Below, one piece after another: positions 1 through 64,000 of a DNA stretch of 64,000 bases. Each line of letters opens with the position of its first letter. Within the stretch, counting starts at the first letter, position 1. Source of the stretch: Streptomyces fildesensis (GTDB lineage: Bacteria > Actinomycetota > Actinomycetes > Streptomycetales > Streptomycetaceae); contig NZ_JAAIKO010000007.1 in NCBI RefSeq assembly GCF_016107395.1, positions 186,001 through 250,000 of the forward strand, read 5' to 3'. The position numbers and the translations under genes are program-made. The notes under the pieces are model-generated. The model saw nothing but the letters and a program-made list of their open reading frames with translations. It did not search any database and had not been told where the DNA came from.

Positions 1-683
1 CCCTTGGCCTCCGCGAGCCGCCCGAGATAGAGCAGATGCTCGCCGTCGCCCGCTCGGCGGGCGTCCGGGTCCGGCACGAAGTTGTGCTTCACCGCCAGCC
101 GTTCGGCCGGCATGCCGGCCCGCACCAGGACATCGCGCTGCGCAGCGGAGATGCAGAAGAACCGCTCCACGCCGGACCACCACCGCCGCCGGTTGACCGA
201 GAGGCTGACCGCGAGCGGCACCGTCGCAAGCCGGGAGTTCCGGTAGCAGCCGTGCCGTACGGCGGGCAGCGGCGCCGACCCGACGCACTCGGTGCACGGC
301 CGGCCGTCCCGCTGCAGCGTGCCGGGCGGGCAGACCTGGGTGTAGTTGTGCAGCGTGGCGACGACGGGCACACCGGCGTCGGCGCAGGCGGCAAGCACCG
401 CGGGCGACAGGAGCGGGAAGACGTTGTGGACGTGCACCACGTCAGGGCGTGAGGTGCGAAGCCGGGCGGCGAGCTCCGAGCGGACCGCCGGGTTCCACGG
501 CACGAGCAGCGGCAGCGCGACCTTGGCGAGCAGGGACAGGGTGGCGATGTCGTCGCTGCGCCGCTCGAACACCTCGACCCGGTGGCCGGCCTCGCGCAGC
601 AGAGCCACCTCCTGGTCGACGACCTTGTTCTCCCCGCTCGGCTGCGCCGAGGCGTAGCGGTTGTGCAACACGAGGACATGCAT
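1..683 (-). CDS. GT4-type glycosyltransferase, C-terminus beyond window edge
   Basis: The minus-strand reading frame starts at ATG 683 and begins MHVLVLHNRYASAQPSGENK, then runs open to the window edge for about 227 residues. The start MHVLVLHN, the later VVHVHNVFPLLSP stretch and ATLHNYTQVCPPGTL are typical of the N-terminal acceptor half of GT-B (GT4) glycosyltransferases. The sequence ends near LLYLGRLAEAKG, which is the start of the nucleotide-sugar-binding half, so the donor site is not visible. It follows the polymerase gene by 2 bp, so it is the next gene in the polysaccharide operon. It most likely adds a sugar to a lipid-linked intermediate in the cytoplasm. The donor cannot be predicted. 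Confidence 0.85.
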   Translation of the reverse strand, partial: MHVLVLHNRYASAQPSGENKVVDQEVALLREAGHRVEVFERRSDDIATLSLLAKVALPLLVPWNPAVRSELAARLRTSRPDVVHVHNVFPLLSPAVLAACADAGVPVVATLHNYTQVCPPGTLQRDGRPCTECVGSAPLPAVRHGCYRNSRLATVPLAVSLSVNRRRWWSGVERFFCISAAQRDVLVRAGMPAERLAVKHNFVPDPDARRAGDGEHLLYLGRLAEAK

Positions 684-685
684 GC

Positions 686-1936
686 TCAGATCACCTCCGA
701 TCTCTGGGCCCATCGCGGTATGTGCCGTCGAGGGACTTGGGGCGTGGAGCGGGGAGTGACCGCGGCAGGTGCCGCAAGCAGCGAGGCGGCCACGGCCAGA
801 TGCAGCAGATACGGCGAGGCGTCGCCAAGCCCGGCCTCGGTGTACGACGCGATCGCGCAGTAGCTGATCAGGAAGATCGCGCAGGCCCTCGACAGCGACG
901 GTGGCCGCAGCAACGCGACGCCGCCGAGCACGATGATGATCGCCGCTACCAGGGTGACGCCGGTCAGACCCTGCTCGTTGTAAACGGCCAGCCAGCTGTT
1001 GTCGATCGGCAGGCCGCCGAACGACTTGTCGCCCAGGCCCATGCCGAACCACTGCTCCGAGCTCGTCCGGGGGGCTGCCAGCAGGGCGTCCCAGACCTTG
1101 GCCCGACCGGTGAGGTTGGAGAAGTTCTCCTTGTCCTGTCCGCGCAGGAACCACGCCTGCAGCGCGGAGCTGAACCCCACCGCGGTCACCGTGGCGATCA
1201 CCACCGTCCAGCCGAAGAACCGGCGGGCGGCGGCGCTGGTCAGGACGAGCGAGCCGATCGCCAGCACCAGCCCGATGAGCAGGCCGAGCGTGGCCGTCCG
1301 GGTATGGGTCAGCGCGAGCAGGATGAGTGACGGCACGATGACTACCGCCGCGCTGCCCCTGTCGATCCGGTGCCCCAGTACGAGCAGCACGGTGAGCCCG
1401 ATGATCACTGCGGCGTACTGTCCGATCTGCGGCGGGGTGAGCGGCCACAACGCGCCGACAAGCCGCCCGCCGTAGAGCCCGGGCATGGCCGCTCCCGGTG
1501 AGGCGACCAGGCCGACGGCCACCGACCCGAGCACCGCGAAGTAGATCCGGATGTGGTGCCGTACGAACGTCAGGCCGCCGTCCCACCAGCGGCTGAGCAG
1601 CCACAGCGTGCCGATGAACAGAGCAAGCCGGGCGCAGCGGAACAGCGCACCCGACCCGGACTCCAGGCTCGCGCTGGAGATCATGCTCGGCACAAGGAGC
1701 AGGGTGAGCAGGAACACGAAGGCGCTGGGCCGGATGCGCAGCTGGAGATTACCTGCGAGCGCCAGCGCGAACGCGGCGACCAGCGCGCCCATGGTGACCA
1801 TCTGGATGAGGGAGCGGGGCAGCGGGATGATGGTCTTCGCTCCGGTGGAGCCGAGCGTGTTGAGGATCAGCAGCCCCCAGACCGTCCCGACGATCTTCGA
1901 CGTGTGCTCTGTGTGGTCCGGGCTCATCTCAACCAC
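686..1936 (-). CDS. O-antigen ligase/polymerase-like membrane protein (Wzy type)
   Basis: This 416-residue protein is almost entirely hydrophobic, with about ten predicted membrane segments and a polar loop around residues 255-310. The motif LALTHTRTATLGL near residue 208 resembles the Wzy_C/WaaL core found in O-antigen ligases and polysaccharide polymerases. The family joins lipid-linked repeat units on the outer face of the membrane, which fits two Wzz-like partners in the same operon. Its start overlaps the upstream beta-helix gene by 8 bp, so the two are probably translationally coupled. The last 25 residues are arginine-rich and probably cytoplasmic. Sequence similarity in this family is weak, so ligase and polymerase cannot be told apart here. 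Confidence 0.8.
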   Translation of the reverse strand: MVEMSPDHTEHTSKIVGTVWGLLILNTLGSTGAKTIIPLPRSLIQMVTMGALVAAFALALAGNLQLRIRPSAFVFLLTLLLVPSMISSASLESGSGALFRCARLALFIGTLWLLSRWWDGGLTFVRHHIRIYFAVLGSVAVGLVASPGAAMPGLYGGRLVGALWPLTPPQIGQYAAVIIGLTVLLVLGHRIDRGSAAVVIVPSLILLALTHTRTATLGLLIGLVLAIGSLVLTSAAARRFFGWTVVIATVTAVGFSSALQAWFLRGQDKENFSNLTGRAKVWDALLAAPRTSSEQWFGMGLGDKSFGGLPIDNSWLAVYNEQGLTGVTLVAAIIIVLGGVALLRPPSLSRACAIFLISYCAIASYTEAGLGDASPYLLHLAVAASLLAAPAAVTPRSTPQVPRRHIPRWAQRSEVI

Positions 1937-3458
1937 CGCCCTGTGCGCGGAGGGTGCTGCCCGTGTCCTGCTGGTACGGCGTGCCCTGCCACTGCCCGAA
2001 GTCGAGCACCCGGCTCGGGTCGTGGGCGACGAACTTCCACGGTCCGATGTAGACGTTGTCGTGCCAGCGGTTGTTCTGCTTGCCGGTGATCGCCTCGGCG
2101 ACCCGTTCGCCCTGGTACGGCGACCAGTCCGGATAGGTGCCGTAGTTGGCGAGGACCGCCATGCGGTCGCACTTCACCGTGCACTGGACGACGGACGTGT
2201 CCAGCACGAAGCGGTTCTCGTGGATGTCCACCCGCTGGGTCTTCCACCGGCAGTCGGCGTAGAGCGGTGCGGTGGCGATCGCCGGCCGTGCGCAGAGGTC
2301 GGTCTTCTTCACCAGCAACGTGCAGTCACCGGACGAGGTGTTGGCCGGGCTGTTGCAGAACCGGTCAGCGTTTTCCCACAGGGTGATCCCGGACCAGTTG
2401 TTCTCCAGCACGTTCCGGTAGATCTCGATCTTGTCCGTACGGGCTCGGATCCGTGGTTCGCCGCCGGACTCGGACACGTAGACGGTCGCGAACGGGAAGG
2501 TGTCGCCGCGGTCGGCGTACTTGCGGCCCTCGACCCAGTTGTTCCGCCGGATCGTGTTCTTCCGGATGACCGCGTTGTAGCTGGTCTCGTAGATCAGCGC
2601 GGCACCGTCGTTGGCCTCCAGCACGTTGTCCTCGATGCGGAAGTCGTTGTTGTTGGTGTCCGCCCACAACCCGGGTCCGCGGTTGTCGTGCACCCAGTTG
2701 CCGCGTATGTCGGCGCCGTTGACGGCCCAGAACTTGATGCCTCCGGTGCAGCCGCAGCCTTCCTTCCGCCGCTCCCAGTCGCCGGTGTTGTTGCCGACGA
2801 TCTCGTTGCCCTCGACCACCAGGCCGCTGATGGAGCCACCGGACTTGTACGCGTTCATTCCGTACTGCCCGTTGTTGCGCAGGCAGTTGGCGCGGACCTG
2901 CTGGCGGGCACCGGCCATCAGCCCGGCGCCGGAGTTGTACTGGATGGTCGAGTGCTCGATCAGCCATCCGTCGGCCGAGTCGTGGTTGACCACGCCCTCA
3001 TCCGGCGGCGCGACGAAATTCTGCACGGTCAGGTATTGAACGGTGACGTTGCCGGCGGTACCGCTGAACGCGTACTGGTTGGTCTTGCGGCCGTCGAGCA
3101 CCGCGCCCGGCGCACCGAGGTAGCGGTTCCCCTGCTTGGGGACGACCTGGGCGTAGCGGTCCGGGTCGAGCTTGTGCGTCCCCGGCCGAAGCCAGAACGT
3201 GGTGTTCGGGGGGCTGCTCTTGGTCTTCGCAGCCAGGTCACCGACCACTGCGGGGTCGACCGCGACCGCGCCCGCCGGCGCCTCCGCCGGCCCGGCCGGG
3301 GGCTTGGCGCACACCTGGGTCACGGGTTGGGCCACGGACGTGGATGGCGCGGCGGCCGGCTCCGGCCGCGCGCCCGGCGTGCTCTCACAGCCCGTCGCCG
3401 CCAGCAGGACCAGTACCAGCGGTGCCGTCGACAGCGCCCGGTGCCGCCTCTTGATCAC
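1929..3458 (-). CDS. Right-handed parallel beta-helix lipoprotein
   Basis: The protein starts at GTG 3458 (an adjacent GTG at 3461 is possible), preceded by GGGAGGGAG and overlapping the upstream stop as GTGA. Residues 1-24 form a lipoprotein signal ending in the lipobox LLAATGC, followed by a Pro/Ala-rich linker. The rest has many short N-rich turns such as VQYLTVQNF, VVEGNEIVGNN and IRRNTIRRNN, the usual look of PbH1 right-handed beta-helix repeats. Such proteins are polysaccharide lyases or C5-epimerases; AlgG of alginate synthesis is one example. No AlgG-type DPHD motif was seen. It is probably anchored outside the membrane and acts on the nascent exopolysaccharide. The exact activity is unknown. 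Confidence 0.8.
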   Translation of the reverse strand: MIKRRHRALSTAPLVLVLLAATGCESTPGARPEPAAAPSTSVAQPVTQVCAKPPAGPAEAPAGAVAVDPAVVGDLAAKTKSSPPNTTFWLRPGTHKLDPDRYAQVVPKQGNRYLGAPGAVLDGRKTNQYAFSGTAGNVTVQYLTVQNFVAPPDEGVVNHDSADGWLIEHSTIQYNSGAGLMAGARQQVRANCLRNNGQYGMNAYKSGGSISGLVVEGNEIVGNNTGDWERRKEGCGCTGGIKFWAVNGADIRGNWVHDNRGPGLWADTNNNDFRIEDNVLEANDGAALIYETSYNAVIRKNTIRRNNWVEGRKYADRGDTFPFATVYVSESGGEPRIRARTDKIEIYRNVLENNWSGITLWENADRFCNSPANTSSGDCTLLVKKTDLCARPAIATAPLYADCRWKTQRVDIHENRFVLDTSVVQCTVKCDRMAVLANYGTYPDWSPYQGERVAEAITGKQNNRWHDNVYIGPWKFVAHDPSRVLDFGQWQGTPYQQDTGSTLRAQGGG

Positions 3459-5437
3459 CACGCGTTCTCCCTCCCGCGGAACGTGAGTACGGTGGTGAAC
3501 TCCCCCAACAGCGCGGGGCCGTCGGTGAAGCCGGTGCCGACCAGCGTGGTGCTGGGTTCCTTGCGCCCGAAGCCGGTGGAGTACCAGCCCAGCGGCGGGT
3601 CGCTCTCGCCGCGATGCGCCCGCCAACTCAGCTGCCCGGACAGGTCGAGCACCGCGGAGCGGTCCTCGCCGTCCCGGTTCCAGGTGAGCACGGCCCGGTT
3701 CCCCACCAGGTCCGCGGCGATCGCCGGGCCGAGGTGGAACGCCAGGCGCACGGCCCGGCGCGGGCCGCGCACCTCGTCAACCACCCGCAACTCCATGGTT
3801 GCGGCGGTCAGTTCCACCCGGCGGCGGTGCACGGAGCGCTGGTAACCGTCGTGCTCGGCGCTCCAGCGGGCCACACCTTCGCTGGATGTGTCCGCGACCA
3901 GGACGCGGCTGCGGGCATGCCGGGTCCACAGGAACGGCCCGCCGGAGACGGACTGGTCACCGTCGTCCAGTTGCAGGGTGTTGTGGCCGAGGGTCGACCG
4001 GAAGTACTGCCGCCACTGGGGCTGTCCGTGGTAGCAGTACGTCCCCGGGTCGGCGAGCACGTCAACCCCGTCGTGCCGGACCTCCACGGACAGCGCGTCC
4101 GCGTGGCCATGCGCGGCGATGGACAGGAACCCGTGCGGACCGCCGTCGCAGCGGCACCAGATCTCCTCCGGACCGCGCAGGATGGTGAGCCCCGCGTCGG
4201 CGAAGTGGGCCGGTCGGCTTGGCGGGCGGGTCACGGCCGGTGTGGTTCCCATTTCCGCGTACGGCCGGATGAGCGCGGCAAGGAGCTGGGTGCGCACATC
4301 GGTGTCGGACACCGTCGGCCACCAGTCGAGTCGGCCGAACACGGCGTCCCCGGTGGCAAGGAGCGAGGCCCAGCGGTCGGTGCCCGCGCCGTCCACGACC
4401 AGACCGTACCCGTCGTCCGCGTCCCCCTGGCGCGGCGGCCGCAGCCGGCCGTCCACGACGGCCGCGAGCGCGTCGGTCATCCGCAGCAGCACCAGCCGGA
4501 TCGACGCGGGGACGGGCACGTCGGCGGCATCCGCCTCGGCCACCGCGGCCATGCCGAGTTCAAGGACGAGTCCGTGATACTCGGTGGCCAACTCGCGGTT
4601 GAGGCCGGAGGGGAAGGTGTTGCTTCGCAGCTGCCGCTCCAGCGACCGCAGCGCGTCGGCTCGCCAGCGCGCCGATGAGGGGAACCACCCGAATGCGCAG
4701 GCCCCGGCGAACTGCCCGGCGGTCTCGGCGATGACGTGGTTGTTCGCCGAGGACCCCCGACTGGGGAAGGCGGCCAGCCAGCGCTGGTGGTGCCAGATCT
4801 GGTTCAGCGCAACCGGGTTGCGCTCGAAAAGACCGGCCGCGCCCGGCCAGCCGTCGAGCAGCCGGCGGATCCACACCCAGGACAACAGCCGGATCCCCAG
4901 CTCGATGCCGCTGATCCAGTGCACGCCACGCAGCGGTGGGTTGGCCGTCCACCAGGACCGCAGGTGCTCGGCCACTCGCTCGGCGTACCGCTCGTTCCCG
5001 GTGATCGCGTAGGCGGCGGCGAGCACGGTGAGGTACTGGTGCCGGGACAGCTCCCAGATCTGCTTGATGTCCCCGACCGCGTCCTCGTTCCGGTACGGCA
5101 CGTCGAAGGCGTAACCGGACGGAGCCCGTCGCCCGGTCTTCGGGTCGTACGACCAGTCCGGGTCGGCCAGGTCGTCGCGGTCCACCCCGAAGTACTCGGC
5201 GTGCCCGTCCATCAGCCGGTCCGCCTCGGCGATGAGACGTTTCGCGGCGTCCGGTGGCACTGCGGCGATCGTCCCGGCGGGCAGTACCGCGGTGAACCGG
5301 GCGCCGGTCACGCTCGGGCAGTCCGGCAGCGCCGACCGCCACCGCCGCCTGCGCACCGCGTCGCCCGCCCGGCCGCCGACCTCTCGCGGTCCCATCCGGG
5401 ACAACCGCCGCAGGTACCAGCCCGCGCTCATGGTCAT
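3455..5437 (-). CDS. Heparinase II/III family protein (alginate-lyase-like N-domain)
   Basis: The chosen start is ATG 5437, which overlaps the upstream stop as ATGA and gives MTMSAGWYLRRLSRMGPREV, the usual start of this family. The frame is open further upstream, but that part is an antisense-like extension into the neighbouring gene. The product has about 660 residues. The N-terminal half is helical (toroid) and includes the SANNHVIAE motif near residue 230. The C-terminal half contains the beta-rich Hepar_II_III domain with HGHADALS near residue 450. Family members cleave uronic-acid polysaccharides by beta-elimination. In polysaccharide operons they are thought to trim or edit the product. 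No Sec signal is obvious, so how it reaches its substrate is unclear. Confidence 0.85.
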   Translation of the reverse strand: MTMSAGWYLRRLSRMGPREVGGRAGDAVRRRRWRSALPDCPSVTGARFTAVLPAGTIAAVPPDAAKRLIAEADRLMDGHAEYFGVDRDDLADPDWSYDPKTGRRAPSGYAFDVPYRNEDAVGDIKQIWELSRHQYLTVLAAAYAITGNERYAERVAEHLRSWWTANPPLRGVHWISGIELGIRLLSWVWIRRLLDGWPGAAGLFERNPVALNQIWHHQRWLAAFPSRGSSANNHVIAETAGQFAGACAFGWFPSSARWRADALRSLERQLRSNTFPSGLNRELATEYHGLVLELGMAAVAEADAADVPVPASIRLVLLRMTDALAAVVDGRLRPPRQGDADDGYGLVVDGAGTDRWASLLATGDAVFGRLDWWPTVSDTDVRTQLLAALIRPYAEMGTTPAVTRPPSRPAHFADAGLTILRGPEEIWCRCDGGPHGFLSIAAHGHADALSVEVRHDGVDVLADPGTYCYHGQPQWRQYFRSTLGHNTLQLDDGDQSVSGGPFLWTRHARSRVLVADTSSEGVARWSAEHDGYQRSVHRRRVELTAATMELRVVDEVRGPRRAVRLAFHLGPAIAADLVGNRAVLTWNRDGEDRSAVLDLSGQLSWRAHRGESDPPLGWYSTGFGRKEPSTTLVGTGFTDGPALLGEFTTVLTFRGRENAW

Positions 5438-7614
5438 CGGGCCCTCGCCAACGTCACCGGCGCGCCGCCGACCAGGCTGGCCCGCACGGCGAGGGTGGCC
5501 GCCGTGGTGGCGACCAGCGACTCCAGCGGCACCGGCATCGGCCCGCCGGTCCGCACGGCCTTGATGAACGCGGCCAGCTCGGCGGACTGGCCCTTGTCCC
5601 GGGCCTTGGGCAGCCGCGAACTGACCCACCGCTTACGGCCGTATACCGAGGCACGGACGAAGTCGTCGAGCCGCAGCACCTTGCCGTCCGCGATCAGGTC
5701 CAGCGTCTCCTTGGGGAAGCCGGGCGGGCCGGTGGTGATGTAGCTGATGGTGGCGGTGGACCCGTCCGGGTAGCGCAGCACGACCTGCAGGTCCTCGTTA
5801 CCGGACGTGGCGACCGCGTACACCGAGACCGGGTCGGCCGCGAGCAGCCAGCTCGCCGTGTCGATGAAGTGCCCGCCCTCACCGGCGAACCGCGAGCCCT
5901 CGGCGCCCTGTTGGAGGTACCAGCTGCCGTGCTGCAGCCGACCTGCGTTGACCAGGTAGCGGAGGCTCGCAGGACCGGTCCTGGCGCCGAACCGATTGCT
6001 GGCCTCCTGCAGCAGCGGCGCGAACCGGCGGTTGAAGCCCACCTGCAGCCGGTCGTTGCCGGACTCCTCCACCGCCGCGAGCACGCCTGCCAGCTCGTCC
6101 TCGGTGAGGGCCAGGGGCTTCTCGACGAACACCGCCTTGCCTGCCAGCAGTGCCCTTCGCGTCAGTTCGGCGTGCGAGCTGTGCCGGGTGACCACGAAGA
6201 CCGCGTCGATGGACGGGTCGCCGAGCACGGCGTCGAGATCGGTGGTCGCCTCGGCGAAGCCGAACTTCCGCTGCGCGTTGGCCGCGGACAGCGCCGTCGT
6301 GGTGACGACCGTGGACAACTCGACGCCGTCGCGCTGTGCCAGGTGCGGCAGCAGCATCGACGTCGCGTAGTTTCCCGCGCCGACGAACGCAAGGCGCACC
6401 TGCGCCTTGGGTGACCCGGCCGTGGTGGGCGCCTTGTCGCTGCGTCGCACCGCGGGCACGGTCACCGCCGGGGCCTGCGCTTCCTCCTTCTGTTCGGGGT
6501 ACCGGAACAGCACGGCCACGGCCTTCAGGTCGCCGTCCTTCAGGCGCTGGTACGTCTCGACGGCGTCATCGAAGTCGGAGATGTGGGAGACCAGGGGCTC
6601 CACGTCGACGCGGCCGCGGGCGAGGAGATCGAGGAAGGACGCCAGGTTGCGGCGCTCGGTCCAGCGCACGTAGCCGATCGGGTAGTCGCGCCCCTCCAGC
6701 TCGTACTCCGGGTCGTAGCGCCCGGGGCCGTAACTGCGGGAGAACCGGACGTCGAGCTCTTTCTCGTAGTACGCGTTCCACGGAAGGTCAAGGCGGCACT
6801 TGCCGATGTCGACGACCCGGCCGCGGTCCCGGCTCAACCGGGCGGCCAACTCGACGGGTTGGTTGGTACCGCCGCCGGCGGCCAGGTACACCTGGTCCAC
6901 GCCGTGCCCGTCGGTGAGCTCGACAACGGCGGCTTCCACGGCCGCGGACGAGGGATCGCCGCAGGCCGCGGCGCCCAGGCGCTCGGCGAGCTCGCAGCGC
7001 ACCGGGTCGGGGTCGACGCCGACGACGCGGACTCCCGAGGCGGTGAGCAACTGCACCACCAACTGCCCGATCAGCCCGAGGCCGATGACCAGCGCCACGT
7101 CGCCGAGCTGTGGCTCGCCGCGGCGGACGCCCTGCATCGCGATAGACCCGACCGTGCCGAAGGCCGCGTGCCGTGGCGAGAGGCCGTCCGGCACCCGGGC
7201 GTAGAGGTTCTTCGGCACCCAGTTCAGCTCGGCGTGCAGCGCGTGTTCATTGCCTGCGCAGGCCACGAGGTCGCCGACCTTCACATCGTCGATCCCGGTG
7301 CCGACCTCCTCGACCACCCCGCACAGCGAGTAGCCCAACGGTGTGTAGGAGTCCAGCTTGCCCATCACCTTGCGGTAGGTGGCCGGCACCCCGTTGGTGG
7401 CCACGCTCTGCATCACCTTGGCCACCTGGTCGGGACGGGAGCGGGCCTTGCCCACCATCGACAGGCCGGCCTCGGACACCTTCATCAGCTCGGTCCCGGT
7501 GGATATCAGCGAGTACGCGCTGCGGACCAGCACACCGCCCGGCTTGCACCCCGGCACCGGTACGTCGAGCAGCGCCAACTCGCCGCTCTTGTAGTTCTGC
7601 ACAACCTGCTTCAC
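5434..7614 (-). CDS. Bi-domain oxidoreductase: zinc-type alcohol dehydrogenase fused to Gfo/Idh/MocA
   Basis: Two dehydrogenase domains are fused in 726 residues. Residues 1 to about 350 are a medium-chain alcohol dehydrogenase fold with the nucleotide-binding motif IGLGLIGQ near residue 180. A linker rich in Ala, Glu and Pro follows. From about residue 400 there is a Gfo/Idh/MocA domain starting VRLAFVGAGNYATSMLLPHL, with EKPLAL in the expected place. The same fusion is commonly found in polysaccharide clusters beside heparinase II/III genes, as here, where the two overlap by 4 bp. It is probably a sugar-nucleotide or glycan-modifying NAD(P)-dependent oxidoreductase. The substrate is unknown. 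Confidence 0.85.
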   Translation of the reverse strand: MKQVVQNYKSGELALLDVPVPGCKPGGVLVRSAYSLISTGTELMKVSEAGLSMVGKARSRPDQVAKVMQSVATNGVPATYRKVMGKLDSYTPLGYSLCGVVEEVGTGIDDVKVGDLVACAGNEHALHAELNWVPKNLYARVPDGLSPRHAAFGTVGSIAMQGVRRGEPQLGDVALVIGLGLIGQLVVQLLTASGVRVVGVDPDPVRCELAERLGAAACGDPSSAAVEAAVVELTDGHGVDQVYLAAGGGTNQPVELAARLSRDRGRVVDIGKCRLDLPWNAYYEKELDVRFSRSYGPGRYDPEYELEGRDYPIGYVRWTERRNLASFLDLLARGRVDVEPLVSHISDFDDAVETYQRLKDGDLKAVAVLFRYPEQKEEAQAPAVTVPAVRRSDKAPTTAGSPKAQVRLAFVGAGNYATSMLLPHLAQRDGVELSTVVTTTALSAANAQRKFGFAEATTDLDAVLGDPSIDAVFVVTRHSSHAELTRRALLAGKAVFVEKPLALTEDELAGVLAAVEESGNDRLQVGFNRRFAPLLQEASNRFGARTGPASLRYLVNAGRLQHGSWYLQQGAEGSRFAGEGGHFIDTASWLLAADPVSVYAVATSGNEDLQVVLRYPDGSTATISYITTGPPGFPKETLDLIADGKVLRLDDFVRASVYGRKRWVSSRLPKARDKGQSAELAAFIKAVRTGGPMPVPLESLVATTAATLAVRASLVGGAPVTLARAR

Positions 7615-7639
7615 CCGAACTCCTTTTGTTTCTACGCCG

Positions 7640-9565
7640 TCAGGGGTGGGTCCGGCCGGAGCCGGAGGTCGCGCCGCGATACCAGTACTCGAGGGTCAGC
7701 ACATGCCACAGATGCTTGGAGAAGTCCCGCTGCCCGGCGGCGTCCTCGGCGACCATCCGCGCCAGCGCGTCGCGGCGCAGGATCCCGGAATTGACGAGCA
7801 CGCCGTCGTTCACCACCTCGCGCACCAGCGGTGCCAGATCCCGGCTCATCCAGGCCCGCAGCGGGGCGCTGAACAGGCCCTTGGGCCGGTATGCGATCTC
7901 CCGGGGCAGGATCGAGGTGGCCGCCTCCTTGAGGACGGCCTTGCCCTGCCGGCCGACGATCTTGCGATCGCCGGGCACGGCGAACGCCGCCTTGACCACC
8001 TCGACGTCCACGTACGGCACCCGCACCTCGGTCGACGCGGCCATGCTGGAGCGGTCCGTGTAGGCGAGGTTCAGGCCCGGCAGGAACATCCGGGCGTCGC
8101 CCAGGCACATGCGATTGACGAAGTCGTCGAGTTCGTTGTCCTGGTAGATGTCCGCGTGCTCGGTCAGCACGTCATCGACCGTCCCGGCCAGGTCCGGATT
8201 GACCAGGGCGAGCAGTTCGTCCTGGTCGTACATGGTGTAGCTGCGCCGGAACGCGGTCTCCTCCGGCAGATCGGCGAAGGAGAGGAACCGCTTCGCGAAG
8301 CGCACCGACCGGTACCCCCGGCGGGCCGTGGCGACCGGCAGCCGGTCCACGGCCCTGGACAGGCCGCGCCGCAGGGGCCGCGGGACGCGCTGGTAGCGCA
8401 GCGCGAGCAGGTTGGCCAGGTGCTTGCGGTACCCGGCGAACAGCTCGTCGGCACCCATCCCCGAGAGCATCACCTTGACCCCGGCCTCCCGGGCGGCCTC
8501 GCAGATCAGGAACGTGTTGATCGCGGCGGGGTCGCCGATCGGCTCGTCCAGGTGGTACGTCATCTGCGGCAGCAGGTCCAGCACGTTCGGAGCGATCTCG
8601 ATCTCGTGCAGGTCGACGCCGAACCGCTCGGCCACCTGCCGGGCATAGCGAAGGTCGTCCGGCATCGCCTCGAACTTGGCGTCCTCGGCGCGGAACCCGA
8701 TCGTGTAGGCGGAGATCCCGGGTTGGTCGCGGGCCGCCAGGGCGGTGAGGTAGCTGGAGTCGAGACCGCCGGAGAGGAAGGTCGCCACGGGTACGTCGGA
8801 GAGCAGGTGGCGTCGAGTCGACTCCTCGACGATGGCAGCGATATCCGGCCGCTCGCCGCTGCGGGCCCGCTCCTGGCCCTCGGCGGCGACGTCCCGCAGG
8901 TTCCAGTACTGGCCGCGCTCCACCCGGCCGTCGGGCCGGCACCGCAGCCAGCTCCCCGGCGGCAGCTTCTCCGCTTCGCGGAACGCGCAGCGTGAGTCCG
9001 GCACCCAGTAGTACAGCAGCGAGGCCACCAGCGCCGCATCGTCCACCTGCAGCGACCCGCCGGTGGCGGCGGCGAGCGCCTTGAGCTCGGAGGCGAACAC
9101 CAGGCCCGCACCGCGCCGGAGCAGGAACAGCGGCTTGATGCCGAGTTGGTCGCGGGCGAGCACGAGGTCACCGGTTCGCTCGTCGAAGATCCCGAACGCG
9201 AACATGCCGCGCAGCCGGGGCAGGCAGTCCGTGCCCCAGCGCCGCCAGGCCTCCAGCAGCACCTCGGTGTCGGAGGTACCGCGGAAGCGCACCCCCGCGG
9301 CTGCCAGTTCGCCGCGCAGCTCGGGCGCGTTGTACAGCTCGCCGTTGTACGTCAGGACGAGGCCGTCCGAGACCATCGGCTGGGCGCCGGTCTCGGACAG
9401 GTCGATGATGGCCAGCCGGCGGTGCCCCAGGTGCACTTCGCCGTCACCGACGGGGTGGCCGTACCGGCCCGCCCCGTCAGGACCGCGGTGGGCGAGGGTA
9501 TCGGTGAGCCGGTCGGTCACGACCTTCCCGTCCGGCCATCGGTACGTGCCTGCTATGCCGCACAT
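7640..9565 (-). CDS. asnB: Asparagine synthase-like glutamine amidotransferase
   Basis: The 641-residue protein begins MCGIAGTYRWPDGK, so Cys2 is placed to be the glutaminase nucleophile of a class-II (Ntn) amidotransferase. HRGPDGAG and HRRLAIIDLS follow as in AsnB. The ATP pyrophosphatase signature FLSGGLDSSYL lies near residue 265, opening the synthetase domain that fills the rest. AsnB-like proteins in surface-polysaccharide loci (WbpS is the known type) amidate the carboxyl group of uronic acids instead of making asparagine. Its position between the Wzz-like genes and the oxidoreductase, with an uronate-forming dehydrogenase in the same operon, supports that role. The asparagine activity itself cannot be excluded. 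Confidence 0.88.
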   Translation of the reverse strand: MCGIAGTYRWPDGKVVTDRLTDTLAHRGPDGAGRYGHPVGDGEVHLGHRRLAIIDLSETGAQPMVSDGLVLTYNGELYNAPELRGELAAAGVRFRGTSDTEVLLEAWRRWGTDCLPRLRGMFAFGIFDERTGDLVLARDQLGIKPLFLLRRGAGLVFASELKALAAATGGSLQVDDAALVASLLYYWVPDSRCAFREAEKLPPGSWLRCRPDGRVERGQYWNLRDVAAEGQERARSGERPDIAAIVEESTRRHLLSDVPVATFLSGGLDSSYLTALAARDQPGISAYTIGFRAEDAKFEAMPDDLRYARQVAERFGVDLHEIEIAPNVLDLLPQMTYHLDEPIGDPAAINTFLICEAAREAGVKVMLSGMGADELFAGYRKHLANLLALRYQRVPRPLRRGLSRAVDRLPVATARRGYRSVRFAKRFLSFADLPEETAFRRSYTMYDQDELLALVNPDLAGTVDDVLTEHADIYQDNELDDFVNRMCLGDARMFLPGLNLAYTDRSSMAASTEVRVPYVDVEVVKAAFAVPGDRKIVGRQGKAVLKEAATSILPREIAYRPKGLFSAPLRAWMSRDLAPLVREVVNDGVLVNSGILRRDALARMVAEDAAGQRDFSKHLWHVLTLEYWYRGATSGSGRTHP

Positions 9566-9568
9566 GTA

Positions 9569-11086
9569 TTACCGTGCCTCCTGATCGCTGTCCGGGACTC
9601 GTACGGCCCATGACGGCCGCTCCGTCAGCAGTCGGCCCGGCGCGTTCTGCCGGGCCAGCCGCTCGTTGTGACCGCGCAGCGCGGTGTGCAGCCCGTCCCA
9701 CAGGGTGCCGTCGGTCCTGTCCCGCGGATCGGGGTCGATCAGCACCACACCGATCACCGGAATGAGCAGGTCCGCGAGTTGCCGCGCCACGGTGTGCAGC
9801 CATGCGGTGCTGCCGTGCCCGGCACGCACGACGAGCACGGTCTGGGTACCGAGGTCCGGGAGGCCGGTCCACGCCGTGCCGGGGGCCACCGAGCCGACAC
9901 CGAGTCGGCGCTCCTGATGGGACACGGCCGCGGCACCCTCGCCGCTGACCACGGTCGGGTCTCCCGGCTTCGGGCGGCGGCCTGCGAGCTGCGAGCCGGG
10001 CAGACCATCGATGATGACCACTGGCCCCTCCGCCATCAGTGCCTCGGCGAGGTCCAGGGCGATCACGCTCGTGCTGCGCGCACAGCCCAGTTCCAGCAGC
10101 GACACCGGTTCCGCGGAGCCGCGCACGGTGCGGGCCAGGGTCGCGGTGAGCCGTTCGCGGGCCGCCCGGGTCCGTCGGCGCTGCCACCGCCTGCCCGACC
10201 GGCGGGGCAGCTCCGCGATGACCGAGGCGCCCAGGTTCGCCGCGATGTCCCGGCGCAGCACGGGGCGGTCCGCCACCACCGTGCCGACCGCGGCCACCGC
10301 GAGCCCGAGGACGAGCCCTAGGACGAGCCCGATCGCGGCGTTGGTGGCAGCGGCCCTGGGCAGGGAGTGCTGCACCGCGCGCGGGGCGTCCACGATCTGT
10401 GTGCCGGCGACGAGCTGGGGCGTGCCGATGCGCGCCTCCGCGGCGCGCTGGCCGAAATCGGTGATCCGCGAGGTGAGCTCGGCCCGGCGGGCGAAGAGCG
10501 ACTCCAGGTCCGCCGACGCTGTCGGCCCACTCCCCGGCCGTCCGTTTCCGATCGACTTGTTGACCTTGGCGAGTTCGTCCCGCATGCGGTCACGCTGGTC
10601 GAGCAGAGCCTTGGACTCGGCGTTCGCGGCTTCCTGAATCCGTCTCACATGGTCCGAGACGAACGCGTCGGCCAGCGCCTTGGCGCGGGCCACCGCTTCC
10701 GCGTCGGTGTCACCTGTCACATTGATCTGCAGCAGGTTGTTGGTCAGGCCGACACCCGCGTAGTCCAGCATGAAGTCCTCTGGTTTTTCAGGGGAGCCGA
10801 GGGACTGCAGGGCCATACCGGCGATTCGCGTGGTTTGCAGCAGCGCGACGTCGGTGCGGATCAGCGTTCCGGGGTCGTTCGGCTGGTCCTGCTGATGCGC
10901 GACCAGCACCTTGGTCACCGCGGCCGGCGGCGGCGGCCGCAGGACCGCCACCGCCGCGCCGAGCAGCAGTCCCAGGAGCGCCAGGGAGCACCAGAGGCGG
11001 CGGCGCCTGCGCACCGCCACCACCAGTCCCTGCAGGTCAAGGAGCGGAGTGGCTGCCGACGACTCCGAAGTCGTGCTCGTCGTCAC
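9569..11086 (-). CDS. Wzz-type polysaccharide co-polymerase with degenerate ATPase-like tail
   Basis: The 505-residue protein has a short N-terminal tail, a first membrane helix near residues 31-50, an extracytoplasmic region with a coiled-coil-like stretch (residues 160-200, rich in Arg, Asp, Glu and Lys) and a second membrane helix near 245-270. This is the layout of Wzz/CapA chain-length proteins. The cytoplasmic tail resembles the P-loop kinase partner CpsD in fold order (LLELGCARSTSVIALDLAEA, VVIIDGLPG) but lacks a Walker A lysine and a tyrosine cluster. It starts 4 bp inside the end of the next Wzz-like gene. It probably controls chain length or assembly and is unlikely to be an active tyrosine kinase. 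Confidence 0.75.
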   Translation of the reverse strand: MTTSTTSESSAATPLLDLQGLVVAVRRRRRLWCSLALLGLLLGAAVAVLRPPPPAAVTKVLVAHQQDQPNDPGTLIRTDVALLQTTRIAGMALQSLGSPEKPEDFMLDYAGVGLTNNLLQINVTGDTDAEAVARAKALADAFVSDHVRRIQEAANAESKALLDQRDRMRDELAKVNKSIGNGRPGSGPTASADLESLFARRAELTSRITDFGQRAAEARIGTPQLVAGTQIVDAPRAVQHSLPRAAATNAAIGLVLGLVLGLAVAAVGTVVADRPVLRRDIAANLGASVIAELPRRSGRRWQRRRTRAARERLTATLARTVRGSAEPVSLLELGCARSTSVIALDLAEALMAEGPVVIIDGLPGSQLAGRRPKPGDPTVVSGEGAAAVSHQERRLGVGSVAPGTAWTGLPDLGTQTVLVVRAGHGSTAWLHTVARQLADLLIPVIGVVLIDPDPRDRTDGTLWDGLHTALRGHNERLARQNAPGRLLTERPSWAVRVPDSDQEAR

Positions 11087-12450
11087 ACCGAACCTCCCGT
11101 CGCGTGACTGTGAACCGCGAGCGCCGCAGTGGCGTTGTCCGGAGGATGGTCGGCGGATCGCGTCGGACTGGCCCGGACCGTGCCGGCGACGACGATGCCG
11201 ACAACCTCATGCCTGCCGTCCGCACACGCCTCGGCGATGCCGGCGAGCTCCTCAGCGGTCCAGCTGCCCGCGCTGAGCACGACCAGGGCACCGGACTCGG
11301 TGTCGCGGTCCGGCACTGTCGGCCGGTCCACCGAGACCTCCACCACCCGCAGCTGCGGATCGTCCTGGGCCTCGGCGACGAGCTGCCCGGCGGCCCGGCG
11401 GGCGATCTCGTCGCCGTCCGGTACGACGACCAGCAGCCGCCGGGGGGCCGGCAGCTGGTCCCGGAGGCGAGCGCACACCCGCCGGTAGCGGATCCGCGAG
11501 CCGGCCTCGTCGCCGGACCTCGGCGGGGTCGGTATGTCCCACCGGGTGTCGACGCCGAGGAGTCGGCGGATCCGGGCTCGCGGGCCACGACCTGCTGGCT
11601 GGTGCGCGCGCCGTTCATCAGGCACGTCGACGGTGCCGAGGAGCGCCGAGCCCAGCGCCGCGGCGATCTGCGGTTCGGTGCGCAGTCGGCGATTCACCCG
11701 TGCGGCGACGAGATGGCCGATGACCGCGAGCAGGAAGAACAGCAGCGCCCCGCCGACGATGAGCTGCATCCTCGTCGGCGGCGCCTCACCGGTCGGCCGG
11801 GCCGCCGGCCCCATGACGACCATGCCGGCCTTGTTGGTCGCCGGGTCGGCCTGGTCCAGCTTCGTCATGGCCTCCTCCAGCGAAGTGCGCAACTTCTCGA
11901 GGTCGGTGCGGGCCTGCACGCTCTCCACGGTCTGCCCCGGATCTGCCGCATTGGCCAGGTCGGTGATGCGGCGGTTGGTCTCCACCACGTTCTGCCGCAG
12001 GGCCTCAGTCCCGGTAGCCGCGTCGGGGTCGGTGCTGCCGCCTGCGATCCGCGCGGCGAATTTGACGAATTGCTGGGCCATCCGGTCGGAGAGCTGCTGC
12101 GCGTGCTCCGGGGTGTCGGCCGTTCCCGAGATCTTGATGATGTTCCCGTCGGCGGCCTTGGCGCTCACTCGATCCCGCAGCTCGGTGCCGCTGACCTTGG
12201 TCCAGTCGAGAGCGGCGGCCGCGCGGTCGACCACCACCGAACTGGTCGCGATATCCACCTGAGTCAGGAGCTCGCGCTCTTCCCACTGCCCTGGCAGCAG
12301 TACCGATGCCGACGTCGTGTACCGCGGCGGGAACAGCACCGAGGTGCCGTAGCCGACGAGCGCGCCCACCAGGGCGAGGACGGCGAGAAGCCGCCACCGT
12401 CGACGGAGAATCCACCCGATCGTGACCAGGCGGATCGTGTCATCGCTCAA
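11083..12450 (-). CDS. Wzz-type polysaccharide co-polymerase (second copy)
   Basis: This is the partner of the following gene and has the same layout in 455 residues. A membrane helix lies near residues 20-38, then PPRYTTSASVLLPGQ, the usual Wzz entry motif, an external domain with HAQQLSDRMAQQFVKF, and a second membrane helix near 230-247. The cytoplasmic tail (LLVVVPDGDEIARRAAGQLV, LVVLSAGSWTAEELAGIAEA) again looks like a P-loop domain that has lost its nucleotide-binding loop. Its end overlaps the next start as ATGA. Two unequal Wzz-like proteins may form a mixed complex around the Wzy-like polymerase. Confidence 0.75.
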   Translation of the reverse strand: MSDDTIRLVTIGWILRRRWRLLAVLALVGALVGYGTSVLFPPRYTTSASVLLPGQWEERELLTQVDIATSSVVVDRAAAALDWTKVSGTELRDRVSAKAADGNIIKISGTADTPEHAQQLSDRMAQQFVKFAARIAGGSTDPDAATGTEALRQNVVETNRRITDLANAADPGQTVESVQARTDLEKLRTSLEEAMTKLDQADPATNKAGMVVMGPAARPTGEAPPTRMQLIVGGALLFFLLAVIGHLVAARVNRRLRTEPQIAAALGSALLGTVDVPDERRAHQPAGRGPRARIRRLLGVDTRWDIPTPPRSGDEAGSRIRYRRVCARLRDQLPAPRRLLVVVPDGDEIARRAAGQLVAEAQDDPQLRVVEVSVDRPTVPDRDTESGALVVLSAGSWTAEELAGIAEACADGRHEVVGIVVAGTVRASPTRSADHPPDNATAALAVHSHATGGSV

Positions 12451-13712
12451 CGGTGCTGCCTCTTCCCTGTGCGGACCGGGTCGCCCGCCGACACCGGGGT
12501 GTGGTCACGGCACGCAGCGGCGTAGGCGGCGAGCAGCGACGCTTGCGAGTTCCGCCAGGAAAGCTGTCCGCTGATCCGCTCCTGGCCGATCTTGCCCATC
12601 TGGGCCCGCTTCTCCGGATCGTCAAGGAGCAGCGCGATGAGCCTGGCGAATTCGGCCTCGTCATTGGCGGGCGCGTAGAGGGCGGCGTCGCCGGCGGAGA
12701 CCCGCGCCTCCCGGAGGTCGAACGAGATGATCGGCCGGCCCATCGCCATGTACTCCAGGACCTTGTTCATGGTCGACACGTCGTTGAGCGGATTGCGCGG
12801 GTCGGGAGAGAGGCACACGTCCGCGGTGGACAGATAGCGCACCAGGTCGGCGTCCGGAATGCGCCCGGTGAACTCCACCTGATCGGACAGCCCGAGCTGC
12901 CGGGACAGCTCCACCATCGCGTCGAAGGCGTCGCCGGAACCGACGAACACGGCGTGCCAGTCGGTCCGCCCGAGCTCGTCGCGCAGCTTCGCGAGGGCCC
13001 GCAAGGCGTAGTCGACGCCGTCCTGCGGGCCCATGACGCCGAGGTAGCACAGCAAATGGGGCTTGCCGTTCTTCAACTCCGGCTCGGGCGGCACCGGTTG
13101 GAACCGGTCGGTCTGGGGCGCGCTGCGCACCACGAAGACGTCCGCCGGTTGGCGGCCGCCACGGCGCAGTGCCACGTCCCGGTAGCTCTCGTTCGTGGCG
13201 AGCACGACGTCCGCGGCCCGGTAGGTCCGCCGTTCCAGCGCGCACACGGCGCGGTAGAGCAGATCCTCGCCGCGGTCGAACCGGGAAAGGTACAGCTCCG
13301 GTACCAGGTCGTGCTGGTCGAAGACGAACCGTGCCCCGCGCCGCTTCAGCCACAGTGCCGGCAGGAACAGCAGGTCGGGCGGGTTGCAGGCGTGGACCAC
13401 GTCGACCGGGCCGACCTTGCGGGCCAGCCGGAACGTGTGCCACAACGCCGATCCGTACTCCCGCAGGTAGCCTGCCGGCCCTCCGGTGGCCGCGCGCAAC
13501 GGGTAGCGGTGGATCCGCACCCCGTCGATCTCCGCCTCCGCCTCGGTGTCCCGCTTTGTCCCTTGGGGGCAGATGACGTGCACCGTCCAGCCCGCGTCGC
13601 GCAGCGTCGTGCACTCCTGCCACACCCGCCGGTCGAACGGCACCGACAGGTTCTCCACCAGGATCAGCGCGCGACCGGCCGTCCCGTCGCCGCTGACCGC
13701 GTCACCAAGCAA
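12447..13712 (-). CDS. GT4-type glycosyltransferase
   Basis: A GT-B glycosyltransferase of roughly 420 residues. The conserved part begins RALILVENLSVPFDRRVWQE, followed by HACNPPDLLFLPALWL and FDQHDLVPELYLS, all usual for GT4 enzymes of bacterial exopolysaccharide loci. The donor-binding half contains LCYLGVMGPQDGVDYALRAL and, near the end, NKVLEYMAMGRPIISFDL, the EX7E-like region. The start is uncertain. The coordinates use TTG 13712, which overlaps the dehydrogenase stop by 11 bp; no ATG lies in frame before the conserved part except far upstream inside that gene. Its stop overlaps the next gene as ATGA. It builds the repeat unit in the cytoplasm. Confidence 0.85.
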   Translation of the reverse strand: MLGDAVSGDGTAGRALILVENLSVPFDRRVWQECTTLRDAGWTVHVICPQGTKRDTEAEAEIDGVRIHRYPLRAATGGPAGYLREYGSALWHTFRLARKVGPVDVVHACNPPDLLFLPALWLKRRGARFVFDQHDLVPELYLSRFDRGEDLLYRAVCALERRTYRAADVVLATNESYRDVALRRGGRQPADVFVVRSAPQTDRFQPVPPEPELKNGKPHLLCYLGVMGPQDGVDYALRALAKLRDELGRTDWHAVFVGSGDAFDAMVELSRQLGLSDQVEFTGRIPDADLVRYLSTADVCLSPDPRNPLNDVSTMNKVLEYMAMGRPIISFDLREARVSAGDAALYAPANDEAEFARLIALLLDDPEKRAQMGKIGQERISGQLSWRNSQASLLAAYAAACRDHTPVSAGDPVRTGKRQHR

Positions 13713-15018
13713 GGCCCACGTACCCCGGTTCGGCCCGGCGCACGTCGGCGTCGGGAAGGTGGATGAGGTCGATGAGCACCGGTCCTTCGCCATGGGGCAG
13801 CGCCGAAAGCACGTCCGGATCCCTGGTTCCGATCAGGCACACCTCGGCGTGCTCCATCACCTCGCCGACGGAGCCCGCGAGCAGCTGTGCGAGGTGCGGC
13901 AGCCGGGTCTCGATGTACTCGCGGTTCGCGCCGAGCAGCCGGGAGAGGTTCACGTTGGGGTCGTAGATCCGCAGGTCGTAACCCTTGCCGAAGAGTCTCT
14001 CCGCCAGCTCGACGAGCGGGCTCTCGCGGAGGTCGTCGGTGCCGGGTTTGAAGGAAAGACCGAACAGGCCCACCCGACGCTTGCCGGTGCGCTCGACGAG
14101 CTCCACCGCGCGCTGCAGATGGTCGGAGTTGGAGGGCAGTACGTGGGCGAGGATGGGCACCGAGACGTCGGCCCGCCGTGCGGCGTGGACCAGGCTGCGC
14201 AGGTCCTTGGGCAGGCAGGAGCCACCGAAGGCGAAGCCGGGTCGCAGGTAGGCGGGGCTGATGTTCAGCTTGCGGTCGGCCAGGAACACGTCTATCACCT
14301 GGTGCGAGTCCACCCCGAGCGCCTGGCACACCGCGCCCAGCTCGTTCGCGAAGCCGATCTTCAGTCCGTGGAACGCGTTGTCCGCGTACTTGATCGCCTC
14401 GGCCGTCGGGATCGGCACCCGGAACACCTCGCCGGGCACTCCGTCGTACAGCGCCGCCACCACGTCGCCACTTGCCGGGTCGAGTTCGCCGATGACGGTC
14501 TTGGGCGGGTCGAAGAAGTCCCGCACGCTCGTGCCCTCGCGCAGGAACTCCGGGTTGACCGCGACCCCGAAGTCCACCCCGGCCGTGCCGCCGACGTACT
14601 TCTCCAGGATCGGCACCAGCAGGTTCAGGCAGGTGCCCGGGAGCATGGTGCTGCGGAACACGACGGTCTGCCGCCCACCCCGCTCGGCCACCGCAGCACC
14701 GATCTGCTCGGTGACCCGCTCCAAGTACGTGGTGCACAGGCTGCCGTTGGGCTCCGACGGCGTGCCCACGCAGATCAGCGACACCTCGCTGCCCATGATC
14801 GCCTCGCGGACGTCGCCGGTGGCGTGTAAAGCTCCGGTCCGCACGGCCTCGGCGATGAGCTCGCCGATCCGCTCCTCGACCACCGGGGCCTTGCCGTCGT
14901 TGACCAGGTCGACCTTCACCTGGCTCACGTCCACCCCGATGACCTCGTGACCCAGGCTGGCCAGGCACGCGGCCGACACGCAGCCCACGTAGCCGAGCCC
15001 AAAGACGCTTACTCTCAT
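13702..15018 (-). CDS. Nucleotide-sugar 6-dehydrogenase, AlgD-like
   Basis: The enzyme oxidises an NDP-hexose to the NDP-hexuronic acid with NAD+. The N-terminus MRVSVFGLGYVGCVSAACLA is the Rossmann dinucleotide site. The catalytic segment AFGGSCLPKDLRSL places its cysteine at residue 268, the number known for the catalytic cysteine of the GDP-mannose dehydrogenase AlgD, and the total length (438) is also close to AlgD. Words such as NPEFLREGTSVRDFFDPPK and LRPGFAFGGSCLPKD are AlgD-like, but UDP-glucose dehydrogenases share the fold, so GDP-mannose is only the favoured substrate. It is the first intact gene of the operon after the broken priming transferase. Confidence 0.88.
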   Translation of the reverse strand: MRVSVFGLGYVGCVSAACLASLGHEVIGVDVSQVKVDLVNDGKAPVVEERIGELIAEAVRTGALHATGDVREAIMGSEVSLICVGTPSEPNGSLCTTYLERVTEQIGAAVAERGGRQTVVFRSTMLPGTCLNLLVPILEKYVGGTAGVDFGVAVNPEFLREGTSVRDFFDPPKTVIGELDPASGDVVAALYDGVPGEVFRVPIPTAEAIKYADNAFHGLKIGFANELGAVCQALGVDSHQVIDVFLADRKLNISPAYLRPGFAFGGSCLPKDLRSLVHAARRADVSVPILAHVLPSNSDHLQRAVELVERTGKRRVGLFGLSFKPGTDDLRESPLVELAERLFGKGYDLRIYDPNVNLSRLLGANREYIETRLPHLAQLLAGSVGEVMEHAEVCLIGTRDPDVLSALPHGEGPVLIDLIHLPDADVRRAEPGYVGLAW

Positions 15019-15045
15019 GTCCCGTTCCTCCCCCCGGGCAGGCCC

Positions 15046-15099
15046 TTTCGGCCTGCTGTCCGTCCGCCGGCCATTCGGCCTGCGGTCCGTGCGCCGACC
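15046..15099. repeat. Two imperfect 27-bp tandem copies
   Basis: Two adjacent 27-bp units, 15046-15072 and 15073-15099, share the core TTCGGCCTGC and differ at about five positions. They fill the gap between the dehydrogenase start and the end of the priming-transferase remnant. No function is visible; they may be a by-product of the same replication slippage that produced the 35-bp repeats upstream. Confidence 0.7.
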
Positions 15100-15118
15100 G
15101 GACGGCGCCCCCCGCGCA

Positions 15119-15716
15119 TCAGAAGGCCCCCTGCCCCTGAAGCACCGCGCGCGGCGTCTTCCACAAATTCACCGTGGTGACGAGTTCGATCGCGGGGATC
15201 GCGACGAAGATCCAGAGCTTGATGTTGCGCGAGGTGCGGGCGATCCCGCCGAGCGCAGGCACGACGGTCGCCGTGAACAGTGAGCGTCCGAGCCGGCGGA
15301 ATTCCTCGGCGCCCTGGCCGAGCACGGCCGGAGCCCACGACCGGCTCACCGCAAGCGCTCCCAGCACCAGCAGCTCGGTGCCGAATGTGAGAAGTTCCCC
15401 AGTTCTCATGCCAGTTGGCCGCGTCCCGGGCCCTGAAGAAGTTGCCGATCGCCGCCACCACGAAGGCGGTGGCCACCGTATCGCCGGTGACCACGGCACG
15501 GCGGTACCGCTGCTCCCATTCGAACGCGGGCTGTCTGATCGCTCCGTTCGCCAGACGCCCGCGCGCCGACGGAAACGGCCTGACTAGTCCCCCTTGCCGC
15601 ACAGAACCCCCCAGGTCCCCAGTGGCTCGACGTGTTCGTCCAACACTGTTGCTCCCCTCGGGAGGCCCCCGCCCCCCGCACTGTTCCTCCTCTCGGGAGG
15701 CCCCCGCCCCCCGCAC
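15119..15716 (-). pseudogene. Remnant of polyprenyl-phosphate sugar transferase (priming enzyme)
   Basis: Two reading frames together spell a broken WcaJ/CpsE-type protein. The first, open from GTG 15716, contains WEQRYRRAVVTGDTVATAFV and ends its homology at NWHENWG near 15395. After a one-base frame change, LLTFGTELLVLGALAVSRSW continues through KLWIFVAIPAIELVTTV. There it jumps directly to NLWKTPRAVLQGQGAF and a stop at 15119, which resembles the last residues of such enzymes. The whole catalytic sugar-transferase domain, expected to be over 250 residues, is therefore missing. The original gene would have started repeat-unit synthesis by moving a sugar phosphate to undecaprenyl phosphate. 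Confidence 0.7.
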
Positions 15717-15745
15717 TGTTCCTCCTCTCGGGAGGCCCCCGCCCG
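15644..15745. repeat. Three tandem 35-bp repeats carrying ribosome-site plus GTG
   Basis: Copies lie at 15644-15678, 15679-15713 and 15714-15745 (the last cut to 32 bp). The two inner copies match in nearly all positions. Each contains the arms CCTCC and GGAGG around TCTCG. Read on the minus strand, each presents GAGGAGG (GGGGAG in the gene-proximal copy), four spacer bases and GTG. Because 35 is not a multiple of three, the three GTG codons (15646, 15681, 15716) open three different frames; only the distal one enters the frame that encodes the recognisable transferase N-terminus. Confidence 0.8.
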
Positions 15746-16441
15746 CATGACAACCCGGGCTATTTCAGAGCTACTTGAACAACCCACCCCGACAACAGCG
15801 GACTCACGTGTCCTGCCGAACTCTCAAGGTGCGCGGGAACCCGTCGAAACCTCGGGTGCTCCCCGCACCCAAGCCCCCTTCGCGGGCTCCAGGAATTGAT
15901 CACCCCCATATCCGGCGGCGGAGACGCAGCTGTTGGCTGCCCGCAACGCCTGACCTGGAGATCATGATTTGTCGCCTCGTATCCCACCATGTGAAGCACG
16001 GTCAGTCTAGACCCTCGGGGCCCGTCTGAAGAGGTGGATGTGTGGAATTTGTGCCCAACATTTGAAGCTGGATCCAGTGGATCCAGGGACCGGTGACCGT
16101 CTGCGGGTGCCTTGGTGACGAAGACGTGCCTTGTGACCTGTGATGACGGAGTTCACCGGGTTGCCGGTAGCGGCAACCCGGAGGCGTCCTGGCGCTGCCA
16201 ACTGGGCCGCACTCAGAGCCTGTCCGGCGGATCTTGTCGGTCAGCACGGGGCGGTGGATGCGGGTGTGGGCGATCGACGGCACGGAGGAACGGCATGGCC
16301 CGTTTGCGGGTGCACAGGCGGACCGGCAGCCCCCGCACGACGCCAGATGCGGGCGCCAGTTGGATCAGTGAACTCCCAAGTCAACGGCGTCGCGGGCGGA
16401 GCCGATCAAGTTGAACGGTCGCCGGACCCAATGATCGGACG
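15746..16441. other. Gene-free stretch with possible promoter and IS debris
   Basis: About 700 bp with no convincing gene. The first 250 bp are less GC-rich than the surroundings and lie directly upstream of the polysaccharide operon, so they probably hold its promoter, although no consensus boxes were certain. A strong hairpin is listed separately. From about 16200 the text GAGCCTGTCCGGCGGATCTT resembles the inverted-repeat ends of IS5-like elements common in Streptomyces, followed by about 200 bp without a usable frame. This may be an eroded insertion sequence next to the regulator gene. Confidence 0.4.
16156..16181. other. Perfect 11-bp hairpin
   Basis: CCGGGTTGCCG and CGGCAACCCGG flank the loop GTAG. 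It lies in the gene-free stretch downstream of the LacI gene, which ends at 16442, and could act as its terminator at a distance, or belong to the suspected IS remnant. Confidence 0.5.
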
Positions 16442-17470
16442 CTAGGAGGACGCCCGGTGGATGAGGGTGACGTCCACCGGGTCGACGGGCTCCGCTGTTC
16501 CGTGCTCGATCAGCTGCTGGAGCGTCTCGGCGATGACGCCCGGCCCCGGCAGGTTGAGGCGGATGGAAGTGAGCGGCGGGCGCTGCAGGGAGGCCAGCAC
16601 CAGATCGTCGGCGCCGACCACGGCCACGTCGTCCGGGACACCGATGCCCACGTCCTGGAAGGCGTGCATCAGCAGCGCCGCGTACTCGTCGTTGTAGGCG
16701 AACACCGCGTCGAAGCCCAGCTCCCGCCAGCGCTCTGCCAACTGGGCCGCGGAGTCCTGGGTGTACGCCACCTCCACGGCGGTCACGGTCGCCATGCGTG
16801 TGGCCGCGACGCCTTGCGCTCCGGCCAGCCGCGGTTCGGCGAAGGCGCTCAGGCCGCGCTCCTGCGGCATCAGCACGGCGATGTTGCGCCGCCCCCGCGC
16901 GACGAGGTGGTCGACGGCGGCGGCGCCGATGTCCGCGTGGTCGAACGCGACGGTGTGCGCACCGGCCAGCGGACGGGCGGCGAACGCCAGCAGCCCGCGG
17001 ATTCCCGCGCGCTGCAGGAGATCGGCCGCTTCCGGGGTGAAGGAGTCGCCGGAGAGAGCGAACACCGCCGCCGGCCGCAGCTCGGCCCACGCGCGCGCGG
17101 CGGTGACGGCGTCGGGGAAGCGGCCGGCATGGAGCACGACCGTGTAACCGCGCCGGTCGAGCTCGCTGTGCAGATCGTCCACCCAATCGCTGACCAGCCT
17201 GCCGATCGCCGACACCGATGACGGCATCAGCACCAGATTGCTACGTCCGGCACGCAGCGAACGCGCGGCGGCGTGCGGGACGTAGCCCAGCTGGTCGGCG
17301 GCGGCCAGTACCCGGGCGCGGGTGCTCTCGCTGACCCGGTGCGCCTGGGTGTCGTTGAGCACGAAGGACACCGTGGCCCGGGACACCCCGGCCAGGCGCG
17401 CCACATCCGCGCTGGTGATGGTCCGTGGCGGCTGAGCGGGAGCGTCCTTGGCCATGACTTCCTTGATCAA
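16442..17470 (-). CDS. LacI-family transcriptional regulator
   Basis: A 342-residue regulator. Residues 17-40 (TSADVARLAGVSRATVSFVL) form the LacI helix-turn-helix and are followed by the hinge region LGYVPHAAARSLRAGRSNLV. The rest is the periplasmic-binding-protein-like sensor domain, ending with SIRLNLPGPGVIAETLQQLI. The family binds a palindromic operator and releases it on binding a sugar or related ligand. It lies 72 bp downstream of a carboxylesterase on the same strand and may control it. Only this neighbourhood points to a target, and the ligand is unknown. Confidence 0.9.
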   Translation of the reverse strand: MIKEVMAKDAPAQPPRTITSADVARLAGVSRATVSFVLNDTQAHRVSESTRARVLAAADQLGYVPHAAARSLRAGRSNLVLMPSSVSAIGRLVSDWVDDLHSELDRRGYTVVLHAGRFPDAVTAARAWAELRPAAVFALSGDSFTPEAADLLQRAGIRGLLAFAARPLAGAHTVAFDHADIGAAAVDHLVARGRRNIAVLMPQERGLSAFAEPRLAGAQGVAATRMATVTAVEVAYTQDSAAQLAERWRELGFDAVFAYNDEYAALLMHAFQDVGIGVPDDVAVVGADDLVLASLQRPPLTSIRLNLPGPGVIAETLQQLIEHGTAEPVDPVDVTLIHRASS

Positions 17471-17541
17471 TTCCCCGGTGGTGCGCCCACGGGCACGTCA
17501 GCCCGGAGCACACAGGTTCAGAGATCAGGTTACACGCGTTA

Positions 17542-19074
17542 TCACCGGCTCGCAGAACCGTGCAATCTCCGCGAGTCCCCCGCGAGGTCGGCGGTGGCCG
17601 TGATCACGGAGTCGAAACGCATGGTCGTACGGGACTGCTCGTCATAGCGCTCCCAGACTGGCAGCGCCGCATGGTTCGGATCGCCGGTGCGGATGAAGGA
17701 GATCCACGCCTGGTGCATGGACGCGGCGAGGCCGTCGCGCGCCGCGGGCCGGATCCCCTCCAGGAAGGGCGCGTGCGACCACTGGTCGAAGTTGTTGAAG
17801 GTGAAGGGCAGTTCCAGGCAGTGGGCGGCACCGAGCCGGCCGTCGTGCGCGGGGGTCGGGAAGTCGAATTGGTACACCCACACCGGTCGCCCCTGGGCGG
17901 CCCGGCGCTCGGCCAGATCCACGCTCGGCACGCGGAACAGCTCGTCCGAGATCAGATCCATCAGCACGTCCACCGGCCGCGCGCCCGGCCGGGTCGCCGC
18001 GTAGGCCGCGTACGCCTCCGCCGCCCCCTCACCGAAGGTGTCCGCCGCCCTGCTGATCACCTCGTCCCGGGTGGCGGCGGCGTACCTCTCGTCGAGCCCG
18101 AACCCGAAGTTGGCCTCTTCCCTGGTCCAGCCGATCAGCACGTCGATGTCCGACCCGGCGCCGTTGAGCAGCGTCTCGACGGGGTGCCGGTCCATCGTCG
18201 CCTCGTCGATGACGGGCAGGAACGGTGTGGGCCAGTAGCCCCAGCGCATCGTGCGCCCGAACAGTTCCCCGCCCGCCTCGATCAGCCGCGGCCAGGGCAC
18301 GGCCCGCAGGTCCGCGATGCCCTTGGCGCCGAGGATCTCCTGGTAGACGGTGGTCCGCTCCAGGGCTTCGGCGCGGGTGGGAACGTGCAGGCCGAAGGGC
18401 GGGCTCTGCAGGATGGCGCGGTGGAACAGGGTTCTGCCCTCCGGGTGGCCGGCGAGCGCCGCCGTGGAGATGGCGCCGCCCGACTGGCCGGCAACGGTGA
18501 TGTTGTCGGGGTCGCCGCCGAACTCCGCGATGTTCTCCCGCACCCAGCGCAGCGCGGCGACCTGGTCGGTGAGCCAGAAATTGGCGGGCTCCCCGTCCGC
18601 GTCCGAGCCGAACGAGAGGTAACCCAGCGGACCGATGCGGTAGTTGATGGACACCACCACAAGGTCGCCGTTGCGCGCGAAGGTCTCACCGGAGTAGTTG
18701 GGCAGCGAGCCGGACCCGGAGACGAAGCCGCCGCCGTGGATCCAGACCAGCACCGGCCGGCCGGAGGCGTCGGAGGACGGCGTCCAGACGTTGAGCGTCA
18801 GGCAGTCCTCGTCGAAGGGCGGGAAGCCGTGGCCGCCGAGTACCGGGTCACCGCCCTCCATGAACATCTGCGGGGCGCTGGGACCGTAGGCCGTCGCATC
18901 CCTCGTTCCGCTCCAGCCCGGGTGCGGCCGCGCCGGGCGCCACCGCAGGTCGCCGATGGGCGGCTCGGCGTACGGCACCCCCTTGAACACCGCGACCCCG
19001 CCCTCCGTGCGGCCGCGCAACGTGCCCGTGGACAACTCCACGACGGGCACATCCTGGTCTCCGGCACCAACCAT
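17542..19074 (-). CDS. Type-B carboxylesterase
   Basis: An alpha/beta hydrolase of about 510 residues. The chosen start is ATG 19074 (MVGAGDQDVPVVELSTGTLR), preceded by GGAAGG; an upstream in-frame ATG at 19149 would add 25 residues that do not look conserved. Family signatures are GVPYAEPPIGDLRW, EDCLTLNVWTP, the oxyanion region WIHGGGFVSGSGS and the nucleophile elbow VAGQSGGAIS, where the usual GESAGG is GQSGG. AAHCLELPFTF near residue 425 supplies the likely catalytic histidine. No signal peptide is seen, so it is probably cytoplasmic. Members hydrolyse esters of small acids or drugs; the substrate here is unknown. Confidence 0.88.
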   Translation of the reverse strand: MVGAGDQDVPVVELSTGTLRGRTEGGVAVFKGVPYAEPPIGDLRWRPARPHPGWSGTRDATAYGPSAPQMFMEGGDPVLGGHGFPPFDEDCLTLNVWTPSSDASGRPVLVWIHGGGFVSGSGSLPNYSGETFARNGDLVVVSINYRIGPLGYLSFGSDADGEPANFWLTDQVAALRWVRENIAEFGGDPDNITVAGQSGGAISTAALAGHPEGRTLFHRAILQSPPFGLHVPTRAEALERTTVYQEILGAKGIADLRAVPWPRLIEAGGELFGRTMRWGYWPTPFLPVIDEATMDRHPVETLLNGAGSDIDVLIGWTREEANFGFGLDERYAAATRDEVISRAADTFGEGAAEAYAAYAATRPGARPVDVLMDLISDELFRVPSVDLAERRAAQGRPVWVYQFDFPTPAHDGRLGAAHCLELPFTFNNFDQWSHAPFLEGIRPAARDGLAASMHQAWISFIRTGDPNHAALPVWERYDEQSRTTMRFDSVITATADLAGDSRRLHGSASR

Positions 19075-19273
19075 CAGAGGCTTCCTTCCCTGGCGGCCGA
19101 CGAGCGTCGGCAGAGGCTTGGCAGCTACGGCCGAGGTGCGAAGAGACACGTGTCACTGACATCGCGGCGCGCCACGCACACGCTCGACCTGCTCCCCCTG
19201 AGGCTATGCCGCCATTTCGACGACCGTCAACCATCCTGCATATCGTGGGTGGTCCCGCGGTCGTCCGCCGTGG

Positions 19274-19492
19274 TTACAGAGGCGCGGGGGAAGAAGCGCC
19301 GGGGATCAGCAGGCGGGGCGTTCCGGCGCCGTCGGCGGGAACGCTCCACAAGTCGGTGGTCCCGACCGCGCCCGACTGTGGCTGGTTCTTCTTGTATGCG
19401 CGGGAGGCGGCGTGCAGGACCAGTCCGATTCCCAGCCCCGCGAGGAGGAGCACCGCCGTGGCGAGTATGAGCAGGCGGCGCTTTGGCGTCAT
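19274..19492 (-). pseudogene. Truncated TolB-like (WD40-type) membrane-anchored protein
   Basis: The frame from ATG 19492 (preceded by AAGGA) encodes 72 residues: a membrane helix (LLILATAVLLLAGLGIGLVL) and an extracellular start ending TTDLWSVPADGAGTPRLLIP, after which it stops. LWSVPA...TPRLLI resembles the opening of TolB-like beta-propeller proteins that often follow this MFS gene in Streptomyces, where several hundred more residues would be expected. An alternative start at ATG 19600 overlaps the MFS stop as ATGA and would add 36 residues. The break near 19275 suggests a recombination or deletion endpoint. It could also be a functional short protein. Confidence 0.5.
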
Positions 19493-19596
19493 CGGGATCC
19501 TTGCGGATGCCGGGACAGGAGTGGCGGGGAGCTGCGAGGCGACAGAAAGCGTCGGTACACACGTCACCGCGGCGGGCGTAGGTACACGGTGCCGGA

Positions 19597-20907
19597 TCAT
19601 GCGCGGCCGCCCGGCGGCCGCAGCACCACACCCGCGACGGCCGCGCAGCAGAGCAGGCCCACCGCGGATCCCGCCAGCGCCGGACCGTCTCCCCAGACGG
19701 TCCAGGCCGCACCGAAGGCGATCGAGCAGCAGAACCGGGCCAGCGCCTGGCCGGTGCCGACCAGCGCGAGGCCGCTGGCCCGCAACTGCTCGGGCACGAT
19801 GGCGGCGACCGCGGCCGGCAGCACACCATCGGTCGCGGCGTAGAACATGCCGTGCAGCGCGAGCACGAGATAGGGCAGGGCCGGCAGGTCGGGGGCCCAG
19901 AGCAGCAGCGTGTACGCGAGGAGCAGCAGGGCGTGCCCCACAAGGAACACGACGCGCCGCCCGACCCGGTCGGCCAACGTACCGACGGGCACGGCCAGCA
20001 GCAGGAACACCGCGGCGGTGCCGAGCGGCATCAGCGGGAACCAGTACTCGCTGATGCCGGTACGGCGTTGCAGCAGCAGATAGACGAAGGCGTCGCTGAC
20101 GGTGGTGAGGCCGAGCAGGGCGGCGCAGCCGGCGAGCCCGCGCAGCCGCGGCATGCGCAAGAGGCGCAACGCCTCGCGAAGGTCGACGGGTTGCTTGTCC
20201 ACGACCTCGGCCCCGGCCCGCTCCCCACTCCCGGCCTCGTCCGGTGTCACCGGTTCGGCCTGCCCGGCGCGCACTTTCCCGGGTACGAACAGCATCAGGA
20301 CCAGCACGCCGAGTACGGCCACGCAGGCGCTGACGCCGAAGACGGCGTCGTAGCCGTCGGTCGCCGCGCGCAGGATCAGGAACGCGGCGACGGGTCCGAG
20401 CACCGCGCCGGTGGTGTCCATCGCCCGGTGCACGCCGAAGGCCCGGCCCTGGAACTCCGGTGGCGTGGACAGGGAGATCATCGCGTCGCGCGGGGCGGTG
20501 CGCAGCCCCTTGCCGGTGCGCTCCAGCGCGAGCACCACGCCCAGCGGACCCAGGCTGTGCACGAGGAGCAGCAGCGGTTTGCACACCGCGGACAGTCCGT
20601 AGCCGAGCCCGGCTATGAGTTTGTGGTTCCGCACCCGGTCGGCGAGGTGGCCGCCCGCCAGTTGGACCAGCGCGCTGACACCGTTGTAGACACCGTCGAG
20701 CGCGCCGAAGCCCAGCGGGCTGAGGCCGAGCCCCACGACGAGGTACAGCGGCAGGACGGCGGTGACCATCTCGGAGGAGATGTCGGTGATGAGGCTGACC
20801 GCGCCCAGCGCGAACACCACCGAGGAGACCCCGGGGAACCGGCGGCCGCGTGTACGGCCCGGCGTGGTGGTCGCCCCGCTGGGGGCGGAGCGGTCCGCGA
20901 GATACAT
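19597..20907 (-). CDS. MFS transporter
   Basis: A 436-residue integral membrane protein with about twelve predicted helices and the central cytoplasmic loop near residues 215-250. The loop after helix 2 reads GGHLADRVRNHK and that after helix 8 reads GTLADRVGRR, the two MFS motif-A positions. The stretch LERTGKGLRTAPRDAMISLS is usual for a drug/metabolite:H+ group of actinobacterial MFS proteins. It probably exports a small molecule by proton antiport. It stands alone apart from the truncated TolB-like gene downstream. Confidence 0.85.
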   Translation of the reverse strand: MYLADRSAPSGATTTPGRTRGRRFPGVSSVVFALGAVSLITDISSEMVTAVLPLYLVVGLGLSPLGFGALDGVYNGVSALVQLAGGHLADRVRNHKLIAGLGYGLSAVCKPLLLLVHSLGPLGVVLALERTGKGLRTAPRDAMISLSTPPEFQGRAFGVHRAMDTTGAVLGPVAAFLILRAATDGYDAVFGVSACVAVLGVLVLMLFVPGKVRAGQAEPVTPDEAGSGERAGAEVVDKQPVDLREALRLLRMPRLRGLAGCAALLGLTTVSDAFVYLLLQRRTGISEYWFPLMPLGTAAVFLLLAVPVGTLADRVGRRVVFLVGHALLLLAYTLLLWAPDLPALPYLVLALHGMFYAATDGVLPAAVAAIVPEQLRASGLALVGTGQALARFCCSIAFGAAWTVWGDGPALAGSAVGLLCCAAVAGVVLRPPGGRA

Positions 20908-21240
20908 GCTCAGGAGCTCCAGTTGCCGGTGGCGGCGGAATCGGCGGAGGAGTTGCCGGCGCAGCCGAGGCCGTCCATGTACTCGAACGTGCGAATGAGA
21001 CCTTAATGGTTGTATGTGATGGCGGAGGTGCTTCCCGGAGAACGGGGCATTGAACAGCCGTTAACGGCCGGTCAGCCCTGTCGGCTGCTCTCGTCCCACA
21101 GCCGCGTTCCGAAGTCCTGCGACCTGATGGCCTTCCTGGATCCCCGGCGGGCCGCGACGGCCGCCGCGATGAAGACGAGGACCCCGAGGATCAGCTTCGG
21201 CTCCGCCCGGAGCAGCGCACGGAGATCCGCCTTGCTCGTC
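20908..21240. other. Spacer upstream of MFS gene
   Basis: About 330 bp without a supported gene. On the minus strand, 21072-21200 can be read as LILGVLVFIAAAVAARRGSR followed by KAIRSQDFGTRLWDESS and a stop. That looks like one membrane helix with a basic end and could be the tail of a lost membrane protein. It is not strong enough to call a gene. Confidence 0.4.
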
Positions 21241-21735
21241 GCGCCGAGGGCCGGGAGCGCGGGCCAGGTCACCTCGGTCACCCTGCACAGCGTGGGCGGC
21301 ACCCGTACCACCGTCCGGGCCGGCGCGTGGAGCCAGGACGTGACCCTGGCCTCCGGTGGGACCACCACCCTGACCCCCACCCCCATGCCGACCGTCTGCA
21401 CGCTGGTCAACCGCCGCAGCGACAAGGCCATCCACGTACCCGGCGCCTCCACCTCCACCGGTACGGCGCTGATCCGGTACAGCCGCACGGCGGCACGAAC
21501 CAGCAGTGGACGCTGGCCGACGCGGGCGGCGGCTACGTCAGGATCGTGAGCGGCCGCAGCGGCAAGGTCCTCGGCGTGGCCGGTGACTCCACCGCCGACC
21601 TCGCGGCCGTAGTGCAGCAGAGCGACACAGGAAGCACGAGCCAGCAGTGGCTGCGGACCGCCGGTGACCGACGGCGCGGCGCACGGGCGTGCGCCGGACC
21701 GACGGCGCGTAGCGTGACCCTCTGCGCTGCCTGAC
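21241..21735 (+). pseudogene. Frameshifted C-terminus of a secreted glycosidase with ricin-type lectin domain
   Basis: Two plus-strand frames make one domain string. Frame A (from about 21253) reads GQVTSVTLHSVGG, then DVTLASGGTTTLT and TLVNRRSDKAIHVPGAST, ending near 21480. Frame B continues with HGGTNQQWTLADAGGGYVRI, SGKVLGVAGD and STSQQWLR to a stop at 21734. The Q-x-W repeats are the mark of ricin B-type carbohydrate-binding modules, and the part before them resembles the C-terminal domain of bacterial glycoside hydrolases. The catalytic domain is absent, so this is the tail of a lost gene with one frameshift. Confidence 0.7.
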
Positions 21736-21775
21736 CGGCGGGTCCTGGTGGGCGTCACAATCCGGAGGAGTTGTC

Positions 21776-22351
21776 GTGTGGCATGACCTGATGTCAGTTC
21801 AGGTGCCGATCGCGGAGAAGATCATCCGCACCGTCCTGGTCTACGCCCTGATCCTGATCCTGTTCCGACTGGCCGGAAAACGGGGCCTGGCGAACCTGAA
21901 CACCTTCGACTTCGTCGTGATCTTCCTGCTGTCCAACGTCGTGCAGAACGCGATCATCGGGCCGGACAACAGTCTGCTCGGCGGGGTGATCGGCGCGTTC
22001 ACCCTGATCGCCGTCAACTCCGCGGTGAACCGCTGGCTGGCCGGCGACTCCCGGGCGGAGCGGCTGCTGGAAGGAACCCCGACCACCGTCATCGAGGACG
22101 GCAAGCTCGTACCGCAGGCCATGCGTGACCTGGCGCTGCGGTCTGCCGAGATCGAGCACGCGGTCCGGATGCAGAACGGTGAGGCGATCGCGGATGTCGC
22201 CTCGGGCCGGCTGGAACCGGACGGCCATCTGATCATCACCCTCAAGCCCACCGAGCAGAACGCCACCCGCGGTGACGTCGAGGCCCTGCAGGCCCGCCTG
22301 ACGACGATCGAGAACCTGCTGAAGGACCTCGCCACGGGCCGCCCCTCGTAG
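21776..22351 (+). CDS. YetF/DUF421-type membrane protein
   Basis: The start is GTG 21776, placed five bases after the ribosome site GGAGGAG. The 191-residue product has two or three N-terminal membrane helices (residues 12-75, with RLAGKRGLANLNTFDFVVIF) and a soluble domain with EGTPTTVIEDGKLVPQAMRD. This is the layout of the YetF/YdfR (DUF421) family of spore and membrane proteins of unknown function. A C-terminal coiled-coil-like segment (DVEALQARLTTIENLLKDLA) is present. It appears to be transcribed alone. What it does in actinomycetes is not known. Confidence 0.85.
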   Translation: MWHDLMSVQVPIAEKIIRTVLVYALILILFRLAGKRGLANLNTFDFVVIFLLSNVVQNAIIGPDNSLLGGVIGAFTLIAVNSAVNRWLAGDSRAERLLEGTPTTVIEDGKLVPQAMRDLALRSAEIEHAVRMQNGEAIADVASGRLEPDGHLIITLKPTEQNATRGDVEALQARLTTIENLLKDLATGRPS

Positions 22352-22517
22352 CGGTCGCCCCGCCAGGGCACCACGCGAGATCCTCGAATCCTGGTTCGCC
22401 GGTGCGCCCATCCGCGACGAGTACCTCATCGTCGGCAAGGGCGCGCTGGCCGGAACGGGCGGCCACTCCTACTCCACCACCACGCCGGCCGCGCGCCGAG
22501 GTCCGGGAAACACGAAG
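22352..22517. other. Short gene fragment between DUF421 gene and icd terminator
   Basis: A plus-strand frame at about 22372-22490 reads SWFAGAPIRDEYLIVGKGAL then AGTGGHSYS. The word pattern looks like a real protein tail, but there is no start, the frame decays after it, and the family could not be named. Treated as debris. Confidence 0.3.
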
Positions 22518-22553
22518 GCCCGCCGGCCCGGGATCGCTCCCGGGCCGGCGGGC
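22518..22553. terminator. Strong terminator of icd
   Basis: A perfect 16-bp stem (left arm 22518-22533, right arm 22538-22553) with the loop TCGC lies 19 bp after the icd stop. On the minus strand it is followed by CCTTCGTGTTT, a weak T-rich tail, as is usual in Streptomyces. Confidence 0.85.
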
Positions 22554-22571
22554 GCCGCCGTGCGTCTCTCG

Positions 22572-25902
<3,331 letters not shown>

Positions 25903-26044
25903 GCATCCCCCCACGTACGGTCCGCCGCCCGCGCGAAGCCACGCGCGGGCGGCACCTGCGGTCCCGGCCCGGTTCGGCGAGGCCGGCCGGGGTGTGTGCC
26001 CGCCGTATCCGGCCGATCGGGCCGCGCCGGGGCAGACTGAGGAC

Positions 26045-26911
26045 ATGCCCGAACTGCCGGAGGTCGAGTCCCTCACCCGCTTCCTGGCCGAACACGTCGT
26101 CGGCCGTTCCGTCGCGCGGGTGTACCCGCTCGCCGTCCACGCGCTCAAGACCTACGACCCACCGCCGGGCGCACTCGAAGGCCTCGTCTTCGGGAGCGTG
26201 ACCCGGCACGGGAAGTTCCTCGACCTCCAGGCAGGGGACCTGCACCTGGTCATCCATCTCGCCCGCGCCGGCTGGGTGCGCTGGAACGACGCCCTGCCGG
26301 CGGAGCCGCCGCGCCCCGGCAAGGGCCCGCTCGCCCTGCGGGTGCGACTCACCGAACCCGACGGCGCGGGTTTCGACGTCACCGAGGCCGGCACCAAGAA
26401 GCACCTCGCGGTCTACGTCGTACGGGATCCGCAGGACGTACCCGGTATCGCGCGGCTCGGGCCCGACCCCCTCTCCGCGGCCTTCACCCCGGCGGTCTTC
26501 GCCGGGCTGCTGAAGGACGACCGCCGCCAGATCAAGGGGCTCCTCCGCGACCAGAGCACGATCGCCGGAATCGGCAACGCCTACTCCGACGAGATCCTGC
26601 ACACCGCCAAGATGTCGCCGTTCAAACTCGCGGCCAACCTCTCCGAGGACGAGGTGGCCCGGATCCACGCGGCGATCGGCTCGACCCTCGCCGACGCGAT
26701 CGAGCGGTCCAGCGGGCTGGCCCTGCGGGATCTCAAGAGCGAGAAGAAGAGCGGGCTCCGGGTCCATGGACGGAAGGGCGAACCCTGCCCGGTCTGCGGC
26801 GACACCATCCGCGAGGTGTCCTTCAGCGATTCCGCGCTGCAGTACTGCCCCACCTGCCAGACCGGCGGCAAACCCCTCGCGGACCGGCGGATGTCCCGGC
26901 TGCTGAAATAG
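26045..26911 (+). CDS. Fpg/Nei family DNA glycosylase
   Basis: The start MPELPEVESLTRFL gives Pro2 and Glu3, the catalytic residues of the formamidopyrimidine-DNA glycosylase family, so ATG 26045 is firm. The 288-residue protein has the beta-sandwich domain, the lysine in TRHGKFLDL, the helix-two-turn-helix segment with DQSTIAGIGNAYSDEIL and the C-terminal zinc finger with four cysteines (CPVC...CPTC). The family removes oxidised bases and nicks the abasic site during base excision repair. Sequence alone does not decide between 8-oxoguanine and pyrimidine substrates. Confidence 0.93.
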   Translation: MPELPEVESLTRFLAEHVVGRSVARVYPLAVHALKTYDPPPGALEGLVFGSVTRHGKFLDLQAGDLHLVIHLARAGWVRWNDALPAEPPRPGKGPLALRVRLTEPDGAGFDVTEAGTKKHLAVYVVRDPQDVPGIARLGPDPLSAAFTPAVFAGLLKDDRRQIKGLLRDQSTIAGIGNAYSDEILHTAKMSPFKLAANLSEDEVARIHAAIGSTLADAIERSSGLALRDLKSEKKSGLRVHGRKGEPCPVCGDTIREVSFSDSALQYCPTCQTGGKPLADRRMSRLLK

Positions 26912-26928
26912 CGGCCGCAGGGAACGCC

Positions 26929-27042
26929 GCTGAGGCACGGATGGTGGTCAGCCCACCGGCCAGCCGGCCAGCGCCGCCGCCACGGGCTGAGGCACGGATG
27001 GTGGTCAGCCCACCGCCCAGCCGGCCAGCGCCGCCGCCACGC
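26929..27042. repeat. 57-bp tandem duplication at the 3' end of the chromate transporter gene
   Basis: Two 57-bp copies, 26929-26985 and 26986-27042, differ by one base. The second contains the last 12 codons and the stop of the transporter; the first lies downstream of the stop. The length is 19 codons, so the event kept frame and did not change the protein. Confidence 0.85.
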
Positions 27043-28216
27043 CGAGCGCTCCTGCTCCCAGCAGGGCGCTGACCACTCCACGCCGGGCAGCCAGCAGCCA
27101 GAGGGCTGCTGCCGCCAGCACGGCGTACTGCCAGCCGTTCCGCAGGGCCAGGGAGAGCGGGATCGCGGAGCCGGCGATGGCCCCGATCACAGCGGGGCCG
27201 GCGCCGGTGAAGAACGCCTGCACCCGCTCGCTGGAGCGCAGGCCGTCGAAATGCCGCCCGCCGAGGATCACGAACAGGAACGACGGGGCGAACGCCACCG
27301 AGGCGGCCAGCAGACCACCCCACACTCCACCGGCCGCGTACCCGACCACGGCGACGGTCTGCACGACCGGGCCCGGGGTGATCTGGCCGAGGGCGACGGC
27401 GTTGAGGAACTGGCTGTCGGTCATCCAGTGGTAGTGGTCGACGGCGTCCGCCTGCATCAGCGGAATGATGACGAACCCTCCGCCGTACGACAGTGCTCCC
27501 ACCTTGAGCGCCACCCAGGCCAGCGCCACCATTCCCCCGCCGAGCACCGGAGCAGCAGCCACTACCGGCCACGACGCGACGCGTCGGCCGAAGCGCCGGT
27601 CACCTCGCCGACCGTCTTGCCGGCCGCGGGCGCGTATCGCAACCTCCAGCAGTCCCGCCGCGAGCAGGACCAGCACGAGCCATGGCCCCGTCAGAGCGGC
27701 AGCGGCCGCGCCCGCCAGCGCGTACCCGAGCCAGCGGACACGGGCGGAACGTGCCTTCCCCGCACGCTTCCAGCTGCCGGGAGCCAACGACCAGGCCGCG
27801 TGCACGGCAACGGCGGCGACGGCGGAACCGGCCCCGGCGGCCGCCCCGAGCACCCACAGCGGCGGGTTCCCGGACAGGAACAGCGCGGCAAGGGCCAGGA
27901 TCAGCGCGAGGCCCGGCAGGATGAAACTCAGACCTCCGACCAGCGCGCCGGGCAGACCGCGCAGGCGCCAGGCGGTGAGGATCGCCAGCTGCGTGGAGGC
28001 AGGGCCCGGCAACAGGTTCGTCGCGGTGATGGAATCCTCGAACTCCTCCGCCGGGATCCAGTTGCGGCGCTCCACACACAACTGCCGCAGGAGAGAGATG
28101 TGGGTCGGTGGTCCGCCGAAGCCGATACAGCCGATCCGACCCCACTCCCGCCCGATCGTGACCAGCCCCACCCGGCCCGTACCCGTGCTCCGGTCCACGC
28201 TCCGGTCCGCCCTCAC
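27005..28216 (-). CDS. chrA: Chromate transporter
   Basis: A 403-residue membrane protein of the long-chain CHR family, made of two homologous halves with about ten helices. The first half contains GFGGPPTHISLLRQL and NLLPGPASTQLAIL; the second contains GALSYGGGFVIIPLMQADAV and ALGQITPGPVVQTVAVVGY. The paired G-x-G-G and P-G-P motifs are the marks of ChrA, which exports chromate and gives resistance. Its substrate here is inferred only from the family. The gene stands alone. The annotated start is the farthest ATG; one a few residues later is possible. Confidence 0.92.
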   Translation of the reverse strand: MRADRSVDRSTGTGRVGLVTIGREWGRIGCIGFGGPPTHISLLRQLCVERRNWIPAEEFEDSITATNLLPGPASTQLAILTAWRLRGLPGALVGGLSFILPGLALILALAALFLSGNPPLWVLGAAAGAGSAVAAVAVHAAWSLAPGSWKRAGKARSARVRWLGYALAGAAAAALTGPWLVLVLLAAGLLEVAIRARGRQDGRRGDRRFGRRVASWPVVAAAPVLGGGMVALAWVALKVGALSYGGGFVIIPLMQADAVDHYHWMTDSQFLNAVALGQITPGPVVQTVAVVGYAAGGVWGGLLAASVAFAPSFLFVILGGRHFDGLRSSERVQAFFTGAGPAVIGAIAGSAIPLSLALRNGWQYAVLAAAALWLLAARRGVVSALLGAGALGVAAALAGWAVG

Positions 28217-28520
28217 TCGTCGCTCGTTCCTTACGTCATCGGCTCGTACGGCGCCGTGACCCTATAGGACCCCGGTGACGTCGAGGTGCCGCACTTCCGT
28301 GCTGGGTCGGACCGGCGACGGGCGGGACGCGGCGAGCCGTATGGATTTCGTTAAGACTGGTGAGCGACAACCAGTGGCACTCGGGTCGGCCCGATGACCT
28401 CCGGAAGACGTATTCCCCTGATCTGTACGGCAGTTGGCGGCACATCCCATCGGATCACGGGCTCTGCGGCACCCTGTCCGCCGCCATCCGGACCGCCGGA
28501 CGGCCCTTACGCTCCCCCGC
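28217..28520. other. Divergent promoter region, chrA / permease
   Basis: 304 bp between two divergent genes. There is no ORF with protein-like content and no recognisable riboswitch; a c-di-AMP (ydaO) element was looked for because of the potassium permease downstream, but none could be seen by eye. TACGCT 11 bp before the GTG at 28521 is a possible -10 box, giving a nearly leaderless transcript. Confidence 0.4.
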
Positions 28521-30605
28521 GTGGCGAGAATCGTGGATGGAATCAAGCGGGTAGTCATCGGGCGGGCGTTGCCGAGCGAGGGGTTGCAGGAGACGTTGCT
28601 GCCCAAGCGGCTGGCGCTGCCGATCTTCGCGTCGGACCCGCTGTCGTCGGTCGCGTACGCCACGCAGGAGATCCTGCTGGTCCTCACCCTCGGCGGGCTG
28701 GCGTATCTGCACCTGACGACCTGGGTGGCGATGGCGGTCGTCGGGCTGATGGCCGTCGTGGTGCTCTCCTACCGGCAGGTCGTGCACGCCTACCCGTCCG
28801 GCGGCGGATCGTACGAGGTGGTCGCCACGAACCTCGGCCCGTCCGCCGGGCTCGTCGTGGCCGCGTCATTGCTCGTCGACTACGTGATGACCGTCGCGGT
28901 GTCCGTCGCCTCCGGCGTCGACAACATCATCTCCGCGGTGCCCTCGCTCAACGACTACCGCACCGGCATGGCCGTGGGGTTCGTGGCTCTGCTGGCGGCC
29001 GTGAACCTGCGCGGCGTGCGCGAGTCCGGCCGGGCGTTCGCGGCGCCCACGTACCTGTTCGTCGCGGGCGTGCTGATCATGTGTGCCACCGGGCTGTTCC
29101 GCTGGCTGGTCGGCGACGCCCCGGTGGCGGAGTCCGCCGCCTACGGCGTCACCGCGGCCCCCGGTAACAGCAATCTGACCGGTCTGGCACTGCTGATGCT
29201 GGGGCTGCGGGCGTTCTCCAGCGGCTGCACCGCCCTCACCGGTGTCGAGGCGATCTCGAACGGCGTGCCCGCGTTCCGCAAGCCCAAGTCCCGCAACGCG
29301 GCCTCCACCATGACCGCGATGGGCCTGATCGCCGTCGTGATGTTCTCCGGCATCACCGCCCTCGCGATGATCGCGAAGGTGCACATCACCGAGGACACCT
29401 GCCGTCTCACGGGCTTCGCCGGGGACTGCGCTACCACCCCGCAGCGCACCGTCATCGCCCAGCTGGCCGCCGCGATCTTCGGCGGCGATCACAGCTTCGG
29501 CTTCTTCTTCATCCAGGCCGCCACCGCCCTGGTGCTGGTGCTGGCCGCCAACACCGCCTTCAACGGTTTCCCGTTGCTGTCGTCGATCCTGGCGCAGCAC
29601 CGCTACCTGCCCCGTCAGCTGCACACCCGCGGTGACCGGCTCGCGTTCTCCAACGGCATCGTCGCGCTGGCCGTCGTCGCCGGTGGCCTCCTCTGGGTGT
29701 TCGACGCGTCGGTCACCAACCTCATCCACCTGTACATCCTGGGCGTCTTCACCTCCTTCACGCTGTCGCAGACCGGCATGGTCCGGCACTGGAACCGTGC
29801 CCTGCGCGACGAGACCGACCCCGCGCAGCGGCGCCGGCACCAGACCGCCCGGCTGATCAACGGGCTCGGGGCGTTCGTCACGGGTCTGGTGCTGGTCATC
29901 GTGCTGCTGACGAAGTTCATGCAGGGCGCGTACCTGGCCGTGATCGCCGCGGTGGCGTTGTGGCTGATGATGCGCGGCATCCGGCGGCACTACGACAGAA
30001 CCGCCGCCGAGCTGGCGGTCACCGACCCGACGGACGAGACGGTGCTGCCCGCGCGCGTGCATGCCGTCGTGCTGGTCTCGAAGGTCCACAAACCGACGCT
30101 GCGGGCCCTCGCCTACGCCCGCGCCTGCCGCCCCGACACCCTCGAAGCGCTCACCGTCGCGGTCGACCGCGACGAGGCCAAGGTCCTCCAGGACCAGTGG
30201 GACGCCTTCGGGATCGAGGTGCCGCTGAAGACGTTGGCGTCGCCGTACCGGGAAGTGACCCGCCCGGTCGTGGAGTACGTACGGTCGCTCAACCGCACCA
30301 GCCCCCGCGATGTGATCAGTGTCTTCATCCCCGAGTACGTCGTCGGGCACTGGTGGGAGAACCTGCTGCACAACCAGTCCGCGCTGTGGCTCAAGAGCCG
30401 GCTGCTGTTCACCCCTGGCGTCATGGTCATCAGCGTGCCCTGGCAGCTGAGCTCGTCCGAACACCGGCCGCAGCGCCCGACCCGCCGCGCCCCCGGCTCC
30501 GTCCGCCGCGGCGAACCCGCCCTCACTCCCTGGGCGAACCACCCCGACCCCGCCGACGACCCCGCCGCCGAACCCGACCGGGCCCCGCACGTCGACACCC
30601 ACTGA
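28521..30605 (+). CDS. KimA-like potassium/proton symporter (APC/KUP family)
   Basis: The start GTG 28521 gives VARIVDGIKRVVIGRALPSE, matching the family start; the upstream frame is spurious. The 694-residue protein has about 12 membrane helices followed by a cytoplasmic domain (from about residue 510). It reads like B. subtilis KimA along its length: FASDPLSSVAYATQEIL, LSYRQVVHAYPSGGGSYEVV, SLLVDYVMTVAVSVASG, CTALTGVEAISNGVPAF and, at the end, HNQSALWLKSRLLF. The Asp, Tyr, Thr and Glu positions used for K+ in KimA are kept. It probably imports K+ under low turgor. The Pro/Arg-rich tail of about 45 residues is extra. Confidence 0.85.
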   Translation: MARIVDGIKRVVIGRALPSEGLQETLLPKRLALPIFASDPLSSVAYATQEILLVLTLGGLAYLHLTTWVAMAVVGLMAVVVLSYRQVVHAYPSGGGSYEVVATNLGPSAGLVVAASLLVDYVMTVAVSVASGVDNIISAVPSLNDYRTGMAVGFVALLAAVNLRGVRESGRAFAAPTYLFVAGVLIMCATGLFRWLVGDAPVAESAAYGVTAAPGNSNLTGLALLMLGLRAFSSGCTALTGVEAISNGVPAFRKPKSRNAASTMTAMGLIAVVMFSGITALAMIAKVHITEDTCRLTGFAGDCATTPQRTVIAQLAAAIFGGDHSFGFFFIQAATALVLVLAANTAFNGFPLLSSILAQHRYLPRQLHTRGDRLAFSNGIVALAVVAGGLLWVFDASVTNLIHLYILGVFTSFTLSQTGMVRHWNRALRDETDPAQRRRHQTARLINGLGAFVTGLVLVIVLLTKFMQGAYLAVIAAVALWLMMRGIRRHYDRTAAELAVTDPTDETVLPARVHAVVLVSKVHKPTLRALAYARACRPDTLEALTVAVDRDEAKVLQDQWDAFGIEVPLKTLASPYREVTRPVVEYVRSLNRTSPRDVISVFIPEYVVGHWWENLLHNQSALWLKSRLLFTPGVMVISVPWQLSSSEHRPQRPTRRAPGSVRRGEPALTPWANHPDPADDPAAEPDRAPHVDTH

Positions 30606-30634
30606 CCGCCGGCCACGCGCCACTTGACCATCAC

Positions 30635-30681
30635 GAGCTGCCCCGGGCCCACCGGATGGATCAACCGGCCCGGGGCAGCTC
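30635..30681. terminator. Terminator after the KimA-like gene
   Basis: Perfect 15-bp arms (30635-30649 and 30667-30681, GAGCTGCCCCGGGCC and its complement) with a 17-bp loop lie 29 bp after the stop at 30605. Confidence 0.8.
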
Positions 30682-31005
30682 CGTGTTCCGTCGTCTCCGC
30701 GGCTCTCCAGCCACCAGGTGTCCTGTCAGGAGACCGTCAGGGTTCCGTCGTTCCCCTTGAGCCGGGCCTCGCCGTCTCCTTGGATGGAGACGTGAACAGC
30801 TGCCTGCGCCATGACGACCGGCCACCGCATACGGTGCCGCCGGCTGCGCCCTGTTCGCCTCCGGCGCGCTGACGCACTTCCCCCGTCACCGCCCATCGCT
30901 CGACGAGCCCGGTGGCGCGTTTCCCCGGCACCTCTGTGCCGTCCCGCCCTCCTGAGCCCTGTTCCGCAACCCGTAAACCCGCAATCCCGCATCCCGGAGT
31001 GGATC
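30682..31005. other. Spacer with possible gene tail on minus strand
   Basis: No complete gene. On the minus strand a frame ending at 30726 reads AAVHVSIQGDGEARLKGNDG then TLTVS and a stop, which could be the tail of a deleted gene that once shared the terminator. The remainder is the leader of the SDR gene. Confidence 0.35.
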
Positions 31006-31830
31006 ATGTCTGCACCCTCCTCACCCGCCCGCCGCACCGCGCTGGTCACCGGCGCCACCTCCGGTATCGGCTGGGAGACCGCCCGGCTGCTCGCCGAACA
31101 GGGCAGCACCGTCATCGTGCACGCGCCGGACCTCACCTCCGGGCAGCAGGCCGTCACCCGGCTGGTGGCCGCCGGCGTCGCGGCGTCCCAGCTGGACCTC
31201 GCGGTGGCGGACTTCTCCCGGCTGGAGGAGGTGCGGGCGATGGCCGCCAAGGTCGCCGACGCGCATCCCGTACTGGACGTGCTGGTGAACAACGCGGCGG
31301 TCGCCGCCCCCGAGCGCCACACGATGACCCCCGACGGCAACGAGATCGCCTTCCAGGTCAACTTCCTCGCCGCGTTCCTCCTCACCCGCGAACTGACCGG
31401 GCCGCTGACCGCCCGGCCCGGCAGCCGCGTCGTCAATGTGTCGTCGTCCATGCACCGCACGGCGTCCATCGCCTGGAACGACCTGAACCGGTCCCGCCGT
31501 TACTCCCGGCTGGCCGCCTACGCCCAGTCCCAGCTCGCGCTGACGATCTTCGCCAGGGCGGGCGCGGGATCGGACGCCGGCTGCACCTCCGTCAGCGTGC
31601 ACCCGGGCATCTGCGATACCGCCCTGCTGCCGCTGTACGCGCACGAGGGCGACTCGTCCGCCGAGGGCGCCGCCCGCGTGGTCCGGCTGTGCGACCCCGC
31701 GACCGAGCTCGTACCCGGCGCCTACTACGACCGCACCGCGATCTCGCCCGCCGCGCCCGTCGCGATGGAGGACCGCACCGTCCGCCGGCTGTGCAAGGTC
31801 GCCGACCAGTTGGTCGGCCGGACCGGCTGA
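31006..31830 (+). CDS. Short-chain dehydrogenase-like protein with altered active site
   Basis: A 274-residue SDR fold. The cofactor loop ALVTGATSGIGWETARLL and the structural motif VLVNNAA are intact, the catalytic serine is present in VVNVSSSMHRT, and the tyrosine is in AAYAQSQLALT. In that last motif the expected YxxxK lysine is glutamine (YAQSQ, codon CAG). Since the lysine orients NAD(P) and lowers the tyrosine pKa, activity may be weak or the protein may have a non-catalytic role. ATG 31006 is chosen because it directly precedes the conserved start; the upstream extension is Arg/Pro-rich noise. It is followed after 29 bp by a tiny ribosomal-protein-like gene on the same strand. Confidence 0.85.
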   Translation: MSAPSSPARRTALVTGATSGIGWETARLLAEQGSTVIVHAPDLTSGQQAVTRLVAAGVAASQLDLAVADFSRLEEVRAMAAKVADAHPVLDVLVNNAAVAAPERHTMTPDGNEIAFQVNFLAAFLLTRELTGPLTARPGSRVVNVSSSMHRTASIAWNDLNRSRRYSRLAAYAQSQLALTIFARAGAGSDAGCTSVSVHPGICDTALLPLYAHEGDSSAEGAARVVRLCDPATELVPGAYYDRTAISPAAPVAMEDRTVRRLCKVADQLVGRTG

Positions 31831-31859
31831 ACCACCGAGCCCCCGAACCGAGGCGGTAC

Positions 31860-31937
31860 ATGTCCAAGCGCGCCCGTAAGAAGCAAGCCCGCCGCAAGAG
31901 GAAGGCCCATCACGGCAGGAAGCCCAACGGCCTTTGA
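31860..31937 (+). CDS. bL37-like mini ribosomal protein
   Basis: A 25-residue, very basic peptide, MSKRARKKQARRKRKAHHGR then KPNGL. It closely resembles the tiny actinobacterial large-subunit protein bL37 described in mycobacteria, whose members share a KRxRKK start and a (N/H)HG(K/R)xPN end. Of 25 residues 13 are Lys or Arg. The ribosome site is weak (GAGGCGG), and a strong terminator follows 4 bp after the stop. Proteins this short are usually missed by gene callers. The family assignment is from memory of the sequence pattern. Confidence 0.65.
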   Translation: MSKRARKKQARRKRKAHHGRKPNGL

Positions 31938-31941
31938 GACG

Positions 31942-31980
31942 AGGGCGGTGCGGTTCCCGTGGGGGGATCCGCACCGCCCT
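31942..31980. terminator. Terminator after the bL37-like gene
   Basis: Perfect 12-bp arms AGGGCGGTGCGG (31942-31953) and its complement (31969-31980) with a 15-bp loop. A second, 10-bp hairpin with CCTCCTGCGC arms follows at about 31987-32016. Confidence 0.8.
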
Positions 31981-32181
31981 TCCCGACCCTCCTGCGCACC
32001 TGTCGGCGCGCAGGAGGGGCACGGACCACCAGCTCGCGCCACCACCACGTACCGTCGAACGGAACCCCGAACCCCGTGATAGAGCTGTCCTGCCATGCCC
32101 TCCTGGCCTCCGGGCCCTGGGTGGACTGGTTCCCTGGCGGTTCCCCCGGCACCGGAGCTCTCGCTCTGCCGGAACGCGGCG

Positions 32182-32219
32182 GGTCTGCGGCCCGAGAGAG
32201 ATGTCTCGGGCCGCAGACC
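32182..32219. terminator. Terminator of the kdp operon
   Basis: Perfect 16-bp arms (32182-32197 and 32204-32219) with the loop GAGATG, 44 bp after the kdpC stop. It closes the kdp operon on the minus strand, and the gap between it and the bL37 terminators holds no gene. Confidence 0.85.
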
Positions 32220-32262
32220 TCCGGCCGCGCCGGCCTTGCCCGGCGTATCCGCTGTAACGCGA

Positions 32263-32928
32263 TCAATGCGCGATGAGCGCTTTGAGGGCGATGTTGAGCT
32301 TCAGGACGTTCACCCGCGGCTCACCGATGAAGCCGAGGATCCGGCCGTCGGTGTTGTCCGCCACCAGCTTCTCGACCTGCTGGGCGTCGAGCTTGTTGAG
32401 CGCGGCGACCCGGTGGACCTGGAGCTCGGCGTACTCGGGCGAGATCTGCGGGTCGAGGCCGGAGCCGGAGGAGGTGACGGCGTCGGCCGGCACGTCCGAG
32501 GGCTTGACCTTGAAGTCCGCCGTGGAGTTGTCCTTGACGACGGCGGCCTTGGCCTCCGTCACCCACTTGATCAGGTCCGCGTTGTCGCCGGAGCGGTTGG
32601 TGGCCCCGGAGAGGATGAGCGAGTACTGGGTGTTGACGGAGTTGGTGCCCAGTCCGTTGGACGGCCGCGGCTGGAACCACTTCAGGTCGGGCGCGGGAGT
32701 CTCCTCGCCGTTCTTCAGCGGCAGGTTGTAGGTCTGTCCGATGAGGCTGGAACCGACGACCTTGCCGCCGTCCTTGATCTCCGAACCGTTGGCCTTGTTG
32801 TGGAACAGGCCCTGGGCTATGCCGGTGATCAGGAGCGGGTAGAGCACGCCGCAGACCAGAGTCAGGACGAGCAGCGCGCGCACCCCGGCTCCGAACAACC
32901 GCACGGTGTTTCCAAATGAGTTGTTCAC
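32263..32928 (-). CDS. kdpC: Potassium-transporting ATPase C subunit
   Basis: The start GTG 32928 (VNNSFGNTVRLFGAGVRALL) lies 4 bp after the kdpB stop. The 221-residue protein has one N-terminal membrane helix (ALLVLTLVCGVLYPLLITGI) and the KdpC periplasmic domain with SSLIGQTYNLP, WFQPRPS, DAVTSSGSGLDPQISPEYA and NVLKLNIAL. KdpC helps assemble and stabilise the KdpFABC K+ pump. The serine/glycine signature TSSGSGLDPQIS is intact. Confidence 0.97.
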   Translation of the reverse strand: MNNSFGNTVRLFGAGVRALLVLTLVCGVLYPLLITGIAQGLFHNKANGSEIKDGGKVVGSSLIGQTYNLPLKNGEETPAPDLKWFQPRPSNGLGTNSVNTQYSLILSGATNRSGDNADLIKWVTEAKAAVVKDNSTADFKVKPSDVPADAVTSSGSGLDPQISPEYAELQVHRVAALNKLDAQQVEKLVADNTDGRILGFIGEPRVNVLKLNIALKALIAH

Positions 32929-32932
32929 GACG

Positions 32933-35062
32933 TCACCCGATGCCAGGGATGAGGGAGATGAGCAGGTCAATGATCTTGATGCCGATGAACGGGGCGATCA
33001 GGCCGCCGAGTCCGTAGACGGCCAGGTTGCGGCGGAGCATCTTGTCGGCGCCCATCGGCTTGTACCGCACGCCCCGGAGGGCGAGGGGCACCAGCGCGAT
33101 GATGATCAGCGCGTTGAAGATGACCGCGGACAGGATCGCGGACTGCGGGCTGTGCAGGCCCATGATGTTGAGCTTGTCCAGGCCGGGGTAGGCGACCGCG
33201 AACATGGCGGGGATGATCGCGAAGTACTTCGCGACGTCGTTGGCGATGGAGAACGTCGTCAGCGCGCCACGGGTGATCAGCAACTGCTTGCCGATCTCCA
33301 CGATCTCGATGAGCTTGGTGGGGTTGGAGTCCAGGTCCACCATGTTCCCGGCCTCCTTGGCGGCCGAGGTACCGGTGTTCATCGCCACGCCCACGTCCGC
33401 CTGCGCCAGCGCGGGAGCGTCATTGGTGCCGTCACCGGTCATCGCGACGAGCTTGCCGCCCGCCTGCTCCCGCTTGATCAGCGCCATCTTGTCCTCAGGA
33501 GTCGCCTCCGCGAGGAAGTCGTCGACGCCGGCCTCCTCGGCGATCGCCTTGGCGGTCAGCGGGTTGTCACCGGTGATCATGATGGTCTTGATGCCCATCC
33601 GGCGCAGCTCGTCGAACCGCTCCCGCATGCCCTCCTTGACGACGTCCTTGAGGTGGATGACGCCCAGCACGCGGGCGCCCTCGGTGTCCTCGACAGCGAC
33701 GAGCAGCGGCGTACCGCCGGCCTGGGAGATCGCGTCGGTGAGCGCCTGGGCGTCCTTGGCGACGACTCCGCCGCGCTCGTTGACCCAGGCGATGACCGAA
33801 CCGGCCGCGCCCTTGCGGACCTTGCGGCCGTCCACGTCCACACCCGACATGCGGGTCTGGGCGGTGAACGCGACCCAGTCGGCGCCCTTCAGCTCACCCT
33901 GCTGCCGCTCGCGCAGCCCGTACTTCTCCTTCGCCAGCACGACGATGGAGCGGCCTTCCGGCGTCTCGTCGGAGAGCGAGGAGAGCTGAGCGGCGTCGGC
34001 GAGCTCGGCGTCCGTGGTGCCCTGGACGGGTACGAACTCCGATGCCTGGCGGTTGCCGAGGGTGATGGTGCCGGTCTTGTCGAGCAGCAGCGTGGAGACG
34101 TCACCGGCGGCCTCGACGGCACGGCCCGACATCGCCAGCACGTTGCGCTGCACCAGCCGGTCCATGCCCGCGATGCCGATCGCCGACAGCAGAGCGCCGA
34201 TGGTGGTCGGGATGAGGCAGACGAGGAGCGCGACCAGCACGATCATGGACTGCTTCTGGCCGGCGTAGATCGCGAACGGCTGGAGCGTGACGACCGCGAG
34301 CAGGAAGACGATCGTGAGCGACGCCAGCAGGATGTTCAGCGCGATCTCGTTCGGCGTCTTCTGCCGGGAGGCACCTTCCACCAGGGCGATCATCCGGTCG
34401 ATGAACGTCTCGCCCGGCTTCGTCGTGATCTTGATGACGACGCGGTCGGAGAGCACCTTCGTGCCACCGGTCACCGCGCAGCGGTCACCGCCGGACTCCC
34501 GGATGACCGGGGCCGATTCGCCGGTGATGGCCGACTCGTCGACGCTCGCGACGCCCTCGACGACGTCCCCGTCACCGGGGATGACGTCGCCGGCCTCGCA
34601 GACCACCAGGTCACCGATGCGCAGCTCGGCACCGGGAACGCTCTCCTCCACGCCGCCGTTGAGCCGCCGCGCGACGGTGTCGGTCTTGGCCTTGCGCAGG
34701 GTGTCGGCCTGCGCCTTGCCGCGGCCCTCGGCCACCGCCTCCGCCAGGTTGGCGAAGATCGTGGTGAGCCAGAGCCAGGCGGCGATGGCCCAGCCGAACC
34801 AGTCGCCCGGGTTGGTGAACGCGAAGATCGTGCTCAGCACGGAGCCGATCTCGACCACGAACATCACGGGGGACTTGACCATCACCCGCGGGTCGAGCTT
34901 GCGGACCGCGTCCGGGAAGGACCTGATCAGCTGCTTGGGGTCGAACAGGCCCCCACCGACGCGTGCGCCGTCGGGCTGGTGACCGGTGGGCACATCATGG
35001 TGCGGGGCACGGGTCGGAGTGACAGTGGACATCGAGTCCTCTTGCTTCAGACGAGTGGTCAT
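32933..35062 (-). CDS. kdpB: Potassium-transporting ATPase B subunit (P-type ATPase)
   Basis: ATG 35062 overlaps the kdpA stop as ATGA; the frame stays open far upstream but that part lies inside kdpA. The 709-residue catalytic subunit has the TGES actuator motif ([16 protein letters not shown]), the phosphorylation site [13 protein letters not shown] and the hinge [20 protein letters not shown]. It hydrolyses ATP to drive high-affinity K+ uptake through KdpA. The first 45 residues are a polar tail typical of actinobacterial KdpB. Confidence 0.97.
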
Positions 35063-36723
35063 GACCCCAGCCCCTCGGCGAGCGGCCCCAGCGCCAGCGC
35101 GGGGAAGTAGGTCAGTCCAGTGACGATGATGATCGTGCCGACCAGCAGCCCGGTGAAGAGCGGCTTGTGGGTGCCCAGGGTGCCCGCGGTGGCCGGGACC
35201 GGCTTCTGCTCGGCGAGCGAGCCGGCCAGCGCCAGCACGAACACCATCGGCAGGAACCGGCCGAGCAGCATCGCGAGCCCGATCGTGGTGTTGAACCACT
35301 GGGTGTCGGCGTTGAGCCCGGCGAAGGCCGAGCCGTTGTTGTTGGCGCCCGAGGTGTACGCGTACAGGATCTCGGAGAAGCCGTGCGCGCCCGAGTTCGT
35401 CATCGACGTCATCGGGGTCGGCAGCGCCATGGCGGCGGCGGTGAAGCACAGCGCCAGCGCCGGGGTGATGAGGATGTAGCACGCCGCGAACTTGATCTCG
35501 CGGGTGCCGATCTTCTTGCCCAGGTACTCGGGTGTGCGTCCCACCATCAGGCCCGCGATGAACACCGCGATGATGGCCATGATCAGCATGCCGTAGAGGC
35601 CGGAGCCGACACCACCGGGAGCGATCTCGCCGAGCTGCATGCCCAGCATGGTGATACCGCCGCCGAAGCCGGTGAACGAGGAGTGGAACGAGTTCACGGC
35701 GCCGGTCGAGGTCAGTGTGGTCGCCACCGCGAAGATCGACGAGCCGCCGACACCGAACCGGGTCTCCTTGCCCTCCATCGCACCACCGGCGATGTTGAAG
35801 GCCGGGCCGCCGTGGTGGAACTCGGTCCACATCATCAGCGCGGTGAAGCCGATCCAGATCGTCACCATCGTGGCGAGGATCGCGTAGCCCTGCTTGACGC
35901 TGCCGACCATCTTGCCGAAGGTGCGGGTGAGCGCGAAGGGGATGACGAGGATCAGGAAGATCTCGAAGAGGTTCGAGATGCCGTTCGGGTTCTCGAAGGG
36001 GTGCGCCGAGTTGGCGTTGAAGTAACCGCCACCGTTGGTGCCCAGCTCCTTGATGGCCTCCTGGGAAGCCACCGCGCCGCCGTTCCACTGCTGCGAGCCG
36101 CCCATGAACTGGCCGACACCGTGGATGCCGGAGAAGTTCTGGATCGCGCCGCAGGCGACCAGCACGATCGCACCGATCACCGCGATCGGGATCAGGATGC
36201 GTACGGTGCCGCGCACCAGGTCGGCCCAGAAGTTGCCGAGCTCACCGGTGCGGGAGCGGGCGAAGCCGCGTACCAGGGCCACCGCCACGGCGAGGCCGAC
36301 GGCCGCCGAGACGAAGTTCTGCACCGCGAGGCCGCCGGTCTGTACGACGTGGCCCATGGCCTGCTCGCCGTAGTACGACTGCCAGTTGGTGTTCGACACG
36401 AAGGACGCGGCGGTGTTGAACGCCTGGTCCGGGTCGATCGCGGAGAAGCCGAGCGAACCGGGCAGGCTGCCCTGGATCCGCTGCATCACGTAGAGGAAGA
36501 GGACGCTCGCCGCGGAGAAGGCGAGGACACCGCGCAGGTACGCGGGCCAGCGCATCTCGGTGGACGGGTTGGCGCCGATGGCCTTGTAGATCCACTTCTC
36601 GACCCGCAGATGCTTGTCGGAGGAGTAGACGCCGGCCATGAAGTCGCCGAGCGGACGGTATGCCAGTGCGAGCGCGGCTATCAGCGCGAGCATCTGGAGC
36701 ACACCGGCGAGGACGGGGCTCAT
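35059..36723 (-). CDS. kdpA: Potassium-transporting ATPase A subunit
   Basis: The 554-residue K+-channel-like subunit has ten predicted helices and selectivity-loop segments including [37 protein letters not shown] and [11 protein letters not shown], plus [17 protein letters not shown]. It binds and conducts K+ and belongs to the superfamily of K+ transporters. It starts 8 bp downstream of the kdpF stop and overlaps kdpB by 4 bp, so FABC is one transcription unit. Confidence 0.97.
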
Positions 36724-36731
36724 ATCTGGAC

Positions 36732-36821
36732 TCAGAACCTCTCCGGGTAAAGAAGGGCGAGGACGAGGTAGCCCAGGAGGGCGACGGCCACGACGAGGCC
36801 GACGATGTTCTCGGCGGTCAC
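36732..36821 (-). CDS. kdpF: KdpF peptide
   Basis: A 29-residue single-helix peptide (GTG 36821) with NIVGLVVAVALLGYLVLALL and the end YPERF, which is the KdpF signature. It stabilises the Kdp complex in the membrane. Its GTG overlaps the stop of the preceding micro-gene as GTGA. Confidence 0.93.
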   Translation of the reverse strand: MTAENIVGLVVAVALLGYLVLALLYPERF

Positions 36822-36901
36822 AGCTTTGCCACCCCCTTGGCGATGAGAGCCACCAACGCGAACACCGCGATCGTGGTGACGACGAAGGCCATGTCGGCCA
36901 T
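36818..36901 (-). CDS. 27-residue membrane peptide leading the kdp operon
   Basis: The sequence MADMAFVVTTIAVFALVALI then AKGVAKL has one membrane helix and a basic tail. ATG 36901 is preceded by AGGAG at good spacing, and the stop overlaps the kdpF start by 4 bp, which argues for real translation and coupling. It resembles KdpF in size and layout but not in sequence. It is probably an additional small subunit or a translational leader for kdpF. It is too short for standard gene finders. Confidence 0.75.
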   Translation of the reverse strand: MADMAFVVTTIAVFALVALIAKGVAKL

Positions 36902-36971
36902 CGTGTGCTCCTAGAAGAGTCGGAATCTCTGACCCTCTGAGCAAACCTCCTGAACAGGCCGCTTCGTCTTT

Positions 36972-37014
36972 CGTTGATGCGTCCCTTACGGCCACTGGCA
37001 CGCTTTTGACGCCT
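36972..37014. promoter_or_regulatory. Candidate regulatory repeats upstream of kdp
   Basis: On the minus strand two related blocks, AGGCGTCAAAAGCG (37014-37001) and GACGCATCAACG (36983-36972), lie about 30 bp apart, each preceded by CGTAAG. The RTCAA core recurs before the second KimA-like gene and the two paralogous membrane proteins. This is a candidate operator for a KdpE-like regulator. It lies about 70-110 bp before the first micro-gene. Confidence 0.45.
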
Positions 37015-37127
37015 CTCTTACGCACCCGGCCTCACCTGCGGAAAAGCCGGTGCAGAGGGCTGCGCACGCCGGATTCCGGACGCCTGCTCCACCGCTGGGG
37101 CGCCCCGCTCCACTGCGCGATCCTGAC

Positions 37128-37328
37128 GTGTCCCTGAGGCGCCGGCGGTGGCCGTCGGGCCGGGCCCTGGTCAAACGCACCGGTCCGGCCGCCACCGACA
37201 CCGCGGTCCGGCCACTGCTGCAGTTCACGGTGGCGGACGGGCGGGTGGTGGAGATCTCCTCACCGGTTCCCGCGTGGTGGCTCACTGGTCGGACGGGGCC
37301 GCCAGGCGGAAGCGGAGCCGGCAGATGA
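37128..37328 (+). pseudogene. Possible DUF3592-like fragment
   Basis: A plus-strand frame between the kdp promoter and the end of the second permease reads SLRRRRWPSGRALVKRTGPA and LLQFTVADGRVVEISSPVP. The pattern (basic start, then FxxADGRxVE...SP) resembles DUF3592-type small membrane or extracytoplasmic proteins, but no membrane helix or start is visible and the frame overlaps the permease stop. It is probably a fragment, and low confidence. Confidence 0.35.
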
Positions 37329-39135
37329 CGGCGTCCGTGTCACGGCGGACGGCGTGGGCAACGACCGCGCCGCGCTGGTTCTGCAGCAGGCGCTGCCACA
37401 TGTGGGCGGGCTCGACCTCCGGGATGAGGACGGTGATCCGGGTGCCGGGCTGGTCGGCGGCCATCCGACGGACGAGGGCGGCGACGGGGCGGCCGACGGA
37501 ACGCGTGGGGGACGGCAGGTCGCGCAGTTCGACGCCGGGCGACCACAGCGCCCAGTCGCGGTGCAGGGCCTCGGTGCGTTCGCGGTCGTCGGGGTCGGTG
37601 ACGGTGACCGCGATGACCTCGTCGCCCAGGGAGACTGCGGCGGTCAGCGCCTCGCTGGTGAGACGGGACAGCGACGCCACCGGGACGATGATCACGGACC
37701 GGTCGCGGTGCGGGGCGTCGGGAATGAATCCCAGGCCCAGCCGGCCGGCGATGCGGACATACGCGCGGTGGACCGCCTCGAAGAGCAGGACGAGGAGCGG
37801 CAGCGCCAGCACGATCATCCAGGCGCCCTCGGTGAACTTGACCGACGTGGTGATCACCGCGGCGACACCGGTCAGCACGGCCCCGAAACCGTTCAGCGCG
37901 GCCTTCGCCCGCCACCCCGGCGATCGCTCCGCGCGCCAGTGGCGCACCATGCCGGTCTGGCAGAGGGTGAAGCCGACGAACACTCCGATCGCGAAGAGCG
38001 GCACGAGCGTGTTGGTGTCACCGCCCGAGAACACCAGCAGCAGCGCGGAGACGGCGGCGAGCGCCAGCACGCCGTGCCGGTGGACCTGACGGTCGGCCTT
38101 GAGGCCGAAGACGTGCGGGAGGAAGTTGTCCCGGGCCAGCAGGCCCATCAGCACGGGCAGCCCGCCGAACGAGGTGTTCGCGGCGAGCGCGAGCAGCACG
38201 ACGGTCGCGAACTGGACGACGTAGAAGGCCCAGTTGTGGCCGAGCGAGGCGTCGGCGAGCTGGGCGAGTACGGTCACGCCCTCGACCGGCTGGAGGTGGA
38301 AGCGGCCGATGAGGACCGACAGGCCGATCAGCATGACGCCGAGCAGTCCGCCCAGCGCCACCTCGGTGCGCTGGGCGCGCTTGCGCGCCGGAGCACGGAA
38401 GGACGGGACGGCGTTGGCGACGGCCTCGACACCGGTCAGGGCGGAGCACCCCGCCGCGAACGCCTTCATCAGGAGCAGCGCGCCGACCGTGGTCGCGTTG
38501 GCGCCCAGCGCGGAGGCGTGGCCGGCCGCGGCCTCGGTGCTGGCGGGGGCGTCCCGGAACAGCCCGACGACGATGATCGTGAGGATGGAGCCGACGAAGA
38601 CCGCGGTGGGGATGATGAACGCCCGGGCCGAGTCGACGATGCCGCGCAGGTTGACGGCGGTGACGAGCACCAGGACCGCCAGGCAGATCCACACCCGGTC
38701 GCCGTACAGGGCGGGGAACGCCGAGGTGAGTGCGGCCACTCCGGCGGTCACCGACACGGCCACGTTCAGGACGTAGTCCAGGATCAGGGAGGCCGCCGTC
38801 ACCAGGCTGGTACGCCGCCCCAGGTGCCGCTTGGCGACCGCGTACGAGCCGCCGCCGTCCGGGAAGGCCGCGATCACCTGGCGGTAGGAGGCGACGAGGA
38901 CGGCCAGCAGGCCGGCTATCGCGAGGGTGACGGGAAGGGCGAACCCGAGCCCGTACCCGCCCGCCGCGGCCAGCACCAGGACGATGGCCTCGGGGCCGTA
39001 CGCCACCGACGCCATCGCGTCCAGCGACAGGGCGGCCAGCCCTTGCAGCGCGGTCAGCTTGTGCTGCTCCTGAGCTGGGTCCGGGGGTTCCCCGTCGGAT
39101 GCCTCGAGAGTCGGCTCGCTGGTCAGAACGGACAA
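37282..39135 (-). CDS. Second KimA-like potassium/proton symporter (APC/KUP family)
   Basis: The 617-residue protein is a relative of the 28.5-kb permease and of B. subtilis KimA (607 residues). It has SLDAMASVAYGPEAIVLVLA, VASYRQVIAAFPDGGGSYAV, SLILDYVLNVAVSVTAG, CSALTGVEAVANAVPSF and NTSFGGLPVLMGLLARDNFL, then a C-terminal cytoplasmic domain with IIVPVASLSRLTSEALTAA. The Asp, Tyr and Thr/Glu positions linked to K+ binding in KimA are kept, but the Thr after DYxL is Asn here. It ends with QNQRGAVVAHAVRR. It probably imports K+, possibly with different affinity from its neighbour. Confidence 0.85.
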   Translation of the reverse strand: MSVLTSEPTLEASDGEPPDPAQEQHKLTALQGLAALSLDAMASVAYGPEAIVLVLAAAGGYGLGFALPVTLAIAGLLAVLVASYRQVIAAFPDGGGSYAVAKRHLGRRTSLVTAASLILDYVLNVAVSVTAGVAALTSAFPALYGDRVWICLAVLVLVTAVNLRGIVDSARAFIIPTAVFVGSILTIIVVGLFRDAPASTEAAAGHASALGANATTVGALLLMKAFAAGCSALTGVEAVANAVPSFRAPARKRAQRTEVALGGLLGVMLIGLSVLIGRFHLQPVEGVTVLAQLADASLGHNWAFYVVQFATVVLLALAANTSFGGLPVLMGLLARDNFLPHVFGLKADRQVHRHGVLALAAVSALLLVFSGGDTNTLVPLFAIGVFVGFTLCQTGMVRHWRAERSPGWRAKAALNGFGAVLTGVAAVITTSVKFTEGAWMIVLALPLLVLLFEAVHRAYVRIAGRLGLGFIPDAPHRDRSVIIVPVASLSRLTSEALTAAVSLGDEVIAVTVTDPDDRERTEALHRDWALWSPGVELRDLPSPTRSVGRPVAALVRRMAADQPGTRITVLIPEVEPAHMWQRLLQNQRGAVVAHAVRRDTDAVICRLRFRLAAPSDQ

Positions 39136-39209
39136 CGTGGTCGTACCTCCATGGTGTGGATACCCAGCGTGGAGGCGGCTCCCGGAGCCGATGCGCGGTC
39201 CGTACGCGG

Positions 39210-39242
39210 TCCTGACGCCGAACGACGCCTTCTTGACGCCTT
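39210..39242. promoter_or_regulatory. Repeated GGCGTCA motifs upstream of the second KimA-like gene
   Basis: On the minus strand three GGCGTC words occur in tandem within 33 bp, the first as AAGGCGTCAAGAAGG (39242-39228) and the last as GGCGTCAGGAC. The first matches AGGCGTCAAAAGCG before the kdp operon almost base for base, 75-110 bp from the start codon. A shared regulator is the simplest reading. Confidence 0.45.
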
Positions 39243-39356
39243 CCTGTCACCGTTCTTCACCCCCGCCATCAGAAGGCCGTCAAGAGCCCCGGGGCCCGCG
39301 TCAGCGATGTGTCAACGGCCGCTGTCGGCGCCGCGGCCGCTCCTACCGTCTGCCGC

Positions 39357-39860
39357 ATGGGACGCGCAGACGAAGCCGAGGACGTACTGGCCCACGACCG
39401 GACCTGGGAGGGCGAGGCGTTCACCGCGCTGTCCTCCTCGGCGGCGGTCCTCGCGCTGCTGCTGGTCATGGACTGGGGGTCGAGCGGGCTCGACACGACC
39501 CGCGCCGTGCTGTGGACCGCGCTGGCGGCGCTGCTCTACGCCGTCCTCCATCCGCCCCGGGTGACCGCGGGCCACGGATGGCTGGCGGTCGGCGGACCGC
39601 TGCGCGAGCAGCGCGTCCGCACCGACTGCCTGGTATCGGTGCGCCGCATCGACGGCGTCGCCACCCGCCTCGTGCTGCGCGACGTGTACGGCAACCGCGT
39701 GGAGTTCAACCCGAAGGTGCTCGCCTCGAACCCGGCCCTGTGGCTGCTGGTCAACGCGGGGGCGTGCCGCTCCCGGGAGAGCGGCACGCTGCTCTGTGGC
39801 TGGACCGAGGTGGAGGCCGTGGCGGCGCGGTACGGAGTGGGCCCGTCGCTGAGTGCGTGA
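39357..39860 (+). CDS. Small membrane protein with PH-like domain, paralog 1
   Basis: A 167-residue protein from ATG 39357 (MGRADEAEDVLAHDRTW). Two membrane helices (ALSSSAAVLALLLVM and AVLWTALAALLYAVL) are followed by a compact soluble domain: VTAGHGWLAVGGPLREQRVR, SVRRIDGVATRLVLRDVYGN. The layout suggests a small bacterial PH-type domain. The next gene is a clear paralog with the same order. Function is unknown; its place beside potassium transport genes suggests osmotic or membrane stress. It appears leaderless (TACCGT 7 bp before ATG). Confidence 0.8.
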   Translation: MGRADEAEDVLAHDRTWEGEAFTALSSSAAVLALLLVMDWGSSGLDTTRAVLWTALAALLYAVLHPPRVTAGHGWLAVGGPLREQRVRTDCLVSVRRIDGVATRLVLRDVYGNRVEFNPKVLASNPALWLLVNAGACRSRESGTLLCGWTEVEAVAARYGVGPSLSA

Positions 39861-39980
39861 ATCCGGCCGAACCGGTGACGTGACCGAGGGTGCTTCCGTC
39901 CGGGCGATCGACGTTAAAAATCCATCAGCGATGCATCAAAGCACGGTGTTTCGACGTGCGGCGTGTCTAGCGTCGGCCGT

Positions 39981-40541
39981 ATGGGACGGCGAACCGCACG
40001 CTCCGCTCCGCTGAGCGGGGCCTATTCCGCGGACTCAGGATGGACGAGCGCCCGCGACCGCTTCTGGGCCGGAGAGCTCCGGTCCGCGGCGGGCTGCGCT
40101 TGTGCGCTCTTCGCCGTGCTGACGCTGGCCGACGCCTGGAAGGGCCAGCTCACCGCGCCGCGAGCCGGGATCTGGGCGGCGCTGGCCGTCCTGCTGTTCG
40201 CCGTGCTCGCACCGGCGAGGGTGTCGGTGGACCAGGAGTGGCTGGTCTCGCGCGGACTGCTGCGCCGCCGCCGGGTCCGCACGGACCACCTGGCGAGCGT
40301 GCGCTGGCACCAGGGCACGGCTCCCCGGCTCGTCCTGCGGGACACGCTCGGTGGCGTCGTCGAGCTGAACGCACGGGTGCTCGTCGACAATCCGCTGCTG
40401 TGGATCGCGCTGGATGCCGGTGTCCGCAACTCTCTCGGCACCGGGACCCTGCAGAGCGGGGCAGGTGATCTGCTGCGGGCGGCGGAGCAGATCGACGGGG
40501 CCGCGGCGCGGGCCACCTTCCGCGCATCGGGGCTGGAGTAA
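39981..40541 (+). CDS. Small membrane protein with PH-like domain, paralog 2
   Basis: A 186-residue paralog of the gene 121 bp upstream, starting at ATG 39981. The two membrane helices are LRSAAGCACALFAVLTLAD and IWAALAVLLFAVLA. The soluble domain repeats the pattern VSVDQEWLVSRGLLRRRRVR, TDHLASVRWHQG...RLVLRDTLGG, VELNARVLVDNPLLWI. Position-matched residues (VRTD, SVR, RLVLRD, VEFNPKVLxxNPxLW / VELNARVLxxNPxLW) prove common origin by duplication. It also seems leaderless. No function can be given. Confidence 0.8.
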   Translation: MGRRTARSAPLSGAYSADSGWTSARDRFWAGELRSAAGCACALFAVLTLADAWKGQLTAPRAGIWAALAVLLFAVLAPARVSVDQEWLVSRGLLRRRRVRTDHLASVRWHQGTAPRLVLRDTLGGVVELNARVLVDNPLLWIALDAGVRNSLGTGTLQSGAGDLLRAAEQIDGAAARATFRASGLE

Positions 40542-40600
40542 CGGGCTCCTTCGGCCGCTCACGTCAGCGGAACTCCGCGAGACGGGGGCGCAGCCCGAGC

Positions 40601-40734
40601 ACTGAGGACGGCTCCTTCGCCCAGTTCCTGCGGTTCTTCCTCTTCGGACAGGGCGAGGTCGCACCCGTCACCCGCGACGTACTGCGCGAGGCCGAACCGG
40701 ACCGCGACCGCCGACCCCGCGTCCACGTCGGCTG
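40601..40734 (+). pseudogene. C-terminal fragment of an unidentified protein
   Basis: A plus-strand frame reads FAQFLRFFLFGQGEVAPVTR, DVLREAEPD and RRPRVHVG before a stop at 40734. The amphipathic, charged pattern looks like the tail of a larger protein and does not fit random high-GC sequence. No start or ribosome site exists and the frame loses coherence upstream of 40600. The family was not recognised. Confidence 0.4.
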
Positions 40735-40797
40735 AACCCCGGCCGGCCCCTCGTCCGCCCTGCCCTCTCGTCCGCTCGGCCCGGGCGAGGAACGTGT

Positions 40798-40843
40798 CAA
40801 CGTTGCGTCACCGGCCCATGGGCGGAGATCAACGTTGTGTCAC
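40798..40843. promoter_or_regulatory. Paired CAACGTTG direct repeats
   Basis: CAACGTTGCGTCAC at 40798-40811 and CAACGTTGTGTCAC at 40830-40843 match in 13 of 14 positions and start 32 bp apart, three helical turns. Each contains the palindrome CAACGTTG. They end about 70 bp before the Ppx/GppA gene and are a good candidate for a dimer-of-dimers operator. Confidence 0.6.
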
Positions 40844-40915
40844 GAGCAACCCCGCACAGACACCCACCGCCTAGGATCGAACGCAATCGAACTGTGAAAC
40901 GGGGGAAACAGTCGG

Positions 40916-41893
40916 ATGGAAGGGGCACGCCCGGAAGTGGCCGCAGTACTGGATGTCGGGTGCCACAGCGCGTTGCTGGCAGTGGTCCGGCGGCGGCCCG
41001 GTGGGGGATTGAAGCCGGTCTTCTCGTACAAGACGCGGCTGCGGTTGCACGAGTCGCTCGACCGAAGAGGCCGCATACGCGAGGCGGGAATCACCAGCGT
41101 GCAGCGCGCGGTGGCCGAGGCGACGGCCGCCGCCCGGTTCGGCTGCCCGTCGGCGGTGTTCCCCTTCGCGACCTCCGTCATCCGGGACGCGCCCAACCGG
41201 GAAGAGATCATCGCGCGGGTGGCCCGTGCCACCGGGACCCGGCTGCGGGTTCTGCCCGGCGAGGAGGAGGCCCGCCTGGCCTATGTGGCGGCCCGGCAGT
41301 GGGCGGGCTCCGGGACGGGCTCGCTGCTGATGCTGGACATCGGCGGTGGCACCGTGGAGATCGCCTCGGGCCGCGGAGAGCAGCCCCGCAGCACACTTTC
41401 GCTGCCGCTGGGCGCCCGCCGGATCACCCGGGACTGGTTCCCGGCCGGCACCCTCCCGTCGGCGGGGCGTCTGCAGGAGATCCGGGAGTACCTCAGCCAT
41501 ACCCTGGGGGCAGTGCCCGACCTGCCGGTGGCCTCCCGGAACGGGCGCGTCGTCGCCTGCTCCAAGACCTTCGAGCAGCTCGCCGAACTGGCCGGATCCC
41601 CATCCCCGGACATGAAGCCTCATGCCGGGCAGCAGCTGACGCTGCCCCAGTTGCGCGGATGGATCCCGGTGCTGGCCGCAGCGGACCCCGCCCTGCTCAC
41701 CCACCTGCCGGGCATCTCCCGGCACCGCGCGGGACAGTCCCTGGCCGGAGCTCTGGTCGCCGAGGCCCTCCTCTCCGCGTGCGAGGCCAAGAGCGTCGAC
41801 ATCTGCCCCTGGTCCACCCGGGAGGGACTACTGCTGGAACGTCTCGGCACGGCCTCCGCGGCACCCCGGCACGACCTCCCTCTCGTCGGCTGA
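40916..41893 (+). CDS. Ppx/GppA phosphatase family protein
   Basis: A 325-residue member of the actin-like ASKHA fold. Phosphate-binding motifs are VAAVLDVGCHSALLAVV (first P-loop), PFATSVIRDAPNREEI, LPGEEEARLAYVAARQW and LLMLDIGGGTVEIASG (second P-loop). Family members hydrolyse the terminal phosphate of polyphosphate or pppGpp. At this short length it has only the two core domains, as in many actinobacterial homologs. The end (ICPWSTREGLLLERL) is typical. A pair of direct repeats precedes it. Substrate preference cannot be read. Confidence 0.9.
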   Translation: MEGARPEVAAVLDVGCHSALLAVVRRRPGGGLKPVFSYKTRLRLHESLDRRGRIREAGITSVQRAVAEATAAARFGCPSAVFPFATSVIRDAPNREEIIARVARATGTRLRVLPGEEEARLAYVAARQWAGSGTGSLLMLDIGGGTVEIASGRGEQPRSTLSLPLGARRITRDWFPAGTLPSAGRLQEIREYLSHTLGAVPDLPVASRNGRVVACSKTFEQLAELAGSPSPDMKPHAGQQLTLPQLRGWIPVLAAADPALLTHLPGISRHRAGQSLAGALVAEALLSACEAKSVDICPWSTREGLLLERLGTASAAPRHDLPLVG

Positions 41894-42175
41894 ACTGCGG
41901 CTTACCCTCCCCGACGTTGTCGGGGTCTTCCGCGACCCCGCGAGGAGAACCGTCAAGAGTGTGCCTGTGGCTGTGGTGCCGGGCACCGACCCTGGTCGTC
42001 CCGGCCCGCCACGGTCCCGGCCCGTGGATGCACCATCGACCTGCTCACAGGGTCGGGGCACCTGTGCCCGCTTGTCATCGACCTGATGGCCGCGGGCTGT
42101 GCGTACGCTTCAATCGCCGGCTTCAATCTCCGGCTTCCCTCGCTGGAACCGGCCGCGAGGAGAAGGAATGCCGCC

Positions 42176-42283
42176 ATGCGCAAGTACGCGCCCTACTTGA
42201 TCATCGCAGCGCTCCTCAGCTGGGTCACCGCCATCGTCCTGCTCATCGCGCTCGACCCGAACCACGGCGCCGGCACACCCTGA
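42176..42283 (+). CDS. 35-residue single-helix membrane peptide
   Basis: MRKYAPYLIIAALLSWVTAI then VLLIALDPNHGAGTP. A basic start, one membrane helix and a short polar tail, preceded by GAGGAGAAGG at good spacing to ATG 42176. This supports a translated micro-protein of unknown role. Confidence 0.5.
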   Translation: MRKYAPYLIIAALLSWVTAIVLLIALDPNHGAGTP

Positions 42284-42333
42284 ACCGACCGCGTACGCGT
42301 CCTGACGGCTCCCGCCGCTTGGAGGATCCCGCC

Positions 42334-42417
42334 GTGCCCATCATCCACAAGCTCCGCAAGGCTGGGCGTCCCCTCACCGCCGAGCGGGTGCAGATCCTCA
42401 AGTCGAGGACTGCATGA
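42334..42417 (+). CDS. 27-residue basic micro-ORF
   Basis: VPIIHKLRKAGRPLTAERVQ then ILKSRTA, from GTG 42334 with GGAGG placed 9 bp upstream. It is helical and basic in appearance. It lies 50 bp after the preceding micro-gene. Unknown; a chance ORF cannot be excluded. Confidence 0.4.
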   Translation: MPIIHKLRKAGRPLTAERVQILKSRTA

Positions 42418-43065
42418 CGACCTGCTCACCCTCTCCGTTCGGTTCCTCAAAGTTGGCCAGGTAGCGGTTGAACAGCGCCGCACCAACGGTGACAGCGTTG
42501 GCGCCTTCCACACCGCTCCGTGCTTCGAGGCGGCGCTCCAGCGTCGTCCGGTGGGCCTTGAGGTGGCGAACCCATGACGTCAGAGCGCACTGGCTGCGCC
42601 TCGAAAGGCCTCGGCAGCTACGCCGAGCCCGCAGGGTCGCAGCGCTTCGCTGCCGCCCTCGCGCCACGAACGACGCCACCGCTCCAACGGCCGTGCAGAC
42701 CGCATACCGAAGGGATCATCAACGGTCACGACGCCGAAAAGGTCAGTAGCTGACGGTCTGCAGCATGCCGGGGCCGTCACAGCAGCGTCCGCCCTGTCAT
42801 CTCCCGCCGGCGACCGATCCAACCGTGGCCCCACACAGCCCTCCAGACCCACGTTCTCCACGCTCATCAGCGTCGGCGATTCGGCCAAGGCCGCGCCGGG
42901 CAGGGCCCCGGGCGCCCCAAGGGTGGATGCACTCCGCATCTTGTGCCGCGCGCGCGTTCGTACGGAATCCACTCCGGCTCAAACACGTGTGTTCGATATC
43001 GCGGCCTGCCTCGTTGACCCCGGTAGCGCCGAACCGATGACAACGACCGTGCAGGAGGACAGCAG
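42418..43065. other. Accessory spacer with an unassigned reverse fragment
   Basis: No complete gene. On the minus strand a frame ending at 42398 reads HLKAHRTTLERRLEARSGVE, GANAVTVGAALFNRYLANFE and ends VVMQSST. It is protein-like with lower-than-usual GC at third positions, but its 5' part is scrambled near 42590. The remaining 450 bp contain no convincing frame. It is probably debris of transferred DNA. Confidence 0.35.
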
Positions 43066-44955
43066 TTGACCTCGATCGACACCCAGGACACACCCGCCGC
43101 CACGCCCCCGCCTCCCCCACCGGCCGAGATCACCTACACGGGGGAATACTCCGTGAACCCGCTCGGCGAAGTCTCCTTCCGCAAGCTGTGCGAACAGCTC
43201 CCGTCAGTCCTGCGACGCATCGTCGCCATGTCCTGGGACATGGACCGTCGGGCCGTCCTCCTGCTCCTGTCCTGTCAGCTCGTCACCGGAGTGGCCGCAG
43301 CGGTCCTCCTGACCGCGACCGCCAAGGCCATGCGCCCGATCCTCGGCAGCGGTGCTGTCGCTGACCGGCTGCACCAGGCCCTGCCGGCCCTGCTCGTGGT
43401 AGCTGCCGCCACCGCGCTCACCCGCGGGGCCGGCGCCCTGGCCACCTACGCGGAGCGGCGGATCACACCCAGGCTCACCACCGCGACGGACACCGCACTG
43501 GTCGAGGCGGTCTGCCGCGTAGAAGCGGCGGCGTATGCCGTGGACGGGTTCGCCGATCGTCAAGAGGCCGCTGAAATGGGGGTGATGCGCACGCATGTCA
43601 TGGTCGCCGACGCCCAGCGGTTCCTGTCGGCCCTGGTCAGAATGATCAGCGCGAGCGCCGTCCTGTCGGTGCTGAACGTGCTGATGCTGCCCCTGCTCCT
43701 GCTCGCGGTGCTTCCCGCCGGCGTCGGCGCGGTGCTCGCCGCACGGGTGGACTACGAGATCCACTACGCGAACGTCGGGGACCGCAACGTGCGGGGCATG
43801 ATGCGGTGGTGGTCCACCACCCCGAAGTACGGCGATGAAGTCCGCGCCAACGGAATGACCGACTACCTGTTGTTCTGGTACCGATCGCTGTCCGAGCGGG
43901 TCGACGAGCGCACCCTGGCCGCCGCTCCCCGCACGCTGCGGATCGCCCTGGTGTCCTCGCTCGTGGGCGGGGCATTCCTCATTGCCACTTGGGTCGCTCT
44001 CGCCTGGATGGCCGTGACGGGCCGGGTCGCGCTCGCCATCGCCGCCACAGCGGTCGTCGCCGTCCAGACGACCCTGGCCGCGCTCTCGCAGGTCATCCTC
44101 AACGGAGCCGCCGTTTTCCACACCAGCCTGTACCTCAGCGACATGCAGGCCTTCCTCGACGACGCGGCCAAGAAGGCCCCCAAGCGCGGCGAGCTGCCCA
44201 TGCGCGCACCGGTGGACGAGATCCGGCTGGAAGAGGCCACCTACCAGTACCCCGGCAAGGACAAGCCGGCCGTCGACGGCGTGTCCCTGACCCTGCGACG
44301 CGGGGACATCCTCGCGATCGTCGGCGTGAACGGCTCAGGCAAGAGCACCCTGACCCGCCTGATCACCGGCATCTACCTCGCCGACAAAGGCCGCGTCACC
44401 TGGAACGGCACGGACCTGGCCGCCGTCGACCCAGCAAGCGTCTGGGCCTGCACCGGACTGGTCCCGCAAATCTTCGCGCAATGGCCCCTACGGGTCCGCG
44501 AGAACGTGACACTGGGGCAGCCCCGCACCTTCGACGACTCGCCCGTATGGAAAGCAGTCGACGCGGTCGGCATGCGGGAAGCTGTCGAAGACCTGCCTCA
44601 CGGACTCGACACGCTCCTCGCCAGGGAAGTCTTCGGCGGCGCCGAACTGTCCGGCGGCCAATGGCAACGACTTGCCTGCTCACGAGCGCTGTACCGACGA
44701 CCCTCCCTGCTGATCCTCGACGAACCCACCTCCCAAATGGACCCACGAGGCGAGCACCAGATCTTCGAAGAGATCAAATCCATCTCAGGGGACCGCATCA
44801 CGATCGTCGTCACTCACCGGCTGGAGAACACGAAGGTGGCCGACCACATCGTGGTCATGGAACACGGCCGCATCACCGAGCAGGGCCACTACGACGACCT
44901 CGTGCACGCCGGTGGCACCTTCGCCGAACTCCTCCGACTTGCCCAAGACCGGTAG
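43066..44955 (+). CDS. ABC exporter (fused membrane and ATPase domains)
   Basis: The start TTG 43066 follows AGGAGGACAGCAG. The 629-residue half-transporter has a proline-rich N-terminal tail (residues 10-25), six predicted helices (60-345) and an ATPase domain with Walker A VGVNGSGKST, Q-loop LVPQIFAQWP, signature LSGGQWQR, Walker B LLILDEPTSQ and H-loop VVTHRLEN. The layout, with a long loop MRWWSTTPKYGDEVRANGMT, resembles single ABC exporters found beside peptide natural product clusters in Streptomyces. No biosynthetic gene is nearby. It probably exports a peptide or lipid; the substrate is unknown. Confidence 0.88.
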   Translation: MTSIDTQDTPAATPPPPPPAEITYTGEYSVNPLGEVSFRKLCEQLPSVLRRIVAMSWDMDRRAVLLLLSCQLVTGVAAAVLLTATAKAMRPILGSGAVADRLHQALPALLVVAAATALTRGAGALATYAERRITPRLTTATDTALVEAVCRVEAAAYAVDGFADRQEAAEMGVMRTHVMVADAQRFLSALVRMISASAVLSVLNVLMLPLLLLAVLPAGVGAVLAARVDYEIHYANVGDRNVRGMMRWWSTTPKYGDEVRANGMTDYLLFWYRSLSERVDERTLAAAPRTLRIALVSSLVGGAFLIATWVALAWMAVTGRVALAIAATAVVAVQTTLAALSQVILNGAAVFHTSLYLSDMQAFLDDAAKKAPKRGELPMRAPVDEIRLEEATYQYPGKDKPAVDGVSLTLRRGDILAIVGVNGSGKSTLTRLITGIYLADKGRVTWNGTDLAAVDPASVWACTGLVPQIFAQWPLRVRENVTLGQPRTFDDSPVWKAVDAVGMREAVEDLPHGLDTLLAREVFGGAELSGGQWQRLACSRALYRRPSLLILDEPTSQMDPRGEHQIFEEIKSISGDRITIVVTHRLENTKVADHIVVMEHGRITEQGHYDDLVHAGGTFAELLRLAQDR

Positions 44956-44973
44956 CTGGTCGTCAGCCAATGC

Positions 44974-45357
44974 CTAGGATCCGCGACGGCGGACCAGGAG
45001 CCGTGCGCGGCCGTCGGGGACCGCGACCACGGGCGGGCGGCCGACCAGGTTGTATCCGGAGGCCATCGACACGTGGTAGGCGCCGGCGACCGGTACGGCG
45101 ACGAACGTTCGCTGCGCGCTCCGCTTGACGGACACCACGTCGTAGAGCGCGACTCCGGCAGGTCCGACGACCGCTCGGCCGGGTTCGATGGTCAGCCGTG
45201 GCAGCGGCAGCCCCGATCGGGCGCAGCCGTCGGCCAGTTCATGGCGGATCCGGTCCGCGAGCGTGGTGATGTCGAGCGCGCTCTCCCCCGGCCCGTACGG
45301 AACCGCGTGTCCGCCACCGAGGTCCAGTTCGGGCAGCGCGACGCCGTGCAGACATGA
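44974..45357 (-). pseudogene. Fragment of a PLP-dependent (diaminopimelate/ornithine-type) decarboxylase
   Basis: The minus-strand frame reads LHGVALPELDLGGGHAVPYG, ELADGCARSGLPLPRLTIEP, GRAVVGPAGVALYDVVSVKR and stops at 44974. ELDLGGG and the IEPGR motif are conserved in fold-III alanine racemase-like decarboxylases, where the latter binds PLP phosphate. The N-terminal half, including the PLP lysine, is missing, and the C-terminal Cys/Asp region is replaced by RVAVPDGRARLLVRRRGS-like sequence. There is no valid start in frame. It is a decayed gene. Confidence 0.65.
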
Positions 45358-45366
45358 AGGGCCTCC

Positions 45367-45486
45367 TCAGCCGATCAGCAGGTTCACGCAGGACACGACG
45401 GCCGCGATGCCGGCCACGCGCAGGACACCGACGCTCTGCGGATCCCAGGAGCTCCAGGACCCGGAGGTGCCGTCGGAGAGCGGAAC
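45367..45486 (-). pseudogene. C-terminal membrane helix fragment
   Basis: A minus-strand frame reads DPQSVGVLRVAGIAAVVSCV then NLLIG and stops at 45367, just before the decarboxylase fragment. It looks like the last helix of a small membrane permease whose body is gone. It ends a few bases before GAGGAGG, probably the former ribosome site of the decarboxylase gene. Confidence 0.4.
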
Positions 45487-45489
45487 GGT

Positions 45490-46389
45490 TCAGGTGCGGG
45501 TCAGTGCCGCGGTGATGAAGCGGGCGGCGCGGTCCAGGGCCGCGTCGGCCTCGTCCAGCAGGCCCTCGAAGGCCTGGAAGACGTGGGGGACGTCGGCGGT
45601 GATGTCGAGCTGGACGTCGACCCCGGCAGCGGCCGCCCGGACGGCGAACCGGGTGGAGTCGTCCAGCAGGACCTCGTTGGAGCCGGCCTGGAGCAGCAGC
45701 GGTGGCAGCCCGGTCAGGTCGGCGTGGAGGGCCGGGCTCAGCAGCGGCCGGTCGGGGTCCTGTCCGGCCAGGTAGTGGGCGAAGACGGTGGTCAGGTCCG
45801 CGCGGGTGAAGAGTGGGTCGGCGTCGTGCTTGGTGGTCATGCTCTCGCCCGAGCGAGTGGCGTCCAGGCCCGGGGAGAAGGCGACCGCGGCGGCCGGCAT
45901 CGGCAGTCCGGCCTCGCGGGCGGTGAGCAGGGTGGTGATGCTGAGACCGCCGCCGGCCGACTCCCCGGCCAGGACGATCTGCTCGGCCGGAACGCCCTGG
46001 TCGAGCAGGTCGCGGTAGGCGGCGAGGCCGTCCTCGACGGCAGCGGGGAAGGGGTGCTCGGGGGCGAGCCGGTAGTCGACCGAGACGGCGCGGACGCCGG
46101 TGCGGCGCACCAGCGCGGCGGTAAGTTGCAGGGCCGTGGCGGGTGAGCCGAGGACCCAGCATCCGCCGTGGAAGTAGATGATCGTCCCGGTGGCGGGGCT
46201 GCCCTCGGGCTCGACGGTCAGGGCGGGACGGCCGCCGAGGACGGAGGGGGTGACGGTCACCCCGGCCGGGGCCGGGCCCGAGGTCATCTGGGTTTCGAAG
46301 TCCTTGCGCAGTTGCTCCGGCGGGAGGCTGCCGTCGAACGGGGCCTGCCGCATCAGGGTGTCGATTGTCGCGCGCTGTGCCTTGCTCAT
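45490..46389 (-). CDS. HSL-family alpha/beta hydrolase (acetyl-hydrolase type)
   Basis: ATG 46389 (MSKAQRATIDTLMRQAPFDG) is chosen since GGAGG precedes it; an ATG 30 bp upstream lacks a site and lies in the operator. The 299-residue enzyme has the oxyanion motif IIYFHGGCWVLGSP, the nucleophile elbow LAGESAGGG, DPLFTRADL and the histidine in DVPHVFQAFEG, all usual for hormone-sensitive-lipase-type esterases. It probably hydrolyses short-chain esters. It is divergent from a MarR gene with a shared palindrome, so it is likely controlled by it. Confidence 0.9.
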   Translation of the reverse strand: MSKAQRATIDTLMRQAPFDGSLPPEQLRKDFETQMTSGPAPAGVTVTPSVLGGRPALTVEPEGSPATGTIIYFHGGCWVLGSPATALQLTAALVRRTGVRAVSVDYRLAPEHPFPAAVEDGLAAYRDLLDQGVPAEQIVLAGESAGGGLSITTLLTAREAGLPMPAAAVAFSPGLDATRSGESMTTKHDADPLFTRADLTTVFAHYLAGQDPDRPLLSPALHADLTGLPPLLLQAGSNEVLLDDSTRFAVRAAAAGVDVQLDITADVPHVFQAFEGLLDEADAALDRAARFITAALTRT

Positions 46390-46428
46390 GCGATCCTCCA
46401 GATGAGTGCTGTTCTTCACTAGGAACTA

Positions 46429-46442
46429 TATTCCTAGGAATA
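46429..46442. promoter_or_regulatory. MarR operator palindrome
   Basis: TATTCCTAGGAATA is a perfect 14-bp palindrome in the 79-bp gap between the divergent esterase and MarR genes, flanked by GGAAC on the left and CATTCC on the right. AT content is far above background. It would cover both promoters and explain joint control. Confidence 0.8.
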
Positions 46443-46468
46443 TCATTCCCGAGAATCTGGAGCAGAGT

Positions 46469-46921
46469 GTGACCGACCTCACGCAGGTGTTCATGGATCT
46501 CGTCCGCTACGAGACCAGGCTCTACAACGCGCTGGGCGAACGACTGCGCGCCGAGCACGGTCTGACGATGGGCCAGTTCGAGTTCCTGCGCATCATCGAC
46601 AGTCGGGACGCCTGCCGGGTCAACGACCTGGCCGAGGAGGCCGCCATCACCGTCGGGGCAACCAGCAAGGCGGTGGACCGCTTGGAGGCCGCCGGCTGGG
46701 TGGTCCGGCGACCCAATCCCAGCAACCGCCGCTCGTCACTGCTGGAACTGACCCCCGATGGCGGCACGCTGCTGGCCGCCGCCACGCCCACTTTCGAGGA
46801 CGGGCTGCGCTCCTGGCTCGCCGAGCCGCTGACGTCCGGCTCGCTGGAGCGGTTGGCCTCCACCGTCGCCCTGCTACGCAGGACGCTGGAGGACGCCTCG
46901 GCGGGAATGCCTGCCGGCTAG
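46469..46921 (+). CDS. MarR-family transcriptional regulator
   Basis: GTG 46469 follows GGAGCAGAGT and gives VTDLTQVFMDLVRYETRLYN; the upstream frame lies in the operator. The 150-residue protein has the MarR winged helix: LTMGQFEFLRII, recognition region VNDLAEEAAITVGATSKAVD and the wing RRPNPSNRRSSLLELT. Family members usually repress their own and a divergent gene until a phenolic or other ligand binds. The adjacent HSL esterase is the probable target. Confidence 0.92.
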   Translation: MTDLTQVFMDLVRYETRLYNALGERLRAEHGLTMGQFEFLRIIDSRDACRVNDLAEEAAITVGATSKAVDRLEAAGWVVRRPNPSNRRSSLLELTPDGGTLLAAATPTFEDGLRSWLAEPLTSGSLERLASTVALLRRTLEDASAGMPAG

Positions 46922-47094
46922 CAGCGTGTCCCAGCAATGGGCTACCCGCCCGTGTTTCGCGATCATTCGTGCGGGAGATGGTGGTCTGCGTAGTGGGGAC
47001 GGGTTGTTCGAGGTCGAGCCGGCCGAAAGAGTCGGTCGCAGGGCCGTGGGGCGGTGGTGGACAGGCGGTTCCGGGCGTTCGACCCGCACCACGC
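46922..47094. other. Spacer before the IS remnant
   Basis: No gene seen. GC is slightly lower than in the flanking sequence, with repeated GGG runs. It is probably part of the decayed element that follows. Confidence 0.3.
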
Positions 47095-47217
47095 GGACGC
47101 ATCCCGGCGAACGCCGCCCTCAAGGAACGGATGGGCCGCAAGCTGCGGACCACACCAGGCAAGGCCGCCTACTGCCGCCGCAAGCCCATCGTCGAACCGT
47201 CCTCGGACAGATCATGA
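47095..47217 (+). mobile_element. Remnant of an IS1182-like transposase
   Basis: A plus-strand frame reads GRIPANAALKERMGRKLRTT and PGKAAYCRRKPIVEP before a stop at 47217. The string (K)ERM-RKLRT-G-AAY-RRK-IVEP is the conserved C-terminal segment of IS1182-family DDE transposases, where IVEPVFGQIK normally follows; here it becomes IVEPSSDRS. Nothing else of the element is readable, and no inverted repeats were found. Confidence 0.65.
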
Positions 47218-47233
47218 CCTGCCACAACGGCGC

Positions 47234-47587
47234 CTAGCTTTCCGGTGCGGGCGGTTCCCCGATCGGGAACAGGATCGGGGAGAGCAGATGCTGACTGCGG
47301 TCCGGTGACGGCTCGTTACGCAGCTGGGCCACGATCGCGGCACGCATCCCACCGATCATCTCGGCGAGTTCGTCCTGGCTGAGCCACAGCGCATGCTGCC
47401 GGTAGCCCACCGAGTCGGCGGCGGGGTCGGCGTGGTCACGCTCGAGATAGACGTTGAACTCGGCGTCCGCGACGTCCTCGACGCGGCGGGCAGCGGAGCG
47501 TAGAAACGCCCGGGCGGCGTACGCCGACGCGGTGTCGGGTACGCCGCCCTGGGGCGGGAGGAGTTGCGGGAAGGGGCCCGCGTCGTC
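47234..47587 (-). pseudogene. C-terminal part of an ArsR-like winged-helix regulator
   Basis: An open minus-strand frame of 117 codons reads AYAARAFLRSAARRVEDVAD, QHALWLSQDELAEMIGGMRA and HLLSPILFPIGEPPAPES before the stop. This resembles the effector half of actinobacterial ArsR/HTH regulators (LWL-x-DELAEM). No start codon lies in a usable place, the DNA-binding half is absent, and the frame runs into the 3' end of the ABC permease gene. It is read as a truncated gene left at the end of the ABC operon. Confidence 0.5.
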
Positions 47588-47594
47588 ATGGCGG

Positions 47595-48386
47595 TTACTT
47601 GGGGTCCTGGTTGAACTTCGAGGTCGACCAGAAGTATCCGAGTACGGTCAGGCCCAGGCTCCAGGCGATGGTGAGCCATCCGTTGTTGCCGATCCCGGTG
47701 CCGAGCAGCAGGCCGCGCAGCGTCTCGATGGCCGGGGTGAAGGGCTGGTATTCGGCGATCGGCTGGAACCAGCCCGGCATGGTGTCGATCGGGATGAAGG
47801 CGCTGGAGAAGAGCGGCAGCAGGATCATCGGCAGTGCGTTGTTGCTGGCGGCCTCGGCGTTCGGACTGATCAGGCCCATGCCGACGGCGATCCAGGTGAG
47901 CGCCATGGCGAAGAGCACGAGCAGCCCGAACGCCGCCAGCCACTCCAGGACGGTGGCGTCCGTGGACCGGAAGCCGATGGCCACGGCGACGGCGCCGACG
48001 AGGACCACACTCATGACCGACTGCAGCACGCTGCCGACGACGTGCCCGACGAGCACCGAGCCGCGGTGGATCGCCATCGTGCGGAAGCGGGCGATGATGC
48101 CCTCGGTCATGTCGTTGGAGACCGACACCGCGGTCCCGACCACGGTTCCGCCGATGGTCATCAGCAGGATGCCCGGGACGATGTAGGCGATGTAGTCGGA
48201 GCGGTCGGCGCCGCCGCCACCGATGCCCGCGCTCATCACATCGCCGAAGATGTAGACGAAGAGCAGCAACAGCATGATCGGCGTGAGCAGCAGGTTCAGG
48301 GTGAGGGACGGGTAGCGCCGGGCGTGCAGGAGGTTGCGGCGCAGCATCGTGTTCGAGTCGCGGACGGCGAGGGAGAAGGCACTCAT
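47595..48386 (-). CDS. ABC-2 type permease (DrrB-like)
   Basis: A 263-residue membrane subunit with six predicted helices. It begins MSAFSLAVRDSNTMLRRNLL and contains LNLLLTPIMLLLLFVYIFG, GILLMTIGGTVVGTAVSVSN and RFRTMAIHRGSVLVGHV, the last being typical of daunorubicin-resistance-type permeases. Its ATG overlaps the ATPase stop as ATGA. With the ATPase it forms an exporter for hydrophobic drugs or lipids. The substrate is unknown. Confidence 0.9.
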   Translation of the reverse strand: MSAFSLAVRDSNTMLRRNLLHARRYPSLTLNLLLTPIMLLLLFVYIFGDVMSAGIGGGGADRSDYIAYIVPGILLMTIGGTVVGTAVSVSNDMTEGIIARFRTMAIHRGSVLVGHVVGSVLQSVMSVVLVGAVAVAIGFRSTDATVLEWLAAFGLLVLFAMALTWIAVGMGLISPNAEAASNNALPMILLPLFSSAFIPIDTMPGWFQPIAEYQPFTPAIETLRGLLLGTGIGNNGWLTIAWSLGLTVLGYFWSTSKFNQDPK

Positions 48387-49384
48387 CGGACGGTCTCCTT
48401 GGACTGGTTGGGGACGTTGTTCCCGCCGGTCAGGGCGAAGAAGACGTCGTCGAGGTCGGGGGTGTGCACGGTCAGCTCGTCCGCCTCGATCTCGGCCGCG
48501 TCCAGCCAGTCGAGGATGACGCGCAGCTCGCGCTGACTGCCGTCGCAGAGGATCTGCAGCGCCAGCGCCTCGTCGTCCCGCGTGACCTCACGCAGGGCGA
48601 CGGCGGCGGCCTGGTACACGTCCGGATCGGAGAACCGCAGCCGGACATGACCACCCGGAATGAGCCGCTTCAGCTCATCCGCGGTGCCCTCGGCGGCGAT
48701 CTTCCCGTCGTTGAGCACCGCGATACGGTCGGCGAGCTCGTCGGCCTCGTCCAGGTACTGGGTGGTGAGGAAGACGGTGACGCCGTCGGAGACCAACTCG
48801 CGGATGATCCCCCACATGTTGTGCCGGCTGCGCGGGTCGAGACCGGTGGTCGGCTCGTCGAGGAAGATGATCCGCGGGTTCCCGACCAGCGTCATGGCGA
48901 TGTCGAGGCGCCGCTTCATACCGCCCGAGTAGGTGGAGGCCGGCTTCTTCGCCGCCTCCACCAGATCGAAGCGCTCCAGCAGCTCGGCGGCGACCCGCCG
49001 CCCCTCCTGCTTCGACAGGTGGTGCAGATCCGCCATCAGGAGCATGTTCTCCTCACCCGTGATCAGACCGTCAACGGCCGAGAACTGCCCGGTGACACCG
49101 ATCGCGGCACGCACCGCCTGCGGATCGGCGGCCAGGTCGTGGCCCCCGACCTGGGCCTGACCGCCGTCGGCGGTGATGAGCGTGGAGAGGATCTTGACGG
49201 CGGTGGTCTTGCCGGCGCCGTTCGGGCCGAGCAGCGCGAAGACGGTACCCGCCGGGATGCGCAGGTCGATCCCGTCGAGCACGAGCTTGTCGCCGTAGGA
49301 CTTGCGCAGGCCGACGGCGGAGACGGCGGCGGGCGGCTTCTGACCGTCGCCACTATTGGACATGGGCATGACAGATGAAGGCAT
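48383..49384 (-). CDS. ABC transporter ATPase (DrrA-like)
   Basis: ATG 49384 follows GGAGAGG; the longer frame upstream is spurious. The 333-residue protein has Walker A LLGPNGAGKTTAVKIL, signature TYSGGMKRRLDIA, Walker B IIFLDEPTTGLDP and H-loop LTTQYLDEADELADRI. The C-terminal DrrA extension ends LDDVFFALTG, which is needed for coupling to the permease in that family. It is part of a four-gene operon with the RHH and DUF4097 genes upstream. Confidence 0.92.
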   Translation of the reverse strand: MPSSVMPMSNSGDGQKPPAAVSAVGLRKSYGDKLVLDGIDLRIPAGTVFALLGPNGAGKTTAVKILSTLITADGGQAQVGGHDLAADPQAVRAAIGVTGQFSAVDGLITGEENMLLMADLHHLSKQEGRRVAAELLERFDLVEAAKKPASTYSGGMKRRLDIAMTLVGNPRIIFLDEPTTGLDPRSRHNMWGIIRELVSDGVTVFLTTQYLDEADELADRIAVLNDGKIAAEGTADELKRLIPGGHVRLRFSDPDVYQAAAVALREVTRDDEALALQILCDGSQRELRVILDWLDAAEIEADELTVHTPDLDDVFFALTGGNNVPNQSKETVR

Positions 49385-49469
49385 GGGCCTCTCCCGATCG
49401 AAGGCTGGAACGGAGCAACTGGATGAAGTGACTGGAAGGGAGTACTGGAAGGGAGTGCGGGGCGGACTG

Positions 49470-50315
49470 TCAGGCGCGGGCGCGGCGGACGTCGATGTTG
49501 CCCCAGCGGGTCCGGGCGCGGACCTCGACGGTGTCCTCGGTCTTCTCCGGAGCCTCGGAGGCGTCGAGCGCGTTGCGTACCTGCCCGCGGCCGGAGCTGA
49601 CGTCGAGCCAAGCCGCGGTGCCCGCACGGATACCGATGTCGATGGCGCCGTAGTTGGTCTCCAACTGGACATTCCCACGGGCGACTTCGGCGACGCGCAG
49701 GGTGCCGTTCGCGGTGGTGGCGGCGACCGAGCCCTCGGCGCGCTCGATGGTGATGTCGCCGTTGGAGCCGCTGACCCGGAGGTCGCCGGTCGCGGTGCCG
49801 ACGGTCGTGGTGCCGTGCGAGTTCTTCAGGACGGCGGTGCCGTTGACGGTGCCGACGCGCAGGCTGCCGGAACTGGTGGTGACCTCGGCGGAGCCCTCGA
49901 CGTGGTCCACGGTGATGGAGCCGTGGGACGCGGTCAGGTGCAGCGGCCCGGTCGTGTCGAGGCGGACGTCGCCGGACGAGGTCTTCACGCGGACCTCGCC
50001 GAGCCGGCCCTCGCCGAGCACCTGGGTCCAGGAGCCGGTCATTTCGACGCGTGAGCCGGTGGGCAGCTCGACCGTCACGTCGACGGCGCCGGTGGCCCCG
50101 ACGAGATAGCGCGTCTTGGGTGTCCTGATGGTCAGGACACCGCCCGAGTAGGTGACCTCGGTCTGCTCGGCGGCCCGTACGTCCTTGTCCTTCTTCGGGT
50201 CGCGGGGAGTCACGTCCACGACGGTGTCGGCGCGGTCGGCCGCGGCGAACTGGATGGATCCCGCGTCCACGCGGGCGTTGACCGAGATCGGCTGGGGAGT
50301 GTCGAAAGCAGGCAT
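49470..50315 (-). CDS. DUF4097-family beta-repeat protein
   Basis: ATG 50315 (MPAFDTPQPISVNARVDAGS). The 281 residues are almost all short beta strands of the form SSGDVRLDT, SHGSITVDH, SSGSLRVGT, SNGDITIER, ANGTLRVAE, each about 20 residues apart. This is the DUF4097 putative adhesin fold, a right-handed beta solenoid. There is no signal peptide or membrane helix, so it is probably cytoplasmic. It is often encoded next to DrrAB-like ABC genes in Streptomyces, where its role is not known. Confidence 0.85.
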   Translation of the reverse strand: MPAFDTPQPISVNARVDAGSIQFAAADRADTVVDVTPRDPKKDKDVRAAEQTEVTYSGGVLTIRTPKTRYLVGATGAVDVTVELPTGSRVEMTGSWTQVLGEGRLGEVRVKTSSGDVRLDTTGPLHLTASHGSITVDHVEGSAEVTTSSGSLRVGTVNGTAVLKNSHGTTTVGTATGDLRVSGSNGDITIERAEGSVAATTANGTLRVAEVARGNVQLETNYGAIDIGIRAGTAAWLDVSSGRGQVRNALDASEAPEKTEDTVEVRARTRWGNIDVRRARA

Positions 50316-50404
50316 GGCTGTCCCGTCCTCTTGGGTCGTCCTGGGTTTTCGTGGCGTCCCCGCTGGTGGGACGTGGTGTGAGTGGAAGTGTTCTGAAGGG
50401 CTGG

Positions 50405-50923
50405 TCAGTGCACCCAGCCCGTGAAGCTCTGGCCGATGGTCCTGGTCTTCCCGGGAGTACGGGGGGTGGCGGCGTCGCCCGTGTCGACCGCGGCCGACAC
50501 GACCCGTACGAGCCATGCGTTGACAGAGAGGCCCTCGCGTGCCGCGGCGTCCTCGGCACGGTTCTTGAGATGGGCGGGCAGGCGCAGATTGACGCGGGCG
50601 GTGCCGCCCTCGTCCGTGTCGGCGGGGACCGGGGCCGGTGCGGGCGCCGGTGCGTCGAGGGGTTCGCTCCGGTCCTCGTGCTGCGGCAGCATCACGACGA
50701 AGTCGGGGTCGAGACCGCGCAGTCGTACGTCGACCGAGCCGGGGGCGAGTTCACGGGTGACCTCGGCCATGGCGGCGGACAGCACATTGAGCATGGTCAG
50801 GCGGGTGGCCGACTCCAGCGGCGCGGTCAGCCGCTCGGCGAGCTCGCGGGCTTCGTCACCCCCGGCTTCGGCGGCCACCGCCAGTTCCCTGCGGAGTGTT
50901 TCGACGTACGGCGTGAGGTCCAT
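50405..50923 (-). CDS. Ribbon-helix-helix regulator with N-terminal helical domain
   Basis: The last third (residues 107-150) reads ARVNLRLPAHLKNRAEDAAA then REGLSVNAWLVRVVSAAV, a clear Arc/HicB-type ribbon-helix-helix DNA-binding motif. Residues 1-70 are helical and residues 80-105 form a Pro/Ala linker (APAPAPAPVPAD). It is the first gene of the ABC operon, and a strong palindrome lies just before its ATG. It is probably the operon's autorepressor. No toxin partner is adjacent. Confidence 0.8.
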   Translation of the reverse strand: MDLTPYVETLRRELAVAAEAGGDEARELAERLTAPLESATRLTMLNVLSAAMAEVTRELAPGSVDVRLRGLDPDFVVMLPQHEDRSEPLDAPAPAPAPVPADTDEGGTARVNLRLPAHLKNRAEDAAAREGLSVNAWLVRVVSAAVDTGDAATPRTPGKTRTIGQSFTGWVH

Positions 50924-50930
50924 GACGCAA

Positions 50931-50953
50931 TAGTGGCACCACTATGGCGCCAT
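50931..50953. promoter_or_regulatory. Tandem palindromes upstream of the RHH gene
   Basis: TAGTGGCACCACTA (6-bp arms) and ATGGCGCCAT (perfect) overlap by one base, starting 8 bp before the RHH start codon. Two small palindromes in tandem are the usual binding pattern of ribbon-helix-helix dimers. Confidence 0.7.
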
Positions 50954-51378
50954 TGGCAAGCACAAAGGCGCCACCCGTGGCGCGTGGCATGGCCGAGGAA
51001 CGACAGACAGGTACGTCATTGCAGGTCAAGGGCGTACGGGAGAGGGCGGGGGTTCATGGCGCCAGATTGTCGCGGAGTGGCGCCAAGCGGTGCCATCGCT
51101 CCTTGCCAGTCGGTGGTCACCGTTCCGGGAGTGAGCGCGGGCACGGCCACGGGCGTCCCGCCGCGGCGCAGGGCGACGGTGGTGTACAGACCGCGCCCTG
51201 CGGCCGACTTGCCGGCGGCCGGCTTCCGCGCCGCCGACTTTCCGGGAGGCCGGCAGGCCGCACCCGGATGGCGCCGAACGGAATGCCGTCGGCGGACGCC
51301 CGTGGTGTGCTGGCTCCGGCGCAGGCCGTCATCGGGGCGGCGGGGAGGAACCGGAAAAGCCACACGGAGGAGACCCCC
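50954..51378. other. Spacer before the monooxygenase-like gene
   Basis: About 425 bp. A minus-strand frame ending at 51016 has lysine/alanine-rich text (GKSAARKPAAGKSAAGRG) and a long tail, but no start or family match, and it overlaps the next gene antisense. It is not called as a gene. Otherwise nothing is seen. Confidence 0.3.
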
Positions 51379-51663
51379 ATGGCGATTTTCATCCAGGCCG
51401 AATTGGCAGGCGTGACGACCGCACAGTACGACGCCCTGAACGCCAAGCTCCAGGCCTTGCCCGGTGACACGTTCAAGGGCTGTATGTCCCACGTCGCCAT
51501 CCCGACCGGCTCGGGGATGCAGATCTTCGACGTCTGGGAGTCCGAGGAGAGCATGCGGACGTTCTCGGACCTCCTCATGCCGGCCGCGCAGGAGCTCGGA
51601 CTCCCCATGGGCGAGATGCCGAAGGTCTCGCCGGTGCACGACTACTGGGTGCCCGAGGCGTAA
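51379..51663 (+). CDS. Dimeric alpha/beta-barrel (monooxygenase-like) protein
   Basis: The ribosome site GGAGGAG precedes ATG 51379. The 94 residues MAIFIQAELAGVTTAQYDAL, GCMSHVAIPTGSGMQIFDVW, ESEESMRTFSDLLMPAAQEL have the beta-alpha-beta-beta pattern of the ferredoxin-like antibiotic biosynthesis monooxygenase (ABM) superfamily. Such proteins are small dimers; many are stress-related and not true monooxygenases. Function cannot be fixed. Confidence 0.75.
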   Translation: MAIFIQAELAGVTTAQYDALNAKLQALPGDTFKGCMSHVAIPTGSGMQIFDVWESEESMRTFSDLLMPAAQELGLPMGEMPKVSPVHDYWVPEA

Positions 51664-51874
51664 GCGGGCATCACCCGAACGGCGGAGACCGTCGGGCCGG
51701 CGTCGTGGCCGCCCTTCCAGGCGCTTTGCCGGTCCGGAAGCCTGTGCCCAGGGCGTGCGCCCGGAAGCCCGCGCCCAGGACATGTACCCAGGACGGTCGG
51801 GGACCCATACTCAGGTGCACACCACAGCGGAAGGCGGACCCGGACGGGATCCGCCACCGATCACCTGCGGGACC

Positions 51875-52357
51875 ATGGATCTTCTGCCTTTCGACCGGAC
51901 GCACGCGGTCATGGTGGCCGGCTGGCCGCTCACCCCCGCAGAGGTGTCGATGTGGTGCGGCCTGCGGGAGTTCCCCCTGCCCGCGCGCACGGTCGAGGCC
52001 TGGCAGCAGGCCGACGACGTCCGGGCGCATCTGCTCGTCGACGGCGAAAGACCCATCGGCTACGGGGAGTTGTGGATCGACGCCGAGGAGCAGGAGATCG
52101 AGCTCGCCCGGATCATCGTCGCCCCCGACGCCCGCGGGAATGGTCACGGACGGACCCTGGTCCGCGAGCTGCTCACCCAGGCACTGCTGACGGGTCATAC
52201 CGCCGTCTTCCTGCGCGTGCACCCCGACAACGACCGCGCCCTGCGGTGCTACCGGGCCGCCGGCTTCGCACCGGTCGACCCCCGCCTCGCCGAGAGCTGG
52301 AACGCCATCCAACCGGTTGCCTACGTATGGCTCCGGTACGACCACGCGACACCGTGA
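51875..52357 (+). CDS. GNAT-family N-acetyltransferase
   Basis: A 160-residue GNAT fold from ATG 51875 (MDLLPFDRTHAVMVAGWPLT). The acetyl-CoA loop reads RIIVAPDARGNGHGRTLVRE, matching the Q/RxxGxG/A motif, followed by TAVFLRVHPDNDRALRCYRA and AGFAPV, the usual C-terminal strand and helix. It transfers an acetyl group to an unknown amine. It has no operon partner. Confidence 0.9.
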   Translation: MDLLPFDRTHAVMVAGWPLTPAEVSMWCGLREFPLPARTVEAWQQADDVRAHLLVDGERPIGYGELWIDAEEQEIELARIIVAPDARGNGHGRTLVRELLTQALLTGHTAVFLRVHPDNDRALRCYRAAGFAPVDPRLAESWNAIQPVAYVWLRYDHATP

Positions 52358-52424
52358 CGCGCCGCACTCCCCCACCCACGCGGCTCATGGGCGAGACCAG
52401 CCATCGGTGCGCGACAATCGACGA

Positions 52425-53339
52425 GTGCCCGGCTACCCCTCCCTCACCGCACTCGACACGCTGCTCGCCGCGCTGCCCGGCGTAGGAGAAGCCCGCCGGC
52501 GGCAGCTGGGCATGGTGCGGCGGGAACTCGCGGCGGCGCTGGAGCGGGACGCGCTGCCGGTGACGGCCCGGCGCAACCTGCGACGGCTGCTGGAGACCGC
52601 AACGTTGGAGACCTACCTGCGCCTCGCCGAGTCCGGCGCGCTGCGCCACCGGCTCGTCGGCGGACGGCGCCCGCCGACCTCCCCGCCCACCAACCAGGCC
52701 CGCTACGACTGTCTGAACCTCGCCCGGCAGGCACTGGGCCTGCCCCGACTGCCGCTCGGCGGCGGCACCCCGATACTGCGGCCCACCCCCGAGTCAGGTC
52801 AGCTCGCCGCGCTGCGGCGGCAGCTCGGCCAGGACCTCGGCGGCCACCTCTCCCCCGGCCGGATCCGGCTGACCGCCGTACTCGCCCTGCTGCTCGACAC
52901 CCGATCACGGTCCGGCGAACTGACCGTGCAGCGCGTCACGCATCTCACCGGCGACGACAGCCGCCCGCACACCGGAATCCATTCGCGGCGGCAGCCGCAG
53001 CACGGCACCGGCGTCGCGACCGAGAGCGAATGGCTGCCGCTGTCGGACCTGAGCCGGGCCGCACTCGACCGGTGGCTGCCGCTGCGCGCCGATCTGATGA
53101 GCCACGCGCACGGCACCACCCGCCTGTGGGTGAGCCTCCGCATGAACCACGCGGGCACCCTGGACGACGACGGCCGGGCCACCCTGCGGCCGGCCGGGAT
53201 GCCGCTGGAGGAGAACGGACTGATCACCTCCTACCGCGCCGGGCGCTCCCGGTACGAGGAACTGCGACGGCTCCTGCCCCCGAAGATGGAGCAGCTGCGC
53301 CGGGCCGCCGAGGACCAACACGCCGCATCACAGGTGTAG
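52425..53339 (+). CDS. Tyrosine-recombinase-like protein of unknown role
   Basis: GTG 52425 gives VPGYPSLTALDTLLAALPGV, 304 residues. The N-terminal 100 residues are helical. The middle reads TAVLALLLDTRSRSGELTVQ then RVTHLTGDD, which has the spacing of the first catalytic-arginine region of tyrosine recombinases (LLxTGxRxxEL). The later H-x-x-R and tyrosine motifs are unclear, with only ENGLITSYRAGRSRYEELRR at the end. It may be a domesticated or non-catalytic member. No attachment site or phage genes are nearby. The naming is tentative. Confidence 0.5.
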   Translation: MPGYPSLTALDTLLAALPGVGEARRRQLGMVRRELAAALERDALPVTARRNLRRLLETATLETYLRLAESGALRHRLVGGRRPPTSPPTNQARYDCLNLARQALGLPRLPLGGGTPILRPTPESGQLAALRRQLGQDLGGHLSPGRIRLTAVLALLLDTRSRSGELTVQRVTHLTGDDSRPHTGIHSRRQPQHGTGVATESEWLPLSDLSRAALDRWLPLRADLMSHAHGTTRLWVSLRMNHAGTLDDDGRATLRPAGMPLEENGLITSYRAGRSRYEELRRLLPPKMEQLRRAAEDQHAASQV

Positions 53340-53525
53340 TTCCGCGCTGCGGTTCTTCCTGGGCGTGACCTCGTGAGCCGCCTCGCTGTGAGCCTCGCCG
53401 TAAGCACTGCCGTAAGCCCCGCTCCCCCGCTGCTTGTTCGGTCCTTTCCTCAAGGACAATGGGGAAGCCAAAGGGCTTGTTATTACCATACTATTGCCAC
53501 GGACTCATCGTTGACGGTGCCGGCC

Positions 53526-53924
53526 TCAGCCGAGGTAGTGGACGCAGACGTTGAGCGGATCGCCCCAGCCCGTGTGGATCCTGACGATCACCGCGCTGTT
53601 GAGCACGGTGACGCCTTCCGAGTAGACGTGTGCGTCGTTGGCGCCCTCTCCATGGAGAACGCCCTCGGAGGCGGAGGCGACGACGGGCTGTGACGCCGTG
53701 ACCGGCGCACCGAACCAGGTCAGCGGCTGTTCGTCGCGGACCCCCGTCCAGCAGAGGGTCGCCGCCGGCGACCCCGCGGCCGAGATCTGCTTGCTGACCA
53801 GGACAGGAGCCTTCGGGGCGGCCGACGCCACGGTGCCCGCAGAGGCCGACGAGGCGAAGAACCCGCCGCCGGCCATGAGCCCCACGGTCGCCGACAACGT
53901 CATCAATCGGTGCGACTTCTTCAT
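53526..53924 (-). CDS. Small secreted protein
   Basis: A 132-residue protein with a clear Sec signal (MKKSHRLMTLSATVGLMAGG to about SSASAG). The mature part has two cysteines (TLCWTGV and NVCVHYLG) that probably form a disulfide, and several short strands. The family is not recognised. It stands alone. GC is slightly lower just upstream of the gene end, around 53480. Confidence 0.75.
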   Translation of the reverse strand: MKKSHRLMTLSATVGLMAGGGFFASSASAGTVASAAPKAPVLVSKQISAAGSPAATLCWTGVRDEQPLTWFGAPVTASQPVVASASEGVLHGEGANDAHVYSEGVTVLNSAVIVRIHTGWGDPLNVCVHYLG

Positions 53925-54248
53925 GATTCCCCTTCCATCGGAACTGAGCGCGGATGCGCTGAGGTGCGGATGCCTCGCAGGGGTGTCCCCTCATCCGGAT
54001 CGGTGGGAGAACGCCTCGCGACGACCGTTCCGATAGTGATCCGACCGCGAAGATCCAGGTATCCCCAGCTTTAGGGGGTTGACGCGGCCGTGGCCGGACG
54101 ACCCGGCAGCCACCGCCCCTGACCTCACCCCCTACGCTGGAGCCCGCCACGTCGCGGACACGGAAGACCGCCGGAAGACCGCCGGACGGCAGACGGACGA
54201 CAGCCGGGCGACGCGCGACGGAATTGAACAGGATGGGACGGAGCAAGG
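53925..54248. other. Divergent promoter region
   Basis: 324 bp between the secreted-protein gene and the kinase gene. No gene or hairpin stands out. The segment GGGTTGACGCGG near 54087 could be a -35 box for the kinase gene. Confidence 0.35.
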
Positions 54249-56000
54249 GTGACGACGGGGGACACGAACGGCGGCGAACTGGTCGGCACGGTCATAGCCG
54301 GGCGTTACCGGGTGACCGCGCAGCTGGGCCGGGGCGGCATGGGCGTCGTCTGCCGCGCGGTGGACGAGGTGCTGGGCCGGGAGGTCGCGGTCAAGGTCCT
54401 GCGCGCGTACAACGACGCGTCAGGACCCGAACTGGCCGATCTGCGGGCCCGGATGCAGCGCGAGGCGCGGGCCGCCGCCCGTATCCGTCACAGCGGTGTC
54501 ATCACCGTGCACGACGTGACCGAGGAGCAGGGACTGCCGGTCATCGTCATGGAGTTGATCCAGGGCCCCTCCCTCGACGACGTGCTGGCGGAGAACGGCG
54601 CGATGGATCCGCGCGAGGCCGCCGCGATCGGCGCCAAGGTGATGGACGCGCTCGACGCGGCGCACCGGGCCGGGGTGCTGCACCGGGACGTCAAGCCCGG
54701 CAATGTGCTCCTCGACCGCAGTGGGCGGGTGGTGCTCACCGACTTCGGCATCGCCAGTGTGGAAGCCCCCGACGAGGACGCGATGACCAAGCTGACCCAG
54801 GACGGGGTCATCGTCGGTTCGCTCGACTTCCTCGCGCCGGAGCGCGCCAAGGGCCAGGAGCCCGGCCCCGCTTCGGACATCTGGGCGCTCGGCATGACGC
54901 TCTACGCGGCGGTGGAGGGCGGTTCGGCGTTCCGCCGCACCTCCGTCTGGTCCACGCTCAACGCGATCGTCGGGGACCCGCTGCCGGAACCCCGGCAGTC
55001 CGGCCCGCTGGCGCCGGTGCTCCTCGCACTGATGTCCAAGGAACCGGCGGACCGCCCGTCCGCCGACCAGGCGCGCCGGATGCTGGAGACGGTCGCCGCC
55101 GGGAGCGGCACGAGTGTGCCGCCCGCGTCCGTGGCGGGAGCCGCTCCGCTGCGCCGGCCGGCGCCTCCGGCCGTCGCGGGAGCGGGCAACGCATCCGCCG
55201 GGCGGCCGCCCGCACCCGCCGCGTCTCCCGCGGAAGCGGCGCCGCCACCCGGAGCCGCCGGATACCGGCCGTCCGCCGGCCTGGGCGGCTCGGGCGGTCC
55301 TCTCGTCTCCCCCGCCGGTGGCAGGGAACGGCGCACCGAGCCGCTCCCCTCGCGCCGTCGTAACCGCGGCCGCATCACCGTCGCGGCGGCGGCCGCCGCC
55401 GTTGTACTGGCCGGCGGCGGACTGGCGTACGCCCTGGTGGGAACGGGTGATTCGGGCGGTGCCGGGCAGCAGAACCACGCGGCCGGCTCCAGTGGCACCC
55501 CGCAGGGCGAGGCCAACATCGCGGGCGAGAAGGCCGATGGAAAGACCGGCAAGAAGACCGGCTCGAAGTCCCCGGGAGCGTCCGCGTCCTCCTCTCGCAC
55601 GTCCGGAAAGCCCACGAAGCCGTCCGGCGGCACGAGTCCGGGTGACGCCGGCAGCCCTTCCGCCTCCGGCAGCAAGGCCGGGGGTGCGCCGTCGTCGCCG
55701 GCGGCCCCCAGCACGTCGGCGAGCGCGGTGTCGAAGAGCTGCACCGGATGGACCCACCAGGACCCGCATCCAGGCACCTACGGCTACATGACCGGCAGCT
55801 TCCACCGCACGACCGGCCCGTACGCGGTATGCCCGGACGTGGCGATGGCCAAGTCGGGAGCGAAGGTCTTCTACCACTGCTTCATCCTCAACGCGTACGG
55901 CCACACCTGGACCTACGTGCGGATCGACGGCACCAAGACCGCAGGCTGGATGTCCAACGACAACCTCACCAAACAGAAGGGCCCCGCCTACCACTGCTGA
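54249..56000 (+). CDS. Membrane Ser/Thr protein kinase with extracellular SH3-like domain
   Basis: GTG 54249, 583 residues. The kinase domain (residues 15-275) has the loop QLGRGGMGVVCRAVD, the lysine in VAVKVLRAY, HRDVKPGNVLLD and LTDFGIASVE, all intact, so it should be active. A long Pro/Ala-rich linker follows (290-375), then a membrane helix (ITVAAAAAAVVLAGGGLAYA), a low-complexity Ser/Gly/Lys region and a C-terminal extracellular domain of about 85 residues with four cysteines (KSCTGWT, VCPDVA, YHCFIL, AYHC) and WMSNDNL, like a bacterial SH3 sensor. It probably senses a cell-wall or small-molecule ligand. Confidence 0.92.
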   Translation: MTTGDTNGGELVGTVIAGRYRVTAQLGRGGMGVVCRAVDEVLGREVAVKVLRAYNDASGPELADLRARMQREARAAARIRHSGVITVHDVTEEQGLPVIVMELIQGPSLDDVLAENGAMDPREAAAIGAKVMDALDAAHRAGVLHRDVKPGNVLLDRSGRVVLTDFGIASVEAPDEDAMTKLTQDGVIVGSLDFLAPERAKGQEPGPASDIWALGMTLYAAVEGGSAFRRTSVWSTLNAIVGDPLPEPRQSGPLAPVLLALMSKEPADRPSADQARRMLETVAAGSGTSVPPASVAGAAPLRRPAPPAVAGAGNASAGRPPAPAASPAEAAPPPGAAGYRPSAGLGGSGGPLVSPAGGRERRTEPLPSRRRNRGRITVAAAAAAVVLAGGGLAYALVGTGDSGGAGQQNHAAGSSGTPQGEANIAGEKADGKTGKKTGSKSPGASASSSRTSGKPTKPSGGTSPGDAGSPSASGSKAGGAPSSPAAPSTSASAVSKSCTGWTHQDPHPGTYGYMTGSFHRTTGPYAVCPDVAMAKSGAKVFYHCFILNAYGHTWTYVRIDGTKTAGWMSNDNLTKQKGPAYHC

Positions 56001-56074
56001 GCCTCTGCCGGGGCCCGTCCCCGCTCCCCCACCGGGCCGGTCGTACTGTCCGACCGGGCCGGTAGGGTGCGCGA

Positions 56075-57088
56075 GTGATATTCGCACGAGCTACGTTCAC
56101 CGACGCCGTCGCCGCCTTCGAGGCCGCGGTGCGCGCGCAGGACTCCCGGGCGTCGGGGAAGTCCTTCGGGAAGCTGCAGCAGTCCTTCCAGCGGGCGGAC
56201 GACGCCGAACTCGCCGCGGCCGCACCGCGGCTCGCCGCGCTCCTGCCCGAGGTGCCGGCCGGCCCCCGTTCGGTGATCGCGGTCCTCGTGGGTGCCTGTG
56301 TGGAGCGCGGCGCCGATCCCGCCGGGTGCGCCCCGGCGATCTTCGCGGAGTTGGGGAAGGCACTCGCCGGCGCGGCGGAGTTCGTCGAGCGGTGGGCCGC
56401 CACCGGCGGCGGCGACCTGCCGCACGCCGACGGGAGCGGCCCGGAGGCCGCGGTGGTCGCCCGGGTCGGCGCGGACGCCGCCCAGGCTTGGTGGTCGCTG
56501 CCGCAGTGGGAGATGGCCACGGTCGCCATGCTCAGCCACCGGTCGGTACGGGCCCAGGTGGACGGACGCCAGGAGTTGGTCACGGCCGCCCGCCACCTCG
56601 CCGAGGTGAGCGGCGACGAGCTGAAGTGCCTCACCTACGCGCTGCTCGTCCTCGACGACGAACCGCTGGTGGTCCTGCACCGGGAGAGCCGGTCCGGCTA
56701 CCGGATGCGGATGAGCGGGCTCGGTGACAACTTCCAGCTCCACACCCTGCTGGCCGCCGAACTGGTCGGCGCCGGGCACGTCCCCGGCGAGGCGCCCACC
56801 CCCGAGGCCGTCGCCGTGTGCCGGAACGCCCCGGGCCAGGTGCCCACGACCGGTGCGTTCAACCTGGCCGCACCCGACGGGACATGGATCTGGAACGAGG
56901 GCACACCGTCCGACATCCCGGTCGTGGACGACGTACGGCTCCTGGTGCTCGACCCGCCGCCGTACTCACGCGGGTGGCCCGCCGGCCGCTTCTTCCCCGG
57001 GATGCCCGGTGAGCTCGTGCTGGAAGGCGTGCTGGACGCGGCGGAGACCGAGAGCTGGTTCGCCAAGGTCGCCGACGCCAAAAGCTGA
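56075..57088 (+). CDS. Conserved-looking protein of unknown function
   Basis: GTG 56075, 337 residues, no signal peptide or membrane helix. The N-terminal 200 residues are mostly helical (AAFEAAVRAQDSRASGKSFG, DELKCLTYALLVLDDEPLVV). The C-terminal part has strands and loops rich in Pro and Gly (LLVLDPPPYSRGWPAGRFFP). The family is not recognised. It follows the kinase gene after 74 bp on the same strand and may be co-transcribed, but no functional link is known. Confidence 0.8.
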   Translation: MIFARATFTDAVAAFEAAVRAQDSRASGKSFGKLQQSFQRADDAELAAAAPRLAALLPEVPAGPRSVIAVLVGACVERGADPAGCAPAIFAELGKALAGAAEFVERWAATGGGDLPHADGSGPEAAVVARVGADAAQAWWSLPQWEMATVAMLSHRSVRAQVDGRQELVTAARHLAEVSGDELKCLTYALLVLDDEPLVVLHRESRSGYRMRMSGLGDNFQLHTLLAAELVGAGHVPGEAPTPEAVAVCRNAPGQVPTTGAFNLAAPDGTWIWNEGTPSDIPVVDDVRLLVLDPPPYSRGWPAGRFFPGMPGELVLEGVLDAAETESWFAKVADAKS

Positions 57089-57148
57089 CTCACCTCTGGT
57101 GGTCGAGCCTTTGGTGGTCGAGCACGGTGAACACAGCGGCCCGGCGCG

Positions 57149-57658
57149 TCAGCGCCGCCGCAGGACGCCACGGATGAAGGCGGCCTGGCCCGCGTGCTGC
57201 AGATCGTCGGAGATGACGCTCACGAGGCGTACGCCCTGCGTCACCGCCGGGGTCCAGGCTTCGTCGACGACGCGGTCGAGGTCGGCCTCGCTGAGCCCTC
57301 GCACGTAGCCGACGGTGTGCTCGTGAACGGCGTCGTAGTAGCCCAGGAGCAGCGCCGGGGTGTCGACGCGTACGGCGGCCACGTCGTCGGTGCGGTGGCC
57401 GTAGCCGGTGGCTCCGGTGGAGAAGGGCAGCTGGAAGCGGTCGAACCAGCCCTCGGCGGTCCAGATCTCCTCGGTGCCCGCCAGGTCGGCGACATGGTCG
57501 TCCTGAATGCGCGTCAAATGCCACACCAGCCAGCCGATCGAGTTGGCCTCACCGTCGAGACGCACGGACAGCTCGTCCGCGCCGAGTCCTTCGACGGCGC
57601 CGTGGACGGTTTCCTGGACCCGGCCGAAGGCATCGGCCAGTAGCTCCGCGCTGTTCAT
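57149..57658 (-). CDS. DinB/mycothiol-dependent enzyme-like protein
   Basis: ATG 57658 gives MNSAELLADAFGRVQETVHG, 169 residues. It is a four-helix bundle with metal-ligand histidines in LVWHLTRIQDDHVADL and DDLQHAGQAAFI, the pattern of DinB_2/DUF664 proteins. Relatives use mycothiol or bacillithiol as cofactor for detoxification. The last residues are RGVLRRR. It is convergent with the gene on its left. Confidence 0.85.
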   Translation of the reverse strand: MNSAELLADAFGRVQETVHGAVEGLGADELSVRLDGEANSIGWLVWHLTRIQDDHVADLAGTEEIWTAEGWFDRFQLPFSTGATGYGHRTDDVAAVRVDTPALLLGYYDAVHEHTVGYVRGLSEADLDRVVDEAWTPAVTQGVRLVSVISDDLQHAGQAAFIRGVLRRR

Positions 57659-57821
57659 CCGTGACTCCTCAGAAAGTGGCGACGTTCCGACCCTTCCGAT
57701 TGTGCACGCCGGCCGGCGGGGTGGGCGGGAGCACGGGCGGCGGGGCGCCGGCCGGACCGGCCGGGAAAAATCACCGGCGTCGCCGCTGCGCCGTAATTCG
57801 AACACGTGCTTGAATTAGCGG

Positions 57822-58049
57822 GTGATGTACTCCTTCCCCCACGACCTCCTGCAAGCACAGCGCGAGTGGTACGCCGTGTACGGCCAGCTCGCCGACCGCA
57901 CCAGTAGCAGCACCGCCGCACAGACCACGGCACTGCGCCGCCGTCTGCACCGGCTCTCCGTCCAGGTGTCCACACATCCGTACTGGGAGGCACATACCGG
58001 ACGGGCACCGGCGGCGCGCATGGCGCTGCGTGAACTGGCCCGCTCCTGA
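57822..58049 (+). CDS. Small unknown protein, 75 residues
   Basis: GTG 57822 (VMYSFPHDLLQAQREWYAVY). Helical, with the Gln/Arg-rich segment TAALRRRLHRLSVQVSTHPY and end ARMALRELARS. It resembles short helical actinobacterial proteins, without a named family. No clear ribosome site is present. It may be leaderless. Confidence 0.55.
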   Translation: MMYSFPHDLLQAQREWYAVYGQLADRTSSSTAAQTTALRRRLHRLSVQVSTHPYWEAHTGRAPAARMALRELARS

Positions 58050-58130
58050 GCGACGTTCGACGGGGCTCCCACCGTGACCGGTCCGCCCGTCAGTGGTATC
58101 AAGGGGCAGCCGTTCAACGGAGGAGGGGCC

Positions 58131-59489
58131 ATGCAGGGTTACGCCCGTAGGTACGTCGGAAACTTCGTTCTCGCCGTCTTCATCAATCTCTCGGTGCCCG
58201 TGGTCCTCCTCATCGCCGTGGCCGCTGCCGGACCCGGAGTCGATGGGAGGTTGTCGGCGGCTTCCCTCGGCCTGGGGCTGCTCGGTGCCCTGTCCGTGCC
58301 CTTCTCGGCGAAGCGTCTCGCGCGGGCGGACTTCCCGCGGATCAGCCGCGGGGACGTCATCGAGGACGCGGGCCACCACGAGGACGATGCGTTCGCCCTG
58401 TGGTCTCCGCGCGCCGACGACCACATCCGGCAGGGCCGGTTGGCCAGGGCCGATGTTCTGGAAGCGACGTTCGTGTCGTACACCCCCGACTCGGAGGCGA
58501 GCTTCGTCCATTACGTCGGCGACTTCGACCCCACCGAGGTCAGGCCCCTGATCCGGCTGAAGCTCCTGGTGCGCGGTGACGGGATCGACTCCTTCGAGAC
58601 CACCGACGAAGTACGGGTGCAACCGCTGTGTCTGGCCGCCGTCACCGCCGGACGCCTCGCCGTCTACGTCGATCCGGACAGCTCCACGGTGCTGGGCGTC
58701 GACTGGCCGCGCAGCGCCCTGCTGTCCGGTGCCAGAACCTGCAAGGTGCTCGGGCTCGACGGCCGGAGCGTCGAGCTGACCGGACATCCCGACCTCCTGA
58801 TGGAACAGATGCAGATCTCGCGCGCCGCCGGCGACATCGCCCTGGTCGTCGACACGGTCGTTCTCGAGCGGCTCGAACCCGAGGTGGCAGCACGAATAGC
58901 GGGGCTGGCCGAGCGGGCCCGCACCGCCGTGGCGGACCGGGACCGCCCGGCGCCGCCGGGCGAGGGGCCGACCTGGGTGGTCGACGACCTCCCCGGCGAA
59001 AAGGGGGCGTTCGGCCGTGTCGGCAAGGGCTGGGCACGCAGAGGAGGGCGGCTGGCCCGCGCCCGGTTCCTCGAGATCCGGGGCACGACCACCTTCCAGG
59101 CCGACGGCCCGGTGGTGAAGACGATGCTGCGCATCCGCCCTGAGGACGGCGCCGCCCCCTTCGACGTGCGGCGCAAGCTGACGGTGCCGATGAACTACCT
59201 GGCGCTGCTGCACCGTACGAAGGAGGTCGTCGTCCGCGTCAGCCCGAACAGGAGGTCGTACGACATCGACTGGGAACGCACCAACCTTCTTGCCGGGGTC
59301 GGCCCGGCCGTGGTGATCGGTCCCGACGGGCAGCAGGTCACCCTGACGGGACAGGCCGATCCGCTCTGGGCCGTCATGAAGCTGCTCGTGGCCAACGCGG
59401 TCAGCAACCCCAGCGGCACTCTGGACCTCCGCGAGCACCGCCCCGAGGTGGCGGAGCAGGTCCTCGACGTCATCGGACGGACGGGCTAG
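58131..59489 (+). CDS. Membrane-anchored protein with two tandem copies of an unknown domain
   Basis: ATG 58131 follows GGAGGAGG, 452 residues. Two N-terminal membrane helices (residues 9-30 and 40-60) are followed by two similar domains: residues 105-215 (RADVLEATFVSY...YVDPDSSTVLGVDWPRSALL) and 310-435 (RARFLEIRGTTT...RVSPNRRSYDIDWERTNLLA). Both have the order RAxxLE..., RxKL-V, V-V-P, DW-RxxLL. This is an internal duplication. No family could be assigned. It is probably an envelope-associated protein. Confidence 0.75.
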   Translation: MQGYARRYVGNFVLAVFINLSVPVVLLIAVAAAGPGVDGRLSAASLGLGLLGALSVPFSAKRLARADFPRISRGDVIEDAGHHEDDAFALWSPRADDHIRQGRLARADVLEATFVSYTPDSEASFVHYVGDFDPTEVRPLIRLKLLVRGDGIDSFETTDEVRVQPLCLAAVTAGRLAVYVDPDSSTVLGVDWPRSALLSGARTCKVLGLDGRSVELTGHPDLLMEQMQISRAAGDIALVVDTVVLERLEPEVAARIAGLAERARTAVADRDRPAPPGEGPTWVVDDLPGEKGAFGRVGKGWARRGGRLARARFLEIRGTTTFQADGPVVKTMLRIRPEDGAAPFDVRRKLTVPMNYLALLHRTKEVVVRVSPNRRSYDIDWERTNLLAGVGPAVVIGPDGQQVTLTGQADPLWAVMKLLVANAVSNPSGTLDLREHRPEVAEQVLDVIGRTG

Positions 59490-59850
59490 TCCTCGTCCGC
59501 GTCCGCGTCGTCGTCCTCGATCAGGCGCCCCAGATCGCTCACCGCCTCGTCGGCGACCTCGCCGAGGAACCGCGGGCAGGCCGGCCCATGAACGCCGGGC
59601 AGAGCAGGGTCTCCAACGACGGCCCCCTGCCCGACGTTTCGCGGTCGAGTTCATGGAGACGGTGTCCGCCGGGGTGGCTCAGTCTGATGCCGAGTTCAGC
59701 GGCCGGCGGTCCGCTGCCCGGCAGGTGAGGATGGCCGTCCGGGCCGTGCTCGCAAGGGACTTGGCTCTCGTGGGCCAACGCCTTCGCCAGTGCCTCGATC
59801 AGATCGTCGAGGTGGGTTCGGAAGGGGTTCCGAAATCCGGTTCCCCACCC
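59486..59850 (-). pseudogene. Frameshifted short acidic-tailed protein
   Basis: The upstream frame reads HLDDLIEALAKALAHESQVP, GPPAAELGIRLSHPGGHRLH and ETLLCPAFMG. At about 59585 a change of frame continues with PACPRFLGEVADEAVSDLGR, LIEDDDADADED and a stop that overlaps the neighbouring stop by 3 bp. Neither frame alone makes a sensible end; joined they look like one helical protein with an acidic tail. No start is certain. One indel may have inactivated it, or it could be a sequencing slip. Confidence 0.45.
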
Positions 59851-59941
59851 CCACCCCGGTTCACTACACTCGCAACGAATCGCGCGCCGCCACGTCTTCG
59901 TCATCGCGGCGCGCACCGTGACCAGTGAGGGGAGACCGGCC

Positions 59942-60058
59942 ATGCGTTACCGCACCGCTGTCGTTGTTCCCCAGTCACGGTACGAGGTGATCCTGGTGTC
60001 TTCGTGCCCCCAGTGCCGGCTGCGCGGCTGCCACTGGATGTCCGTGACGAACGCCTGA
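59942..60058 (+). CDS. 38-residue cysteine-rich micro-protein
   Basis: MRYRTAVVVPQSRYEVILVS then SCPQCRLRGCHWMSVTNA. ATG 59942 is preceded by GAGGGGAG at good spacing. The C-x2-C-x4-C-x-H arrangement could bind zinc. It is too short for gene finders, its family is unknown, and it lies directly upstream (184 bp) of the EF-G gene. Confidence 0.45.
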   Translation: MRYRTAVVVPQSRYEVILVSSCPQCRLRGCHWMSVTNA

Positions 60059-60242
60059 CCTCCGCACCGACCCCCCTGTACCCGTCCCGTCCGGTGGTGA
60101 AACCGCTGAGCGGGTACGGCCTGATGCGATGTGCCGCGTCGGATGTGCCGCGTCAGAGGGTTCCGTGCGGCCTGGTCGCAGGCCGTCTTCGTCCGGAATC
60201 GCGCCGACCCGTTCCCAGGATCACCCCGAAAGGCCATAGGCC

Positions 60243-62339
<2,097 letters not shown>

Positions 62340-62353
62340 GCCGGTAGCTCAGG

Positions 62354-62389
62354 GCCGGCCCCGCTCGCCTCCATGCGAGCGGGGCCGGC
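62354..62389. terminator. Bidirectional terminator
   Basis: A perfect 15-bp stem (62354-62368 and 62375-62389) with the loop CTCCAT lies between the convergent EF-G and aldo/keto reductase genes, 14 and 12 bp from their stops. Confidence 0.85.
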
Positions 62390-62401
62390 TCGCGGGACCC
62401 G

Positions 62402-63304
62402 CTACGCCTCGGCCTCGGGCGCGTCGAGGAGGGTCATCTCCTGCTCCGTGAGACGCAGCGCGCCCGCGGCGACATTGGCGGTGAGGTGGTCCGGATTGCC
62501 GGTCCCCGGAATGGCCAGCACGTGCGGACCCTGCTGGAGCGTCCAGGCGAGCCGGACCTGCGCGGACGACACACCGCGCGCGTCCGCGATGGCGCGTACC
62601 TGGGCGTTCTCCGCACCGGTCGCGCCCGACTCGCGCCCTTCACCGGCGATGGCGAAGAACGGCACGAACGCGATCCGCTGCTCCCCGCAGAGGTTCAGGA
62701 AGTCGTCGGTACGCGGGCGCCGCGCGTCGATGCCGTAGCGGTTCTGCACGCAGACGACGGGCGCGATGGCCTGGGCCTCGGCGAGATGTTCGGCGCGGAC
62801 GTTCGACAGCCCCAGATGACGGATGAGACCGGCGTCCCGCAGTTCGGCCAGCGCCCCGAAGTGCTCGGCGATCGAGCCGGGTGCGTTCATCCGCAGATTC
62901 ACCACGTCGAGGTGGTCCCGTCCGAGCTGCCGCAGGTTCTCCTCCACCTGCCCGCGCAACTGGTCCGGCGTGGGCCAGGGCAGCCACGCACCCGAAGCGT
63001 CCCGGCTCGGACCGACCTTCGTGACGATCACCAGATCGTCCGGGTACGGGGCCAGCGCCCGATTGATCAGCTCATTGGCGGAGCGCAGCGACGAGAAGTA
63101 GAACGCGGCGGTGTCGATGTGGTTCACACCGAGCTCGATCGCCCGGCGCAGCACCGTGATCGACCGCTCACGGTCGCTCGGCGTCCCGAGATCGAACGCG
63201 GCACTCCCGGTCAGGCGCATCGCGCCGAGTCCGATCCGGTTGACCGTCAGGTCACCGAGCTTCCAGGTACCTGCGGCCTCGGCGGTGATCGTCCGTGCGG
63301 GCAA
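62402..63304 (-). CDS. Aldo/keto reductase
   Basis: The start TTG 63304 follows GAGAGGA, 300 residues. A TIM-barrel AKR: VNRIGLGAMRLTGSAAFDLG, the Asp/Tyr pair in HIDTAAFYFSS, the Lys in VIVTKVG, LGLSNVRAEHLAEA and PIPGT-like LAIPGTGNPDHL. The histidine of the catalytic tetrad is replaced at its usual place (DVVNLRMN), as in many AKR proteins of this subgroup. It reduces an aldehyde or ketone with NADPH; the substrate is unknown. It is convergent with EF-G. Confidence 0.9.
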   Translation of the reverse strand: MPARTITAEAAGTWKLGDLTVNRIGLGAMRLTGSAAFDLGTPSDRERSITVLRRAIELGVNHIDTAAFYFSSLRSANELINRALAPYPDDLVIVTKVGPSRDASGAWLPWPTPDQLRGQVEENLRQLGRDHLDVVNLRMNAPGSIAEHFGALAELRDAGLIRHLGLSNVRAEHLAEAQAIAPVVCVQNRYGIDARRPRTDDFLNLCGEQRIAFVPFFAIAGEGRESGATGAENAQVRAIADARGVSSAQVRLAWTLQQGPHVLAIPGTGNPDHLTANVAAGALRLTEQEMTLLDAPEAEA

Positions 63305-63514
63305 GAGCGGTCCTCTCGATCGATCTTCGTCCGGTGGTCCCGGCAGCACTGCGGAGATCGGATTATGAGGCGCCGGTCGGCGTGCCGGGAAGCCGGGAGA
63401 GGTGCGGTGATCATCACATCCGGAGCGGGAATCCGCGGCCGGGGATTCAGGTTGAGATCGGCAACGACATCACACCGCCGGCGGGGACGCCCGCCGGCAT
63501 GACGCTCTACCGTG

Positions 63515-63560
63515 CAGGGCCGCTCCTCGGCAGTGTCGACACTGCCGAGGAGCGGCCCTG
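63515..63560. terminator. 46-bp perfect palindrome
   Basis: Two 23-bp arms meet without a spacer at GTGTC|GACAC and match perfectly; the left arm starts CAGGGCCGCTCCTCGGC. It lies 17 bp after the terpene synthase stop and presumably terminates that gene on the minus strand; the spacer to the reductase gene is otherwise empty. Confidence 0.8.
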
Positions 63561-63576
63561 AAATCGCTGCGGCGCC

Positions 63577-64000
63577 TCAGACGGCGCCGCGGCGGGCGCC
63601 GCGGTCGTGGGAGCGCTCTGCGGGTGAGGGCAAGAAGATGCGGGCGGCCGAGGTGCCCAGGCCGGCTGGGGTGGCCCAGGCGTGTCCTTCCGGGGAAGGC
63701 AGGGACGGCAGTGCCAGGGGCTCGGACGGGAGGGTGGTCCGAGAGGTGGGTGTGTGGGGGACGCCGCTGTAGGGCAGGGTGCTCGGCAGGTCGGCGTCGT
63801 AGTAGCGGCGCACGCCCCGGTGCCAGTTGAGGATGCCGACGAGCCAGTCCTGCAGTTCCTTCATGTACTCGTCCATGGTCGCCCGGCCCTCGGCGTCCAG
63901 GTCGAAGTCGTCGTAGAGCACGGGAAGTTCGTGCTCCATCGCGTGCTGGAACTGGGCGAGCCGGGACGACATCAGATCCGCGACGATCTTCAGGGCGGTC
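63577..64000 (-). CDS. Terpene synthase, C-terminal part (N-terminus beyond window)
   Basis: The minus-strand frame is open to the window edge, 141 codons. It reads KIVADLMSSRLAQFQHAMEH, LPVLYDDFDLDAEGRATMDE and ELQDWLVGILNWHRGVRRYY, which is the last helical part of actinobacterial class-I terpene cyclases (geosmin/germacradienol and 2-methylisoborneol group). A low-complexity Pro/Ser tail with PAGLGTSAARIFLP follows and ends in RSHDRGARRGAV. The Asp-rich and NSE metal-binding motifs would lie outside the window. Which terpene it makes cannot be said. Confidence 0.75.
   Translation of the reverse strand, partial: TALKIVADLMSSRLAQFQHAMEHELPVLYDDFDLDAEGRATMDEYMKELQDWLVGILNWHRGVRRYYDADLPSTLPYSGVPHTPTSRTTLPSEPLALPSLPSPEGHAWATPAGLGTSAARIFLPSPAERSHDRGARRGAV

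Follow-up and report, generated by a model that had tools for sequence, protein, structure and literature searches.

KdpFABC, a textbook K+ pump, consists of four subunits, and the structural papers on it that we found deal with the E. coli complex. Small single-helix accessory subunits are known from other membrane complexes (CydX, CcoM and AcrZ), and the micropeptides sarcolipin, phospholamban and FXYD regulate P-type ATPases. In the cyanobacterial kdp literature, KdpG denotes a gene between kdpB and kdpC. KdpF, a peptide of about 29 residues, reportedly aids the assembly or stability of KdpFABC, a finding ascribed to Gassel et al. in 1999, as listed among the references of PMC11364881.

A micro-ORF in front of kdpF

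We analyzed a 64,000-nucleotide stretch of Streptomyces fildesensis DNA (the window), in which a 27-codon micro-ORF (36818-36901, minus strand, ATG to TGA) was identified by translation and conservation. Its product, MADMAFVVTTIAVFALVALIAKGVAKL, is a 27-residue peptide with a single membrane helix, as judged from hydropathy only. An AGGAG Shine-Dalgarno site (36908-36912, minus strand) is separated from the ATG by a 6-nt spacer, and the four nucleotides GTGA (36818-36821, minus strand) join the stop codon of the micro-ORF to the GTG start of kdpF. The original prediction had named the ribosome-binding site, the overlap and the single helix, and all three were recovered here. Its GC3 of 0.93 speaks against a chance ORF, and its translation is inferred. 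A further element, AAGGGGGTGG (36829-36838, minus strand), lies inside the micro-ORF at codons K22-G23-V24 and is the likely ribosome-binding site of kdpF.

The kdp genes that follow are all on the minus strand: kdpF (36732-36821, 29 aa; 40.2 bits with TIGR02115 against a cut-off of 26.85 bits for the kdpF call, and 37.1 bits with PF09604), kdpA (35059-36723; PF03814, 745.6 bits), kdpB (32933-35017, start approximate; TIGR01497, 1049.8 bits) and kdpC (32263-32931, start approximate; NF010599, 415.5 bits). Two direct repeats, GTAAGGGACGCATCAA and GTAAGAGAGGCGTCAA, are spaced 32 nt apart in the intergenic region (36974-37021, minus strand), 88 and 120 nt 5' of the micro-ORF start, and similar CGTCAA-type repeats (GTCAAG/CGTCAA half sites) precede many Streptomyces micro-ORFs. 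The repeats look like a putative OmpR/KdpE-type operator, and if they act as one, the kdp transcript would have the micro-ORF as its first cistron. Rfam gave no convincing match in the leader region, and a search for a sigma-70 promoter or terminator found none. Directly upstream of the operon is a gene for an amino-acid-permease-family transporter (PF13520; 37282-39135, minus strand), which from its general resemblance might be a KimA-like K+ importer.

Comparison with the described systems set the peptide apart from all of them. Like KdpF, it has one membrane helix, belongs to the same operon and is usually adjacent with overlapping ends, and its role is likely alike; unlike KdpF, it has other conserved residues and no homology to that protein was detectable. 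The window peptide did not match TIGR02115 or PF09604 even at E = 10; ten relatives gave no match to these models either, and the neighboring ORF downstream does match both. An origin by duplication of KdpF would agree with the adjacency, the equal length and the probably identical membrane orientation of the two peptides, but the profile-profile probability from hhalign was 3.4% (a test whose power is limited by the very short helices) and the motifs differ, being YLxYALxxPExF in KdpF and D...FF...C(D/E)RL in the peptide; a duplicated KdpF is therefore unsupported and, in our judgment, very improbable. CydX, CcoM and AcrZ are likewise tiny, hydrophobic and long overlooked by annotation, but they serve different complexes and showed no sequence relation to the peptide in Pfam/NCBIfam searches. 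Sarcolipin, phospholamban and FXYD share the single helix, and a P-type ATPase is conceivable as the partner of the peptide; unlike these eukaryotic proteins, to which no sequence relation was seen, the peptide is encoded by a gene that keeps to kdpF/kdpA. The likeness to KdpG is that of an additional small kdp gene. The gene that Synechocystis PCC 6714 carries between kdpB and kdpC (L302, 4355-4555) is annotated as KdpF; its product has 66 aa, among them a signal-like N-terminal extension, and the operon yielded no relative of the peptide. Identity with the cyanobacterial KdpG is thus unsupported, the Synechocystis gene at that position being KdpF-like and unlike the peptide.

Searches of Pfam, NCBIfam, PHROGs and the PDB returned no meaningful relatives. 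The open literature yielded no description of the gene, though an earlier account is possible as most subscription papers and preprints fell outside the coverage. A peptide family that exists under constraint, is linked almost exclusively to kdpF/kdpA and is widely distributed is absent from the protein-family models searched (Pfam, NCBIfam).

Selection and anatomy of the peptide

Among 41 related genomes searched, 39 contained a total of 52 peptide matches. All loci were inspected, and every one of the 52 matches lies directly 5' of kdpF, so that in these relatives the gene occurs (almost) only in kdp operons; in a few, kdpF is damaged or interrupted by a contig end. The peptides are 27 or 29 residues long and the overlap with kdpF is 4 nt in Streptomyces and 11 nt in a second family. 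The in-frame pN/pS of the micro-ORF is 0.18 in six close relatives and 0.50 in 32 distinct 27-codon sequences, the value for kdpF being 0.40. In the two remaining frames of the region it was 1.06-6.2 overall, and 1.4 and 1.2 for the 32 distinct sequences. The third codon position is the most variable in the micro-ORF, and its G+C content of 91% is what a Streptomyces gene would be expected to have. The recurrence of the micro-ORF before kdpF in other actinobacteria and its conservation at the codon and amino-acid level, on which the original prediction hinged, are both evident from these data, and the single predicted helix is accompanied by amino-acid selection. It is thus well supported that the micro-ORF is no accidental ORF but a true protein gene, belonging to the kdp operon and kept under selection. 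Other strong matches from a wider search were nearly all beside kdpA, with one (L077) seemingly unrelated. Two of the loci seen are kdp operons in decay: L036 has an intact peptide ORF beside a corrupted kdpF, with a kdpD-like sequence directly next, and in L051 a deletion appears to join kdpA and kdpB.

A consensus derived from 113 distinct sequences of the wider set features Asp3 (84%), Phe-Phe at 13-14 (Phe14, 75%), Cys24 (57%; often Val in actinomycetes), Asp/Glu25 (71%), Arg/Lys26 (75%) and Leu27 (78%). The N-terminus carries a net negative and the C-terminus a net positive charge, which suggests an N-out, C-in orientation; the conserved Asp at 2-3 would then probably be outside and the C-terminal Cys/Val-Asp/Glu-Arg/Lys-Leu inside. 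The conserved positions do not form a significant one-sided helical face (p ~0.2). The Streptomyces codons for Lys22-Gly23, AAG GGG, double as the apparent kdpF ribosome-binding site, a probable DNA function that may partly explain the conservation of these two residues. The C-terminal motif, however, is equally strong or stronger in 45 distinct sequences whose stop codon precedes kdpF by at least 5 nt, identifying it as a feature of the protein.

Distribution across phyla and gene order

The original prediction spoke of actinomycetes only, but the peptide spans many phyla. Other Actinomycetota have similar short ORFs upstream of kdpA, as do the plasmid-borne kdp operons of Azospirillum, Caballeronia, Deinococcus, Acetobacter and Burkholderia and the named genomes of Chloroflexota, Planctomycetota, Acidobacteriota, Nitrospirota, Myxococcota, Ignavibacteriota and the alpha-, beta- and gammaproteobacteria. 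To avoid circularity, we built a held-out profile from 17 actinobacterial peptides only and applied it to 78 kdp loci, nearly all from non-actinobacterial phyla. Its best match exceeded all 200 dinucleotide shuffles in 68 of the 78 loci and ranked first among all six-frame windows in 71; two of these top-ranking matches were KdpF itself, leaving 69/78. Group counts were made per scorable kdpA locus with a profile from all groups, which detected the peptide in 49/49 loci of Streptomyces and relatives, in 22/29 Actinomycetota loci from an even draw of genomes, and in 71/78 of the named-genome loci (the last figure not being held out). Three further groups had no part in the training of this profile, and among them the peptide was present in 24/29 Pseudomonadota and 7/18 Bacteroidota kdp loci (both from the even draw) and in none of the 27 Enterobacteriaceae loci. 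As false-positive controls, the reverse strand gave 1/195 and same-strand sequence farther upstream gave 1/188; the single upstream match probably represents a true second copy. A chance ORF in the kdp 5' region might be suspected given its very small size and the lack of a match in the annotation models searched, but this is contradicted by the conservation across phyla, the in-frame constraint, the held-out profile and the low false-positive counts, and we give it next to no credence. Two Azospirillum copies are listed in RefSeq as 'hypothetical protein' while most others seen have no annotated gene, the plasmid gene tables being incomplete. An annotation rule drawn from the linkage of micro-ORF and kdpF would add the missing gene to many genomes.

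Some Pseudomonas operons also lack the peptide, as does the only cyanobacterial operon encountered; of the two kdp operons in Pseudomonas sp. TH31, just one has it. Its absence from the Enterobacteriaceae is a further difference from KdpF, which was characterized in that family. On a FastTree phylogeny of 179 KdpA proteins, presence and absence of the peptide required 11 changes versus 39 for shuffled labels, and the Enterobacteriaceae formed a peptide-less clade nested within a larger clade of carriers. This nesting suggests a loss in the Enterobacteriaceae, with the direction of change tentative because the tree is a quick, midpoint-rooted one.

Gene order was informative about function. A 4-nt overlap is the commonest spacing between peptide and kdpF across the family (83 of ~174 pairs). 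The order kdpF-peptide-kdpA was found in Burkholderia arboris, Deinococcus D7000, Allomeiothermus and a second Rhodocyclaceae operon. D. radiodurans and L121 carry the peptide behind kdpB, and in a Thermomicrobiales operon it lies ~300 nt before kdpF. When the operon order changes, the peptide gene tracks kdpF/kdpA, and this persistent proximity favors a protein acting with the pump over a pure leader. The original prediction had offered a coupling leader as its second option. A translated leader whose peptide is itself inert, setting translation of kdpF or the operon via the GTGA overlap, would fit the predominance of the 4-nt spacing, the likely kdpF ribosome-binding site inside the Streptomyces micro-ORF codons and the position of the micro-ORF as first cistron after the putative operator repeats. 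The 5' location and a probable coupling to kdpF are true of Streptomyces, but several lineages place the peptide after kdpF or kdpB and the Thermomicrobiales gap leaves no overlap at all. Moreover, the amino-acid sequence is constrained in frame, at odds with a selection-free peptide, and the D..F..C(D/E)RL motif is kept where the peptide is non-overlapping, between kdpF and kdpA, or behind kdpB. A pure leader is therefore improbable; what stands of the proposal is the resemblance of the Streptomyces codons AAG GGG to a kdpF ribosome-binding site, and leader and protein roles may coexist in that genus. A possible peptide-KdpA fusion in L218 was ruled out, a stop codon separating the two. In the Thermomicrobiales loci L183/L215, an ORF of at most 129 codons without a Pfam match lies between peptide and kdpF (1503-1889).

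Proposed role beside KdpA and KdpF

We consider it reasonably probable that the peptide serves the pump as a fifth subunit, an accessory one made of a single helix. It would insert as a single transmembrane helix, probably N-out/C-in, dock next to KdpA and KdpF within the membrane-embedded portion and help to assemble or stabilize the complex, much like KdpF in E. coli; both the binding and the stabilizing role are deduced from sequence patterns. The Streptomyces micro-ORF would probably be the first cistron of the operon, its translation probably feeding that of kdpF via the GTGA overlap. Where the original prediction envisaged a sixth Kdp component of actinomycetes, the conserved, selected, single-helix and kdpF-linked nature of the peptide is in keeping with a component, which would be the fifth, since KdpFABC already has four subunits, and which extends beyond the actinomycetes. 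The E. coli pump operates without the peptide, and the lack of it in E. coli, most Bacteroidota, some Pseudomonas operons and one cyanobacterial operon indicates that it is not essential to pumping.

The main competing explanation, which we regard as unlikely, is that the peptide is a regulator and not a structural subunit, its helix adjusting KdpB, in the way that sarcolipin and phospholamban act on SERCA, or KdpD, and thereby coupling pump activity to K+ signaling. Its size and topology class match those of known regulatory micropeptides. The locus L115 carries a second peptide copy (MSDFAFTAVVLGFFALCVAYTLVCTRT...; 387-521, reverse complement) upstream of the usual peptide-kdpF-kdpA, and this copy overlaps by 4 nt the gene for a 247-aa DUF4118 protein (518-1261, reverse complement), DUF4118 being the membrane domain of KdpD. 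In addition, the peptide of the decaying L036 operon survives beside the kdpD-like sequence although kdpF is corrupted and kdpA is not next. These KdpD-linked cases, however, are single loci, and upon operon reordering the peptide gene stays with kdpF/kdpA rather than with kdpB or kdpD.

If the peptide is indeed an accessory subunit, the well-studied E. coli pump may lack a part that is carried by most bacteria sampled, and a component present in many Kdp operons has apparently never been tested, as far as the literature found shows. A broader and more tentative proposal is that the Kdp pump of bacteria is usually built from five kinds of subunit and that the E. coli KdpFABC complex derives from it by the loss of one; the missing helix might stabilize or tune the pump or connect it with KdpD, and its absence might have shaped the known structures. 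A further small membrane ORF, MFMIGQLLVADAALTILLVGVLAMLLRSKPIRKV, is present between kdpF and kdpA in Bradyrhizobium (L195/L199, -151 to -34 of kdpA), and its frame overlaps the kdpF stop by 4 nt.
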